Part shown: one piece after another, positions 1 through 48,967 of the stretch
How positions within the stretch are numbered: position 1 is the first letter of the stretch
Layout of the letters: every line of letters starts with the position of its first letter
IMG/VR virus record: IMGVR_UViG_3300042156_000043
Location: 1 to 48,967 of that record
DNA: 48,967 nt
DNA from: a virus
Strand: one strand, 5' to 3'
Notes under the pieces: model-generated
What the model saw: only the letters and a program-made list of their open reading frames with translations
Database searches by the model: none
Told to the model about the DNA's origin: nothing
Translations under genes and position numbers: made by a program

Positions 1-86
1 GTGCGGATCGGGTGGTCGCCACCGACCAGCAGGTCGTCGGAAGTACTGCCCTCGTTGGTAAAGCCCGGTTTGAAGTCGTAAGCCAT
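1..86 (-). CDS. Head decoration protein, 5' fragment (cut by window start)
   Basis: This is the first 28 or so codons of the decoration protein, starting with ATG at 86 and running off the window at base 1. The complete gene is at 48416-48799 because the window ends overlap. It carries no independent information, but it shows that decoration gene and protease gene are adjacent, with the protease stop 12 bases upstream of this start. Confidence 0.9.
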   Translation of the reverse strand, partial: MAYDFKPGFTNEGSTSDDLLVGGDHPIR

Positions 87-254
87 GATGCAGCCCCCTT
101 ACTTGATGCCGAATTGCGCGGCGAGTTTAGTGGAACGAGCGATAGCCGCCTCGACGGTGTCCTCGCCAGCTTCGGTGTCAGCACCAACGGCCGGATTCTT
201 GACGCCTGCCATCGCAGCAGCCAGCGGGTCGACCTTGGCCGGTGCCGGTGCAGC
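1..254. repeat. Terminal direct repeat, left copy
   Basis: The first 254 bases recur at 48714-48967. Bases 1-127 match exactly, base 128 (T) differs from 48841 (G), and the remaining 126 match. The repeat covers the start of the decoration-protein gene and the end of the protease gene. It means the sequence is circular or terminally redundant, with a unique length of 48,713 bp. The mismatch changes one residue near the protease C-terminus (Lys here, Gln in the right copy). It is more likely an assembly overlap than a biological terminal repeat. Confidence 0.95.
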
Positions 255-473
255 AGCCTTCGCCGACTTCGACAGCAGCGCTACCGAGGCCTCGACAGTG
301 CTGTCGGTTTCGAAAGCCAGATGGTTAGCCAGGTCGGTGCGGCCGTCAGCCTCCTCGCTAGCGAGGATGCCCTTGATGCGAGCCCGCTCGGCGGTGATGC
401 CGCTCGCGGTACCTTCCTGGCGAAAGGCTGCCGCCACGTCGGGGAACTTTTCAGCTACTTCGTTTTTGTCCAT
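99..473 (-). CDS. Nested scaffold protein (Nu3-like), in-frame internal start in the protease gene
   Basis: Within the protease gene an in-frame ATG at 473 is preceded by GGAG eight bases upstream. It would give a 124-residue acidic, Ala-rich protein identical to the protease C-terminus (MDKNEVAEKF...). In lambda the scaffold Nu3 is made in this way from inside gene C. The sequence shows the start and the ribosome site; use of this start is inference. The product would line the inside of the prohead and be removed on maturation. Confidence 0.6.
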   Translation of the reverse strand: MDKNEVAEKFPDVAAAFRQEGTASGITAERARIKGILASEEADGRTDLANHLAFETDSTVEASVALLSKSAKAAAPAPAKVDPLAAAMAGVKNPAVGADTEAGEDTVEAAIARSTKLAAQFGIK

Positions 474-1358
474 CACGATATCTCCAGAAGCATTGATTTC
501 AGTAGCGCCGGCGGCGGCTAACTGGGTTTGTGCCGTGCCATAGGCCGGGCTCTGCAATTCGGCGATAAGGCCTTCAAACGAGCCAATGCGGTCGGCAAGA
601 CCGGCGGTTACTGCGGCCTGACCGACGAGCACGTCACCCTGACCGAAGTTCTGCATAACCGTGTCGGCGTCGACGCCGCGGTTAGCGGCGACCTTCGCGA
701 TGAACACGTCTGAAAGTGAATTGACCAGCACCTGCAAACGGCTCTGACCTTCCTCGGTCGAGGCGTCCATCCGCTTGTACGGCGACTGACTGCTGACGAT
801 TGTATAGTTTTTAACGCCGTTTTTCGCGTCTTTTTCTTTGGTATCGGTCACGTTCATGATCGTTCCGATGCTGCCGAGAAGCGCGGTGTCATTGATGACG
901 ATCTCGTCAGCGGCCGATGCGATCCAGTAAGCGGCCGATGCACCCATGCCGCCGACGTAGGCGACGATTGGTTTGGTGCCCCGAGCTGCTGCGATCATGT
1001 CAGCGAACTCGGACACGCCATTCGCCTCGCCCCCAGGGCTGTCGATGTTGAGGACAATCGAGGTGACGCTCGCGTCGTTGAGCGCTTTCTCGAAGTCCTG
1101 GGCCAGCATGTCATAACTGGTCGCGCCACTGATCTGCGAGAACATCGTCGCGTAGCGGATCAACGGACCCTGAACCGGCAGCACGGCAACACCGTCGCGC
1201 ATTTCCACGTCGTACGAGTTGCGCAGCGGGCGGCCCAGTTCCTTTGCCACGGCCTCGGGGCTCAGGTTCTGCCGGTTGGCGATGTCCATGATGGTTTCCA
1301 TCACCTCGGGCGTGCAGGCCCACGGCTGGCTCTTGATACGGGACAGAATGCGGATCAC
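99..1358 (-). CDS. Capsid maturation protease (peptidase S49, lambda gpC-like) with C-terminal scaffold region
   Basis: A 419-residue SppA/S49-type serine protease that should cleave the scaffold and portal region during prohead maturation. Residues about 55-260 form the crotonase-like S49 fold. The stretch VGGMGASAAYW contains the expected nucleophilic serine, and SPGGE lies before it. The C-terminal third is Ala-, Glu- and Lys-rich, as in the lambda gpC/Nu3 scaffold arrangement. The start is GTG at 1358, chosen because GAGGAGG lies seven bases upstream; it overlaps the portal stop as GTGA. The gene sits between portal and decoration protein, as in lambda. A nested scaffold start is described separately. 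The family call is firm; the cleavage targets are inferred. Confidence 0.92.
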   Translation of the reverse strand: MIRILSRIKSQPWACTPEVMETIMDIANRQNLSPEAVAKELGRPLRNSYDVEMRDGVAVLPVQGPLIRYATMFSQISGATSYDMLAQDFEKALNDASVTSIVLNIDSPGGEANGVSEFADMIAAARGTKPIVAYVGGMGASAAYWIASAADEIVINDTALLGSIGTIMNVTDTKEKDAKNGVKNYTIVSSQSPYKRMDASTEEGQSRLQVLVNSLSDVFIAKVAANRGVDADTVMQNFGQGDVLVGQAAVTAGLADRIGSFEGLIAELQSPAYGTAQTQLAAAGATEINASGDIVMDKNEVAEKFPDVAAAFRQEGTASGITAERARIKGILASEEADGRTDLANHLAFETDSTVEASVALLSKSAKAAAPAPAKVDPLAAAMAGVKNPAVGADTEAGEDTVEAAIARSTKLAAQFGIK

Positions 1359-2917
1359 GGTTGATCCTCCTCGTTAGGTTCGTCAGTGGGTGCCGGTGCG
1401 GGCTGTTGGCCTGGCGCACCGCCCTGAGCTGGCGGGGCGTGAATGTCTTCCATCCCGAGAGACAGGGCGAGAGCGCGCTCGCGGGCACGCTGTTGCAGCA
1501 CCTCCTCCCAGTCTTCGCCCTGCTCGGCGCATTCCTTCTCGAGCGTCGACGCGCCCATTTTCATGCGCAGATCCGAGGCCTGCGCTTCCTTGAGCGGGTC
1601 CAGCAGCCCACGGCCTGGGCCGATCCACTGGCACCGGCAGTACGCAGCGCGGTTATCGTAGAAGTCAGGGGCTTCGATCTCGCCCTTGCTGACAGCCTCT
1701 TCCATCCATAGCTCGAAGATCGGGTCGGCCCAGTGAGTCGAGATCCATTCGCGCTTGGACATGAAGTAGCGCCAAGCCTCCAGCAGAGCGGCCCGGGCGC
1801 TGCTGTAGTTGGTCTTGCTGAAATCTTTCATCAGCAGCTCGTACGGCATGTTGAGGCCGGCGCTTATGTAGCGCAGGACTGCCTCGACGAATGCGGAATA
1901 AGCGGTGTTCGGGCGGCCCGGGTTGAACGCGCTCATCTTGTCGCCAGGGAACAGCGGGATCACGCTGGCGCCTTCGAGCTTCACGTCGAAGCCGGCGGCG
2001 TTGCGCTCGTTCATGTACTTCTCTGGCGTGCCGAACAGTTCCGCGATGTCGCCGCCGCCCATTGGCGTCTCGATGAACGCGGCTATCAGCGCGTTCGCGA
2101 CGGTGGCCTGCAGCTCGCTGCGCTGGTAGCGGTCAAGCATCTTGAACGCGCCCATCACCGACGCGAGGATCGCCTTGCCCCGGGTCTGCCCCGCGCGAAG
2201 CTTCTCGTACAGATGGATCACGCGGCGCCGACCGAACGGCGTGCGGGCCTCGACACGCTCGTAGGTGAAGTCACTGCCGAAGCCTAGCACGTCGCCAGGG
2301 TGAGACTTGCGGATGTGGTAGGCGATCGGTTCGCCGTACTCGTTCAACTCGATTCCGTCTCGCATAGTGGTGCTGATCAGCGATCCGGCTGGGCTTCCGA
2401 GGCGAGCAGGGTCGATTGCCTGGATGGCCGTTGCCCACTTCGCGCCAGGACGGTCAGGCAGCCACATCGCCAGACCCAGGCCCTCGCCAGACAGGAACGC
2501 GGCACGCATCTGCAATACGGTCATGCCGCCAAAGCTCAGTTGGCGGGCGGCGTCAAAGTCGGTGCTGTCGGCGAATGTCCGCCATTTTGCCTCAGTGGTG
2601 CGAGCCCACTCGGCGGCCCATTCCTTGGTCTGTCCCAGTGCGCGGTAATCAGGCTTTGATGCGAGGCGAAGACCAGTGCCTACGATGTTGTCGATCTGCG
2701 TGCGGATAGCGCCGGCCGCGATGCCGTTGTTCCGCTCGAGGTCGTAGGACCGGGCCGCGAGGGTTGTGTTCTCGCCGAGCAGCTCGGCATCAGCAGACTC
2801 AAGCGACGGCATCCAGTCGCGCAACTCGCGAGCCATGCGGGACGCAGCAAAATGCGCAGTGTCCTGCATTTGCAGCGGGTGACCGCGATGGTCCAGCAGT
2901 TGCACTTGTTCGCTCAT
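1355..2917 (-). CDS. Portal protein (lambda gpB family)
   Basis: A 520-residue portal of the lambda family. It forms the dodecameric ring at one capsid vertex through which DNA enters and to which the neck attaches. Recognisable parts are the N-terminal region with RNNGIAAGAIRTQIDNIVG, the WLPDRPGAKW segment, and the LLMKDFSKTNYSSARAALLE block typical of this family. The C-terminal tail is Pro-, Gln- and Ala-rich. The start ATG overlaps the gpW stop (TGATG), and the stop overlaps the protease GTG. Length and neighbours fit the family. In lambda this protein is trimmed at the N-terminus by the protease; whether this one is cannot be seen. Confidence 0.95.
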   Translation of the reverse strand: MSEQVQLLDHRGHPLQMQDTAHFAASRMARELRDWMPSLESADAELLGENTTLAARSYDLERNNGIAAGAIRTQIDNIVGTGLRLASKPDYRALGQTKEWAAEWARTTEAKWRTFADSTDFDAARQLSFGGMTVLQMRAAFLSGEGLGLAMWLPDRPGAKWATAIQAIDPARLGSPAGSLISTTMRDGIELNEYGEPIAYHIRKSHPGDVLGFGSDFTYERVEARTPFGRRRVIHLYEKLRAGQTRGKAILASVMGAFKMLDRYQRSELQATVANALIAAFIETPMGGGDIAELFGTPEKYMNERNAAGFDVKLEGASVIPLFPGDKMSAFNPGRPNTAYSAFVEAVLRYISAGLNMPYELLMKDFSKTNYSSARAALLEAWRYFMSKREWISTHWADPIFELWMEEAVSKGEIEAPDFYDNRAAYCRCQWIGPGRGLLDPLKEAQASDLRMKMGASTLEKECAEQGEDWEEVLQQRARERALALSLGMEDIHAPPAQGGAPGQQPAPAPTDEPNEEDQP

Positions 2918-3153
2918 CAGAAAATAAACCGAATTGGCCCGCGTGATTTGCCCCGGCCCTCGGCTACAGCGATCTCGTCTTTGAGTTCGTTGATGTAGCG
3001 ACGAAGTTCGGAAATATTCGTCGCAGTATACGCGACGGATTTACCTGCGCCAAACGATACAGATTGCTCCTTGCTACCGGTCAGTAACTTGTGCAGAGCG
3101 ATCTCAGCTTCTGCGAGCAGTAGTTTTTTCTGTAGCAGTTCTGCCGGAGTCAT
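2917..3153 (-). CDS. Head-tail joining protein (gpW family)
   Basis: A 78-residue protein of the gpW family. These small proteins plug the portal after packaging and form the first neck ring. The MTPAELLQKKLLLAEAEIAL start followed by a beta hairpin around SVSFGAGKSVAYT and a second helix (ISELRRYINEL) is the gpW pattern. It lies between terminase large subunit and portal, exactly as in lambda, and overlaps both by a few bases, so translation is probably coupled. Confidence 0.9.
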   Translation of the reverse strand: MTPAELLQKKLLLAEAEIALHKLLTGSKEQSVSFGAGKSVAYTATNISELRRYINELKDEIAVAEGRGKSRGPIRFIF

Positions 3154-5087
3154 CAGTAATTATCGCTCGCTTTGATTACTGGCCGCCTCATGACGACCGG
3201 TTTTTCCTTCGCATCTGGTGACGCCACCTTCACGGCCTCTGCCAGTTCATCCCATCGAGCGCTGTCCCAGCGATCAATGCCCGCCAGGTAAGACATAGCC
3301 CGGGCGTAGACCCGGCAGTCGAGCGGTTCGTTGCGGTCGTAGACCTTTTCCCACTGGTACCGCCTGAATCCCTTCACAAGTCGAGGGACGATTTCTTCGG
3401 CAGTGATGCCCCGGAAGTATTCTTCGCCGTACTCAGGGAAATGACAATACCCGAAGGGAAGTATATCGCCACTTTCCTCGGTGGGTTTTTCTTGTTTCAG
3501 CCACCCGTAAATTTCGGTTTTTACTATGGACGTCCCGACAGGCCATTTTTTTACACTGCCGCCCTTGCGTTTCCCTCGGGTGTTGATCTGCATAGCCTTG
3601 GGCTGGCCGACGATCATGTTCTGCTGACCCATGCCGTCGACACCGTACACCCGGTTGGCCGCGTGCTTGCTGACCCACTCGTACACCACGCTGGTGTTGA
3701 ACCCGGTGTCGACCGCCAGCATGCTGACCTGTAGCTGGCCGCCGTGCTCATGCTCGAACCACTCACCCAGCAACGCGTCGAGGCGGCTGTACGGGGAGTT
3801 CGCCCCGCTGAGTTGGGATGTGTCCCCAGGGAAAACCCGGTAATCCACCGACCACGATTCCATACGCGGGCCATAGGCAACGATCTCGACCTCGATGCGG
3901 TCTTTCTGCACGTCGGCGCCGGCGAACAGCACCAAGCCCCCGGCAGGCACGATGTTGCGGCGGTAATTCTCCCGGCGGTCGTACAGCCGTTTCCAGTCCG
4001 GTGCGTCGCCCTCGCCCTTGTACGTCTCGCCGAGAACCGTGTTGATGAACGTCTTACGTTCCTCGATGTTCTTGTGGCTGTCGATCCACTCGGCCGCGAG
4101 CTGCTCCCAGGTCGCGTTGGGGCTGTAGCTGTACGCCGCCCAAATGTGGAACGACGCGTGCCGTGGGTCTGCGTTCGGATTGGTGGGCACCCAGCCATAG
4201 CGCTTGTCGCCCGCCAGGTTGCGGCGGTCAGCCTCCTCGACCATCCAGCGCTGCCACCGGTATTCGATCTTGCGGACCTCGCCCGTCTCAGGGTCGAAGC
4301 AAGTCGGCGAGGTGCACAGGAAATGCGCCGTCTCTGGCCGGCCCTTCTCCCACTTGAGGTTCTCCCACTTGAGCACCTGGGGGTGCTGACAGTGCGGGCA
4401 AGGCACGTGATAGTACTGCTGGTCGCCCTTCTCGAAGCGGCGGTTGATCCTGCTGGTCGAGTCGAGGGTGGGCGTGCTGCCCGCCAGGATCTTGCGGTTC
4501 CAGAAAAAATCCGTCCGCTTGATGCCGAGCTTGAGCTGGTCACCCTCCTCGCCGGCGGTCGCTGCGTAGCCGTCCACCTCGTCGAAGCACACCACCCGCA
4601 TCGACACCCGGCGGAACCCGCGAGGGCTGTCGGCGCCGACCATGCGCAACTGGCCGCCCGGGAACTGCTTGTGCAAGATCGTGTTGCCGCTGTCGCGCTT
4701 GCCCGACTCGTTCACCAGACCGGCGAGCGCTTCGGTGTCGCGCAGCATCGGCGCGATCTCGTCCTTGCTGTACCCCTCGGCGTCACCGATGGTCGGCTGC
4801 ACGATCATGATCGGGCACGGGTCGTAGTGCATGAAGTACCCGACCGCGTGGTTCAGGATCTTCGTCCAGCCCACCCGGGCGGATTTCTTGCACGTGACCG
4901 ACTCGATGTTCCGGTCGGTGATCGCGTCGAGGATGCCGCGCTGATACGGGATCGTTTTCCACCGCCCGACGTCGGCACTGCTCTCGGCCGACAGGATGGC
5001 GTACTCGTCCGCCCATTGCGACAGGGTCAGCCGCGGCGGGGGCGCCCATGACTTCTGGATTTCCTCGAACAACAGGTCAGCGTCCAT
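3153..5087 (-). CDS. terL: Terminase large subunit (GpA family)
   Basis: A 644-residue packaging motor of the lambda gpA family. The N-terminal ATPase region has a divergent Walker A (KKSARVGWTK, about residues 63-72) and a Walker B (CFDEVDGY). The C-terminal nuclease region begins around FAGADVQKDRIEVEIV, where acidic residues of the RNase H-like fold are expected. It pumps DNA into the prohead and cuts the concatemer. The ATG overlaps the small-subunit gene by 11 bases. GpA-type terminases usually cut at cos sites, which suggests cohesive ends here and supports looking for cos upstream of terS. Confidence 0.96.
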   Translation of the reverse strand: MDADLLFEEIQKSWAPPPRLTLSQWADEYAILSAESSADVGRWKTIPYQRGILDAITDRNIESVTCKKSARVGWTKILNHAVGYFMHYDPCPIMIVQPTIGDAEGYSKDEIAPMLRDTEALAGLVNESGKRDSGNTILHKQFPGGQLRMVGADSPRGFRRVSMRVVCFDEVDGYAATAGEEGDQLKLGIKRTDFFWNRKILAGSTPTLDSTSRINRRFEKGDQQYYHVPCPHCQHPQVLKWENLKWEKGRPETAHFLCTSPTCFDPETGEVRKIEYRWQRWMVEEADRRNLAGDKRYGWVPTNPNADPRHASFHIWAAYSYSPNATWEQLAAEWIDSHKNIEERKTFINTVLGETYKGEGDAPDWKRLYDRRENYRRNIVPAGGLVLFAGADVQKDRIEVEIVAYGPRMESWSVDYRVFPGDTSQLSGANSPYSRLDALLGEWFEHEHGGQLQVSMLAVDTGFNTSVVYEWVSKHAANRVYGVDGMGQQNMIVGQPKAMQINTRGKRKGGSVKKWPVGTSIVKTEIYGWLKQEKPTEESGDILPFGYCHFPEYGEEYFRGITAEEIVPRLVKGFRRYQWEKVYDRNEPLDCRVYARAMSYLAGIDRWDSARWDELAEAVKVASPDAKEKPVVMRRPVIKASDNY

Positions 5088-5703
5088 TGGCGAGTTCCTG
5101 CATGGCTTCGTCGATCAGCTCCTCGAGCGCCTCGATGTCTCGCACGGTCAGCGTGGGGATTTTGCTTTTGGCCTTGGTCGGCACCCCGCGCAGTTTGGTT
5201 TGCGCGGTCTTGATCATGCCGAAGTACTTGAGCCTGATCTGCTCGGCGTTGACCAGCTTTCCGGACTTCTCCTCGAACAGCAACTTGGCGGTCTTCGCCT
5301 CGTACGCCGCCGTGATCGCCTTGCTCGTCGTGATGCTGGGCACCTGACCTTCGACGACGTCCGGCACGTCGATGGATTCGTCGGCGGCTGGCGGCTTCGG
5401 CGTCTCGCCCCTGGCCCTGGCATGGGCCGCTGCCCGGCTCTCGCTCATCACGCGTTTGTCGCGCACCTGATTGGGGTCAACGTTCTGGCCCCAGCACTTG
5501 GCGGCCTTCGTCGGATTGATGATCACCGGCACCAATCGCCCTGGGCCCGTCTTGAGTTTGCGCGTGCCCACGCAGTCGGCTGGAATTTTCCCCGTGGCAA
5601 TCGCCTTGCGCACCGCCTCGCCGGTCTTGTCGACCATGCGACCGAACTCGCGCAGGCCCATGTGCTCGGCGTCGCTGTCCGCTGGTGGTGGTTGTCGTTT
5701 CAA
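5077..5703 (-). CDS. terS: Terminase small subunit (Nu1-like)
   Basis: A 208-residue DNA-recognition subunit. The N-terminal part (GLREFGRMVDKTGEAVRKAI) reads as a Nu1-like winged helix-turn-helix. The C-terminal part (KTAKLLFEEKSGKLVNAEQI) is the conserved region that contacts the large subunit. The frame opens with TTG at 5703 and has no strong ribosome site. An internal ATG at 5661 would give 194 residues and is a possible alternative. Directly upstream is a 9-bp inverted repeat (5727-5758) that may be its binding site. Confidence 0.85.
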   Translation of the reverse strand: MKRQPPPADSDAEHMGLREFGRMVDKTGEAVRKAIATGKIPADCVGTRKLKTGPGRLVPVIINPTKAAKCWGQNVDPNQVRDKRVMSESRAAAHARARGETPKPPAADESIDVPDVVEGQVPSITTSKAITAAYEAKTAKLLFEEKSGKLVNAEQIRLKYFGMIKTAQTKLRGVPTKAKSKIPTLTVRDIEALEELIDEAMQELANGR

Positions 5704-6024
5704 GGATTACCCGAAGCCGTCAGAGAGTTGTCAACGGCGATTCTACTGAGTTGACAACTGCGAAGCAAAGGGCAGCGATGGTTTTTACTGCGAAGTCACT
5801 CGGAATTTATTGGGTGAACACTTGTTCACTGAAAGCAACGGGGAGTCATGACCGTGGTGGTGCCGGTCGCTTGTGGCTACCCGTTTGAAGGCCTGACCAT
5901 AGATTTGCGACATGGTTCGAATTCCCCGTCCCCACTTTTACGCAAGAAGGACCCGTGAAACGGGGGGGGTCGCCCCACTTTTTATTCAAAACCACCCCCA
6001 AACTGCACACCTTTTCCCACTTCA
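5704..6024. other. Non-coding region upstream of terS, probable cos region
   Basis: About 320 bases without a convincing gene separate the gpZ-like gene from terS. It holds a 9-bp inverted repeat (5727-5735 and 5750-5758). It also holds a run of eight G at 5962-5969 followed by TCGCCCC, forming a GGGG-TCG-CCCC palindrome. In lambda-type phages the cohesive-end site lies just upstream of the small terminase gene. GC-rich palindromic cores and repeated binding boxes are the expected parts. The assignment is by position and composition only. Confidence 0.45.
5727..5758. promoter_or_regulatory. 9-bp inverted repeat upstream of terS
   Basis: GTTGTCAAC at 5727-5735 is followed after 14 bases by its exact reverse complement GTTGACAAC at 5750-5758. 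It lies 24-55 bases before the terS start. It could be a terminase-binding (cosB-like) element or an operator. The left arm also contains TTGACA on the minus strand, with GTAATC 18 bases further on, so a promoter reading into terS is possible, though it would leave almost no leader. Confidence 0.5.
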
Positions 6025-6780
6025 TCACTTTTTCGCCGTCGCAATGGCATGCGTCAGTGCAACGGTGAACTCTTTCTCGTAGTTCGCCTTGTGGATGTTC
6101 TCGGCGATCTTGAAGAACGGCACCCGCACGCGGTACTTGGGCGGACTGTCGGTGAACACGAACAGAGGCGCGGCGCCATCACCGAACGCTGACTTGCGGC
6201 GCTCCCAAATTCCTGTCATGCCGTCGATGGTTGCGACGAAGTACCGTGCAGCGTTGCCCTTGCGCTGTGATCGTCTGCTGTCGGTGGCGTTGGCGTCATA
6301 GCCTTGCTGCCCGAATGCCTTGAGGCCTGACAGGATCTTCACGTACAGGCCGCGAGGGACGTTGCCGTATGAGTCACGTGCCACGCTGCTGACGGGTATG
6401 GCGTGTTGTTCGTCACCCATGAGCCCACGTGCCACCAGCGCTCTCTCGAAGCGCTTTTGCTTTCCTGCACCGCCGTACACGGCTGGCTGCATGTACTTGC
6501 CTGCGGGTGTGCCCTTGCTGGCGTAATCCTTGAACCATACCCGGGCCTCGAGTTTGTCCTTGCGAGCCGCCTTGATGTACAGGCTGTTCAGCGTGAACGG
6601 TGTTGGCCTGTCCAGGCGGTCTTTCATGACCTTGATCTGTCCGGCCTTGATGCGTTTGGCGATAGCTGTGAGAGCGTTCGCTGTGGCGAAGGGGATTTGT
6701 TTGTCTGCCAGGTCACCGAGCGACTTGGCTATCGCTGCGGTGTTGGCTGATGCGGTTACGGTGAAATCGTCGCGTGCCAT
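6025..6780 (-). CDS. Putative tail-completion/minor tail protein (gpZ-like)
   Basis: A 251-residue basic protein of no certain family. Its layout resembles lambda gpZ and other tail-completion proteins: an N-terminal helix with QIPFATANALTAIAKRIKAG, then alternating basic strands. It would sit at the head-proximal end of the tail or the end of the packaged DNA. ATG at 6780 is preferred because GAGGG lies seven bases upstream. It is the first gene after the late-block terminator and operator region and the last gene before the presumed cos, so it would be at one end of the linear genome. An unrelated structural or ejection role is also possible. Confidence 0.5.
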   Translation of the reverse strand: MARDDFTVTASANTAAIAKSLGDLADKQIPFATANALTAIAKRIKAGQIKVMKDRLDRPTPFTLNSLYIKAARKDKLEARVWFKDYASKGTPAGKYMQPAVYGGAGKQKRFERALVARGLMGDEQHAIPVSSVARDSYGNVPRGLYVKILSGLKAFGQQGYDANATDSRRSQRKGNAARYFVATIDGMTGIWERRKSAFGDGAAPLFVFTDSPPKYRVRVPFFKIAENIHKANYEKEFTVALTHAIATAKK

Positions 6781-7112
6781 GGTGGTGCCCTCTGGTGATG
6801 GGCACATCGTAGGACGTTGAGGGGCTTAAGTCATGCTGCTACAGGCTGTAGTCGATGGTTGAGGTCGTAAGTGGCTGATTCTATTGGCTCTACTACATAC
6901 TACATACAACTACAATAAAGGTATTAATTAATAAGGAAAGGGATTCACGTGTGCCTCACATGAATGCCTATGGGGATTCTCCGCCACCGTAGTTCGGTCA
7001 AAATTGTAGTCATCGTTGATTTGCAAGGATTTTTTCGTAATCGATTTGTAGCAGCTACAACACTCATGTAGCTATGCATCGGGTAATTTGCACGAAACGA
7101 ATAATCACCACC
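6781..7112. promoter_or_regulatory. AT-rich control region with repeated TGTAG/CTACA boxes (late-block promoter region)
   Basis: Between a strong terminator (7116-7138) and the gpZ-like gene lies an AT-rich stretch without genes. It carries five CTACA (6839, 6893, 6900, 6910, 7055) and four TGTAG (6847, 7005, 7047, 7067). Two are arranged as perfect inverted repeats: CTACAGGCTGTAG (6839-6851) and TTGTAGCAGCTACAA (7046-7060). As the only gap between that terminator and the structural genes, it should contain the late promoter. The boxes are candidate sites for the late activator or a repressor. Iterons of a replication origin are an alternative reading. Confidence 0.6.
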
Positions 7113-7115
7113 GAT

Positions 7116-7138
7116 AAAAAAGCCCCCGTTAGGAGGCT
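7116..7138 (-). terminator. Rho-independent terminator
   Basis: On the minus strand a 7-bp stem (AGCCTCC / GGGGGCT, one G-T pair) with a four-base TAAC loop is followed by six T. It closes the transcript of the small gene at 7154-7378 and isolates it from the late block. Confidence 0.9.
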
Positions 7139-7153
7139 TGTGTATGGTGTGAA

Positions 7154-7378
7154 TCAGCTCACTCGATGAACTCGAATTCCATCAGGACCGGATCTGCATG
7201 TGAATTTTTTGCCTAACTTTGATCGAACGGATGCCTGAACCCTGATGCTTGCCGCAAGGTCAGGATCGGTTATCAGGAATGAATCCCCGACTTCCATTTC
7301 CTTAAACGGGTACTTTTTCACCCCGCTTCCTGTCTTTTCGGTGCGATTGAATGGAACGTTTTTGTCGATGATTAGCAT
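7154..7378 (-). CDS. Small conserved phage protein, unknown function
   Basis: A 74-residue basic protein beginning MLIIDKNVPF, with the segment YPFKEMEVGDSFLI followed by ASVRSKLGKKFTCRSG. This arrangement (a short beta strand, then a basic region ending in KFT-R) is widespread among small phage proteins often labelled DUF7303-like. No function is known to me. It has a transcription unit of its own, between terminators at 7472-7497 and 7116-7138. That suggests timing or level different from both neighbours. Confidence 0.7.
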   Translation of the reverse strand: MLIIDKNVPFNRTEKTGSGVKKYPFKEMEVGDSFLITDPDLAASIRVQASVRSKLGKKFTCRSGPDGIRVHRVS

Positions 7379-7471
7379 GGCCGGTACCGCCTTATTGGTT
7401 GAGCGATAATAGTATTGTTAGGCCATAATAATGAATAGTGCCGCCCGTCGCTTAGCATGATCGCCGCCCAT

Positions 7472-7497
7472 AAAAAAGCCGCCTTAGTAGGGCGGCT
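7472..7497 (-). terminator. Rho-independent terminator
   Basis: A perfect 7-bp stem AGCCGCC / GGCGGCT with a seven-base loop, followed by six T on the minus strand. It ends the nine-gene small-protein block that starts at 10269. Confidence 0.92.
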
Positions 7498-7593
7498 GAG
7501 GTATCACAGGGAGCATTAACGTGTGGCACCAGCATACGCGAAAAACGTTTCAGGGGGAATTGGCCCCGGGCAGTTCGCGCGTGCCGACCGACG

Positions 7594-7734
7594 TCAGCGA
7601 GTCCAGTATCGGACCTGCCATTTTCCGTAAGTGTTCTTTTCTGGCCTGCACAACTCGTAATGCCCTGACATCTGCATGCCCTCTATGAATGCCTCGCACT
7701 CTGCAAGGGTGTCGTATTGCTTTGTGTTGGTCAT
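7594..7734 (-). CDS. Hypothetical protein, 46 residues
   Basis: A short protein beginning MTNTKQYDTL and ending in KWQVRYWTR. The frame extends further upstream, but ATG at 7734 is preferred. It overlaps the stop of the preceding gene as ATGA and has a GGGGGTGA ribosome site. Aromatic and charged residues dominate the C-terminus; no family is recognised. It is the last gene of the small-protein block. Confidence 0.6.
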   Translation of the reverse strand: MTNTKQYDTLAECEAFIEGMQMSGHYELCRPEKNTYGKWQVRYWTR

Positions 7735-8231
7735 GGCTTCACCCCCTGGTCCCCAGCCCTGTCGATGCGCTCGATCTCGGCCAGGATCAGGGCGCCGGCC
7801 TTTACCAGTGCCCGCCGCGGGTCTTCTGGCTTCCACCATGACCGATGGAACGGCCACATCGGCGGGATGACGCGCCCGAAGTCCCCGTCCCCTTGCGATA
7901 GCGGGTTCAGCTCATCGGCTGCGTACAGCGCGTAGGAACTAGCTGCCGCCGCAAGGGTGCCGCTGTCGTGCTCGTCATCGTGTTGCGGTGTCCAACCCTC
8001 GACACTGACCTGCCTGGCACGCTCGGCCAGCACGTCACGCGATGCAGCGGTCTGCTCGAGCAGGAACGGTTCCCCATCAGGGAAATATCCTTGGCCGATG
8101 TCGTGTTTTGGGCACTTGCAGCGGTTAGGGTCACCAAAGGTACCCATCGATACCGCATCGAGCCCGCTGATTTCGATCAGCCAGGTGGACTTATGCCCGT
8201 TCTGGCACTTCACGGGGATTCCGATTTTCAT
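7731..8231 (-). CDS. Conserved phage protein with N-terminal Cys/His cluster
   Basis: A 166-residue protein in two parts. Residues 1-50 hold Cys9, His13, Cys38, Cys40 and His43, a possible metal site. Residues about 68-160 match a domain common in phage early regions, with ERARQVSVEGW, then HDDEHDSG, and near the end RRALVKAGALILAEIERIDR. That domain has no biochemical function known to me. A GGGGGTAACATC leader precedes the ATG. It overlaps the next gene as ATGA. Confidence 0.7.
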   Translation of the reverse strand: MKIGIPVKCQNGHKSTWLIEISGLDAVSMGTFGDPNRCKCPKHDIGQGYFPDGEPFLLEQTAASRDVLAERARQVSVEGWTPQHDDEHDSGTLAAAASSYALYAADELNPLSQGDGDFGRVIPPMWPFHRSWWKPEDPRRALVKAGALILAEIERIDRAGDQGVKP

Positions 8232-8235
8232 GATG

Positions 8236-8487
8236 TTACCCCCTGGGCCATGGATGACGGCCAGAATTGGGATTAATCCAAGGCCTAACTTCGCCGATCT
8301 GGCGAGGAAACATCGCGAACCCGAACATGTTAAACATCTTCATGGTGGCGATGCCGTCCCACTCCTCGCCATGCTCGATGTCGGACATGGCGCAGACGAT
8401 TTCATAGCCTTCGTCGGTTTCCATCAGGGCGACGTCCTCGGTCATGAAACGCGGGATGAGGATGTCGAATATTTGTTTGATGCCCAT
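8236..8487 (-). CDS. Hypothetical protein, 83 residues
   Basis: An acidic protein (MGIKQIFDIL...), with Met-, Phe- and Trp-rich segments in the middle. No signal peptide or membrane helix is evident and no family is recognised. A good ribosome site (AGAGGTGTGAC) precedes ATG at 8487. It is packed tightly between its neighbours in the small-protein block. Confidence 0.65.
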   Translation of the reverse strand: MGIKQIFDILIPRFMTEDVALMETDEGYEIVCAMSDIEHGEEWDGIATMKMFNMFGFAMFPRQIGEVRPWINPNSGRHPWPRG

Positions 8488-8488
8488 G

Positions 8489-8716
8489 TCACACCTCTTT
8501 GTCGTTGATTGTTGCCGCCTCGATCTGCTTGCGCAGCCAGGCAGAGCCGCCCAAGGCGATGTACTTATCGTGCAGGTCCTGCGACACCCGTGACCGTATG
8601 GTGGCGTTCAGCGGGCACGCTGTGGGCCGCCCTGGCCGTTTTGGCGGCGGAGGTGATGAAGGTGAAGGCGGACGAACTGCGCCTTTTGGAATTGGCTGCG
8701 CTTGTTTTGCCGTCAT
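8489..8716 (-). CDS. Small putative DNA-binding protein (ribbon-helix-helix-like C-terminus)
   Basis: A 75-residue protein with a Pro-rich N-terminus (residues 10-30) and a C-terminal half LNATIRSRVSQDLHDKYIAL followed by GGSAWLRKQIE. A short strand followed by two helices is the layout of ribbon-helix-helix regulators. ATG at 8716 overlaps the upstream stop as ATGA, with GGGGTGA before it. If it does bind DNA, the palindromes at 10308 or 6839-7071 are natural candidates. This rests on layout alone. Confidence 0.55.
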   Translation of the reverse strand: MTAKQAQPIPKGAVRPPSPSSPPPPKRPGRPTACPLNATIRSRVSQDLHDKYIALGGSAWLRKQIEAATINDKEV

Positions 8717-8931
8717 GACTTCACCCCACATTCACAGCGAGTTGTGCAGGCCTGCGGATACAGGCATTTGTCGGCCTGCGCCTTGAGAAACGCCCGTTGC
8801 CGCTGGATCTGGCGAACGCACTTTCCGAAGCGCTTTGCCAATACGGCGTTGGTGAGTGTTCCGGACAGGATCAGCTTGTTTTGGTCCTCGGTGAATTTTA
8901 GGGACTCCATGGTTTCGGCGAGGAGGCTCAT
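8713..8931 (-). CDS. Hypothetical protein, 72 residues, possible helix-turn-helix
   Basis: The middle (TNAVLAKRFGKCVRQIQRQR) reads like a helix-turn-helix with a basic recognition helix. The C-terminus carries four cysteines (C56, C62, C66, C68). No family is recognised. The ATG overlaps the previous stop as ATGA. With the neighbouring 75-residue protein it could supply regulation within this block. Confidence 0.55.
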   Translation of the reverse strand: MSLLAETMESLKFTEDQNKLILSGTLTNAVLAKRFGKCVRQIQRQRAFLKAQADKCLYPQACTTRCECGVKS

Positions 8932-9431
8932 GGCGCCACCTTCTTGAGGTAGCCCAGGTCATAGAGGCCGTACAGCACGCCAAGACACTTGGGCCCCGAT
9001 AGATCCTTCAGTTCTTCGGCCACCGCTTCAACCACACGCTTGCGCTCGTCCATTGCGATCTGCTCGGGCGGGCGTATGGGGTGGAAATATTCCAGCGAAC
9101 CTATGCAAATTGGGCCGTCTCCTATCTGACCAACAGCTTGAGGCTCGTCATATTTCTGATGAGCTATGACTTTTACCTTGGTTCGATTGCCGGTTGGACC
9201 ACTGCCGTACCAGCACACCGTCCCAATAGGCGGCAGGCCTTCGCCATTCCATGGCTCAGGCTTACGGTGAATTCTGAAGTGGCTTCCTTCGTCAAAGTAA
9301 TCCCAGTAAGAGCCGTCAGGGCTTTCAAGGTTTTCATTGTGCCATCCGCTTAAATCGCCGCCCCGCTCTGGATGCAGGTCCTCAATCCACAGCGGGAAGC
9401 TTTCCGGCGCCTTGCTCCAATCAATGTTCAT
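8928..9431 (-). CDS. Hypothetical phage protein, 167 residues
   Basis: The protein starts MNIDWSKAPE, an opening shared by many phage early-region proteins that carry one or more W/G-rich repeats. Trp, Tyr and Gly are abundant (SGWHNENLES, CWYGSGPTG). The C-terminal 50 residues are helical and charged (DERKRVVEAVAEELKDL). I know no function. The long upstream extension of this frame is rejected in favour of ATG at 9431. Confidence 0.65.
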   Translation of the reverse strand: MNIDWSKAPESFPLWIEDLHPERGGDLSGWHNENLESPDGSYWDYFDEGSHFRIHRKPEPWNGEGLPPIGTVCWYGSGPTGNRTKVKVIAHQKYDEPQAVGQIGDGPICIGSLEYFHPIRPPEQIAMDERKRVVEAVAEELKDLSGPKCLGVLYGLYDLGYLKKVAP

Positions 9432-9442
9432 GGCATCAGCCC

Positions 9443-9784
9443 TCAGTGCCGAGTGATCGCGGTCATGCAGACCCGCACGGTGTTGGCGGCCAGCACGGCG
9501 TCCATTGCGGCTTGATCGTTGCGACCGGCGAACAGTTGCAGCAGAAGCCCCGGTGGCGTGCTGGCGACGCTCGGGAAGTGGGTGCGAGTCTCGTAACTGA
9601 CGCCGAGGCCGTCTTGCTGATAGGCGAAACTCATCAGCGCCGGAATGCCACAGGCTTTGCACTCCTCGAGCAGTGCAGTGATCAGCGGGCGAACGCGCTC
9701 GTTGTACTGCGCCTCGTTGTTGTATTCCTGCGGACGGGATTGCGCCCACTGCTGCAGGTTGAACGGTTGTTTTTCGTTGGACAT
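9443..9784 (-). CDS. Hypothetical protein, 113 residues
   Basis: The protein starts MSNEKQPFNLQQWAQSRPQE. The central part alternates helices and strands (ALLEECKACGIPALMSFAYQ). The C-terminus looks like a small alpha/beta domain. ATG at 9784 follows a leader with AGAGGCAAAAGCC. No family is recognised. It is the third gene of the small-protein block. Confidence 0.6.
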   Translation of the reverse strand: MSNEKQPFNLQQWAQSRPQEYNNEAQYNERVRPLITALLEECKACGIPALMSFAYQQDGLGVSYETRTHFPSVASTPPGLLLQLFAGRNDQAAMDAVLAANTVRVCMTAITRH

Positions 9785-9822
9785 GGCTTTTGCCTCTTGG
9801 TGTTGGCCCGATCCTCGGGCGG

Positions 9823-9954
9823 TTAGATTCTTTCGAACTTGACTTCGCAGTACAGGCGTCCCTCGTCGCTGACGCAGAGGAACAGCTCGTAGAACCGTGC
9901 AAACTTGGTGGGCATCCACCAGACCAAGCCATCGCGTAGAACGGGCGTGATCAT
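9823..9954 (-). CDS. Hypothetical protein, 43 residues
   Basis: A short frame from ATG at 9954 to TAA at 9823, preceded by ACGAGGT. It fills the gap between the 95- and 113-residue genes. The product (MITPVLRDGL ... CEVKFERI) has a plausible beta-rich composition with WW and two cysteines. Support is position, ribosome site and tight packing only. Confidence 0.55.
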   Translation of the reverse strand: MITPVLRDGLVWWMPTKFARFYELFLCVSDEGRLYCEVKFERI

Positions 9955-9981
9955 GGTTGGTTACCTCGTAGAGTGAGTTGA

Positions 9982-10269
9982 TTAGGCGACGTGCTGCGCG
10001 TTGTTGAATGCGATCAGCCATGCGTTGAACTGGTAGAACGGCATCCATTGGCTGACCTCGATCACCTTCACGCGCTTTCCGCTTCGGTCGATGATTTGAA
10101 GTTGGAACCGAGCCTGCTTTACCGCGTAGCAGTACGAAAGACCGGTGAGTTTTTTCAGGTTGCTGATCAACTCAGCATTCAGGGACAGAGCGTTCTGACG
10201 CTGCTCTGCGGTGACTGCCTGGGCCTCGGCAACGATTTCGGCTTGAGTGTTGTTGATGGTGCAAGGCAT
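9982..10269 (-). CDS. Hypothetical protein, 95 residues; first gene of the small-protein block
   Basis: The protein begins MPCTINNTQAEIVAEAQAVT: a long N-terminal helix, then a strand-rich half (ARFQLQIIDRSGKRVKVIEV), ending in a hydrophobic helix. ATG at 10269 is chosen over an upstream start because it follows GGAG. Upstream lie the TTATGTAGCCACATAA palindrome (10308-10323) and the primase terminator, so this is the promoter-proximal gene of an independent unit. No family recognised. Confidence 0.62.
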   Translation of the reverse strand: MPCTINNTQAEIVAEAQAVTAEQRQNALSLNAELISNLKKLTGLSYCYAVKQARFQLQIIDRSGKRVKVIEVSQWMPFYQFNAWLIAFNNAQHVA

Positions 10270-10307
10270 GTCGTGTCGCTCCGTCGTTGTTCGTTTCGAT
10301 GGGTGAA

Positions 10308-10323
10308 TTATGTAGCCACATAA
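10308..10323 (-). promoter_or_regulatory. Operator-like palindrome TTATGTAGCCACATAA
   Basis: Six-base arms TTATGT/ACATAA flank AGCC, and the site includes TGTAG, the box repeated in the late-block control region. It lies about 40 bases upstream of the first small-block gene, just after the primase terminator, where that block's promoter must be. Confidence 0.6.
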
Positions 10324-10355
10324 TACCACTCACAACTACCGTTCGTCGGAAACGC

Positions 10356-10378
10356 AAAAGCCCGACATCTGCCGGGCT
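10356..10378 (-). terminator. Rho-independent terminator after the primase-helicase gene
   Basis: A 6-bp stem AGCCCG / CGGGCT with an eight-base loop, followed by four T's on the minus strand (the last T of the stem plus three), 19 bases beyond the primase stop. It ends the leftward replication operon. Confidence 0.82.
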
Positions 10379-10396
10379 GCGGTATTGCGGTGCGGA

Positions 10397-13264
10397 TCAG
10401 TCGCCCATGATGTCGCCGACTGCCAGTTCGGTGCATCTGTAGCTGACGGTACCGAACTTGCGGGCGTCCAACTTGGCGGCGCCCTTGATGCGTTGCAGGG
10501 TGCGCGGGTAGCTCTCGGGCCATGACGTATCGGCCAGCACCTTTTTTATCTCCTTGTGCCCGCTGGCGATGCGTACGACCTTAACCCCGTCGCGCTCTGT
10601 TGCCATGATGCCCATTCGAAGCAACGTGCCTTTTGCCTCCTCGGCAGTTACCTCGTATTCCTTGTTTCCTGGCAGGGCGGCAGCCTTGGCTATCAGCTCG
10701 GCCACGCTGCGCGACTTGACGCCGACTGTGGCCGTCTCGACGCGCACGATGTGCGACAGGATGTGGCGCAGGCACATGGCCTCGTCGTTGCCCTCGGTCG
10801 TCTCGGTGATCTCGTCCCAGTTCTGGCGCTCGATCCACTCGACGGCCTTCTCGCGGCTGATCACACCGGTGCTGTGCAGGCCGTAGGCGCCGGCCAGCAG
10901 CGTGCCGATCTGGTCACCCATGCGGCGGTCTTTCAGCGCCAGGGCGGCCGCCTCTGCGAACACCTGGGCATTGTGTCGGATGACCGGGATCATGCGGATA
11001 GCCCGGGCCTGGAGCTGCTGAATGTAATTCTCGGTGAGCGTGTCGAGCAGGTTCGTTTTCATCTGCTTGAACTCGGCGAGGCTCTCGGGCGTTTCGGGCT
11101 CCCCGTACAAGCCCAGCACGGTCACCCGTGTGCGCGCTGCGTGCTGGCGCAGGTTCACACCGATTGATGCGAACGCGAACATGGCCCGGGTCTTGAAGCT
11201 GGCCGCACGCCCGTCCGCGCCACCCTTGAGAAGATCCGCACCGGTTTCGCTACTGGCCCGCGTAACCATCGCGAGAACGTCCTCGACGCGCTCGGCGGCC
11301 TTCTTTCGCTCGCTCTCGAACTCGTCGAACACCACCGGGCGAGCGTCGTGTAGCAGCGCCTGGCGGATGCCCGCCTCGGATGTATCGCCCTCGACCTTGA
11401 GCGCAGGACCATCCAGGCACCGGCCGATAATGTCGACCATCACAGTCGTTTTGCCAGACCCGGCGCCGCCGGTGATCCAGATGTGTGGCCGCCAGCCGAT
11501 GGCCCCGCAGATCGGTGCGAGGAACACCCAGCCCGCCAGCAGCTTGCCGCTAATGGGCCGCTCCCACCGAAGGCGCTCGCATATCTGCACCAACTTGACG
11601 CTCTCGCTGTTGCCCAGGGGATCATTAAACGACAGCTTGATCGGCTTGCCGGCCTCGTACACGAAACTGCTCGGGGCATCGCGCAGGGTGAATTCTTCGG
11701 GCTCACCGTCCGGAGTGCCCAGCACCACGCGGTTACCCAGGTGCACGGCCCACTTGCCGCGATCCCACCACGCGCCGCGGCCCCTGATCAGCTCGGGATC
11801 CCATATCCCGATGCGCTGGGCCTGCTGGATCAGTGCGTCGGCCGCCAGGTCCCAGTTGATTCCGTCGCCTGAACGCTTCTCGGCGGGGAAGTTGTCTTTC
11901 CAGTACAGCAGGCTGGCGAGCTGCAGCAGGTTCAGTTTCGTGTGTTGGCCTGGCGCCATGGCGGTCACCTGGGGGATTCCGTCCGGCAGGTAATAGGCAC
12001 GGCCACGGTCCCACCCCAAGATGCGGAACGGGCGCTGCTCTGGCGGGCGTGTCGGGCGGCCTTCGTCTTCGCGATAGTGGTAATCGGGCAGCGGCAGGTC
12101 GTTGTCGTTGGCCGCGGAGTCGTAGTCGAACTGGTCGTAGTCGGCCAGCGGCACCTCGTCGGGCACGGGCGCCGCGGCAGTCTCGCGGATCTGCTCGGGC
12201 GTGGCGATGTTGGCCTTGAGGTATTCCATCACCATCGCGCCGGTCCAGCCGTCCGCCTCAAGGTCGGCGAGGTCGTAGCCATTCGGCCAGCCTTGCGGGT
12301 GCCCTGGGAGCGGTACCGCGACGATGCGCATGGTGGCTCCGTGCTTGGACGTCAGCTCAGCAATGCGCAGCATGGCGCCCATTCCTGGCTGTTCGTCGTA
12401 GGCCTTGAGCTGGCCGGCCTGGGGATGGTTCTCGGCGTACGCCTGGCTGTCGCAGTCGGGCCAGCCCACCACCTTGCGGCCGGCCAATAGCTGCCACTGG
12501 GCTTTATCCACGGCCTTGCACCCGCCGGGCCATGTCATGACAGTGACCGGCAGGCCGGCCAGCAGGCGGCGGCCAGCGTCGGCGGCTTTCTCGCCCTCGA
12601 CGAGAATGATGTTGTGCTGTGGGTGGGCGGCCAGCAGCTCGGCGCCGTACAGCAGGCGGGGCTCGGGCAAGGCGCCTTGCTTGAACTTCTGCTCGCCGGT
12701 GGTGGTGTTGGTTTTCCAGCACACTGGGATGACGTCCTTGCCGATGCTGCCGTCCGGCTTGGTATGCTCGACCCGGCACGTGTAGGCGTGCAGGTTGCCC
12801 TCGACGTCGCGGTACGGCCAGGCGGCGACAACCTTCTGCTCGACCCATTCGCCGTCGCGGTTGACGTAAAGGGTCGACGGTGCCTTGGCGCTGGCCGGAG
12901 CAATCGCTGGCACCCAATCATTGACCGGGCGCTGCTTGGCCTTGCCATTGCGCTGGGGCGTGTTGTCGTTGGTGGTGGCGGCCGTTCCGCCAGCCAATTG
13001 TGCGAACCGATCCAGGGCCTCGGGAAAGTCGAGCTGATAGTACTTCTGGATGAACTCGATGTGATCACCGCCCTCGCCGCACCCGGCACAGTAAAACCCC
13101 TCGCGGCCGTCGCGGTAGAATACGCCGAACGATGGCGTCTTCTCTTTGTGGAATGGGCACAAGCCCTTGAACTCGGTCCCGTTCTTTTTCAGGTCCACCA
13201 CGTCGCCGATCAGATCGGCGAGCGGCAGGCGTTCTTTTAATTTTGCAATGTCGTGGCGTGCCAT
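10397..13264 (-). CDS. Primase-helicase (zinc finger, Toprim, AAA ATPase)
   Basis: A 955-residue replication protein. The N-terminus has a DnaG-type zinc finger (CPFHKEKTPSF, then CAGCGEGGDHIEF). A Toprim region follows with ILVEGEKAAD and the DCDSQ acidic cluster. The C-terminal half is an ATPase with Walker A ITGGAGSGKTT and acidic VVFDEFESE as Walker B. It should prime and unwind DNA at the phage fork. ATG at 13264 is chosen because GAGG lies six to seven bases before it; the frame also has an upstream TTG. Two Asn-Asp-Asn motifs (12101-12109 and 12962-12970) lie in low-complexity linkers. It is the last gene of the operon. Confidence 0.9.
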   Translation of the reverse strand: MARHDIAKLKERLPLADLIGDVVDLKKNGTEFKGLCPFHKEKTPSFGVFYRDGREGFYCAGCGEGGDHIEFIQKYYQLDFPEALDRFAQLAGGTAATTNDNTPQRNGKAKQRPVNDWVPAIAPASAKAPSTLYVNRDGEWVEQKVVAAWPYRDVEGNLHAYTCRVEHTKPDGSIGKDVIPVCWKTNTTTGEQKFKQGALPEPRLLYGAELLAAHPQHNIILVEGEKAADAGRRLLAGLPVTVMTWPGGCKAVDKAQWQLLAGRKVVGWPDCDSQAYAENHPQAGQLKAYDEQPGMGAMLRIAELTSKHGATMRIVAVPLPGHPQGWPNGYDLADLEADGWTGAMVMEYLKANIATPEQIRETAAAPVPDEVPLADYDQFDYDSAANDNDLPLPDYHYREDEGRPTRPPEQRPFRILGWDRGRAYYLPDGIPQVTAMAPGQHTKLNLLQLASLLYWKDNFPAEKRSGDGINWDLAADALIQQAQRIGIWDPELIRGRGAWWDRGKWAVHLGNRVVLGTPDGEPEEFTLRDAPSSFVYEAGKPIKLSFNDPLGNSESVKLVQICERLRWERPISGKLLAGWVFLAPICGAIGWRPHIWITGGAGSGKTTVMVDIIGRCLDGPALKVEGDTSEAGIRQALLHDARPVVFDEFESERKKAAERVEDVLAMVTRASSETGADLLKGGADGRAASFKTRAMFAFASIGVNLRQHAARTRVTVLGLYGEPETPESLAEFKQMKTNLLDTLTENYIQQLQARAIRMIPVIRHNAQVFAEAAALALKDRRMGDQIGTLLAGAYGLHSTGVISREKAVEWIERQNWDEITETTEGNDEAMCLRHILSHIVRVETATVGVKSRSVAELIAKAAALPGNKEYEVTAEEAKGTLLRMGIMATERDGVKVVRIASGHKEIKKVLADTSWPESYPRTLQRIKGAAKLDARKFGTVSYRCTELAVGDIMGD

Positions 13265-13272
13265 GGTGATCC

Positions 13273-14916
13273 TCAACCGACCTGTTGGGCGGCGGTGGCA
13301 GGGTTGTTATCGTTCGATTGCTCGAGCATACGCACTTGGGCATCAATGCGCCGGGCTATCCATTGCACGACGGTGGTGGCCTTACTGTTGCCGATCGCCT
13401 TGTAACGAGGCCCATCGGCGGCCATCAGCATCCAGCCGCCTTCTACCTTCTCCCACATATCGGCCGGGCGGTTCTTAGTGATCTTGCGCTGTTTGTAGAG
13501 GCGCAACGGGATGCGCGTGTAATTGTCGGGGAATCCCTGCAGGCGTTCGCATTCGAGCGGGGTCAGGCGGCGGACTGCGGTGCCACCGACCAGCATTTCA
13601 GCCTCGGTTACTGGGTTGCTGTTGTTCCGCATATTCCCAGAACGAAGGGTCGGCGATACCGATGCAACAATCGGCTGGCCCCGCTCGGTACCGTCCTCGC
13701 TGGCGTCGAACCCATCGGCCTTGAGTGTGTGCGTTATGTCGCTGGTGATGCACACGGCGACCTGGCCGCCCGCATTTGCATGGCTGTCACCGTGGCCCAT
13801 GGCGCGCAGGGTTGGCGATATCTCACCGGCGTCGGCGCCGTGGTCCTTGCAGCTGAATGCGAGGATGGCGTTCTCGGCCCCGTTGTTGCGCCCCAAGGTG
13901 TGCGCTTGGTCGATGCTGACGCACGGGTCTTGCGTCCCATGCACGACGATAGGCGCTTCATGGTTGCAGGTCAGCGTCGGCGCCCGGTTGACCGATATCT
14001 CTGCGTTTGGCTGTCCGTGGGCCATGCAGATCAGGTTTACGTCATCGCCCCGATCAGCCTTCGGCGGACCAGCAAGCAAAGTGTTTGCAGTGGCTGGCAG
14101 GAAGTGGCCGGCGGTCGCTCCCTCTGGCCGACCACCAGCACCACCGCTGTACGCGTGACTGGTGAGCGTGCCGACCGTCAGAGGGATGTCGTCGGTGCTG
14201 TATCCGCCACTGCTGCGAGCGCCGCCTGCAATGGTACCGGTAACGTTTTGCGCCGGTTGTCGGCTCGGCGGATGATCCCGGCGCAGGCCATCGCGCTCAA
14301 AAAGTACCGCGGCGGGATCGAACCCTGCTCGAGCACTTGCGACAACGAACACACGGCGGCGTCGTTGGGCCAATCCGAAATATTGGGCATCCAGAACCCG
14401 CCATGCTGCTGCTCGCGTGGGTCCATACACACAACCAGCGTTCGTCCATTTTCCCCCTGACGGCTTGAGCGCATCGGATTCGCCCACCAAGGCTGCGAGG
14501 AAACAACCGAACGCGTTTGCTTTGTCGGAGAGGACGCCGGGCACGTTTTCCCACCAGACGATGCACTCGTCGTCTCCTCTTGCGGTTCGAACATGGTCAA
14601 TTGCATCGGCAGTCTCCACGAATTTGATTGTCAGTTGTCCGCGCTCACCCTCAAGGCCGAGGCGCATGCCCGCCACGCTAAAATCTTGGCAAGGCGTGCC
14701 ACCCACAAACAGGCCCGGGGCATGGACGCGGCCGGCGAGGATTTCGCGGGGGAGCTGGGTCATGTCGCCGAGGTTGGCGACGTCGGGGTAATGATGCGCC
14801 AGCACCGCGCAGGGAAACGGCTCAATCTCGGCGAACCAAGAGGCTTTCCATCCAAGCGGGTGCACTGCAACGGTAGCGGCCTCGATGCCGCTGCAAACGC
14901 TGCCGTAGTCGATCAT
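13273..14916 (-). CDS. DNA (cytosine-5) methyltransferase with repetitive target-recognition region
   Basis: A 547-residue C5 methyltransferase. Visible motifs are SVCSGIEAAT (SAM binding), GGTPCQDFSVAG with catalytic Cys76, ENVPGVLS (ENV at 123-125), QRRRRVFVVA, RRLTPLECERLQGFPDNY and YKAIGNSKATTVVQW. Between the last two groups lies a long region with about eight spaced Thr-Leu units, which replaces a normal target-recognition domain. It probably protects phage DNA from restriction. ATG at 14916 overlaps the previous stop as ATGA. The tail contains Asn-Asp-Asn (13306-13314). Specificity cannot be read from sequence. Confidence 0.92.
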   Translation of the reverse strand: MIDYGSVCSGIEAATVAVHPLGWKASWFAEIEPFPCAVLAHHYPDVANLGDMTQLPREILAGRVHAPGLFVGGTPCQDFSVAGMRLGLEGERGQLTIKFVETADAIDHVRTARGDDECIVWWENVPGVLSDKANAFGCFLAALVGESDALKPSGGKWTNAGCVYGPTRAAAWRVLDAQYFGLAQRRRRVFVVASARAGFDPAAVLFERDGLRRDHPPSRQPAQNVTGTIAGGARSSGGYSTDDIPLTVGTLTSHAYSGGAGGRPEGATAGHFLPATANTLLAGPPKADRGDDVNLICMAHGQPNAEISVNRAPTLTCNHEAPIVVHGTQDPCVSIDQAHTLGRNNGAENAILAFSCKDHGADAGEISPTLRAMGHGDSHANAGGQVAVCITSDITHTLKADGFDASEDGTERGQPIVASVSPTLRSGNMRNNSNPVTEAEMLVGGTAVRRLTPLECERLQGFPDNYTRIPLRLYKQRKITKNRPADMWEKVEGGWMLMAADGPRYKAIGNSKATTVVQWIARRIDAQVRMLEQSNDNNPATAAQQVG

Positions 14917-15311
14917 AGCCGAACGCTCAACTTGACCCGGGACGGCTCGTTGGTGCGGCTGTCGACGAACCATTGGGCGCTGGGAAGTTCGCTCATTGAG
15001 TTGTACACGGGGATCCCCCGTTGAGTTGCTTCGTGGATCTCGTCGCGAGTTCCCGACGACGATTCCCATCCCGGCACCAGCACGACAGCATCGGCACGGC
15101 GCAGCAGTTCCATGGTGCTCGCGAGCCAGAACTCGTCGGAAATGCCGGGCAGCAGCTCGTCGAGGTGACCGGTGTTCGCGTGGGGGATGATGGGGCTCCA
15201 GCCTTTGACGCAGCACAATTTGCCGACGTGGCGTGCGGCCTGGATGTTGAGTTCGATGGCGGCACGATTTGGCCCGCGATAAGGGCCTGCAACATAGATG
15301 ACAGGGATCAT
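14913..15311 (-). CDS. DUF4406 protein (nucleoside 2-deoxyribosyltransferase-like fold)
   Basis: A 132-residue protein with the family hallmarks: VIYVAGPYRGPN at the start, PIIPHANTGHLDE, RADAVVLVPGWESSSGTRDE, and GIPVYN. DUF4406 proteins resemble nucleoside deoxyribosyltransferases and are common in phage early operons. Their activity is not settled; nucleotide salvage or hydrolysis is inferred. It is the first gene after a good promoter with TTGCGCAA-type boxes at 15349-15386. Its stop overlaps the methyltransferase start. Confidence 0.82.
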   Translation of the reverse strand: MIPVIYVAGPYRGPNRAAIELNIQAARHVGKLCCVKGWSPIIPHANTGHLDELLPGISDEFWLASTMELLRRADAVVLVPGWESSSGTRDEIHEATQRGIPVYNSMSELPSAQWFVDSRTNEPSRVKLSVRL

Positions 15312-15348
15312 AGTGGAATGCTCGTTGTGTGGTGGCTGGCTTAATACT

Positions 15349-15386
15349 GTTGCGTGACTATAGCGCGCAACGCAACACTATGACAA
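15349..15386 (-). promoter_or_regulatory. Promoter with TTGCGC-type operator boxes (for DUF4406-methyltransferase-primase)
   Basis: On the minus strand TTGTCA (15381-15386) and TATAGT (15357-15362) are 18 bases apart, a good sigma-70 promoter. The spacer holds GTTGCGTTGCGCGC, and GCAAC lies just past the -10 box (GTTGCGT on the plus strand at 15349-15355). The same boxes overlap promoters at 17.9, 22.1 and 28.0 kb. Confidence 0.78.
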
Positions 15387-15387
15387 G

Positions 15388-15804
15388 TCAAGTATTCGGC
15401 AAGTCGAGACTGATCTGGTCAGGGTCGTTGACTATGAGGGCTATGCCGCCGGCTTCGGTGATTTCTTTCTGCCACGCGATCTGTTCTTTGGTTGCCTTGC
15501 CGTTGGCCTTCGTCTCGAGGGACAGGAACACGGCGATCGGCTTGCCGACCATTTCCTGGGTGACGATGATCGAGTCGTACCCGATGCCGTCGCCAGATCC
15601 CTTGCACAACCCGAACTCGATAAAGCTGGGGTGAGTGATGATGCGCTCGCCGCCCTGGGCCTTGTAGACTTGGCCGGGCTTGAGGCTGAACCCAGGCCCT
15701 GACCATCCGCTGCCCACGTTGTTGCGGTACACGCGTGCGAACGGGTTGATCCGGCTTACGGCCAGCAGGCAGTTTTTCCAGACGTTGTTTTCCTTCATGC
15801 CCAT
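15388..15804 (-). CDS. VRR-NUC nuclease (Holliday junction resolvase-like) with clamp-binding-like C-terminus
   Basis: A 138-residue protein of the VRR-NUC branch of the PD-(D/E)XK nucleases. GDGIGYDSI supplies the Asp, SLETKANGKATKEQIAWQ supplies the E-x-K, and GGIALIVNDP closes the domain. Such proteins are thought to cut branched DNA during phage recombination or packaging. The last residues read QISLDLPNT. QISLDL fits the Q-x-x-L-x-L hexapeptide that binds the bacterial sliding clamp. ATG at 15804 has AGGGG six bases upstream. It follows the helicase closely. Confidence 0.85.
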   Translation of the reverse strand: MGMKENNVWKNCLLAVSRINPFARVYRNNVGSGWSGPGFSLKPGQVYKAQGGERIITHPSFIEFGLCKGSGDGIGYDSIIVTQEMVGKPIAVFLSLETKANGKATKEQIAWQKEITEAGGIALIVNDPDQISLDLPNT

Positions 15805-15813
15805 GACTTGCCC

Positions 15814-17559
15814 CTATGCGAGTTTAAACTCGGCTTCTTGATGTTGGTTATCATTGGCGTGGTTCATGAACAGCGCCTCGCCGACCTTCTCGATCATTTC
15901 GCGCAACTGCTTAGGCTTCATGATCCGGACGTCAGCCATTGGGAAGCCCCAGCCATCCATGATCCCGCGCCCGGTGGTCTGCGACCACTTGATCAGTAGC
16001 GTGCGCAGCTCGTTTTGCAGGCCTTCTTTCTCGGCCCGGGCTTGCAGCACATGATCAGCCTGGCGGGCGCTGTGCCCCAGGGCCATAAGCGCTTCTTTGC
16101 TGCGTGCTGCCCCGGTGTTGACGCGTGGCGGCGGCAGGTCGGCGTCTTCGATCTCTGCCAGCTTGCCGGCCTTCTCCTCAATCATGCGGCTTTGCACTTC
16201 GAAGATATGATCGCAGGTGGTGCCATCGCGCCGCGGTCCGCCGCACACGTGGCGCGGGACCTCAGTGTAGTGACACTTCGGGCACTGCATGACGAGCACC
16301 GGCTTTTCCTTGATCAGCCCCTCGCGCTTTCCCTTCTTGCGACCGTCGAGCGTCCACTCACGGTTAGCTGCCGGCATGCCGTGATATGCAACGTTGCCGA
16401 CGTGGTCGAGGATCAGGCCGAAGTGCTTGCCGCTGGCAGCGATGGCGTCGTGGCGCTGGTCCTCGTCGTTGAGGTCGAAACCCGGGGCATACACCGTGCG
16501 CAGGACCCGGCCGACTTGCTGCAGGTAGAGCGATTCCGATTCCGTGGGTCGCAGCAGGATCGCCACCTCGGCCGCCGGGATGTCGGTTCCCTCGCTGACC
16601 ACGTCGACCGTCACGATGCCCTGAATGCGTCCATCACCCAGGCCCGCAATGCGCATGTCGCGGTCCTCGTCTTCCATGTCGCCGTGCACCACCTCGAACC
16701 GGTAGCCAGCGTCGCGGAACTTCTGCGCCACGTGCTCGGCGTGCTTCACCGATGCGCAAAAGACGATCGCCGCCTTACCGTCCGCGAGCTGTCGATAGTG
16801 CTCGACCGCGTCGCCGATGATGGCCGGCTTGTCGAGGATGGCGGCAGCGGATGCGGTGTCAATGTCGCCGCCTTTGTGCCCCAGCTCGTCGCGGTTGACG
16901 CCGGGCCACGCGTACACCTTCGGCGGGACTAGATAGCCCATCTGGATCAGCTCGCGCATTGACGGACCCAGCACCATGGCATCGAAGCACCCGCCAGCAC
17001 TCTTGCCCAGGCCCTGCCCATCTGCGCGCACAGGGGTGGCGGTCACGCCGACGAGCTTTGCCTTGGGGCACGCTTCGATGATGCGAGCCCATGTGCCTGC
17101 GACTGCGTGGTGCGCCTCGTCGATAACGATAATGTCGGGCTTGAATTCGGTCAGCCATTCAAACCGGCGGGCCAGGGTCTGCACGCTGGCGACCGCGACA
17201 TGCGAGTGCTTGTCGATCATCGGCCAGCCGAGTTTTTGAACATGCGCTGCACGGATCTTCGCGACCTTGTCCGCCGGCGCGATGACCTGATGGTTCACAC
17301 CTAAACCGCCGACAGCGAGCGACGCCTGCCGGATCAGTTCCTTGCGGTGCTCAAGGATCAAGATGCGATTGCCTCGCAGTGCCGCGCCTTGACTCATGGC
17401 CGCGTAAGTAACGGTCTTTCCTCCACCCGTTGGCAACACGAATAGCACCGCATCTTTTTTGTCGCGCATTTGGGCACGGATGTCGTCGAGGCCTGTCTGC
17501 TGATAATCGCGCAACGCCAGTTTGATACCTGACGCAACCGGCGATAGAGCAGCACTCAC
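15814..17559 (-). CDS. Superfamily 2 DEAD/DEAH-box helicase
   Basis: A 581-residue helicase. Motif I is VLPTGGGKTVTYA, motif II is IVIDEAHHA, motif III is VGVTATPVRADG, and motif VI is YLQQVGRVLRT. A cysteine cluster (CPKCHYTEVPRHVC, then TTCDHIF) after the helicase core suggests a zinc site. It likely opens DNA at the phage origin or remodels forks. The start is GTG at 17559, overlapping the HTH gene stop as GTGA, so the two are translationally coupled. The C-terminal tail holds Asn-Asp-Asn (15847-15855). Confidence 0.92.
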   Translation of the reverse strand: MSAALSPVASGIKLALRDYQQTGLDDIRAQMRDKKDAVLFVLPTGGGKTVTYAAMSQGAALRGNRILILEHRKELIRQASLAVGGLGVNHQVIAPADKVAKIRAAHVQKLGWPMIDKHSHVAVASVQTLARRFEWLTEFKPDIIVIDEAHHAVAGTWARIIEACPKAKLVGVTATPVRADGQGLGKSAGGCFDAMVLGPSMRELIQMGYLVPPKVYAWPGVNRDELGHKGGDIDTASAAAILDKPAIIGDAVEHYRQLADGKAAIVFCASVKHAEHVAQKFRDAGYRFEVVHGDMEDEDRDMRIAGLGDGRIQGIVTVDVVSEGTDIPAAEVAILLRPTESESLYLQQVGRVLRTVYAPGFDLNDEDQRHDAIAASGKHFGLILDHVGNVAYHGMPAANREWTLDGRKKGKREGLIKEKPVLVMQCPKCHYTEVPRHVCGGPRRDGTTCDHIFEVQSRMIEEKAGKLAEIEDADLPPPRVNTGAARSKEALMALGHSARQADHVLQARAEKEGLQNELRTLLIKWSQTTGRGIMDGWGFPMADVRIMKPKQLREMIEKVGEALFMNHANDNQHQEAEFKLA

Positions 17560-17903
17560 AGCACGGCCCCGAGCTGTTCTGTGACTACTTTCTCAAGTCG
17601 ATCAAGGCGCGAGGTGACATCAAGTCTTTTTGATGAATCGTCGGCTTTTAACGTTGACATGATGAGGTCAAGCTCGGCTACAAGCGGAGCCGGCAGACTC
17701 TTATTGTTCACGTTCGATAGCTCGACAATCGCCTCGCGAATTTTTCCAACTGTTGCCGCGCTCGGCTCACTCCCACCCTGCCAACGATAGAAGGTGCTCG
17801 GCGTAACGCCGGATTTCTTGCATACCTCGAACACAGTAGAACCGCACTGTTTGATCAGTCTGCGGACGATGTCTGCTGTCGCCTTGCCTGTGGTCTGTTG
17901 CAT
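17556..17903 (-). CDS. Helix-turn-helix transcriptional regulator (Cro/CII-like)
   Basis: A 115-residue protein. VFEVCKKSGVTPSTFYRWQG is a clear helix-turn-helix, followed by KIREAIVEL and a C-terminal coiled region. ATG at 17903 is chosen because AGGA lies nine bases upstream. An in-frame ATG at 17933 would start almost at the predicted transcript end, with no ribosome site. It heads the leftward replication operon and lies next to two perfect GTTGCGCAA boxes, so it is the leading candidate for the protein that binds them. Repressor, Cro-like or activator roles are all possible. No recognisable CI repressor with a cleavable domain is present elsewhere. Confidence 0.8.
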   Translation of the reverse strand: MQQTTGKATADIVRRLIKQCGSTVFEVCKKSGVTPSTFYRWQGGSEPSAATVGKIREAIVELSNVNNKSLPAPLVAELDLIMSTLKADDSSKRLDVTSRLDRLEKVVTEQLGAVL

Positions 17904-17934
17904 ATGTGTAATTCCTGAGTTGATTTCGCTCATT

Positions 17935-17971
17935 GTTGCGCAAGTATTGTCGTTGCGCAACATCTTGTCTC
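17935..17971 (-). promoter_or_regulatory. Leftward early promoter with paired GTTGCGCAA operators
   Basis: On the minus strand GAGACA (17966-17971) and AATACT (17943-17948) are 17 bases apart. Two perfect GTTGCGCAA boxes, 17 bp apart (17935-17943 and 17952-17960), overlap the -10 end and fill the spacer. A bound protein would block this promoter. Confidence 0.75.
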
Positions 17972-17974
17972 GTC

Positions 17975-18046
17975 TTGTGACTACTTGTGATTTTGCGTGA
18001 TAAGCGGTGCAAAGTGTTGCGTCATCAGAATTATTGCGCGACACTC
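17975..18046 (+). promoter_or_regulatory. Rightward early promoter and downstream TTGCG boxes
   Basis: TTGTGA (17975-17980) and TGATAA (17998-18003) are 17 bases apart and read toward the RecE gene. Downstream, GTGTTGCG (18013-18020) and GCGCGACAC (18038-18046) form an imperfect inverted pair related to the TTGCGCAA boxes. With the leftward promoter this makes a divergent control region of about 180 bases. Confidence 0.6.
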
Positions 18047-18083
18047 TGCATCGAACAGAAGACGCACCGAGGAGGTGCCAACC

Positions 18084-18926
18084 ATGAAGCCAGGATTTTA
18101 CCCGGCCGAAGAATTGTCGAACGAGGCTTACCATTCAGGCCCGGGCGTCAGTAACTCGGGGCTGAAATTGATCGGCGATAAAACGCCGTACCACTACTGG
18201 GGCCGCTATCTGGCGCCCGGTCGCAGAAACTTCACCAGCACCGCCGCGATGTTCGTCGGTACCGCGTTCCATGCTGCATCACTTGAGCCGGATAAATTCG
18301 AGGCCGAGTATGTTGTCGCGAACTTCAAGGACCGTCGAGCGAAGGGATACAAGGAGTGGTCGGAAGCGCAGACGAAACACATCTTGATGGCGCACGAAAT
18401 GTCGAACGTGATCGGCATGCGTCGCGCCCTGTTCGCCCACCCTGTCGCCGGCGGATTGCTGCGCGGTGGTGGTGACTTCGAGTACTCGGCCTATGCCGAG
18501 GATCCGGAAACCGGTGTGCTGATCCGCGCCCGCGCTGACTTCATGTCGGATAGCGGATGGATCGTCGACCTCAAGAAGTGCCAAGACGCCAGCCCAGCAG
18601 GGTGCCGGAAAGCTGTTGAGAACTACGGCTACTGGCAGCAGGACCCTTTCTATATGGACGTTTTTGAGCTGGCCGGTGGTGAGCCGCCTCGGGGCTTCGT
18701 GTTCATCTTCGTCGAGGAGGAATTCCCGCACGCCGTGAACGTTGTCTACCTCAGCGAAGACGACCGGCACCGCGGTCGATGCACTTACCGCAACAATCTG
18801 CGCCTATACGCACACTGTTTAGAGCGCAACGAATGGCCGAGTTACGGCACGCAGGCGACTGAGCTGGAGCTGTCTATATGGGCACGGCGCCGAATTGATG
18901 AATCACTTTCACTCGAGGAGTTTTGA
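18084..18926 (+). CDS. RecE-like exonuclease (PD-(D/E)XK, DUF3799)
   Basis: A 280-residue exonuclease of the RecE C-terminal type. It should degrade one strand of duplex ends to give 3' tails for RecT. The nuclease core is GVLIRARADFMSDSGWIVDL followed by KKCQDASP, giving the Asp and D-x-K, and then YGYWQQDPFYMDVF, which corresponds to the Gln/Tyr motif. ATG at 18084 has a perfect GAGGAGGTG ribosome site. It is the first gene of the rightward operon, immediately before recT. Confidence 0.88.
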   Translation: MKPGFYPAEELSNEAYHSGPGVSNSGLKLIGDKTPYHYWGRYLAPGRRNFTSTAAMFVGTAFHAASLEPDKFEAEYVVANFKDRRAKGYKEWSEAQTKHILMAHEMSNVIGMRRALFAHPVAGGLLRGGGDFEYSAYAEDPETGVLIRARADFMSDSGWIVDLKKCQDASPAGCRKAVENYGYWQQDPFYMDVFELAGGEPPRGFVFIFVEEEFPHAVNVVYLSEDDRHRGRCTYRNNLRLYAHCLERNEWPSYGTQATELELSIWARRRIDESLSLEEF

Positions 18927-18928
18927 TT

Positions 18929-19915
18929 ATGCCAAACCAATTGACCACCACCGATCAGCACGAAGACCGATTGCCAGCAGTTGGCGGCGTATACGGCAGT
19001 ATGCAGGGCTTCGAAGACGCCCAGCGCATGGCGAAGGCCTTGTCTGCGTCCTCTCTGGTACCGGCTGACTATCAGGGCAACACAGCTAACACCCTGATCG
19101 CTCTGGAAATGTCCCAGCGCACAGGATCATCGCCCATGGCTGTTATGCAAAATCTGCACATCATCCACGGTCGCCCGAGCTGGTCATCGCAGTTCGTGAT
19201 CGCCGCCCTCAATAGCTGCGGTCGCTTCTCGCCACTGCGGTACCGCGTCGAGGACCTGGGCGAGACTGATGCCAAGATCGACGAGTGGACCGGCCCAAAA
19301 GGTAACCGCACCAAGTCGAGCCGAATCATTAAGGTGCATGATCGCAGTTGCGTGGCTTGGTGCTACGACAAGCAGACTGGCGATGTGTTGGAAGGTCCGC
19401 CGGTTAGCATCGGCATGGCTGTCGCAGAAGGCTGGTACACGAAGGACGGTAGCAAGTGGGTAACCATGCCCGACCTGATGCTGCGCTACCGGGCCGCGAA
19501 GTTCTTCGGAAATCTGTACGCCCCTGACGTGCTCATGGGCATGCACACGGCCGACGAGGTTGAGGACATCACCGAGGCCGCCCCGATTCGTGTCCAGAAT
19601 CAGGCGACGCCATCGCACGACAACGACAACAAGAAGGCCGACCCCTTGGCCGATCTGAACTCGTTTGCATCGACCAGCACCAGCAATGACAACAAGGTGC
19701 TCGAGGGTGAAGTCATCCCGCCGAGCAACGACAACGCAGAAGCGCCAGCACCGCGCACACGCACTCGCCGGGCAGCGGTCAAGGAGACGCCAAAGGCCGA
19801 GCCAGAAGTCCTCGAGGCCGAATTTGTCGAGCAGGAAAAAGAGCAGGAAAAAGAGCCCGAGCCTGCTCTACAGCAGACCAACTCTGACACCGAGCCGCCC
19901 GTCGACCTCTTCTAA
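18929..19915 (+). CDS. recT: RecT-family single-strand annealing protein
   Basis: A 328-residue recombinase that anneals complementary strands. The core has TANTLIALEMSQRTGSSPMA, FVIAALNSCGRFSPLRY, and the MLRYRAAKFFGNLYAPDVLMG block typical of RecT. The last 110 residues look disordered, with three Asn-Asp-Asn motifs (19622-19630, 19685-19693, 19727-19735) and a duplicated EQEKEQEKE. The tail ends PPVDLF, which resembles sliding-clamp or SSB-tail peptides. ATG at 18929 has GAGGAG eight bases upstream. Confidence 0.92.
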   Translation: MPNQLTTTDQHEDRLPAVGGVYGSMQGFEDAQRMAKALSASSLVPADYQGNTANTLIALEMSQRTGSSPMAVMQNLHIIHGRPSWSSQFVIAALNSCGRFSPLRYRVEDLGETDAKIDEWTGPKGNRTKSSRIIKVHDRSCVAWCYDKQTGDVLEGPPVSIGMAVAEGWYTKDGSKWVTMPDLMLRYRAAKFFGNLYAPDVLMGMHTADEVEDITEAAPIRVQNQATPSHDNDNKKADPLADLNSFASTSTSNDNKVLEGEVIPPSNDNAEAPAPRTRTRRAAVKETPKAEPEVLEAEFVEQEKEQEKEPEPALQQTNSDTEPPVDLF

Positions 19916-19957
19916 GCCCATCGTCAGGGACGGCACGCCCGTTCCTTTGGAGAAATC

Positions 19958-21622
19958 ATGCAAATCGAAGTGAAGAACTACCGCGGCGTATCAGATGCCG
20001 CTTTGACCCTGGCGCCGATTGCGCTGGTCGCCGGGATGAACGGCGCGGGCAAATCATCCATCGCCCAGGCCGTGGCCGCTGCTGTCACGCAGAACGCCGC
20101 ACCCATCGAAGGAATCCCAAAGAACGCCGCCGGCCAATTGCTGCGGGACGGACAGAAGCGCGGGCGCTGCGTCGTCGGCGATGACACCGGCAGCGCGACG
20201 GCGAACTGGCCTGGCGCCAGCGTGAGCAGCGAGGGCACGCCGCCATGGGCGAGCGACATCGCGGTCGGCATGTCCAGCTTCGTCGCCATGAAACAGAAGG
20301 ACGCCGCCGCGCTGCTGATCAGCGCGATGGAAGCGATGCCTACCATCGAGGACCTCAAGGCCGCTCTGCCGAAGGTGTCCGCCGAAATGCTCAAGGCGAT
20401 TTGGGCTGTCACCCAGGCCGATGGTTGGGATGCCGCGCACAAGCGCTCCCAGGAACGTGGCGCCAAGCTGAAAGGCGCATGGGAACACGTCACCGGCGAG
20501 CGCTACGGATCGGCCAAGGGTGCCGACTGGCAGGCGCCTTATCTGGTCACGATGCCCGAGGGGGTGGCTTTGGAAGACCTCGAGGATGAGGCCGGCGCAG
20601 CCAAGGAAGACCTCGAGACAGCTATCGCGAATCAGGGTGCAGCGCAGGCCGAGATTGATCGCCTCAGTGATAAGGCCGCCACCGGCTTGAAGGCTGGCGA
20701 GACGCTCGTCACCGCACAGGCCCAGCTCGTCGAGTTGCAGGCAGCCCAGGACAAGATCGCCGGCGAGCTGAATAACCTGCCACGCCCCGAGAACGGCGAA
20801 ACCTACGTCGAGTGCCCGCACTGCAAGGGTCACCTCGTCATCGTGTCCCGCAACGAGCTGCGCAAGCCTGTGACCGGCATCAGCGACAAGGAGAACGCCG
20901 CCCGGGTCTATGCCATCACGGCCAAGACGAACGAGTATGAGAAGGCCCGCCAGGCTACCGCCCAACTCACCCAGGAAATAGGCGTGCTTCGCCGGCAGCA
21001 GCAGGAAGGCAGCGAGGCCGCCAAGCAACTCGACGCCATGCCACGCGGCAACGTGACAGCCGACGACGTTGCGGCGGCCAGGGCGAACGCCGAGCGCACC
21101 GCCGAGGAGGTGGTCAAGTGCAAGGTTGCCATCAAGGCCGAGGAGGATGCGCGCTCGCTGCACGATCAGATCCTGACGAACGTCGAGATCCTCGACCAGC
21201 TCGCGCCGAACGGTCTGCGGCAGAAGGTGCTCGCCGCGAAGATGGCCGAGTTCAACGGTATGCTTACACGCCTGTCCGCCAGTGCTGGATGGCCTCCTGT
21301 CGCGCTCGCTGACGACCTGTCGTCGTCCCTGGGTGGCCGTCCGTACATCCTGTTGTCGGAGTCCGAAAAGTATCGCGTTCGGGTCGTGCTGCAGGTTGCC
21401 ATCGCCGACCTTGATGGTTCCGACGTGGTGATCATCGACGCCGCCGACATCCTCGACCGCACGGGCCGCAACGGGCTGTTTAAATTGCTGGCCGGCACCG
21501 GCATGCGCTCACTCGTCTGCATGACGCTGAACAAGGCCGAGGACGTGCCGAACTTAGCTGCCGCGAAGCTGGGCACGTCGTACTGGCTGAATGATTCGGT
21601 CCTCTCACCTATCGCCGCTTAA
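19958..21622 (+). CDS. Rad50/SbcC-like ATPase with zinc-hook motif
   Basis: A 554-residue SMC-type ATPase. The N-terminus carries Walker A (ALVAGMNGAGKSS). A long coiled-coil arm is broken by CPHC (Cys286, Cys289), a Rad50-like zinc hook that could join two subunits. The C-terminus has an LSESEKYRVRV signature and a Walker B-like VVIIDAADIL, where Ala replaces the usual Glu. It presumably bridges or gates DNA ends for the exonuclease. No Mre11/SbcD partner is encoded nearby. The preceding RecE and RecT make a recombination trio. Confidence 0.87.
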   Translation: MQIEVKNYRGVSDAALTLAPIALVAGMNGAGKSSIAQAVAAAVTQNAAPIEGIPKNAAGQLLRDGQKRGRCVVGDDTGSATANWPGASVSSEGTPPWASDIAVGMSSFVAMKQKDAAALLISAMEAMPTIEDLKAALPKVSAEMLKAIWAVTQADGWDAAHKRSQERGAKLKGAWEHVTGERYGSAKGADWQAPYLVTMPEGVALEDLEDEAGAAKEDLETAIANQGAAQAEIDRLSDKAATGLKAGETLVTAQAQLVELQAAQDKIAGELNNLPRPENGETYVECPHCKGHLVIVSRNELRKPVTGISDKENAARVYAITAKTNEYEKARQATAQLTQEIGVLRRQQQEGSEAAKQLDAMPRGNVTADDVAAARANAERTAEEVVKCKVAIKAEEDARSLHDQILTNVEILDQLAPNGLRQKVLAAKMAEFNGMLTRLSASAGWPPVALADDLSSSLGGRPYILLSESEKYRVRVVLQVAIADLDGSDVVIIDAADILDRTGRNGLFKLLAGTGMRSLVCMTLNKAEDVPNLAAAKLGTSYWLNDSVLSPIAA

Positions 21623-21674
21623 CCACTCCACCAAAGGCCCGGCATGGACGCCAGGTCGCAACCCCTGTGAAATC

Positions 21675-21896
21675 GTGACACCGTCAAACGACAATAACCC
21701 CTACCTGACCCCCGAGGAACTATCAGCCCGCTATCATGGGCGCATCGCGGTCCGCACGCTGGCGAACTGGCGTTGCATTGGTACTGGTCCGAAGTTCACC
21801 AAGATCGGCGGCCGCATCCTGTACCCAGTGGCCCAGGTGTTGGCCTGGGAGCAATCAAGAACAGTGGAGAGCACATCGAACTATGGCCGGTCCTGA
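21675..21896 (+). CDS. Helix-turn-helix protein (excisionase/MerR-like)
   Basis: A 73-residue protein with LTPEELSARYHGRIAVRTLA followed by GPKFTKIGGRILYPVAQVLAW, the layout of helix_turn_helix_17/AlpA-type proteins, many of which are excisionases. It is a candidate Xis for the integrase at 26.9 kb or a transcription regulator. The frame extends upstream to an ATG at 21591; GTG at 21675 is preferred because the extension lies inside the Rad50-like gene and looks unlike protein. No strong ribosome site favours either. Asn-Asp-Asn occurs at residues 5-7. Confidence 0.7.
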   Translation: MTPSNDNNPYLTPEELSARYHGRIAVRTLANWRCIGTGPKFTKIGGRILYPVAQVLAWEQSRTVESTSNYGRS

Positions 21897-22143
21897 ACAG
21901 CGGGAGAAATGGCCGCGACACTACGCGGTCGACCTGACTGATGCCTGGGTGCGCGGTGAACCGACCGCCGCCTTGCTGGCAAGGTTGCCCGAGAATTTCC
22001 GGGGCCTTGCCAGCGCCCACGCCCGGGCGTTCTGCGAGCAGATCCAGTTCCACCGGCGGGTGGGCACGCCGCTCGACGAACTCAAGGGCAGCCTGCTCGC
22101 TGAGTGGGTTCGGATCTACACCGAAAGACTTTCCTCTAAATAG
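21883..22143 (+). CDS. Hypothetical protein, 86 residues
   Basis: Starts MAGPEQREKW and is mostly helical, with a conserved-looking middle (TAALLARLPENFRGLASAHA). The ATG overlaps the HTH gene by 14 bases. It ends directly before a cluster of TTGCGC boxes. No family recognised. Confidence 0.65.
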   Translation: MAGPEQREKWPRHYAVDLTDAWVRGEPTAALLARLPENFRGLASAHARAFCEQIQFHRRVGTPLDELKGSLLAEWVRIYTERLSSK

Positions 22144-22181
22144 TTGCGTTGCGCGAATACTTGCGCAATACTTTGCGCAAC
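22143..22181 (+). promoter_or_regulatory. Promoter-operator with four TTGCGC-type boxes
   Basis: TTGCGT (22144-22149) and AATACT (22167-22172) are 17 bases apart. Four boxes follow one another: GTTGCG (22143), TTGCGCGAA (22149), TTGCGCAA (22161) and TTTGCGCAAC (22172). This is the densest site of the family and would let the rightward operon be re-initiated or repressed midway. Confidence 0.7.
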
Positions 22182-22220
22182 ACAACAGATGACCCGGCGC
22201 GACCGGGCAGGGAAAGGAAG

Positions 22221-22634
22221 GTGAACAAGAACATAAAAACCGAGGGAGAGAAGCTTCATTCCGCCTTTGAACGGCTGATGATGGAGCGCGACGCCCTGCA
22301 ACAGCGCCTCACAGTGCAGGATCAGCGGGTTGATGAGCTGGAGTCGCTGTTGCGCACGTCACTGCTCGCTATGAACCGAATCTATCAGGCTGGTCGAGAC
22401 TTCATCGTTGGCACTGGGAGCGACTGTGACAGCGTTGAACTCATGATGGAAAACGACCCATCCGCTCGAGAGATCCGCGCCGCCCTCAACCCCACCACCG
22501 AGGCCGAGCCCGCATCTGATCGCGGTCACTGCAAATCCTGCGCGATTGAATACTCGGCAGCCAATCACCCGGCTTGCCCTATCTGCACGCGCACGACCGA
22601 AGCCGGGGACATCTGGCCGGCGGTGACGCCATGA
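22221..22634 (+). CDS. Small coiled-coil protein with C-terminal zinc ribbon
   Basis: A 137-residue protein. An N-terminal coiled coil (ERLMMERDALQQRLTVQDQR) leads to a C-terminal four-cysteine site HCKSCAIEY...CPIC, a typical zinc ribbon. Start GTG at 22221 follows GGGAAAGGAAG. An upstream ATG would begin inside the operator cluster. Function unknown; similar zinc-ribbon proteins are common in phage early regions. Confidence 0.7.
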   Translation: MNKNIKTEGEKLHSAFERLMMERDALQQRLTVQDQRVDELESLLRTSLLAMNRIYQAGRDFIVGTGSDCDSVELMMENDPSAREIRAALNPTTEAEPASDRGHCKSCAIEYSAANHPACPICTRTTEAGDIWPAVTP

Positions 22635-22726
22635 TCGCATTCGCCATCTGCTGGGGCGCCGTGTTCGTCGCCTCGATCGCTCTGGCTGTGTGCCTGTACC
22701 GTGGGCGCAAGGGGCGCAAAGTATGA
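22631..22726 (+). CDS. Single-pass membrane peptide, 31 residues
   Basis: A short frame from ATG at 22631 to TGA at 22724-22726. It overlaps both neighbours as ATGA, which argues that it is translated. The product is one hydrophobic helix (FAICWGAVFVASIALAVCLY) followed by a basic tail RGRKGRKV, the layout of an inner-membrane peptide. Function unknown. Confidence 0.65.
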   Translation: MIAFAICWGAVFVASIALAVCLYRGRKGRKV

Positions 22727-23205
22727 TCGATCCCCGAGCTTACAGCCCCGTGCGGATCGTTCCGCCGGCACCACTGCCATGTGTGGCGCGGTCTTCACTG
22801 CGTCGCGTGCGCAACCCGGTAGCGCCGCCCACTACCTGCCGCTACTGCGCTGGACCTGTCGAACTGGTGAACAACGCCGACATCTACGGGCGCGAGTACG
22901 GCAAGTGGCCGTACGCCTACTGGTGTCGGTCGTGCAACGCCTACGTGGGCTTGCACCCTGGCACCGACATTCCGCTCGGCACGCTGGCGAACAAGGAACT
23001 TCGCAAGCTGCGGAACGAGAACAAGGACCTGTTTCATCAGGTCGTTGAACGCTTCGGCCTGTCTCTCGATGAGGGTTACGAAAACCTGTCTCGCAAACTC
23101 GGCATCCCGCACGCGCAATGCCATTTCGGGTGGTTCGACGAAGACCGTTGCCGGCAGGCTGGCGATATCTGTTGGACTGCTCTGCTCGAAGCACCACACA
23201 AATAA
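22723..23205 (+). CDS. Zinc-finger-containing protein (DUF3268)
   Basis: A 160-residue protein of the zinc-finger DUF3268 family. Cys pairs CRYCAGPVELV and CRSCNAYVGLHPG coordinate the metal; IYGREYGKWPYAYW and the later CHFGWFDEDRC are the other family marks. The family is frequent in Pseudomonas phages and has no known activity. ATG at 22723 overlaps the membrane peptide stop as ATGA. Confidence 0.8.
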   Translation: MIDPRAYSPVRIVPPAPLPCVARSSLRRVRNPVAPPTTCRYCAGPVELVNNADIYGREYGKWPYAYWCRSCNAYVGLHPGTDIPLGTLANKELRKLRNENKDLFHQVVERFGLSLDEGYENLSRKLGIPHAQCHFGWFDEDRCRQAGDICWTALLEAPHK

Positions 23206-23219
23206 CTGAGGGCTTCACC

Positions 23220-23426
23220 ATGATTCAGGACAAAACGATTGACGAGGCGCTGATCGAGATCATGCGCACCAAGCGGGCGCTCGAGGCGTTGCGCAAAGCA
23301 CGGAAACAAGGCGGTCGAAACGGCTACGCATGGGTATATCACGACCAAATGAAAGAGCACGCCGCCGCACTGCGCGCATCGCTCGACCTCACCCGCAAGC
23401 TCGCCGACCTTCGGCAAGGCCGGTGA
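23220..23426 (+). CDS. Hypothetical protein, 68 residues
   Basis: A basic, helical protein (MIQDKTIDEALIEIMRTKRA...). ATG at 23220 follows GAGGGCTTCACC. It might bind nucleic acid by charge, but no motif shows this. It is one of several short genes between the zinc-finger and FtsK-gamma genes. Confidence 0.62.
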   Translation: MIQDKTIDEALIEIMRTKRALEALRKARKQGGRNGYAWVYHDQMKEHAAALRASLDLTRKLADLRQGR

Positions 23427-23429
23427 CCA

Positions 23430-23576
23430 ATGGCCGACAAACCTGCGTGCTACCCGCGCAAGCGGTTCGCCAGTCGTCAGGCTGCCGATGCAGCGGTGTC
23501 GGCCATCTGGCGCCGTGATCGAAAGGCCGTCACCTCACAGCGTTGCACCGAGTGCGGCGGCTTCCACCTGAAATAA
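23430..23576 (+). CDS. Small Cys/His protein, 48 residues
   Basis: From ATG at 23430 to TAA at 23576, three bases after the preceding stop. A basic helix (KRFASRQAADAAVSAIWRRD) is followed by RCTECGGFHLK, a CxxC...H half zinc site often seen in short phage proteins. Probably a small zinc-binding, perhaps DNA-associated, protein. Confidence 0.65.
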   Translation: MADKPACYPRKRFASRQAADAAVSAIWRRDRKAVTSQRCTECGGFHLK

Positions 23577-23617
23577 CCAACTGGCCCAGGCCCAATAACC
23601 AAGAAGGAAACACCCAC

Positions 23618-23860
23618 ATGAGCACCATTCGCGAACTCGCCGAGGCCGTCCAGGCTTGGCACTCAAACGCTACCGGACAACTACAGAAAATCATCGACGC
23701 GCCTTCCGGCACTGATATCCACCTGGGTGAAGACGACATGGCGCTGGTGCTGACCGGCGAGAAGGCCCAGGGCTTCCGCATGGGTATCGTTGTCGCCCTG
23801 TCGTTCGTGGGCAAATTGCCTTTCTCGGTCGACGCTGGCCCAGCAGAAGAGGACGAATAA
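23618..23860 (+). CDS. Hypothetical protein, 80 residues
   Basis: An acidic protein starting [20 protein letters not shown], with one hydrophobic stretch ([14 protein letters not shown]). ATG at 23618 has AAGAAGGAAA before it. The hydrophobic stretch is short for a membrane segment. No family recognised. Confidence 0.65.
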
Positions 23861-23862
23861 TC

Positions 23863-24483
23863 ATGTTCGACGACCTCGAAAATCTGGCCGAAGACTTTCC
23901 CGAGCTGCACGCCGCCGAGCACGTCGGTACCGATCTGCTGGGCGCACTGCTCGACGAGATCAAGCAACTGCAATCGCCCTGGCAGTCCATGCCCGAGCAC
24001 CTGCAGAATGAACTCATCGACCGCCTGCGCAACCGCGTGACAGCCAACGTCAAGCAAGCCGTAGCCCTGATCGCCGCCGAAGGCCGCGTAACCGTGGTGG
24101 GCACGCTCGAACAGGTCACGTTCAAGGGCGCGATCAAGGCGAGCATCGTCCTTTCGAAATCGAACATCCACCGCCTCGACCTGGCGGATAACGTCAATCA
24201 AGAGGTGCTGATTGTCATCATGCCGGCCGAGCAGTTCACTGGCGGCATGGACGGCATCCAGGCTGATCCCGACCAGACCGACATGCTTGAGGCTGTCGGC
24301 GACGATGTGCTGTATCCCGAGGCGGTGACTTTCGTCCGCAAGTCGAAGCGCGCGAGCATCAGCGCCGTGCAGCGGCACCTAAAGATCGGCTACAACCGCG
24401 CCGCCCGACTGGTAGAGGAAATGGAAGCCCAGGGCGTCGTGACCGCCATGGACAGCAACGGCGCCCGCGAGGTCATCATCTAA
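23863..24483 (+). CDS. FtsK-gamma winged-helix DNA-binding protein
   Basis: A 206-residue protein. Residues about 145-206 ([20 protein letters not shown], then [21 protein letters not shown]) match the FtsK gamma domain, the winged helix that reads KOPS sites and activates XerD in bacteria. There is no motor domain. The N-terminal 140 residues are a separate alpha/beta domain I do not recognise. Binding to host KOPS, to a phage site, or interference with host FtsK or Xer are possible roles. It lies in the early rightward operon; the stop overlaps the next ATG as TAATG. Confidence 0.78.
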
Positions 24484-24671
24484 TGGACACCCCGGTCGCT
24501 GGGCGCACAACGCTGCGCCACAAGCCGACCGGCCGCCTGTACGTGGTCGATACCGTTTCGACCACGTCGGTAGGCCTGTCCGGCACCATGGGAGGGCGCC
24601 GTCTGGTGTCCCTCGAGAACATCAAGAACGGCGAGATTTGGGAGGTGGTGCATCATGGGTGCAAATATTAG
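24483..24671 (+). CDS. Hypothetical protein, 62 residues
   Basis: A small beta-rich basic protein (TTLRHKPTGRLYVVDTVSTT...) with the look of an SH3-like barrel. It overlaps both neighbours (TAATG at the start, 17 bases at the end). Function unknown. Confidence 0.65.
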   Translation: MDTPVAGRTTLRHKPTGRLYVVDTVSTTSVGLSGTMGGRRLVSLENIKNGEIWEVVHHGCKY

Positions 24672-25149
24672 CGAGTGCGGGACCTATCGTTACACGCTCA
24701 CCCGTGAGGGCGACATGCACGTTGACAAGGGCACGGCGTTATTCCTGATGCTCAACCCGAGCACAGCCGACGCGACGGTCGATGATCCTACCATTCGCCG
24801 CTGCCGCTCTTTCGCCCAGGCCTGGGGTTGCAATGGATTCACCGTAGCAAACCTGTACGCGTTCCGAGCAACTAAGCCTGCCGACCTGTGGAAAGCATTC
24901 GACCCGGTTGGGCCAGAGAACGACATGCACCTGAGAGCCCTGGCGAGAGAGTACACCGACGTGGTCTGCGCCTGGGGCGCCAACGCCAAAGCTGACCGGG
25001 TCGAGGTGGTAACCCGGCTTCTGCTTGGAGCCGGTGCCCGCCTGTGGTGCCTGGGCACGACTGAGGCAGGTCACCCTCGTCACCCGCTTTATGTTCGAGG
25101 CAACACCCCGCTAGTGCGCTGGCCGATAGGAGTGGGTAATGGACAATAA
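24655..25149 (+). CDS. DUF1643 family protein
   Basis: A 164-residue protein with the full DUF1643 signature: LFLMLNPSTADATVDDPTIR, then RCRSFAQAWGCNGFTVANLY and AFRAT, PVGPENDMHL, and VCAWGANA. The family occurs in phages and bacteria and its activity is unknown. It resembles nucleotide-modifying folds, which is only a guess. It overlaps the next gene by 11 bases. Confidence 0.85.
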   Translation: MGANISECGTYRYTLTREGDMHVDKGTALFLMLNPSTADATVDDPTIRRCRSFAQAWGCNGFTVANLYAFRATKPADLWKAFDPVGPENDMHLRALAREYTDVVCAWGANAKADRVEVVTRLLLGAGARLWCLGTTEAGHPRHPLYVRGNTPLVRWPIGVGNGQ

Positions 25150-26044
25150 GACCTGGGGCCACGACGAGCTGGCCCACGACTTGGCCGAGCACCTGCGGGC
25201 AAACACCGAGATCATCGCGTGGGAAAACATGCAGATGGGGCCGAGCGGATCGCCGCGTCCCGACGTCTACACCATGCGCAAAAGCTTCGTGCGGTTCGCC
25301 CCGATGGCCTACGAGGTTAAGGTATCGGTGTCCGACTTTCGCAGCGATATCACATCCGGAAAATGGCAGAGCTATCTCAAGTACGCCGGGGCAGTCGTGT
25401 TCGCCGTGCCGGCCGGACTGATCAACAAAGCCGCCGTGCCTGTCGGTTGCGGCCTGATCGTCCGGCATGAAAGCGGGTGGCGCACATCCAAAGGGCCGAC
25501 CATGCAGCGACTCGAAACCTTGTCACATGAGGCATGGGTCAAGCTGATGATCGACGGCATCGACCGGGAGGTTAAGCGGAACCGGGCTGCCGCTCCTCGC
25601 GAGTGTAATGCGTGGCTGGCTGCCCGCCAGGTGCGAAAGAAGCACGGCGACCGAATCGGCGAGTTGCTCAGCGATTTGTCAATGGCAGAGGGGCGCATCA
25701 TCGCGGCAACCGACGAAGCCAAGCAACAAGCCGACGAGATCCAGGCCGGCACCCACCGAGAGTTGAAGTGGGCGAAAGAGCGCATCGAGCGGAGCCGCGA
25801 TTCTCTCGACAGCGAGTATCGGCATCTGGCCCGCGAGCTGGGCCTGGGTGCCGACGTCACGGTAATCGATCTGGCCGAGGCCATCCGCACCGCACGCCGC
25901 CGTCTGACGCAAGACGCCGAGGTCCAGCGCCTGCGCAGCCAGATGGAAAATATTCAGCGCGCATTGAGCTACGGCCTTGAGCCGCTGCCAGGCGAAGCCA
26001 ACGACAACACACCACGCGCCGCCGGCGCCTTGGAGCAAGCATGA
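25139..26044 (+). CDS. MmcB-like PD-(D/E)XK nuclease with coiled-coil extension
   Basis: A 301-residue protein. Residues about 38-115 match the MmcB/DUF nuclease-like domain: SPRPDVYTM and AYEVKVSVSDFRSDI give the Asp and E-x-K, followed by YAGAVVFAVPAGLI. Residues 170-280 are a charged coiled coil not found in MmcB. The tail holds Asn-Asp-Asn (26000-26008). Role in DNA repair or end processing is inferred from the family. AGGAG precedes the ATG. Confidence 0.78.
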   Translation: MDNKTWGHDELAHDLAEHLRANTEIIAWENMQMGPSGSPRPDVYTMRKSFVRFAPMAYEVKVSVSDFRSDITSGKWQSYLKYAGAVVFAVPAGLINKAAVPVGCGLIVRHESGWRTSKGPTMQRLETLSHEAWVKLMIDGIDREVKRNRAAAPRECNAWLAARQVRKKHGDRIGELLSDLSMAEGRIIAATDEAKQQADEIQAGTHRELKWAKERIERSRDSLDSEYRHLARELGLGADVTVIDLAEAIRTARRRLTQDAEVQRLRSQMENIQRALSYGLEPLPGEANDNTPRAAGALEQA

Positions 26045-26382
26045 AATACCTCCCCATCATCGCAGGCAGCCGTATCGAGCTGGACGCCTTCCTCAACGCT
26101 AACCCATGGATCGACCGCGAATGCGTGGTCCGGATCGGCGAGTCGGCCGACCTGCTTGGCCGTGCCGGTCTGGTGCTGGCCCTGCCCGGCTGGGAGTTCT
26201 CGCCATCGATTCGCCGGCCGCGCGAGTTGCTCACCACCATCGCCACTCGCGGCATGCAGTTGGTCGTGCTGGAGCAGGCGGCCTACCAGCTCACGCCAGG
26301 GGCTGGCGGGCCGTCGCTCGAATCGAAGATCGCCGCACAGCACCAGCACACACAACAGCGATTCGAGGGGGAACTGCCATGA
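26041..26382 (+). CDS. Hypothetical protein, 113 residues
   Basis: An alpha/beta protein (KYLPIIAGSRIELDAFLNAN ... LVLALPGWEFSPSIRRPREL) that resembles a small Rossmann-like domain; PGWE echoes the DUF4406 pattern but the rest does not. ATG overlaps the previous stop as ATGA. Function unknown. Confidence 0.65.
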   Translation: MKYLPIIAGSRIELDAFLNANPWIDRECVVRIGESADLLGRAGLVLALPGWEFSPSIRRPRELLTTIATRGMQLVVLEQAAYQLTPGAGGPSLESKIAAQHQHTQQRFEGELP

Positions 26383-26513
26383 GGCTGCTGGCTCACCTCA
26401 CCCTGGCCGGCGGCCTGATCTGGTGGTCATCCACCGACGTCGATCCGCTGATCTGCATGGCGGTCTACGCGCTCGGGATCTTGTTCATCGACGGGCCAAA
26501 GCGGTCTGTTTGA
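26379..26513 (+). CDS. Small membrane protein, 44 residues
   Basis: Two hydrophobic stretches (LLAHLTLAGGLIWW and LICMAVYALGILFI) separated by an acidic loop suggest a two-pass inner-membrane protein. ATG at 26379 overlaps the previous stop as ATGA. It is the last gene of the rightward operon and ends three bases before the tRNA encoded on the other strand. Confidence 0.65.
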   Translation: MRLLAHLTLAGGLIWWSSTDVDPLICMAVYALGILFIDGPKRSV

Positions 26514-26515
26514 GG

Positions 26516-26590
26516 TGGTGGGCTGGGAGGGAATCGAACCCTCGATCTGCCGATTAAAAGTCGGACGCTTTACCGCTAAGCTACCAGCCC
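26516..26590 (-). tRNA. tRNA-Lys (anticodon TTT) with encoded CCA
   Basis: A complete cloverleaf: acceptor GGGCTGG/CCAGCCC (7 bp), D stem GCTT/AAGC, anticodon loop CTTTTAA with anticodon TTT, T arm GAGGG-TTCGATT-CCCTC, discriminator A and an encoded CCA. The outermost anticodon-stem pair is a T-C mismatch and the D loop is short. It lies between the rightward operon and the integrase, next to attP. It may replace a host tRNA gene disrupted on integration, or help late translation. Confidence 0.9.
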
Positions 26591-26897
26591 GTTTTATTTT
26601 GTGCCCCCACGGTGCCCAGCCGTGGGAGCGAACTCCAAGAAACCCTTTATCAACAGCCCGTTAGAAAATTGGGCTCGACGATTAAAAGTCAGAGCGCTAT
26701 GACTTCACGCAGGTACACGGGCCTACCTGCTGCATCCCGATAACGCCTTGTTTTCAGGCTCTTAGCCGGCGCCCGTTATCCCTACCATCACCCAGCACAT
26801 CACGGCGAATCCCGCCCGCTGTGCCCCCAACTTGCCCCCGAGCATATCCCGCGCCCTGTGGGAGCGAGCCCTGGGGGCACACGCCAGAAAGACCACC
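26591..26897. other. Probable attP region with tRNA-fragment core and arm-type repeats
   Basis: About 300 non-coding bases upstream of the integrase. A 12-bp copy of the tRNA anticodon segment (CGATTAAAAGTC) recurs at 26679-26690, followed by AGAGCGCT. CAGCCCGTT occurs at 26585 and 26654. Repeats likely to bind integrase arms are GTGCCCCCA at 26601 and 26821, its inverse TGGGGGCAC at 26872, and GTGGGAGCGA at 26622 and 26858. Core plus flanking arm repeats next to int is the standard attP layout; the exact crossover is unknown. Confidence 0.65.
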
Positions 26898-28037
26898 ATG
26901 CGCCAGCGCCTTACCAAACGTTTCGTCGACGCCATCGAAAAGCCCGCCGCCGAGGAGTGGCACACCGATACGGACGTGCCAGGCTTCTGCCTGCGCGTGA
27001 CGCCCGCCGGGGCCAAGCTGTACGTCGTCCGTTACCGCTACGCCGGGAAGGCCCGCAAACTGCCCATAGGCCGGCACGGGCAGGTCACCGTCGAGCAGGC
27101 TCGCCAGAAAGCCCGGGACGTGTTCGCCGCCTTGGCCGCCGGCCGCGATCCTGCCGTGGGAGCGGGAGACGGACCGACCGTCGCCGAGCTGCGAAAGAAG
27201 TACGAGAAAGAGCACAGCGACCTGCACAAGAAGCCACGCAGCCGGGCCGCCGACCGGGCGCTGTGGAATAACCACATCATCCCAGCCATGGGCCAGAAGT
27301 CGGTGCGCGCTCTCACCCGGGCCGACGTGCTCGAACTGCACATCGCATTGCAGGATAGACCCTATGTCGCAAACCGCGCCCTAGCCCTGATCAGTCACGC
27401 GCTCAAGCTGGCCGAGCTGTGGCACTGGCGAGACGAGGGCAGCAACCCGTGCCGCAATATCAAGCGGTATCGGGAAGAGGAACGCGAGGTCGTTCTAAAT
27501 CCCGAGGAACTGGCCCGGCTACTGGCAGAACTGGACAACACCGAGCGCCAGCGTCTGCGCGGACTGTCCGTCGTGCCGATGGTCCGCCTGCTGCTGCTGA
27601 CCGGATGCCGGCAGTCCGAGATACGCACAGCCCGGTGGGAGTGGGTCGATTTCGAGCGCGGCGTTCTATCCTTGCCCGACAGCAAGGGCGGCAAGAAGGA
27701 CGTCGAGCTGCCTCCCCAGGCCGTAGACATGCTTCGGGCCATGCGCGCCGTCGACAAGGGCGACTGGATCGTCCCGGGCCACGTCCGCAATTCCCACATG
27801 GTCAGTCCTGCCAGGCCGTGGCATGCCATCTGCAAACGGGCCAAGCTGCCCGCCATGCGCCTGCACGACTTGCGCCACACGTACGGCACCATGGCGTCGC
27901 TGAGTGGCTTGTCGTTGCGCGAGGTGGCCGACCTGCTGGGCCACAAGAGCACAGTGTCGACAATGCGCTACGTGAATGCGGCGAATTGGAAAAAGAAGGG
28001 CAACAGCGCGAAGGTGGCAGAGGCCATTTACGCGTAG
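26898..28037 (+). CDS. int: Tyrosine recombinase / integrase (DUF4102 type)
   Basis: A 379-residue integrase with an N-terminal DUF4102 arm-binding domain (PGFCLRVTPAGAKLYVVRYR), a SAM-like core-binding region, and a C-terminal catalytic domain. Catalytic residues are Arg238 (LTGCRQSE), His323 and Arg326 (HDLRHTYG), His349 (LLGHKST) and the nucleophile Tyr358 (MRYVNA). This type usually targets tRNA genes. ATG at 26898 begins the typical MRQRLTKRFVDAIE start; an upstream in-frame ATG lies within the attP repeats and is rejected. Confidence 0.93.
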   Translation: MRQRLTKRFVDAIEKPAAEEWHTDTDVPGFCLRVTPAGAKLYVVRYRYAGKARKLPIGRHGQVTVEQARQKARDVFAALAAGRDPAVGAGDGPTVAELRKKYEKEHSDLHKKPRSRAADRALWNNHIIPAMGQKSVRALTRADVLELHIALQDRPYVANRALALISHALKLAELWHWRDEGSNPCRNIKRYREEEREVVLNPEELARLLAELDNTERQRLRGLSVVPMVRLLLLTGCRQSEIRTARWEWVDFERGVLSLPDSKGGKKDVELPPQAVDMLRAMRAVDKGDWIVPGHVRNSHMVSPARPWHAICKRAKLPAMRLHDLRHTYGTMASLSGLSLREVADLLGHKSTVSTMRYVNAANWKKKGNSAKVAEAIYA

Positions 28038-28066
28038 TTGTGTTGCGCAATATTGCGCGCTATAGT
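28036..28066 (+). promoter_or_regulatory. Promoter-operator with TTGCGCAA boxes
   Basis: TTGTGT (28038-28043) and TATAGT (28061-28066) are 17 bases apart. The spacer holds GTTGCGCAA (28042-28050) and TTGCGCGC (28053-28060). It drives the accessory block at 28.1-30.9 kb and puts that block under the same control as the replication operons. Confidence 0.75.
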
Positions 28067-28141
28067 TGCATCGTACTCAAGGCGGCCAGGGCATCCCGGC
28101 CGCCATTTTCGTGACCACCAATCACTCCAGAGGAAAGGATC

Positions 28142-28531
28142 ATGTCCCGAGATACCGAACCCATGACCGACGCCTACATCATCGGCCTGCGTCTGCGCAA
28201 CGCCGCCCGCGTGCAGTGCGCCATCGAGCTGCTCGGCGACCGCTGGCTGCTCCATCCGCACAACGCCGTAACCAAGGATGAATACCGCGAGTTTCGTCGT
28301 TCCCGGGCTGAGCGGATCGACACCCGAGTCCTGTTCGTCAGCAATCCAAGCAGCGATGACAGCTTCATTCGCCGGGCGTTCGCCGCCGGATTCAAGACGC
28401 CTGCCGAGGCGTTCAGCATGCACGCCCACGTATTTGAGGATCCTATCTGGAAAGCCGCACCAGCAGGCTACTGTGCGTCGGCTCCATTTTTGCTTGAGTG
28501 CCTGCCGAGCAGCGAGGGCGGTGCGCAATGA
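28142..28531 (+). CDS. Hypothetical protein, 129 residues
   Basis: Starts MSRDTEPMTDAYIIGLRLRN. The N-terminal 40 residues include a helix and ELLGDRWLLHPHNAV; the rest is mixed. A GAGGAAAGG ribosome site precedes ATG at 28142. First gene after the TTGCGCAA promoter. No family recognised. Confidence 0.65.
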   Translation: MSRDTEPMTDAYIIGLRLRNAARVQCAIELLGDRWLLHPHNAVTKDEYREFRRSRAERIDTRVLFVSNPSSDDSFIRRAFAAGFKTPAEAFSMHAHVFEDPIWKAAPAGYCASAPFLLECLPSSEGGAQ

Positions 28532-28851
28532 CCAACATCAAACAACGCTTCGAGGAACTGTTCCTCGACGGCCATGACCGCTCCAATGTGATGGTGTCCA
28601 GCCAGTTGCAACTCGGCGCCGACGGCGATTACTTCAACCCATACACCAAGGCGATGTTCAAGTTCTACCGGCTCGGCCTGCAAGATGGCATCGACAAGTC
28701 GGTCGGCGTTGTGCTGGCTGTTGCTGAGCCAGAGCCAGAGCACACGCCATTCCATGAGCCCTTCCACGACTGCGACTTCAAGGGTCCGAAAGTGAATGGT
28801 AACGAAACCTGTAGCGTTTGCGGCTTCAACTGGGGAGACATTCCATTTTGA
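28528..28851 (+). CDS. Hypothetical protein, 107 residues, C-terminal CxxC
   Basis: Starts MTNIKQRFEELFLDGHDRSN. Pro/Glu/His-rich linker (EPEPEHTPFHEPFHDC) and a final CSVCGFNWGD, a half zinc site that may join with the preceding His and Cys. ATG overlaps the previous stop as ATGA. Function unknown. Confidence 0.65.
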   Translation: MTNIKQRFEELFLDGHDRSNVMVSSQLQLGADGDYFNPYTKAMFKFYRLGLQDGIDKSVGVVLAVAEPEPEHTPFHEPFHDCDFKGPKVNGNETCSVCGFNWGDIPF

Positions 28852-29138
28852 GCAGGGTCGAATGGCGCAACGGCATGCCAGCACCTGCTATCGTCAGCGT
28901 GCGCGGCCGTCCGTGCGGGGCGCCTAAAAAGCCCGTGATCTGGCACGGCGAAATATGGCTGGTGGTCCCCACCCAGGACCGCACCAAACTCGAAAAAGAC
29001 GTCCGCGCATGGCGGGCAAACAAACCACTTACACGCCAGCAGGCGCAATCAGTCATGGCCCAGTTGCTCGAGCAGTTGATCGGCGAGCACGGAAAGGACT
29101 CGGCTGTCGACTCTGGCTTCTGGATGCAATCGAGGTGA
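28848..29138 (+). CDS. Hypothetical protein, 96 residues
   Basis: Basic N-terminal half (SVRGRPCGAPKKPVIWHGEI) and a helical C-terminus (LTRQQAQSVMAQLLEQLIGE). TTG at 28848 is proposed: it overlaps the previous stop as TTGA and has GGGGAG nine bases upstream. ATG at 28875 is the alternative (87 residues). No family recognised. Confidence 0.6.
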   Translation: MSRVEWRNGMPAPAIVSVRGRPCGAPKKPVIWHGEIWLVVPTQDRTKLEKDVRAWRANKPLTRQQAQSVMAQLLEQLIGEHGKDSAVDSGFWMQSR

Positions 29139-29141
29139 ATG

Positions 29142-29732
29142 ATGAGTGATAAAACCGTAACCCTGTCGCGGGAGCCAGTTGCCTGGGCGAACTGGAAAGT
29201 TGGCACCCGGTCGTATGTGCCCTACCGAACTCGGGAGCAAGCTGAGGCGTGCGTGCGTGCGTCGGAGATCGCCGCCACTCAGCTTGGCCCGTACAGGGTC
29301 GTGCCGCTCTACGCTGATCCGGCTGAGCCTATGCCGCCTGCTGGCGGGGATCCGGAAGTGCTGGGCTATCGGGTGGCGCGGATCAAGCCAACAGGAAACG
29401 CACGCCTCGATAGACCCTTACTGTCACTGGTTCTCGATGGCTGGGAACCGGCTTTCAAGGCTGTTCCACTGGTAGACCGCGCCCACGTCACCCGGCTACA
29501 GGCTGAGGTGGAACGGTGGAAAGGCCGCACCACCAACATTTGTCAGGCACGCTCGGACCTGCAATCCGAGCTGACCAAGGCGCTGGAGTTGTTGAAGAAA
29601 GCACGGTGGCGACTAGCTAATACGTCCAGGGCGCCCGTGCCGTTCGACGACCCATTGGACGGTCCAGTTTTGCGCGGCATTGACGAATTCCTAGCCAACC
29701 AATCCGCGCCAGCTGCGAAGGATGGCGAGTGA
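29142..29732 (+). CDS. Ea22-like phage protein, 196 residues
   Basis: Begins SDKTVTLSREPVAWANWKVG and has WEPAFKAVPLV, repeating the aromatic-Pro pattern of Ea22/Ead-type phage proteins. A coiled coil follows (LQAEVERWKGRTTNICQARS). No activity is established for this group. ATG at 29142 is preferred over 29139 for spacing from GAGGTG. Confidence 0.6.
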   Translation: MSDKTVTLSREPVAWANWKVGTRSYVPYRTREQAEACVRASEIAATQLGPYRVVPLYADPAEPMPPAGGDPEVLGYRVARIKPTGNARLDRPLLSLVLDGWEPAFKAVPLVDRAHVTRLQAEVERWKGRTTNICQARSDLQSELTKALELLKKARWRLANTSRAPVPFDDPLDGPVLRGIDEFLANQSAPAAKDGE

Positions 29733-29896
29733 TGGAGCTTATCTTGGCTTTGCTCGTCGTGGCAGTTATGTACGCGCCAGAGTACTGCGAGCGCGAGCGA
29801 GCGCGATGGTTCGTGGCTGGGGTCATAGGTACGGGACTGCTTATAACCCTCATCGTCGTAGCGGTTATCTTTTTATTCAAAACGATAGGAGGGTGA
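29732..29896 (+). CDS. Two-pass membrane protein, 54 residues
   Basis: ATG at 29732 overlaps the previous stop (TGATG). Two hydrophobic helices (LILALLVVAVMYA and FVAGVIGTGLLITLIVVAVI) flank a charged loop with CERERARW. Small membrane proteins of this kind may alter the host envelope, for example in superinfection exclusion. No direct evidence for any function. Confidence 0.65.
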   Translation: MELILALLVVAVMYAPEYCERERARWFVAGVIGTGLLITLIVVAVIFLFKTIGG

Positions 29897-29899
29897 GTG

Positions 29900-30457
29900 A
29901 TGGTCAGCGTATCGCGTGAACTCCTTGAGCGTATCGCCAGCGAACTCTATGTCCGTGGGGCTGACGGCGCGGAGGTGTACGAAGATCTGATATCTGTACT
30001 CCACGAGCAGCCAGAGCAAGTCGAAAAGGACGACGGAGAAGATCGGCACCTATCAGTGTTGGCCCTGCACGACGTTATGCAATCCGTTCCATCCAGCTCG
30101 CTTTATTCGCTGGCCGAGGCCGTGCTTGATGCCGGGTACTTTAAGGTCGAGCAGCCCGCGCCGGTAGAGCGCCAAGCGGTTGCCGAAGTAAGGTCCTCCG
30201 CTCTCGGTTGTGTTGATTGGATTTCATGGCCTAACGAATTGAAGGATGGAACCAAACTCTACGCCGAGCAGCCCGCGCCGGTAGCGGTGGCGCCAGACCT
30301 GACCGAATTGCGCGATTACCACGCAAATGCTGTCACGGATCTTGAGAACTACGCGGATGACTCGGGCCTGCGCGAAAGCGACGTAAAGCACTACCGCAAG
30401 CGCGCCAACTTCCATCGAAAGCAAGTTGAACTGATCGATAGCCTAAACAACAACTGA
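29900..30457 (+). CDS. Hypothetical phage protein with repeated EQPAPV segments
   Basis: A 185-residue acidic protein starting MVSVSRELLERIASELY, a common opening in Pseudomonas phage accessory proteins. It contains EQPAPV twice (about residues 85 and 123), separated by SALGCVDWISWPNELKDG, so it looks modular like Ea22-type proteins. The C-terminus is a helical DLTELRDYHANAVTDLENYA. AGGAGG lies seven bases before the ATG. Confidence 0.6.
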   Translation: MVSVSRELLERIASELYVRGADGAEVYEDLISVLHEQPEQVEKDDGEDRHLSVLALHDVMQSVPSSSLYSLAEAVLDAGYFKVEQPAPVERQAVAEVRSSALGCVDWISWPNELKDGTKLYAEQPAPVAVAPDLTELRDYHANAVTDLENYADDSGLRESDVKHYRKRANFHRKQVELIDSLNNN

Positions 30458-30486
30458 CACCCGGCACCGCCGGTAAGGACTAGCCC

Positions 30487-30855
30487 GTGCAAGGACGGGA
30501 AGTTTTTATCGCTGAACTCGGACCACTCACAGCCCGCGAAGGCGAGGCGCTGTTGTGGGTGGCCGAGGGCAAGACAGCCTGGGAGGCCGGGACCATTCTC
30601 GGCATCACCGAGGCGACCACAAACGCCCACATCGCCAGCGCGGCCGCGAAGCTGAATGCCTCGAACCGCGCCCACCTCATTACTCGAGCATTCGTCGCCG
30701 GCATCCTGTCGGTCGATCCACGACTTGCCGTAGTGCTGGCGTTCCTGTTCCACGTGGCATTCTTCGGCGTGGACGATGCCAGGCCCCAGCGTGTCGGCCG
30801 GCACCGCGAGGATATGTGCTACGAGCTGCACGACGACCGCAAACCCCACGCATAA
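30487..30855 (+). CDS. LuxR-type helix-turn-helix protein with C-terminal membrane segment
   Basis: A 122-residue protein. Residues 13-72 form a GerE/LuxR DNA-binding domain: LTAREGEALLWVAEGKTAWE then AGTILGITEATTNAHIASAA. Residues about 76-94 (VDPRLAVVLAFLFHVAFFGV) are hydrophobic enough for one membrane pass. There is no sensor domain. GTG at 30487 has AAGGA at about eight bases. It is the last gene of the accessory block and faces the lysis genes; it could be the late-gene activator or a regulator of the accessory block. Confidence 0.75.
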   Translation: MQGREVFIAELGPLTAREGEALLWVAEGKTAWEAGTILGITEATTNAHIASAAAKLNASNRAHLITRAFVAGILSVDPRLAVVLAFLFHVAFFGVDDARPQRVGRHREDMCYELHDDRKPHA

Positions 30856-30879
30856 AAAAGCCCTGCTGTTGAGGCGGGG
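30854..30879 (-). terminator. Weak terminator candidate after the lysis cassette
   Basis: On the minus strand a four-pair stem (GCCT / GGGC) with an eight-base loop is followed by six T, about 30 bases beyond the Rz1 stop and between convergent genes. Stem is short; the T run and position are the support. Confidence 0.4.
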
Positions 30880-30909
30880 AGAAGGTGCCTTCCTTGGCTG
30901 GCGATGAGG

Positions 30910-31194
30910 CTATTTGCTTTGGCTGCGCTGTATCCTGGCGTCGACCTGATCGGCGCACGTATCCAGCAGCCTAATGGCGCGTTCTTTCAAGTTCCACAAA
31001 TCGTCATTCGTTTGCAGGTCGGCATTGTCAGCTTCCGACACGCGCTCGCACGGCACCAGCTCCGGCCCCTCGAGCCTTAGAGCCGTCGTCTTTGTCACCA
31101 CCAGTGGCGCTTGCTGGCTTCCCGCGCAGGCCGTCAGGCAAAGGCTGAGGAGCCCAATCACGAACGGGCTTGCTGTTCCTTTTAAGCTTTTCAT
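30910..31194 (-). CDS. Rz1: Outer-membrane spanin subunit (Rz1-like lipoprotein)
   Basis: A 94-residue lipoprotein: basic start, hydrophobic helix and lipobox LTAC at about residues 20-23. It begins inside the Rz gene in another frame and extends 118 bases beyond it. With Rz it should fuse inner and outer membranes in the last step of lysis. The mature part is longer and less Pro-rich than lambda Rz1. Confidence 0.87.
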   Translation of the reverse strand: MKSLKGTASPFVIGLLSLCLTACAGSQQAPLVVTKTTALRLEGPELVPCERVSEADNADLQTNDDLWNLKERAIRLLDTCADQVDARIQRSQSK

Positions 31195-31486
31195 AGTCAG
31201 TCCTCGCCTGTTTGGCTTTCGCCTCGCTGGCCTTGATGCGTTTGTCGAGATCCGCGGCGTACTGCCTGTTCCTTTCGAGTTCGGCCTGCAGGGTGGATAT
31301 CGTCGCCTGGCTGACGAGGTTGGCGTCTACGGCTTCGTCCTTCGCCTTGCGCTCTGCCTTGACCTGGGCATCAAATGCGACGGCCTCGGCGCGCATGGTC
31401 TGGATCCGGTACTGCTGGATTCCGACCATCAACATGCCGACCAGCGCGATCACGCCAGCCAGAGCGATACCTTTTAGCATGCTCAT
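31028..31486 (-). CDS. Rz: Inner-membrane spanin subunit (Rz-like)
   Basis: A 152-residue protein with one N-terminal membrane helix (GIALAGVIALVGMLMVGI) and a long periplasmic coiled coil, ending in a region that overlaps Rz1. ATG at 31486 overlaps the lysozyme stop as ATGA; the upstream extension of the frame is rejected. It partners Rz1 to span the periplasm. Confidence 0.87.
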   Translation of the reverse strand: MSMLKGIALAGVIALVGMLMVGIQQYRIQTMRAEAVAFDAQVKAERKAKDEAVDANLVSQATISTLQAELERNRQYAADLDKRIKASEAKAKQARTDYEKLKRNSKPVRDWAPQPLPDGLRGKPASATGGDKDDGSKARGAGAGAVRARVGS

Positions 31487-31989
31487 GCGGCTTTTGCTCC
31501 CTTGGCGATCGACTCGGCGCCACCCATGCCGCGAAACAGGCATTCCTCGGCAGCCCGCCGACGGATCAGGCCGCGCATGACCTTGCCGTCGTTCTTGTTC
31601 CACTTGCGGAACTCGAGCGCAGCGCCTTCGTAGTCGCCGGCATTCAGCTTGCGCAACAGCGTGCTGTCGCCCAGTCCCTCGGCGATGTTGTCCGCGTCGA
31701 TGTCGCTGCCGACGTTGTAGGCGAACAGCACCAGCGCATCGAACTGGCCTTGGGTCAGCGGCACTTTAACAAGGCTGGAAACGTCACGCTCGAAGCGTGC
31801 CACGTCGATCAGGAACTGCGCGTCGGCCTGCGCCTGCGTCCACACCAGACCCTTGACCACTTCTGGCCCAGTGTGGCCCCAGCCAATCGTCCACGGCTTA
31901 CCGTCGCGGCTGCCCGGGTCAGGGTATGCGGTCAGCTTGCAGGATTCGAAGTAGTGAGCGACGGCGATGCCGTTTCGGGAAAGTCTCAT
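31483..31989 (-). CDS. Endolysin (lysozyme, glycoside hydrolase family 24)
   Basis: A 168-residue muramidase that cleaves the glycan chains of peptidoglycan. Catalytic Glu15 (HYFESCKLTAYPD) and Asp24 are spaced as in T4 lysozyme, and WTIGWGHT follows. No signal peptide or N-terminal anchor is visible, so it needs the holin for release. ATG at 31989 overlaps the holin stop as ATGA; the longer upstream frame is rejected. Confidence 0.93.
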   Translation of the reverse strand: MRLSRNGIAVAHYFESCKLTAYPDPGSRDGKPWTIGWGHTGPEVVKGLVWTQAQADAQFLIDVARFERDVSSLVKVPLTQGQFDALVLFAYNVGSDIDADNIAEGLGDSTLLRKLNAGDYEGAALEFRKWNKNDGKVMRGLIRRRAAEECLFRGMGGAESIAKGAKAA

Positions 31990-32342
31990 GAGGCGTCCAC
32001 CTTTTTGCCGAGGAACTTGACGATCAGTTCGCGGATTGCTGTCACGCCGATAAAACCGATAGCACCGCCGGCACCTACCGACAGGCTTGGCGGCCAGTCC
32101 ATCCATTCGATGATGCTGCTTGCTGAAAGGCTGAGTGCGCCGCAGATGAGCGACTCGAGGAGGATGCGAACCTTGCTTGTTTCCTTGGCGTCGTAGAGCA
32201 CGCGAAGGAATGAAATGATGATCGCCATGATCGCCCCCTGCCCGGCAGGGTTGCCCATCGCTGCTACTGCGGCGGACCAGACAGTCGAACACCCGGCCAT
32301 CAAGGCTGCCCACAAGTTCGGGTCTTTTTCAGGCATTTTCAT
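31986..32342 (-). CDS. Holin with lambda-like dual start
   Basis: A lambda-type (class I) holin of 118 residues with three main hydrophobic segments. The N-terminus MKMPEK is identical to lambda S. Met1 at 32342 would make the longer antiholin form and Met3 at 32336 the 116-residue lethal holin. AGGA lies eight bases before the Met3 codon and only two to three before Met1. A further in-frame ATG at 32405 also has GAGG seven bases upstream and would add 21 residues. The holin times membrane permeabilisation. Confidence 0.85.
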   Translation of the reverse strand: MKMPEKDPNLWAALMAGCSTVWSAAVAAMGNPAGQGAIMAIIISFLRVLYDAKETSKVRILLESLICGALSLSASSIIEWMDWPPSLSVGAGGAIGFIGVTAIRELIVKFLGKKVDAS

Positions 32343-32469
32343 ATTCCTATGGCCCGGTTTATTTGGTGATTGCAGATTGCCAGTTTCTGAATCTGGACGA
32401 AGCATAACATTACCTCAAGTCTGTATCACGCGCGCTGCGATGAACGCACGTGATTTACTGGGACATTAC

Positions 32470-32490
32470 TTGTGACAACGGCTGTCACAA
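32470..32490. promoter_or_regulatory. Perfect 8-bp inverted repeat between fibre and holin genes
   Basis: TTGTGACA (32470-32477), five bases, then TGTCACAA (32483-32490). It overlaps the stop codon of the second fibre gene. No T run follows on either strand, so it is not a standard terminator. It may be an operator or a messenger-stabilising hairpin ahead of the lysis genes. Confidence 0.5.
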
Positions 32491-33384
32491 CTTGATCATT
32501 ACGTTCAGGAACGACGTTGGTTGCATGATGTTGTGAGCTGCGCCAGCGCCAGCACTCTGCACGCTGATGCCCGTGGAAGCCCCGTAGATCCCGATCCCCG
32601 TGCCCGCTGCGTACAAGCTGATGCCGGTGGCACTTGCGCCCGTGTTCTGCGTGACGTGGTTGTTAGCCGTGCCGATGTCGGATCCCTGGCCGTTGCTTGT
32701 GACAACGCGGGCATAACTGTGTACGTGACCCGGATCATACACCCCGTGGGTGTGGGTTGGGTCGTATACGCTGTGGGCGTGGGTTGGGTCATTGATTCCG
32801 TGGGCGTGCAGCGGCATTTGCGCAGTCGTCAGCGTGTGCGTCTCGGTGCCCAGCGTTTCGCCAAGGGCCCGGGATGTGAGGCCAGCGCCACCGCCGGCGA
32901 TACCCAGCGACCGGCCGAGCATCTTGGTTAGCGCAATCGTCTTGCCGGCACTCCAGTCAGCCGCAGCGCTTGCACCGCGCCCGCCAGTGACCGGTGCATG
33001 GGTGTTGCTGACGTTGTTCCACAGCAGGGCGTACAGCGCCTGGCAGTCGTCGTTAGCCCTGGCCGTTCCGGTGCTGCCGCCCTTGCCAATGGTGCCGTCG
33101 TTGCAAAGCAGCCAGCCAGAGTCGGCGACCGTCTTCATGGTCAGCTTTACGTCGCCAGTGCTCCAGCCCGTGGCCTGGGCCGCGATGATCCGCATGGCCT
33201 GCGCGAGCTGCACGTTCGTCGGCTTGTCGAGCGCGATCCCTGCCTCGAGCACGGCGTTGACGATCTCTTCCTGCACGGCGTTGAGCCATGCCCCCGTGAC
33301 AGTTGTCGCCGGAACTCCGTTGGTAGGATCGCCCTCGGTGAATAGTTTGTCGATTGTTGCCCCAGGTCCGTCGATGCGGTGCAT
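32485..33384 (-). CDS. Second tail fibre (collar-type, H-x-H repeats)
   Basis: A 299-residue fibre. Residues 1-70 (MHRIDGPGATIDKLFTEGDP...) closely match the N-terminus of the fibre at 33837-34343, so both should dock to the same baseplate site. The middle resembles a tail-collar domain (DSGWLLCNDGTIGKGG). Near residues 205-235 are tandem DPTHAHSVYDPTHTHGVYDP units; His pairs of this type bind metal in fibre needles. ATG at 33384 follows AGAGGG. A terminator lies just upstream. Confidence 0.82.
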   Translation of the reverse strand: MHRIDGPGATIDKLFTEGDPTNGVPATTVTGAWLNAVQEEIVNAVLEAGIALDKPTNVQLAQAMRIIAAQATGWSTGDVKLTMKTVADSGWLLCNDGTIGKGGSTGTARANDDCQALYALLWNNVSNTHAPVTGGRGASAAADWSAGKTIALTKMLGRSLGIAGGGAGLTSRALGETLGTETHTLTTAQMPLHAHGINDPTHAHSVYDPTHTHGVYDPGHVHSYARVVTSNGQGSDIGTANNHVTQNTGASATGISLYAAGTGIGIYGASTGISVQSAGAGAAHNIMQPTSFLNVMIKL

Positions 33385-33425
33385 TGTGCTGCCCTCTTGG
33401 TGATTGATTGCGTAGGGCAGATAGT

Positions 33426-33447
33426 AAAAACCCCGCACGTGGCGGGG
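33426..33447 (-). terminator. Rho-independent terminator between the two fibre modules
   Basis: A 6-bp stem CCCCGC / GCGGGG with a five-base loop, then five T on the minus strand. It lies between the fibre chaperone stop (33482) and the second fibre start (33384), so the second fibre is made by read-through or from its own promoter. Confidence 0.88.
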
Positions 33448-33481
33448 TATTGAGGGAACTGCGGGTTGACGCGCCGGGCTA

Positions 33482-33826
33482 TTACTGATCCGGCAGCGGA
33501 TAACGGGCCTTGATCTCGGCGACCTTCGCCAGCCAGGCCGTATAGTCGGGATCGGTGCCGGCGACCATGGCGTCGTACTCGGCTTCGTTTTTAAGCGCGT
33601 CGGACTCACGGCGGTAAGCCGTGATCCTGTCTGCATGAGCTTGCTCGACCGTGTTCGTGTTGATGTCGACCAGAGACGGACGGGTGCCAGACCAGTCGAT
33701 CAGCTTGCCGGCCGATTGTCCGTCAATCAAGGCACGGTATTTTTCTTCTGACAATGGCCTGGCATCATCCGGCACGTTTTCCTCGTCGAAGAAACCGCGC
33801 AGTGACATAGAGTAGAAAAACTTCAT
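33482..33826 (-). CDS. Tail fibre assembly chaperone
   Basis: A 114-residue protein of the tail fibre assembly group: MKFFYSMSLRGFFDEE and PDDARPLSEEKYRALIDGQS at the start and TDPDYTAWLAKVAEIKARYP at the end. It helps the fibre C-terminus fold and trimerise. ATG at 33826 has AAGGGGG five bases upstream. It directly follows its likely client. Confidence 0.87.
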   Translation of the reverse strand: MKFFYSMSLRGFFDEENVPDDARPLSEEKYRALIDGQSAGKLIDWSGTRPSLVDINTNTVEQAHADRITAYRRESDALKNEAEYDAMVAGTDPDYTAWLAKVAEIKARYPLPDQ

Positions 33827-33836
33827 ACCGACCCCC

Positions 33837-34343
33837 TTAAAGTCCAAGTGCTATATAAGCGAATCCGGGAGTGCCCGACGATGCTCGGGCCTTAAACTGA
33901 GTGTTGCTGAGTTTTTCAAGCCCAACATATTCCAACGTCGACACACCTGCGTCGCTACCGACAATCTGAAACACAGAGGCCGGGAATGCTATTGGGTAAT
34001 TGTGAGTGGTTTCCGTGGCTGCAGTTACACCTGTACCCCATTGCACGACAAGCATTCGTTTCACGCCGGTGACCTTGTCTGCGTATGGGATTTTCACATA
34101 GTCGCTGCTCGAAGTCCCGCCAGGACCAAGGCCGCCGCCGGCTATCGCCTGAATAGCAAGTAATAGCTGTTGAGAGTCACCCTTCGACAGAGTTATACCT
34201 GCGCCCTCAATGGCCTCGCAGACGTTCTCCTGTAGGTCGTTGAGCCACCCGGCCGCGACGGTGGTGGCAGGAATACCGCCGGTAGGGCTTCCTTCGGTGA
34301 AGAGATTGTCTACCGTTGCTGATGGTACGTCGATTCTGTGCAT
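33837..34343 (-). CDS. Tail fibre with gp53-like C-terminal domain
   Basis: A 168-residue fibre. The N-terminal 70 residues are the attachment domain shared with the second fibre. The C-terminal 85 residues (VVQWGTGVTAATETTHNYPI, then the final GTPGFAYIALGL) match the gp53-like fibre domain that contacts host receptors. ATG at 34343 follows AAGGGGC. It sits between tailspike and chaperone. Confidence 0.83.
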   Translation of the reverse strand: MHRIDVPSATVDNLFTEGSPTGGIPATTVAAGWLNDLQENVCEAIEGAGITLSKGDSQQLLLAIQAIAGGGLGPGGTSSSDYVKIPYADKVTGVKRMLVVQWGTGVTAATETTHNYPIAFPASVFQIVGSDAGVSTLEYVGLEKLSNTQFKARASSGTPGFAYIALGL

Positions 34344-34352
34344 GGTTGCCCC

Positions 34353-36638
34353 TTATTGCTTCATTACGCGTGCGCGCAATGTGCCGCTCGCGAGGTCGAT
34401 TGTGGCCCCGGTTTCGTTCTGAAAACGGACGCCGACTGTGTTTGCGGCCGAAACGTAAGCAGTTAGCATTATGCCTTGTAGGTCTAGGGAGAAGGATACA
34501 GTAGCAAGATCCCCAAGGGCAGCGCCGGTTACCGTGACGCTGGTCGTAACGCCGGCACCATCCACCAATGAGGCCGGATCGAAAGTTGCTTGGCCCGTTA
34601 GCGCGAGACTGAAACTTCTATCTCTTTCAATCCATAGCGGTGTTCCGCCGGCGCTCGCGTTGCGCAGCACGATCCAGTCATTTGTGGACCGACCGGTGAT
34701 GTCGCCGCCGCTCGCCGAACGAAGTAGCGAGCTGTTGTGAACAAGCGTTGTGTTGGCTCCGAGCCGAACAAGGATTTCCATTCCTGGCGGTGCATCATCG
34801 AATGTAGTGACGAGAGTAGGAGACGAGTTGTTAAATGCAAAGCTACCCCCGAACGCAACGGAAGGCGTCGTATCCCCATCATTGAAAACGGTAGTCACGT
34901 AATCAATTAGATCGTTGTTTTCCTGATAGTTGAAGTGCATACGACCGCGCGACATGAATATCTTAGACACGCTAGGGATACCGCTTGTATCGGTGAACTT
35001 GTTCCCGCTCAGTTTGTTGTTGACAAGCCTTCCAGAAGTCTCCTCAAAAAAGTATAGGTAATGAGCCATGTCGTCATTACCAAAAATCTCATTATCCTCA
35101 ATGTTGCACTTGAGTATGCTTAGGTTGCTGTTCGAGTTCACCTGCGCCACGTACAGTCCAGCTACGGCACGTCCAGGCGAACCCTCACGGATAATGTTTC
35201 GAGCAATGGTGATGCTATCCGCATTAGCGAAAGACCACTGAGTCGCACCTGGCGAAATAGATCCAGGTGCGGCGTAGTTTGGGCGCGAGTAAATAGCCCC
35301 GGCCGGACGGTCGCCAATCGCCTCCCAGTCACTTTCTAGCGCAATGCCGGCAATGTAATAGCCGCGCACCTCGTTCTGTAGAACCATGTTACCGAGCATG
35401 TTGCAGCCCATATAGATGCCGTAGTTGGTGTCCGCATAAATTTTGTTAAGCGCGATCAGGTTGCGACGCGCGCCCGTGTTGACGTTTATTACTGCCTCGC
35501 CGGTTCCTGCTGCTTGAACCCCGGGCTCCCTCTTGCAAATATTTTCAACAACAAGGTTCTCGATGCACCCATAACCTAGGAGAACGGCAGTGCTTAGAAA
35601 GTCAAGAAGTTCGTTGTTAGCGATGACGTTAAAAGCGCAAGACTCTGCCAAGTATATAGATCGGTGATTCTGTCCCCGGCAAATATTTTCGGTTACCGTG
35701 TTATTTTCGCAGCCCAGCAGATTCACACCGTAACTGCCGTTTATAAGCTCATTATTTGCAATTCGGTTGTGCCGGCACGGATTGACCGAGCGGGTAGTTG
35801 CTCCACTGCCAGCAAAGTAGTTAGACCACGGGTCGCTCTGACCAATAAAGTCGACCAGCAAACCGCGCTGTGTTGGGTTGTTCACTCCGGTTATTTTGTT
35901 GTGCTGGACCTTATTGCCGTTCGATCCGTACCAAAACAAAATTCCGTAGTGGTTTATAGTGGCGTGGTCGGTGAACCCATATATCTCGCTGTCAGAAAAA
36001 TCGCAGTTCGTGCAGCCATCCGCGAATATCGCGCAGCGTCCGCCGTTGGTCATATTCATCCTGGCGGCAACGTAGCAATTGTCGACCGGCGTGCCTGTTA
36101 CGAACCGACCATTCCCGTCAAGCTGAATGGCTCCCGTAGTCAGGGCAGCAGTCGAGGCATCTGGCGTGATCAGGCTCTGACGGAAGTCGAAGGCGCGCAA
36201 ACCGTTCTTGATTCGAACGCTGCTGATTTGGTAGTTCACGCCGGGCTTACCCACCACGGCACCATTCAGCGGCGCAGCAAAGTCGATTGCGGCCTGCATA
36301 GCCGTGGTATCGCCGGCCACGCTGACGCCGATGGTTCCAAAGTCCTCTGGACGAAATACAAAGTCCAGCTTCTCAGCCACCGTTGATTGTCGATACCCAA
36401 CTTCGGAAGAGCCTGCCGGCGTACCAAGAAGCTCGATAAACGCTTGAATCGCTGGCAAATCGCCCAGGCTTGCCTCATTCAGCTTAAGCCATTCCGCGAT
36501 TGTTGGAAGCAGGCCAGATTCTGTAGGAATGTAGCTACCCTCGGGGCCGTTCGAGAACAAGCGCATTATCTCGCTGGCACCTTCTGCCTTGACGGCTGCT
36601 GCCTCGAGTCGATCATTGATACTTGTCGGGTCGCTCAT
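34353..36638 (-). CDS. Tailspike (right-handed beta-helix, pectate-lyase-like)
   Basis: A 761-residue spike. The N-terminus is a helical adaptor (LLPTIAEWLKLNEASLGDLP), then PEDFGTIGVSVAGDTTAMQA marks the start of a pectate-lyase-type beta-helix. Repeated Asn-rich rungs fill residues 170-560 (NRIANNELINGSYGVNLLGC and similar), and a beta-sandwich C-terminus follows. It probably binds and perhaps cleaves surface polysaccharide. Base composition looks lower in GC than in flanking genes, as for exchanged receptor modules. The ATG overlaps gp48 as ATGA. Whether it has enzymatic activity cannot be told. Confidence 0.85.
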   Translation of the reverse strand: MSDPTSINDRLEAAAVKAEGASEIMRLFSNGPEGSYIPTESGLLPTIAEWLKLNEASLGDLPAIQAFIELLGTPAGSSEVGYRQSTVAEKLDFVFRPEDFGTIGVSVAGDTTAMQAAIDFAAPLNGAVVGKPGVNYQISSVRIKNGLRAFDFRQSLITPDASTAALTTGAIQLDGNGRFVTGTPVDNCYVAARMNMTNGGRCAIFADGCTNCDFSDSEIYGFTDHATINHYGILFWYGSNGNKVQHNKITGVNNPTQRGLLVDFIGQSDPWSNYFAGSGATTRSVNPCRHNRIANNELINGSYGVNLLGCENNTVTENICRGQNHRSIYLAESCAFNVIANNELLDFLSTAVLLGYGCIENLVVENICKREPGVQAAGTGEAVINVNTGARRNLIALNKIYADTNYGIYMGCNMLGNMVLQNEVRGYYIAGIALESDWEAIGDRPAGAIYSRPNYAAPGSISPGATQWSFANADSITIARNIIREGSPGRAVAGLYVAQVNSNSNLSILKCNIEDNEIFGNDDMAHYLYFFEETSGRLVNNKLSGNKFTDTSGIPSVSKIFMSRGRMHFNYQENNDLIDYVTTVFNDGDTTPSVAFGGSFAFNNSSPTLVTTFDDAPPGMEILVRLGANTTLVHNSSLLRSASGGDITGRSTNDWIVLRNASAGGTPLWIERDRSFSLALTGQATFDPASLVDGAGVTTSVTVTGAALGDLATVSFSLDLQGIMLTAYVSAANTVGVRFQNETGATIDLASGTLRARVMKQ

Positions 36639-37312
36639 GGCGTCTCCAAATCGTCAGGGATTACATAATTGGCCGTGAAGAACAGACGGTCAGCCGCCAT
36701 AAACTGATCTTCCGCCTCAAGCGCTCCGTAGCCAAACAGAGCGATTGTGTGCGCCGGCTTTAGTAGATTTATCTTGCACTCAAGCGTGTCATTGCCCCAA
36801 GTCCTGAGAGCTTCCCCAGCAGCCGAAAGGCCGGCACGGAACTCGATGATTGTCGTCTCGGCGGCATTGACGCGCCAAGTATAAACCCAGTCGCCATTGG
36901 TCAAGGGGTCGCCGGCTTGAGATAACCCGGCACGGAATGGCCTGAACTCAGTGATAGTGATCTCATAGCCCAGGGCCTTGGCTATGGCGACGAAATACGC
37001 TCGAGATTGTCCGCCGGTGCTGGTCAGCTTCGACACCAAGGCATTTCGCCGCCCTTGCATGGTCGTTTCCAGTGTGCCCGCGCATTTGTCTGGAAGACCG
37101 GCAACGCGCTCCCAATCGCTGAGCAACTCGCTTGCCGTGGCTGGCAGCGACTCGACGATCAGATTATCGCCGCGGCCTTCAATGCGTGCCCACTCTTCCG
37201 CCAGGGCAGACAGCAGGTCGTCCATGTTCGTGCTGACGTCGCGCGGGAACGCCTCGCCTGGCGGCAGCAGCGACTTGAGAAGCTCCTTGTACTGTTCTGC
37301 TGTGCGCGCCAT
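36635..37312 (-). CDS. Baseplate/tail protein gp48-like (YmfQ, DUF2313)
   Basis: A 225-residue YmfQ-type protein. MARTAEQYKELLKSLLPPGE is the hallmark start, followed by the LPATASELLSDWERVAGLPD segment. It links the baseplate wedge to the tailspike or fibre. Order after gp47 is that of phage Mu. Confidence 0.92.
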   Translation of the reverse strand: MARTAEQYKELLKSLLPPGEAFPRDVSTNMDDLLSALAEEWARIEGRGDNLIVESLPATASELLSDWERVAGLPDKCAGTLETTMQGRRNALVSKLTSTGGQSRAYFVAIAKALGYEITITEFRPFRAGLSQAGDPLTNGDWVYTWRVNAAETTIIEFRAGLSAAGEALRTWGNDTLECKINLLKPAHTIALFGYGALEAEDQFMAADRLFFTANYVIPDDLETP

Positions 37313-37315
37313 GCG

Positions 37316-38386
37316 TCAAGACCCCAGCGTCGAGAACGTCACCGTTCCGAGGGTTGAGATATGCCCGGTCGCGTTCGTGACGTCGGCGTTCGGCGAGATA
37401 AATTCGTTGTTATCCTCGCCGGCGGCGATGCTGACGGCCTCGCGCATGCGGCTTATCAGGATCTTTCCGGCAGGCACTGCATCACGAACAATCAGGTCTT
37501 CAAGCTCGGCGACCACCGCGGCCTGGACGGTTGGTGTATTCGGGCGAATGGCAATGCTTGGATTGATCGGCGCCGCGATCGGCGCCGCGACGAACACCTC
37601 GGCCGTCACCGGTCGGACGGCATCGATATGCGCCTGGACCTCGGCGACCTTAGCGGGTCCTGGAATGATGCCGTCCGGATCGTCATCAGTGGCGAATAGC
37701 ACGGTCACAGTGCCTGGCCCCATCTGCATCGGGTAGACCCACACACGGGTGACGCCTGGAACCTGAAGTCCCCAGGTAACGTAATCAGCAGCGGATCCGC
37801 CCTGTGGCGGGTTCTGGATGCGTTGCAGAAGGCGCTCGCGCAGTCGGTCATCGCTCTCGACGTCCGTGCCATTGACGATCCCGCCGGCGGCTACGGTGCC
37901 GGCGGCCTGTACTCCGGCGATTGGAGACAGCAACGTCAGGCGGGCGCCGGCGTCTTGGTTTGCATCTTCGCCGGCGACGAGCGCCTGCACGGATACGGTG
38001 GCCGTTCCAGTGACAAAAGTCACGTCGGCCAGCACGGTGTACTGGGCACCGTCCTGGCGCTGCACGATAGTCCCGTCAGGGATGATTGATCCAACAGAAC
38101 CGGTGAACGTTGCCGACCCGGCTGCAAACTCGGCCGGCTTGCGCTGGATGTCCCAAATGGCCGACCAGCGCTCGAGGAACTCGCTCTCGGCCGTGTCCGG
38201 AATGACCTGTTTCGCCACCCAGTCGATATAGCCGTAAAGCAAGTGAGCGGTACCGGCCTCGGCACGGCCAAGTATGCCGAGCAGCGAGCGGCGCAATACC
38301 GCGCTGTCGACTCCCGTGATCCGGTTGCTGATATCCGCGATAACGCGGTCGATGATTTCCGTCAGGCTTGGACGCGCGAACGGCAT
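37316..38386 (-). CDS. Baseplate J-like protein (Mu gp47)
   Basis: A 356-residue baseplate wedge protein. PFARPSLTEIIDRVIADISN at the start, SEFLERWSAIWDIQRKPAEF, and GGSAADYVTWGLQVPGVTRV are family marks. Six copies arms the contractile baseplate. It starts one base after gp46 stops. Confidence 0.94.
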   Translation of the reverse strand: MPFARPSLTEIIDRVIADISNRITGVDSAVLRRSLLGILGRAEAGTAHLLYGYIDWVAKQVIPDTAESEFLERWSAIWDIQRKPAEFAAGSATFTGSVGSIIPDGTIVQRQDGAQYTVLADVTFVTGTATVSVQALVAGEDANQDAGARLTLLSPIAGVQAAGTVAAGGIVNGTDVESDDRLRERLLQRIQNPPQGGSAADYVTWGLQVPGVTRVWVYPMQMGPGTVTVLFATDDDPDGIIPGPAKVAEVQAHIDAVRPVTAEVFVAAPIAAPINPSIAIRPNTPTVQAAVVAELEDLIVRDAVPAGKILISRMREAVSIAAGEDNNEFISPNADVTNATGHISTLGTVTFSTLGS

Positions 38387-38851
38387 TTAGGCCACCCTCT
38401 TAGCGGCTTGGGCCGCCCATTCGTAATTGTATCGGTAGCGAACCGCTTCGCCGGTCGGCCGGTATATGTCGATGGTTATCTGCATCCAGCCTGTCGCAAC
38501 GTACTGAGCAGCCACCTCGAGCCGCGATGCGACTCTGTCTTCAAGCATCCACTTGAGTGCCTCGCGGCAATACTGCTTGGCCCGGGACAAGGTCGAAGCC
38601 GTTTGCTTTTCACGTTTCAGCAGCCACAGCAGCGAGCCGGTTTTGTCACCCGGCTGATTGCCGATATCACCCCACCATCCGCGCAAGTCATCCTTTGGCA
38701 GCTCGGCGGGGATAAGATCGGGGGTTGCACGGGCATCAGAAAAAAGGCTGATATTGACGGACGTTTCGAGGCCGTCATCGCGGGCAATGTCGAATCCGTC
38801 GACAACGATATCGCCGCCGAACTCCCCCATCACCAGCGCGAAATCAGCCAT
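38387..38851 (-). CDS. Baseplate wedge protein (Mu gp46 family)
   Basis: A 154-residue gp46-family protein, related in role to T4 gp25. Start MADFALVMGEFGGDIVVDGF and the conserved DLRGWWGDIGNQPGDKTGSL identify it. It joins sheath and baseplate. Confidence 0.93.
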   Translation of the reverse strand: MADFALVMGEFGGDIVVDGFDIARDDGLETSVNISLFSDARATPDLIPAELPKDDLRGWWGDIGNQPGDKTGSLLWLLKREKQTASTLSRAKQYCREALKWMLEDRVASRLEVAAQYVATGWMQITIDIYRPTGEAVRYRYNYEWAAQAAKRVA

Positions 38852-38860
38852 TTTCTACCC

Positions 38861-39397
38861 TCAGTCTGGAACAGGACCACCGCCGTGACGATGAGTACTG
38901 CCAATGTTTTTGCCGTTGTTGGTGATCGTGCCAGTCGTGGCGATGTTGCCGGTCAGAGTGCTCGGCCCGTTCACCACCAAGCTGCCGTCAATAGTAACAG
39001 CGCCCACGATTTTGATGGTAGGTGCGATTGCCTCTAAATGCTGTACGGCCTCAATTTTCACCATGTCACGCAACAGGCTCACGCGATTTCCCAAGTCGTC
39101 ATAGAGACACACCTCGCCCTGCTGTAACCCTACGACGCGGAACTGACGATTCTCGAAAGCCAGCACAATGCCCTGCTCCCGGTTTCCGGCCAGGAATACG
39201 ACGGCGGCGTCGCCCCCTGGGTGGGGATGCGAAGTGAGCCCGTAGTTCTGCATGCGCTCTACGCTGTCGCGCAGCTCGTCCTTGAGCAATTCGACCTGCA
39301 CCGTCTGCCGTTTGCCGTCGTCGCTGATGCCCTTCACTACGCCCCGGGCGATCGCCATCATCACGCGGTTTTTGATGTTCTTCATTTCTCGCATCAT
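38861..39397 (-). CDS. Baseplate spike (Mu gp45, gpV-like)
   Basis: A 178-residue membrane-piercing spike. An OB-like N-terminal part (GDAAVVFLAGNREQGIVLAF) is followed by a beta-helical prism (SLVVNGPSTLTGNIATTGTI) and ends in STHRHGGGPVPD, where His residues likely bind iron at the tip. ATG at 39397 is chosen for AGGAGG ten bases upstream; the stop of gpP lies within the two adjacent ATGs. Confidence 0.92.
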   Translation of the reverse strand: MMREMKNIKNRVMMAIARGVVKGISDDGKRQTVQVELLKDELRDSVERMQNYGLTSHPHPGGDAAVVFLAGNREQGIVLAFENRQFRVVGLQQGEVCLYDDLGNRVSLLRDMVKIEAVQHLEAIAPTIKIVGAVTIDGSLVVNGPSTLTGNIATTGTITNNGKNIGSTHRHGGGPVPD

Positions 39398-40527
39398 TCG
39401 GGCGGATCCTCCTCGCCAATCGCCTCGGCCCAAATGTTGCGGCCACCTTTCTTGCCCTTCTTCTTGCCCTTCTTCTTGCTGTCCGGCGGCTCGGGCGCGT
39501 ACGCCTGCGGGCTGATGATATCAAGCTGGGCGGTGGTGCCCTCGCTTCCGTCCGCGCTTTCCTTGTTGAATGTCACTTGGCGGATCAGCATTTCGCCATC
39601 CATCCGGAGCCATGGCGATTTGACGTAGACCAGCATGTTGGGCAGCCACAGCTCGCCGCCCTCGGTCTGCCGCCAGCCCATCACGGTTATTTGGGCGGTC
39701 GCCGATTTCCCAAGCCGGGTGTTGGCCTCCCAGGTCGCACGCTCGAGCGCGCTGTTGGTGCTGCCGTCTGCCTCGGCCACGATCAGCATCGGGCGGTAGC
39801 GATTGATGCCGCTGTCAGTGATGCGGCCCTCGACGTGGGATTCTGTCTCGCCGTCCGAGTCCTCGCTGTATGGCGCTTGGCCTTTTACAAGGTACTCGCT
39901 GAACCGTTGCGAGTGGTCTATCGATCCGCTCGCTGTCTTGATGTTGACGCCTTGCTCGAGCGACACCGATGCCCTGCGCGTGCCGGTTCGCGTCAGCAGA
40001 AGCCCGCCAGCACCATCCGGCATGACGAGGAGTTTGCGCTGCTGGGCGTGACGCTCGATTGCCTCAAAGGCCGTCTCGCCCTGCTGCAGCTTCACCAACG
40101 GGAACGGCTCGCCCACATCAACATCGGCCCTGGCCTTGATACCAAAGGGCGCACACAGGATCTGCGCCAGCTTCAAAAGGGTGATGTTCTTCCACTCGTC
40201 CGGCTTGTGGATGGCCGCGCAGTCGATCAGGTCCGAGGTTTTGTCGCGGCCCTGAATATTGATGCTGTGATCTGTCGCACCGTACGACGGCTTGAAGATA
40301 TCGACGTATCCGCTGAGCATGGTCTTGCCACCCAGGCGAACTTCGCACTCGTCACCTGGCAGGATCGGCCATGGTTCGATTTGAGCGGCGGCACCATCCT
40401 GGCCCTCCCACCGCTCGGTCAGTTCGACGGTAAATGCGCCCGAGGCCGCATCCATGGCCCGGGTGACGCCGATAGAGGTCCAGCCCGAATAGTTATCGCC
40501 GTTGACCAGCAGTTCGAGATCATCCAT
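39394..40527 (-). CDS. Baseplate hub protein (Mu gpP / gp44-like)
   Basis: A 377-residue hub protein comparable to T4 gp27. DDLELLVNGDNYSGWTSIGV and GRDKTSDLIDCAAIHKPDEW are typical. The C-terminal 60 residues are basic with a KKKGKKKGKKG run. It connects tube, hub and spike. It overlaps gpN by eight bases. Confidence 0.92.
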   Translation of the reverse strand: MDDLELLVNGDNYSGWTSIGVTRAMDAASGAFTVELTERWEGQDGAAAQIEPWPILPGDECEVRLGGKTMLSGYVDIFKPSYGATDHSINIQGRDKTSDLIDCAAIHKPDEWKNITLLKLAQILCAPFGIKARADVDVGEPFPLVKLQQGETAFEAIERHAQQRKLLVMPDGAGGLLLTRTGTRRASVSLEQGVNIKTASGSIDHSQRFSEYLVKGQAPYSEDSDGETESHVEGRITDSGINRYRPMLIVAEADGSTNSALERATWEANTRLGKSATAQITVMGWRQTEGGELWLPNMLVYVKSPWLRMDGEMLIRQVTFNKESADGSEGTTAQLDIISPQAYAPEPPDSKKKGKKKGKKGGRNIWAEAIGEEDPPE

Positions 40528-41773
40528 CCGCCAGCACCTCTAACGGATCACCGCCAGGCAGGAACCCAGGGTGCCGTGGCTTGTTGCGCAGCGCGATCTC
40601 GTCCGCCCGGCTGGCGTCGCCGTACACCTGATAAGCGACCAGCAGCGACGGCAAGGTCACCCGAGGCGTGTAGCTGATCAATTGCGGTAGGCTCTGCGAC
40701 GCCGGCGGGATGCCACGCACGACCTCAGTGTGCAGACCGCCCAGCGCCACATAAACGTTGTCGCTGGCAGTCCGCTCGGATTCCTGATCAATCAGGTCAG
40801 TGATCTCGGTTCGGGTCTTGGTTGCGTCTTGAATGCTGTCGAAATCGGTTACGACCGCTTCCTTGGACATTTCGCCGATCACCACTTGGCGAACAAGATC
40901 GTTGAGCGCGTCATGGTTGGCGGCCTGCTGCTGACGGCTTGGCGTCTGCGTCAGGCCGGTGTACGGCGCCTGGGTCGTGCCCACCAGCTTGCTCAGCACG
41001 CGATAGGAGTTCGCACCCGTTGCACTCGACCCGGGCCCTGACAGAGCACTGCTGCTCGGCAGGAAGTCGGCGAACGACCCGAACGCCGAGCGGATGCTGG
41101 TCACCACACCTATCAGGCGCTGGGCCAGCTTGACGGGTGTCAGCACCAAGTCATAGGCATCGGTCGCCAGGGATCGAACGGACAAATAGAACTCGCTCGC
41201 GGCATCGATCTCGCCGGCCATATTGAAGCCGGGCGATTCCATGAACTCGGCGATCCCCTTGAGCTGAGCGGCGGCGGCATCACGAACGAACGCCGGAAAC
41301 CCGGTTGTTACGAACCGGTCGACAAACCCTGTCTCGGCCTCGACGGTAAGCGTGTTGCTCGCCTTGCTGATGGCGTTGACGCTGTCCACCGTGGCGCTCG
41401 GGTATGACGCCTCGCCGGCCTCAAGGAACGTCATCGATATGCGACACATGCCACCGTCTGCGGCGCTCTCACGGACGGTCAGGCCGCGACATACGACCGT
41501 CAGCTCGCCCCGGTACGGATGAACCAGCACGCCAGCACCGGCAGTCTCACAGGCATCGACGAGTGCGTCTCGCTCCCCGAAGTATTCTTTTCCGAGGATC
41601 AGTCCGTCGACCGTGAACTCGCGAGCCTTGCGGCCCAGGTCCTCGGTCTGGGGCACGTCGCGCTGCGCATGCTCATGCACCGCCTGGCGACGACCGTGCG
41701 AGCTGTCTGCGCTGTCCACCTTGAAGGGTACGCCCCGGAACGAAGCGGGGCGCAGCTCATCTTTCCAAGCCAT
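40520..41773 (-). CDS. DNA circularisation / tail protein (Mu gpN-like)
   Basis: A 417-residue protein whose N-terminal 95 residues match the Mu gpN family (WKDELRPASFRGVPFKVDSA). Despite the family name, in contractile tails it belongs to the baseplate hub. A long middle region is helical. AGGAA precedes the ATG. Confidence 0.92.
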   Translation of the reverse strand: MAWKDELRPASFRGVPFKVDSADSSHGRRQAVHEHAQRDVPQTEDLGRKAREFTVDGLILGKEYFGERDALVDACETAGAGVLVHPYRGELTVVCRGLTVRESAADGGMCRISMTFLEAGEASYPSATVDSVNAISKASNTLTVEAETGFVDRFVTTGFPAFVRDAAAAQLKGIAEFMESPGFNMAGEIDAASEFYLSVRSLATDAYDLVLTPVKLAQRLIGVVTSIRSAFGSFADFLPSSSALSGPGSSATGANSYRVLSKLVGTTQAPYTGLTQTPSRQQQAANHDALNDLVRQVVIGEMSKEAVVTDFDSIQDATKTRTEITDLIDQESERTASDNVYVALGGLHTEVVRGIPPASQSLPQLISYTPRVTLPSLLVAYQVYGDASRADEIALRNKPRHPGFLPGGDPLEVLADG

Positions 41774-41785
41774 GCGATGTTCCTT

Positions 41786-43507
41786 TTATTGTGCTGGGGC
41801 GCCCATAGAGTAACCCAGGTTCGTGTCGAACTTGGCGCCTGGCGTGCCGGTGGTGGATACGCGGGTGCCCTGCGGTGCGTTTTTCATGTCCACGGTCACA
41901 AGAACTTTTTGCTCTGGCGCCATAGCTGCCTGGGCGGCCTGCTGGCCGATGGCGGCAGCTCGCTCCCCGATAGGCGTGGCGGCTCCCATGGTGGCCGCCT
42001 GTTGGCCGATTGCCGATGCTGGCTGCCCCGTCGTGCTGGAAGTCACCGATACGGATCCATCAATGCCGAGCAGATCCTTGGCCCAGTCAGGCATCGCCCC
42101 AGTGATGGCGGCCACAGCAGACAAGACTTTTTCTTTCAGAATCGCTGCGAGATCCCATCCGGTCAGGTACTTGATCAGCCCGCCGAACGCTTCAATCATC
42201 AGGGTGACAGGGTTGTATTCCAGCCAGATTTTTAGGATGCCGTTGATGATGCCGTCCTCGAACGCAGCTTTCACAGATGCCCACTTCTCTGCAAAGAACT
42301 CGCCGATCTTGTCCCAATTTTTATAGATCACATAGGCCATTCCGGCTATGGCTGCGATAGCCAATAAGAACCAACCGACCGGAGTTGTTAGCAGGGCGAC
42401 GCCGAAATTTATTATTGCTCCTGTAAGTATTACAAGAGAGCCAATAAGAGGGCCCAAAATTACTGCAGCTATTGCAGCAAGAACCACCTTTGCCCCGCCG
42501 AACTTATCTGAAAGCTTTTTTATTTTCTCTGCTACAGGCTCCATCGCGTCGCGAAGATCAGTGAGAAAGTCTTTAACCTTTTTGATATTTTCAGGAAGAT
42601 TTTCGACAAAAGACTTTGCAAAAGCTTCTATCTCAGGTCGGTACTTGATGACTGTTTCAGTCAGCTTATTTGCCAGCGCAGTTAGTTGCGGCATAAGGTA
42701 TTTCGACAGAGTGTTTTTAACCCCCTCCATCGAATATTTCATATCGGTCATAGCGTCGCCGAACGCCTCGCCGCCTCGGGCTGAGTCTTCTGACAGGACT
42801 ATTCCCAGCTCGCGTGCTCTGTCCGCCATTTGCTGCATACCATCTGAACCGGTAAGCAGATACGTGAGCATTTCAGGGCCGGCTTTCTGTCCGAAAAGCT
42901 TAGCCGCGGCGGCAGCACGAAGCGCTGGCGATTGTATTTTTTTTAGCTTGTCGGCTATTTCCGGAAGTATCTGCTCGGTTGTTCTGGCTTGACCACTCAC
43001 ATCTTTAAGGCGAATTCCAAATCCTTTCAAAACGGCCAGTGCTTGGCCTTTTCCACCAAGAGCGAGGCCTATGTTGTTGTTGAGTTTAAGCATGGCGGTC
43101 GAAAAGTTTTCACTCCCGACCCCTGCCATTTCTGCCCCATATTTCCATTCTTGAAAGCGCTCAACACCGACACCGACACGGTCTGCTGTTTTCGCTACAG
43201 CATCCCCAGCCTCGGCAAAACTTGAAACCATAGCAAAGGATGACGCGAGCGCCAGGCCGGATAACGCCACAAAGCCAGCACCCAGCACCGCCACGTTTTT
43301 GGCTACACCGCCAACCGCAGTGCCCACTTTCCCAATGGATCCGGCAAGGCGGGTTATTCCAGCTCTTTCGCCAAAGGCAGCAAGTCTTACCCTAACAGCA
43401 GCAATGCGCGTACCTAGGGCTTGCACCTTGCCAGCAACGCCGCGCAACGGGCCAGACACTCGGTCTATTGCCCGTAGCACGATGTCTAAGGGGAAGTTTG
43501 CTGCCAT
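41786..43507 (-). CDS. Tape measure protein
   Basis: A 573-residue tape measure. Amphipathic helices start the protein (LDIVLRAIDRVSGPLRGVAG). Hydrophobic segments lie near residues 70-95 and 340-400 (ILGPLIGSLVILTGAI), and an Ala/Gly-rich end contains IGQQA repeats. At about 1.5 A per residue, a tail of roughly 85 nm is expected. ATG at 43507 is chosen because GAGGAG lies eight bases upstream; a GTG nine bases earlier would sit on that site. The stretch 42.4-43.3 kb is clearly richer in AT than its flanks. Confidence 0.92.
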   Translation of the reverse strand: MAANFPLDIVLRAIDRVSGPLRGVAGKVQALGTRIAAVRVRLAAFGERAGITRLAGSIGKVGTAVGGVAKNVAVLGAGFVALSGLALASSFAMVSSFAEAGDAVAKTADRVGVGVERFQEWKYGAEMAGVGSENFSTAMLKLNNNIGLALGGKGQALAVLKGFGIRLKDVSGQARTTEQILPEIADKLKKIQSPALRAAAAAKLFGQKAGPEMLTYLLTGSDGMQQMADRARELGIVLSEDSARGGEAFGDAMTDMKYSMEGVKNTLSKYLMPQLTALANKLTETVIKYRPEIEAFAKSFVENLPENIKKVKDFLTDLRDAMEPVAEKIKKLSDKFGGAKVVLAAIAAVILGPLIGSLVILTGAIINFGVALLTTPVGWFLLAIAAIAGMAYVIYKNWDKIGEFFAEKWASVKAAFEDGIINGILKIWLEYNPVTLMIEAFGGLIKYLTGWDLAAILKEKVLSAVAAITGAMPDWAKDLLGIDGSVSVTSSTTGQPASAIGQQAATMGAATPIGERAAAIGQQAAQAAMAPEQKVLVTVDMKNAPQGTRVSTTGTPGAKFDTNLGYSMGAPAQ

Positions 43508-43913
43508 TTGTTCCACTCCTCAACCCGCTCTAGCCAGAACTCAAGGTCGTCTAAATCAAACTCCCAAACCTCAGAGGGTTGGACGTGCATAACCTTCGTG
43601 ATGACGGTTATTGCGCTTGCCCAGTCCCGAGGTGCTTGAACAAAAAACTGTTCGCTTCCTGCAGGATTTCGGACTGGTCGTCCTCGTCGAACTCCTCGAG
43701 AGTGCTGACCGGGTAGCCGATCATCTTGGATCCCAGGTTGATCAGGGTATCGAAGTCGAAGTCGATAGATACGCCACCACTGCCATCGGCACCGGCACGG
43801 ACTGAGCAGCCCCGTAGGTACTTGAGCTTGCGCTTGATGGTGACCTCAGTTATCTCCTCGGAACCGATGTGCACGGCTTCCTTTAGTTGCAATACGCGTT
43901 CTTTTGCAGACAT
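43486..43913 (-). CDS. Tail assembly chaperone, long form by -1 frameshift
   Basis: The reading frame of the 101-residue chaperone meets T TTT TTG at 43647-43641, a fit to the X XXY YYZ slippery rule. A -1 shift there continues for 52 codons to TAG at 43486, giving a 142-residue product whose tail (VWEFDLDDLEFWLERVEEWN) resembles the small gpE-type extension. Lambda G-T and P2 E-E' use the same strategy. The extension overlaps the tape measure start. Confidence 0.75.
43608..43913 (-). CDS. Tail assembly chaperone, short form (Mu gp41-like)
   Basis: A 101-residue protein (MSAKERVLQLKEAVHIGSEE) with a middle rich in Asp (SIDFDFDTLINLGSKMIGYP). Its position between tube and tape measure is that of the tail chaperone that coats the tape measure during assembly. 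ATG at 43913 overlaps the tube stop (TAATG). An upstream extension of the frame is rejected. Confidence 0.88.
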   Translation of the reverse strand: MSAKERVLQLKEAVHIGSEEITEVTIKRKLKYLRGCSVRAGADGSGGVSIDFDFDTLINLGSKMIGYPVSTLEEFDEDDQSEILQEANSFLFKHLGTGQAQ

Positions 43914-44278
43914 TAGCGGATTTCCTCTGCGCTCATACCTTCGAAGCGGACGGCGATATTGCCTTCCTCGGTGTTGCCCGTACCCTCGCCAGCCTGCCAA
44001 GCCTGTCGCAGCACGATGACCTTGTCGTTCCCCAACTCCAGCGTGATGGTGGCGTCGTCGACCATCATCAGCGCCTCAAGGCTAAGTTCGCTGGTGTCGG
44101 TGATCTCGCCCTCGATGAACGGCGTCTGCACGGCTTCCTTGTAGCCATGCACTCGGTCAGCACCGAGGATCGCATCACGCTTGGGCATGCCCAAGTTGTA
44201 GGTGAAGTTCCCTTTAGCCTTGTACAGGTCGCCGTTGATCTTGAGAGCGATCAAGCCTGCTACGCGATTTTTTGCCAT
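43913..44278 (-). CDS. Tail tube protein (Mu gpM family)
   Basis: A 121-residue tube protein: AKNRVAGLIALKINGDLYKA, then GNFTYNLGMPKRDAILGADR. It forms the inner tube of hexameric rings. GGAGAAATAG precedes the ATG. Confidence 0.93.
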   Translation of the reverse strand: MAKNRVAGLIALKINGDLYKAKGNFTYNLGMPKRDAILGADRVHGYKEAVQTPFIEGEITDTSELSLEALMMVDDATITLELGNDKVIVLRQAWQAGEGTGNTEEGNIAVRFEGMSAEEIR

Positions 44279-44303
44279 GTCTATTTCTCCAGGTGGTACA
44301 GCC

Positions 44304-44320
44304 CCGTCTCTTAGAGACGG
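44304..44320 (-). other. Hairpin with the sheath stop codon in its loop
   Basis: Perfect 7-bp stem CCGTCTC / GAGACGG with a three-base loop that is the TAA stop of the sheath gene. No T run follows, so it is not a terminator. It may slow decay or separate translation of sheath and tube. Confidence 0.5.
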
Positions 44321-45798
44321 AACTGGATTTTGTTGGCGACGATGCGCAGGGCGTTTACGAGATCCGGAGGTAGCAGCATGTCTAACCGGTTCGGATCGCT
44401 GACGTTTCGCTCACTGATCAGGCTCGCTTTGAACGCGTCGATGTTCTCGACGAGCGCCAGCTCTTCCCACTCTCGAGCCTTTACCACTGCCTCGGCCTTC
44501 ATCACTTTCGGGGTGACCACGGCCTGGCCCTCACCGTAACGCGTTCCATCGTTCGCCAGCTTGTGGCGAGGATACTTGCGTTTCACATAGTCACGCCAGT
44601 CATGGCGGATATACATGAGGGTGAACAGCGTCTCGACGTCGAGATAGCTGGCGTCGCTGGCGCCGTTCGCGCTGGTTCTGTACGTGGTGATCATGCGCTC
44701 GGTGCGCATGATGCCACCTGCGTCCACGTAGGTCGTCGCGATTCCGTCGAAAAGCAGCAGGTTTCGTTCCGCGTTGGTGAGGCGGTCACCCTCGGCGGCC
44801 GGCAGGCACCACTTGTATTCGAGAGTTTGCAACGGGCGAGCAGGGTCAATCGCCAAGTAGTAAGCGGCAATCGCCATCGACTCAGCGGCCTTTTCATAAG
44901 CCGGCATCGGCTCAGCGGTCGCCATGACGATATCGAGGTGAGGGCTGTTGCGGCTATCGCCCAATACACTTAGCTGGCCCTGGGTTCCATCGAATGCGGC
45001 GAAGGCATGCGCCTCGATCTCGCGATCCCACTGGAATCGGGAGGACAGTTCGCCCTCCAGCACCACAAGGTTCGCGGTGTCCGTGTACGGCATCGCCCAG
45101 GTCTGCAACCAAGCATCGCCGATAGCTGCCATAGCATCAGAGATGTCAGGGTTTGCCACACCACCGGACATTTCGGTCACGACAACAGTGATGCCCGGGG
45201 CAGTTTCCTCGCCAGTGTAATAGTTCAGGCGAATATCGATCCCGTTGCCGGCCTCGCCTTTGTTACGGGCAGTGATGGTTACCGTAGAGGTCAACACGGT
45301 CGCAGTGACCGGCAGATCCATGTCAGGATTAGTCGGAACTGCGTTGATGGCAGCGGCCACGGAAGCGGCCACGGTTGCAGGCGTAGCACCAGACGCCACG
45401 CCAACACGCACACGGCGACCGGCGATCAGCAGGTTAATCGCGCCAGCGGCGGTAGCAGCACCACCGAACACAATGGTCCCGGTAGCAGCGGCGGCAGCGG
45501 CGTCGTCCTCGAGCGCCATGACCTGCAGCTCGGTGTACGAGTCCTGGGTCAAGGCCGCGCGGATCATGCCGGCCAGCATCGAGCCACGGCCGAACAGGGT
45601 GTCGCCCTGCGTTGGGCTGGTGACGCGGATCAGGGTCAGCGGCTCAGCGGTGCCGGTTGCCAGCATCTGGCCCAGCGCCAGACGGCGGAACTGTATCGCC
45701 TGCGGACCGGTGATCGCCTGACTGTTGTCGACTTCACTGTACACGCCTGGCTGCCTGAGCGTGCCAGGCCCAGGAATGGTATCGAACGAAATAGCCAT
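44311..45798 (-). CDS. Tail sheath protein (Mu gpL family)
   Basis: A 495-residue contractile sheath. SFDTIPGPGTLRQPGVYSEV at the start is the Mu-type sheath signature, and RLDMLLPPDLVNALRIVANK is the conserved C-terminal part. It surrounds the tube and contracts on infection. Its ATG overlaps the DUF2635 stop (TAATG). Confidence 0.95.
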   Translation of the reverse strand: MAISFDTIPGPGTLRQPGVYSEVDNSQAITGPQAIQFRRLALGQMLATGTAEPLTLIRVTSPTQGDTLFGRGSMLAGMIRAALTQDSYTELQVMALEDDAAAAAATGTIVFGGAATAAGAINLLIAGRRVRVGVASGATPATVAASVAAAINAVPTNPDMDLPVTATVLTSTVTITARNKGEAGNGIDIRLNYYTGEETAPGITVVVTEMSGGVANPDISDAMAAIGDAWLQTWAMPYTDTANLVVLEGELSSRFQWDREIEAHAFAAFDGTQGQLSVLGDSRNSPHLDIVMATAEPMPAYEKAAESMAIAAYYLAIDPARPLQTLEYKWCLPAAEGDRLTNAERNLLLFDGIATTYVDAGGIMRTERMITTYRTSANGASDASYLDVETLFTLMYIRHDWRDYVKRKYPRHKLANDGTRYGEGQAVVTPKVMKAEAVVKAREWEELALVENIDAFKASLISERNVSDPNRLDMLLPPDLVNALRIVANKIQFRL

Positions 45799-46013
45799 TA
45801 TTTGGCACCTCCCTTGGGTGCGGATTTCTCTGCCTGTGGCTGGGCCGAGATTGGGATAGGGTCAAGCTGAACTACATCGCCGACATTAAGGCGGCGGCGC
45901 CAATACGAATTCATTTCGACGTATTCACCTTCCTTAAGCAGATACCGAAGATCTCCATCGGGGTGGCGTACAAGGCGACCCTCGCCCGGTGCTAATTTTC
46001 GAATGTCAGTCAT
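45798..46013 (-). CDS. DUF2635 protein (Mu gp38-like)
   Basis: A 71-residue protein: GRLVRHPDGDLRYLLKEGEY and SYWRRRLNVGDVVQL are DUF2635 marks. The family always lies just before the Mu-like sheath gene; function unknown. ATGA overlap with the upstream gene. Confidence 0.88.
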   Translation of the reverse strand: MTDIRKLAPGEGRLVRHPDGDLRYLLKEGEYVEMNSYWRRRLNVGDVVQLDPIPISAQPQAEKSAPKGGAK

Positions 46014-46597
46014 TGGTCTAGCTCCTCTATGTGAGTTTGTGCACGGTCGAGCGGGTCTTCCTGCTCGTTGTTGAGACTGTAATCGATGTGAACAGATGTC
46101 ATGTCAGGAAGCGTTGCGTTGTAGCCACCGTCCGGTGCATCGGCGCCGTCTGGCGCATTGCGGTAGTACGTCGCCTGGAACGTCAGGGCGACCGCACCAA
46201 TCGCGCGCTCGACCTTGTCGTCGATGATGGTCATGTCGGTTCCGGTGTACACGCAGTCATCGGCGGTCCCGGCGATTGTATCATCGCGCCCCAGGATTCG
46301 CTCGACCGTCTCGGCCATGCCGTCGAGAAGATCATCGACACCGTCTGTCGCGTCCGTAACGATCTCGATAATGACGTCGACCGTGCATTTGTATTCACGG
46401 GGCGCGACGTTGAAAATCTCGGCCTTCTCGTTGCGCGTGTAGATGATGAGCGCCGGCAGTTGCGAGCGTTCGGATCGGATGTTCGGCCTGGCGGACAGTG
46501 GTCGCATGCGGTTCGTGAACACGCGCTCGACCCAATCGCCCTGATTGACCAGCATCAGCGCCGCGGCCTCGCGGATTAACTTGCGTGGGTGCGTCAT
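46010..46597 (-). CDS. Tail terminator-like / minor tail protein
   Basis: A 195-residue protein starting THPRKLIREAAALMLVNQGD, with a central YKCTVDVIIEIVTDATDGVD. Size, fold pattern and place resemble lambda gpU-type tail terminators that cap the tail tube. ATGA overlaps at both ends. Confidence 0.75.
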   Translation of the reverse strand: MTHPRKLIREAAALMLVNQGDWVERVFTNRMRPLSARPNIRSERSQLPALIIYTRNEKAEIFNVAPREYKCTVDVIIEIVTDATDGVDDLLDGMAETVERILGRDDTIAGTADDCVYTGTDMTIIDDKVERAIGAVALTFQATYYRNAPDGADAPDGGYNATLPDMTSVHIDYSLNNEQEDPLDRAQTHIEELDQ

Positions 46598-46941
46598 GAC
46601 ATGCGCCCCAGTGGGACGGTCACGGTTCCATGGCCGTCGAAAATTGGTGCGTCAGCACGGTACGTCACACCACGAATGAGCAACTCGTCGTCGACGTCCG
46701 GCATCTGCTGGAGCTGTGAAACCCTAAAGCTGATCTGCGGTTGATTGCTCATGATCTTGAGCTGGGTCCCAGGGTCCACGACAACGGACTGAGCCTCGAA
46801 GATGCCGTCGACAGCGTAAGGCTCGGTGATGCCGACGAGGTGGGTAATGATCACCGAGGAAGGGCCATCGCCGAAAACGTCGATACAGGACTGCATCGCA
46901 CGGTCGACGATCTGTTCCCACTCTGTCTGTGGTACTGGCAT
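46594..46941 (-). CDS. Head-tail joining protein (lambda gpFII-like)
   Basis: A 115-residue beta-rich protein (TEWEQIVDRAMQSCIDVFGD ... ISFRVSQLQQMPDVDDELLI). Size and order resemble gpFII, which binds the gpW ring and receives the tail. It is the first gene after a terminator inside the late block. Confidence 0.78.
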   Translation of the reverse strand: MPVPQTEWEQIVDRAMQSCIDVFGDGPSSVIITHLVGITEPYAVDGIFEAQSVVVDPGTQLKIMSNQPQISFRVSQLQQMPDVDDELLIRGVTYRADAPIFDGHGTVTVPLGRMS

Positions 46942-46958
46942 GGTTTTCCCCTTGGTGG

Positions 46959-46986
46959 AAAAAGGCGGCCCCGAAAGACCGCCCTT
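46959..46986 (-). terminator. Rho-independent terminator between head and tail genes
   Basis: On the minus strand a stem of up to ten pairs (AAGGGCGGTC / GGCCGCCTTT, including G-T pairs) with loop TTTCGG is followed by further T. It lies 19 bases past the stop of the 111-residue head gene, in the middle of the structural genes. Confidence 0.85.
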
Positions 46987-47004
46987 TGTGTTGCCCCGCC
47001 CGAG

Positions 47005-47340
47005 TTACTTCTTGGCGGCTTCTTGCAGTTTCTGGATCTCGACCAGTGCAGCCGACAGGCTTTCCTCTGCCCTCTGCTGGTCCGCTTTGGCGGTATCCCG
47101 CTCGCCCTCGGCGGTTGCCAGGGCAGTGGTCAGGCGATCAATCTCGGCCTGCATGCGGGCCAGCTCGGACGAACCAGCAGCAGCCGGAGCCGTTACTACG
47201 TCGGCCAGGTGGTCGCCATCTTCCAAGAACTTGACCACGTCCTTCGGCAGCTTGGCGTGCGGGTTACCAGACGGGCGCAAGTCGTAAGACTTGCCCCCGA
47301 TCTTGGCGATCACCCGGCTTTTTACGTTGATGTCAGCCAT
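47005..47340 (-). CDS. Head completion protein (gpFI-like), coiled coil
   Basis: A 111-residue protein. Residues 1-50 form a small domain (SRVIAKIGGKSYDLRPSGNP); residues 55-108 are one long coiled coil (LARMQAEIDRLTTALATAEG). Position after the major capsid gene matches lambda gpFI, which aids packaging. Confidence 0.7.
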   Translation of the reverse strand: MADINVKSRVIAKIGGKSYDLRPSGNPHAKLPKDVVKFLEDGDHLADVVTAPAAAGSSELARMQAEIDRLTTALATAEGERDTAKADQQRAEESLSAALVEIQKLQEAAKK

Positions 47341-47350
47341 GGTTCACCTC

Positions 47351-48397
47351 TTACAGCGGGGCCAAGACGGTGGCAGCAAAGCCAGCGTTTGGACGGTATG
47401 GTGCGAGCACCGGGGCGGATTGCAGCAGCAGATTCCGCACGCTTGGGTCCGGCACAACCCAGGACTTCGAGAAGTACTCACGAGCCTGGAAGCCGGCTTC
47501 CTCGTCCTTGATCGCGCCGAAGTGACGAACACCCATGATGTCGCCAATGCCCAGCACGGTGCCGCGAGGCAGCATCGGCGTTTCGACGCTGGCGCCGTCC
47601 GCCAGGTACCAGTCAGCATAGACCCAGTAGTCGAAGGTGCCGTCGTTGCCCTTGTACTGGACGTGATCAGGGATCGAGCCCAGTTCGATTTCGCCGGACT
47701 TCACACGCAGCAGATCGAGCTTTTTGTTCAGCAGTGCGCCGGAACGGAACACACCCCAGGCGGCCGGATCCATGACGATGTTTCGGATCGAGCTACCGGA
47801 CTTCTGCAGGACGTCCAGCGACCACTCTTCAAGGTCGGCAATCGGATCGACGCCGGCCTCGCCCCAGTAGGTACCGGAACCCAGGGCGATGGTGAGGTCC
47901 GAGCTGCGACCGAAGTTCAGCACGATGGCTTTTTCGGCGCCGTCCGGAAACATCATGTTCATGCTGAGGGTGCCGGTGCGCAGGATCTGCGAGGCCCACA
48001 CTTCCATGCGGCGGGTCAGCATTTCCACCTGATCAGCCAGGTCGCGACGGATCGCCAGCTCGGCACGCTGGGCGTTAGTCATGGTGCTACCCAAGCCAAT
48101 GGTGTCGCCGATGGTGCGCTTGAACGGACGGGTTGCATCGTGAACACGCAGGTCCTTGATGTACGCCGGTTTGAGCGACTTCGTTTCGTAGCCGCGAGAC
48201 TCGACCAGTTTACCCGGCACCAGCGGGTGAACGATCGGGGCGAGTCGACGCTTGGTGCCGTCGGTTTCGACATCGAAAAAGACGGTGTCTTCTTCGGCCA
48301 AAACAATCTGGCTGAAAAAGGTGTTCAGCAGGAACGCCGGGGATCGCTTGAGCGAATTCACCACGCCGTTCAGGTAGCCGAGGCTGTAGATATCCAT
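47351..48397 (-). CDS. Major capsid protein (lambda gpE family)
   Basis: A 348-residue capsid protein of the gpE type: MDIYSLGYLNGVVNSLKRSP, then AEEDTVFFDVETDGTKRRLA. Length and neighbours are those of lambda. GGGGGAAAAC precedes the ATG. It builds the icosahedral shell. Confidence 0.95.
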   Translation of the reverse strand: MDIYSLGYLNGVVNSLKRSPAFLLNTFFSQIVLAEEDTVFFDVETDGTKRRLAPIVHPLVPGKLVESRGYETKSLKPAYIKDLRVHDATRPFKRTIGDTIGLGSTMTNAQRAELAIRRDLADQVEMLTRRMEVWASQILRTGTLSMNMMFPDGAEKAIVLNFGRSSDLTIALGSGTYWGEAGVDPIADLEEWSLDVLQKSGSSIRNIVMDPAAWGVFRSGALLNKKLDLLRVKSGEIELGSIPDHVQYKGNDGTFDYWVYADWYLADGASVETPMLPRGTVLGIGDIMGVRHFGAIKDEEAGFQAREYFSKSWVVPDPSVRNLLLQSAPVLAPYRPNAGFAATVLAPL

Positions 48398-48415
48398 GTT
48401 TCGTTTTCCCCCAGG

Positions 48416-48799
48416 TTAGGCCGGAATGGCGTCGTGCAGGTAGATGGAACGGGCGTGCAACAGCTCCCGCACGCTTGCAACGGTGTGGCCGGTGCCGAAA
48501 GTCACCTTGCGGCTGTTGAAGTCGCCAGCCACGTACTCGAACGACACGACATCGCCATCGGTGGCGTTGACGTCCTCGCCGAGAATGCCGACCGGGTTCT
48601 GCGAACCATCCGACGCAGCCGACAGGCTGAGGATGAACTTGCCAGTCGCAGTGACCTTGCCCAGCAGTGCGCCCCGCAACAGGTTCTGACCGCTGGCGAT
48701 GGTTACGCCGAGCGTGCGGATCGGGTGGTCGCCACCGACCAGCAGGTCGTCGGAAGTACTGCCCTCGTTGGTAAAGCCCGGTTTGAAGTCGTAAGCCAT
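48416..48799 (-). CDS. Head decoration protein (lambda gpD-like)
   Basis: A 127-residue trimeric decoration protein: YDFKPGFTNEGSTSDDLLVG and the later GKVTATGKFILSLSAASDGS fit the gpD family. It stabilises the expanded shell. Its first 86 bases are also present at the left window end. Confidence 0.9.
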   Translation of the reverse strand: MAYDFKPGFTNEGSTSDDLLVGGDHPIRTLGVTIASGQNLLRGALLGKVTATGKFILSLSAASDGSQNPVGILGEDVNATDGDVVSFEYVAGDFNSRKVTFGTGHTVASVRELLHARSIYLHDAIPA

Positions 48800-48967
48800 G
48801 ATGCAGCCCCCTTACTTGATGCCGAATTGCGCGGCGAGTTGAGTGGAACGAGCGATAGCCGCCTCGACGGTGTCCTCGCCAGCTTCGGTGTCAGCACCAA
48901 CGGCCGGATTCTTGACGCCTGCCATCGCAGCAGCCAGCGGGTCGACCTTGGCCGGTGCCGGTGCAGC
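48714..48967. repeat. Terminal direct repeat, right copy
   Basis: Matches 1-254 except G at 48841 in place of T at 128. Confidence 0.95.
48812..48967 (-). CDS. Capsid protease, 3' fragment (cut by window end)
   Basis: Last 51 codons of the S49 protease/scaffold gene, with stop at 48812. It duplicates 99-254 and differs by one codon (Gln instead of Lys, ten residues from the C-terminus). The complete gene is at the left end. Confidence 0.9.
   Translation of the reverse strand, partial: AAPAPAKVDPLAAAMAGVKNPAVGADTEAGEDTVEAAIARSTQLAAQFGIK

Follow-up and report, generated by a model that had tools for sequence, protein, structure and literature searches.

Most phages with a tyrosine integrase carry the 3' half of a tRNA gene, and the host gene is rebuilt. 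Another route, tRNA-dependent lysogeny, has been shown in actinobacteriophages (Guerrero-Bustamante & Hatfull 2024, PMC10865867), including mycobacteriophages Fionnbharth (K4), LeBron (L1) and Cain (K6) as well as Gaia (X) and Gordonia phages. Their attP and attB cores are 8-17 bp long and lie in the anticodon region of tRNA-Lys-TTT, Leu-CAA or Ile2-CAT, and the requirement for the carried tRNA was proved in mycobacteriophages by deletion and plasmid tests (PMC10865867). The same authors asked how common tRNA-dependent lysogeny is outside actinobacteriophages. In Sinorhizobium meliloti, phage-related sequences make up for an inactivated tRNA by bringing their own isoacceptor (PMC11476347); this case, known at the level of a genome survey, resembles the one proposed here in its Gram-negative host and in the compensation of a lost host tRNA by a phage-borne one.

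We analysed a 48,967-base virus record (IMGVR_UViG_3300042156_000043), the whole of which is referred to below as the window. Judged by its gene content (terminase, portal, protease, head, sheath, tape measure, baseplate, RecT-like annealing protein, primase, methyltransferase and integrase), it is a temperate, contractile-tailed phage. Both ends of the contig carry head genes, which is consistent with a circularly permuted, unintegrated genome, and no terminal repeat was found in the window.

The integrase region of this phage resembles the actinobacteriophage system (PMC10865867) in its tyrosine integrase with arm sites, its short core from an anticodon region, the apparent inability to rebuild a tRNA, and the cognate whole tRNA that it carries. 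The isotypes Lys-TTT and Leu-CAA and the range of core lengths are likewise common to mycobacteriophages (PMC10865867) and to the integrase family described here. The integrase group differs, however, and the cultured member of the present family, phage ST4, infects Aeromonas. Whereas the tRNA of Fionnbharth is located about 2.8 kb from int, overlaps another gene and has its own promoter (PMC10865867), the tRNA in the window lies 91 bp from the core, has no good promoter of its own that we could detect, and is oriented for use of the host tRNA promoter after integration. A known mechanism thus appears to be present in a different integrase family, including phages of Gram-negative bacteria, with these apparent differences: a distance of 84-130 bp between tRNA and attP, an orientation suited to host-promoter capture, and a group I intron in the spare tRNA of two relatives. 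The anatomy of tRNA-dependent lysogeny recurs within this one family, which counts a cultured Aeromonas phage among its members, spans three tRNA isotypes and has changed design at least three times. This anatomy offers a concrete role for single tRNAs adjoining integrases in temperate phages.

Anatomy of the attP region

A single tRNA was predicted in the whole window by ARAGORN. The features of the region that contains it are as follows, L002 and L003 being contigs of a relative.

26516-26590, minus strand: complete tRNA-Lys(TTT) of the phage, ending in CCA and proposed as the replacement tRNA (ARAGORN; Rfam RF00005, 75.5 bits)
26600-26617, plus strand: left arm-type repeat TGTGCCCCCACGGTGCCC, between the tRNA and the core, a direct repeat of 26820-26837
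26675-26703, plus strand: candidate int promoter, TCGACG - 17 bp - TATGAC, with the core in its spacer; the best score of the locus, equalled by shuffled sequence in 20% of trials and so individually weak
26680-26690, plus strand: attP common core GATTAAAAGTC, antisense of the tRNA-Lys anticodon arm GACTTTTAATC, conserved in L002/L003 and Aeromonas phage ST4
26682-26688, within the core: proposed exchange region, the anticodon loop TTAAAAG
26820-26837, plus strand: right arm-type repeat TGTGCCCCCAACTTGCCC, between the core and int (repeat search)
26872-26881, minus strand: arm-type repeat in inverted orientation, TGGGGGCACA, adjoining int (10/10 complementary)
26898-28037, plus strand: tyrosine integrase of 379 aa with an arm-binding N-terminal domain (PF00589, E 2.1e-20; PF13356, E 5.9e-19; phrog_1 integrase, E 2e-63)

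The first-pass annotation had described a full tRNA-Lys(TTT) with CCA, on which ARAGORN and Rfam agree, and a second copy of its anticodon segment, a 20-mer at 26679-26698 that reads AGCGCTCTGACTTTTAATCG on the minus strand. The minus-strand reading was correct and the second copy is real at 26680-26690, but its conserved part is about 11 bp rather than the 20-mer. The exact 11-mer GATTAAAAGTC occurs twice in the window, at 26552 inside the tRNA and at 26680 as a solitary copy, against a chance expectation of 0.01 for the whole window under dinucleotide shuffling, and no shuffle contained two copies. CGATTAAAAGTC recurs at 26679-26690. The extension AGAGCGCT of the 11-mer varies, being ATTGCGCT in L002 and TCATACTA in ST4. 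As relatives differ in the 8 bases that follow the 11-mer on its right, the shared core is about 11 bp. A search of bacterial genomes for the full 20-mer, suggested as a check, was negative: the 20-mer had no exact match in 2.9 million viral contigs or 84,980 species genomes, which shows only that the core had been drawn too long. In bacterial genomes, GAGCNNNNGACTTTTAATC lay in tRNA-Lys(ttt) in 8 of 9 tested matches, which makes GACTTTTAATC a normal tRNA-Lys(TTT) anticodon arm. Homology to tRNA stops at the anticodon arm on both sides of 26680-26690; therefore, by sequence, no functional tRNA could be rebuilt at attL or attR.

The arm-type repeats are of the TGTGCCCCCA type, and the spacing of the two direct copies, 220 bp, is the same in the window and in L002. 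The solitary core has a direct copy on either side and the tRNA-Lys lies beyond them, an arrangement like that of lambda-type arm sites around a core. Because the fragment lies between repeated arm-type sites of the integrase, it is best read as the attP crossover core, as had been proposed; its location upstream of int and the retention of GATTAAAAGTC across integrases that are 39-84% identical argue for the same assignment.

Core and tRNA isotype across the integrase family

Relatives that keep the 11-mer core are L002/L003, two IMG/VR contigs of one phage whose integrase is 84% identical to that of the window, and Aeromonas phage ST4 (OR261032), with an integrase 39% identical. ST4 is alike in its attP module but is otherwise a different phage, of 90.6 kb. 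The window, L002/L003 and ST4 have a common order of tRNA-Lys(ttt) on the minus strand, arm repeat, GATTAAAAGTC, arm repeat and int on the plus strand. The tRNA-Lys genes of the window and L002 are 80% identical, and the anticodon stem is among the differences. In L002, the phage's own tRNA has GGCTTTTAACC while the solitary core is still GACTTTTAATC, and the two match only in the 7-base loop. The core is conserved independently of the tRNA, and since that of L002 differs from its own tRNA beyond the loop, it seems to be constrained by an outside target and not by the tRNA that the phage carries.

Further loci were obtained from scans with integrase alignments, in which a whole tRNA was counted when it lay within 1.6 kb upstream of int. 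Motifs of the integrase catalytic region align among the relatives. Eleven loci of the family have a whole tRNA. It is always encoded on the minus strand, and about 84-130 bp separate it from a solitary core with an anticodon-loop sequence, which is followed by int. The solitary core matches the isotype of the carried tRNA in all 11:

Lys-TTT, core TTAAAAG, four loci: window, L002, ST4, L021
Leu-CAA, core TTTTGAG, five loci: L018, L019, L025, L028, L051
Lys-CTT, core TTAAGAG, two loci: L044, L046

Over eight non-redundant lineages, a full match of isotype and core arises in only 1 of 280 label arrangements, a figure that serves as a guide and not as a strict probability because the lineages are related. 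In most loci the solitary core shares 7-10 bp with the phage's own tRNA and the flanking stem differs. Placing the whole-tRNA state on the integrase tree took a minimum of three changes between the half-tRNA and the whole-tRNA design.

One locus is unlike all other members: at L021:2864-4001, the tRNA-Lys(ttt) and solitary core lie 944 bp from int on its upstream side, and other sequence intervenes. The integrase scan of genome contigs from species genomes gave one distant match, in Latescibacterota, and no lysogen. Neither a lysogen nor an attL or attR of the window phage or of any whole-tRNA relative was found in viral or genome contigs.

Half-tRNA relatives and the position of the cut

Other members of the family have a half-tRNA at the position of the core, namely the 3' half of tRNA-Arg, tRNA-Lys(CTT) or tRNA-fMet or the 5' half of tRNA-Gly, with isotypes assigned by eye. 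A tRNA half continuous with the core is present at attP in L045, L022 and L007-L010 and absent from the window and L002. Pseudomonas phage Jeremy (L083) is of the half-tRNA-Arg type and has no whole tRNA.

On megaplasmids, half-tRNA relatives occur in integrated form with both attL and attR recognisable, and two of the four records also have the site in intact form elsewhere. Ruegeria TM1040 and Azospirillum Az39 each have a readable attL (next to int) and attR as well as intact tRNA-fMet copies of the site, and Tritonibacter mobilis A3R06 has a matching attL/attR pair. In the tRNA-fMet elements the shared segment is the 3' half of the tRNA, with the anticodon loop TTATGAG as its exact limit. 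At attR, the upstream region with the promoter and the 5' half of the host gene face the left end of the phage. Integration by the integrases of half-tRNA relatives therefore demonstrably cuts at the anticodon loop. Among the tRNA-fMet-integrated elements, attL and attR are identifiable in L008 (NC_008043.1, 627880-635488, about 7.6 kb) and L007 (NZ_CP110385.1, 188435-197144, about 8.7 kb).

The classical tRNA-fMet elements of Ruegeria TM1040 and Tritonibacter thus have a homologous integrase and a cut at the anticodon loop, like the family of the window, but with the 3' half they carry, the host tRNA is rebuilt at attR; the window phage has no such half. By this comparison, and with the GACTTTTAATC arm found in tRNA-Lys(TTT) in 8 of 9 matches, the earlier proposal that the target is the anticodon region of a host tRNA-Lys gains support.

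Both designs can be compared in sister contigs. L045, with a half-tRNA-Lys(CTT), and L044/L046, with a whole tRNA-Lys(CTT), are near-identical from the loop to int; to the left of the loop, L044/L046 have no 3' half, and the whole tRNA lies outside the left arm site. With the two designs side by side, the evolution of tRNA-dependent lysogeny becomes directly testable. In L044 and L046 (3402-3688 in each, minus strand), ARAGORN places an intron of about 211 bp, of group I, in the anticodon loop of the tRNA-Lys(CTT). It matched RF00028 at 38.2 bits (E 2e-8, E-value search), below the gathering score of 50 bits, and Rfam at gathering level reported no intron in L044/L046. A search with the exact intron boundaries gave matches in L044 and L046 only. 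We speculate that the intron may shield the spare tRNA of these phages from their own integrase.

In the window, an inverted repeat, AAGTCA-N8-TGACTT around GCGCTA (26686-26705), adjoins the core and is common to L002 but not to ST4. Its absence from ST4, together with the anticodon-loop cut of the tRNA-fMet elements, led us to reject it as the crossover site.

Proposed mechanism and alternative explanations

Taken from sequence comparison, the region at 26516-28037 is very probably a module for tRNA-dependent lysogeny, in which the core recombines with a host tRNA-Lys(UUU) gene and the carried tRNA replaces the lost function. The integrase would recombine the 11-bp core at 26680-26690 with the anticodon region of the host gene. 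The anticodon arm being all that phage and host have in common, neither junction would hold a complete tRNA and an essential host gene would be destroyed; the complete tRNA-Lys(UUU) at 26516-26590 would then supply the lost function, allowing lysogens to survive. The integrated order would be the host promoter and broken 5' half, about 90 bp, and the intact phage tRNA-Lys on the same strand. Since the phage tRNA is so close to the core and has the orientation in which the host tRNA promoter transcribes, this promoter might drive it after integration. We infer that the window phage integrates in tRNA-Lys, that the host tRNA is lost, and that the carried tRNA is expressed and charged and complements the loss. 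That the carried tRNA compensates for the disrupted gene had been suggested in the first-pass annotation, and comparison favours this view, as neither side of the core rebuilds a tRNA and isotype equals core in all whole-tRNA loci. Apart from the absence of lysogens among the contigs scanned, two points count against the proposed mechanism. E. coli has several tRNA-Lys(UUU) genes, and in hosts of this kind a spare copy would not be strictly needed. The anticodon arm of the carried tRNA matches the core over 12 bp in the window, so that the phage could in principle recombine with itself.

If the host gene were instead rebuilt, as in classical tRNA integration, the identity segment of attP would be the complete tRNA at 26516-26590 and the solitary 11-mer would be incidental. 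Such reconstruction with a 3' half is usual for tyrosine-integrase phages, and many relatives in this integrase family (L022-L024, L032, L033, L036, L040, L045 and L007-L010) use it. We nevertheless regard it as very unlikely here: the arm-type sites bracket the solitary core and not the tRNA, the half of half-tRNA relatives sits between the arms at precisely the solitary-core position, where L044 and L045 align exactly, and the tRNA has diverged between the window and L002, anticodon stem included, while the core is invariant. A role of the phage tRNA in lytic translation or in resistance to host anticodon nucleases, with the fragment as a decayed duplicate of the tRNA, seems very unlikely to explain the locus. 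A phage tRNA-Lys-TTT is a known answer to the defences PrrC or PARIS, which act on tRNA-Lys-UUU (PMC13015707), and both roles could coexist. However, the limited match and differing flanking stem show that in most loci the fragment does not duplicate the tRNA that the phage carries; it is invariant across distant phages, and the agreement of isotype and core extends to Leu-CAA and Lys-CTT. Nor would a translation helper be expected as a lone tRNA always beside attP and in one orientation.

The solitary segment also coincides with promoter-like sequence. A sigma70-like pair directed towards int spans the core in 8 of 9 scanned loci (window, L002, L005, L018, L019, L025, L028 and L051), where it is the candidate with the best score and lies at about the same place relative to the core. 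The segment might accordingly be mainly the spacer of an int promoter of the TTGACA - 17 bp - TATAAT type, conserved for transcription and not for recombination. This is extremely improbable, as spacers are not usually constrained in sequence but the variants of this one are precisely the anticodon loops that fit the carried isotypes, and the distant core of L021 does without such a promoter.

Returning to tRNA-dependent lysogeny, the position of the core inside the spacer of the candidate int promoter means that integration would separate the -35 and -10 boxes. We tentatively suggest, as a possibility that is rather less likely than its converse, that the attP-linked tRNA is a promoter-capture cassette without a promoter of its own: integration would turn the tRNA on, split the int promoter and shut int off, and in L044/L046 the intron would hide the spare tRNA from the phage's own integrase. 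Capture of the host promoter and shut-off of int by splitting its promoter are both speculative. When a promoter for the phage tRNA was sought between core and tRNA, the best score was matched by shuffled sequence in 45-99% of trials at eight of the nine loci and in 3.5% at the exception, L018.
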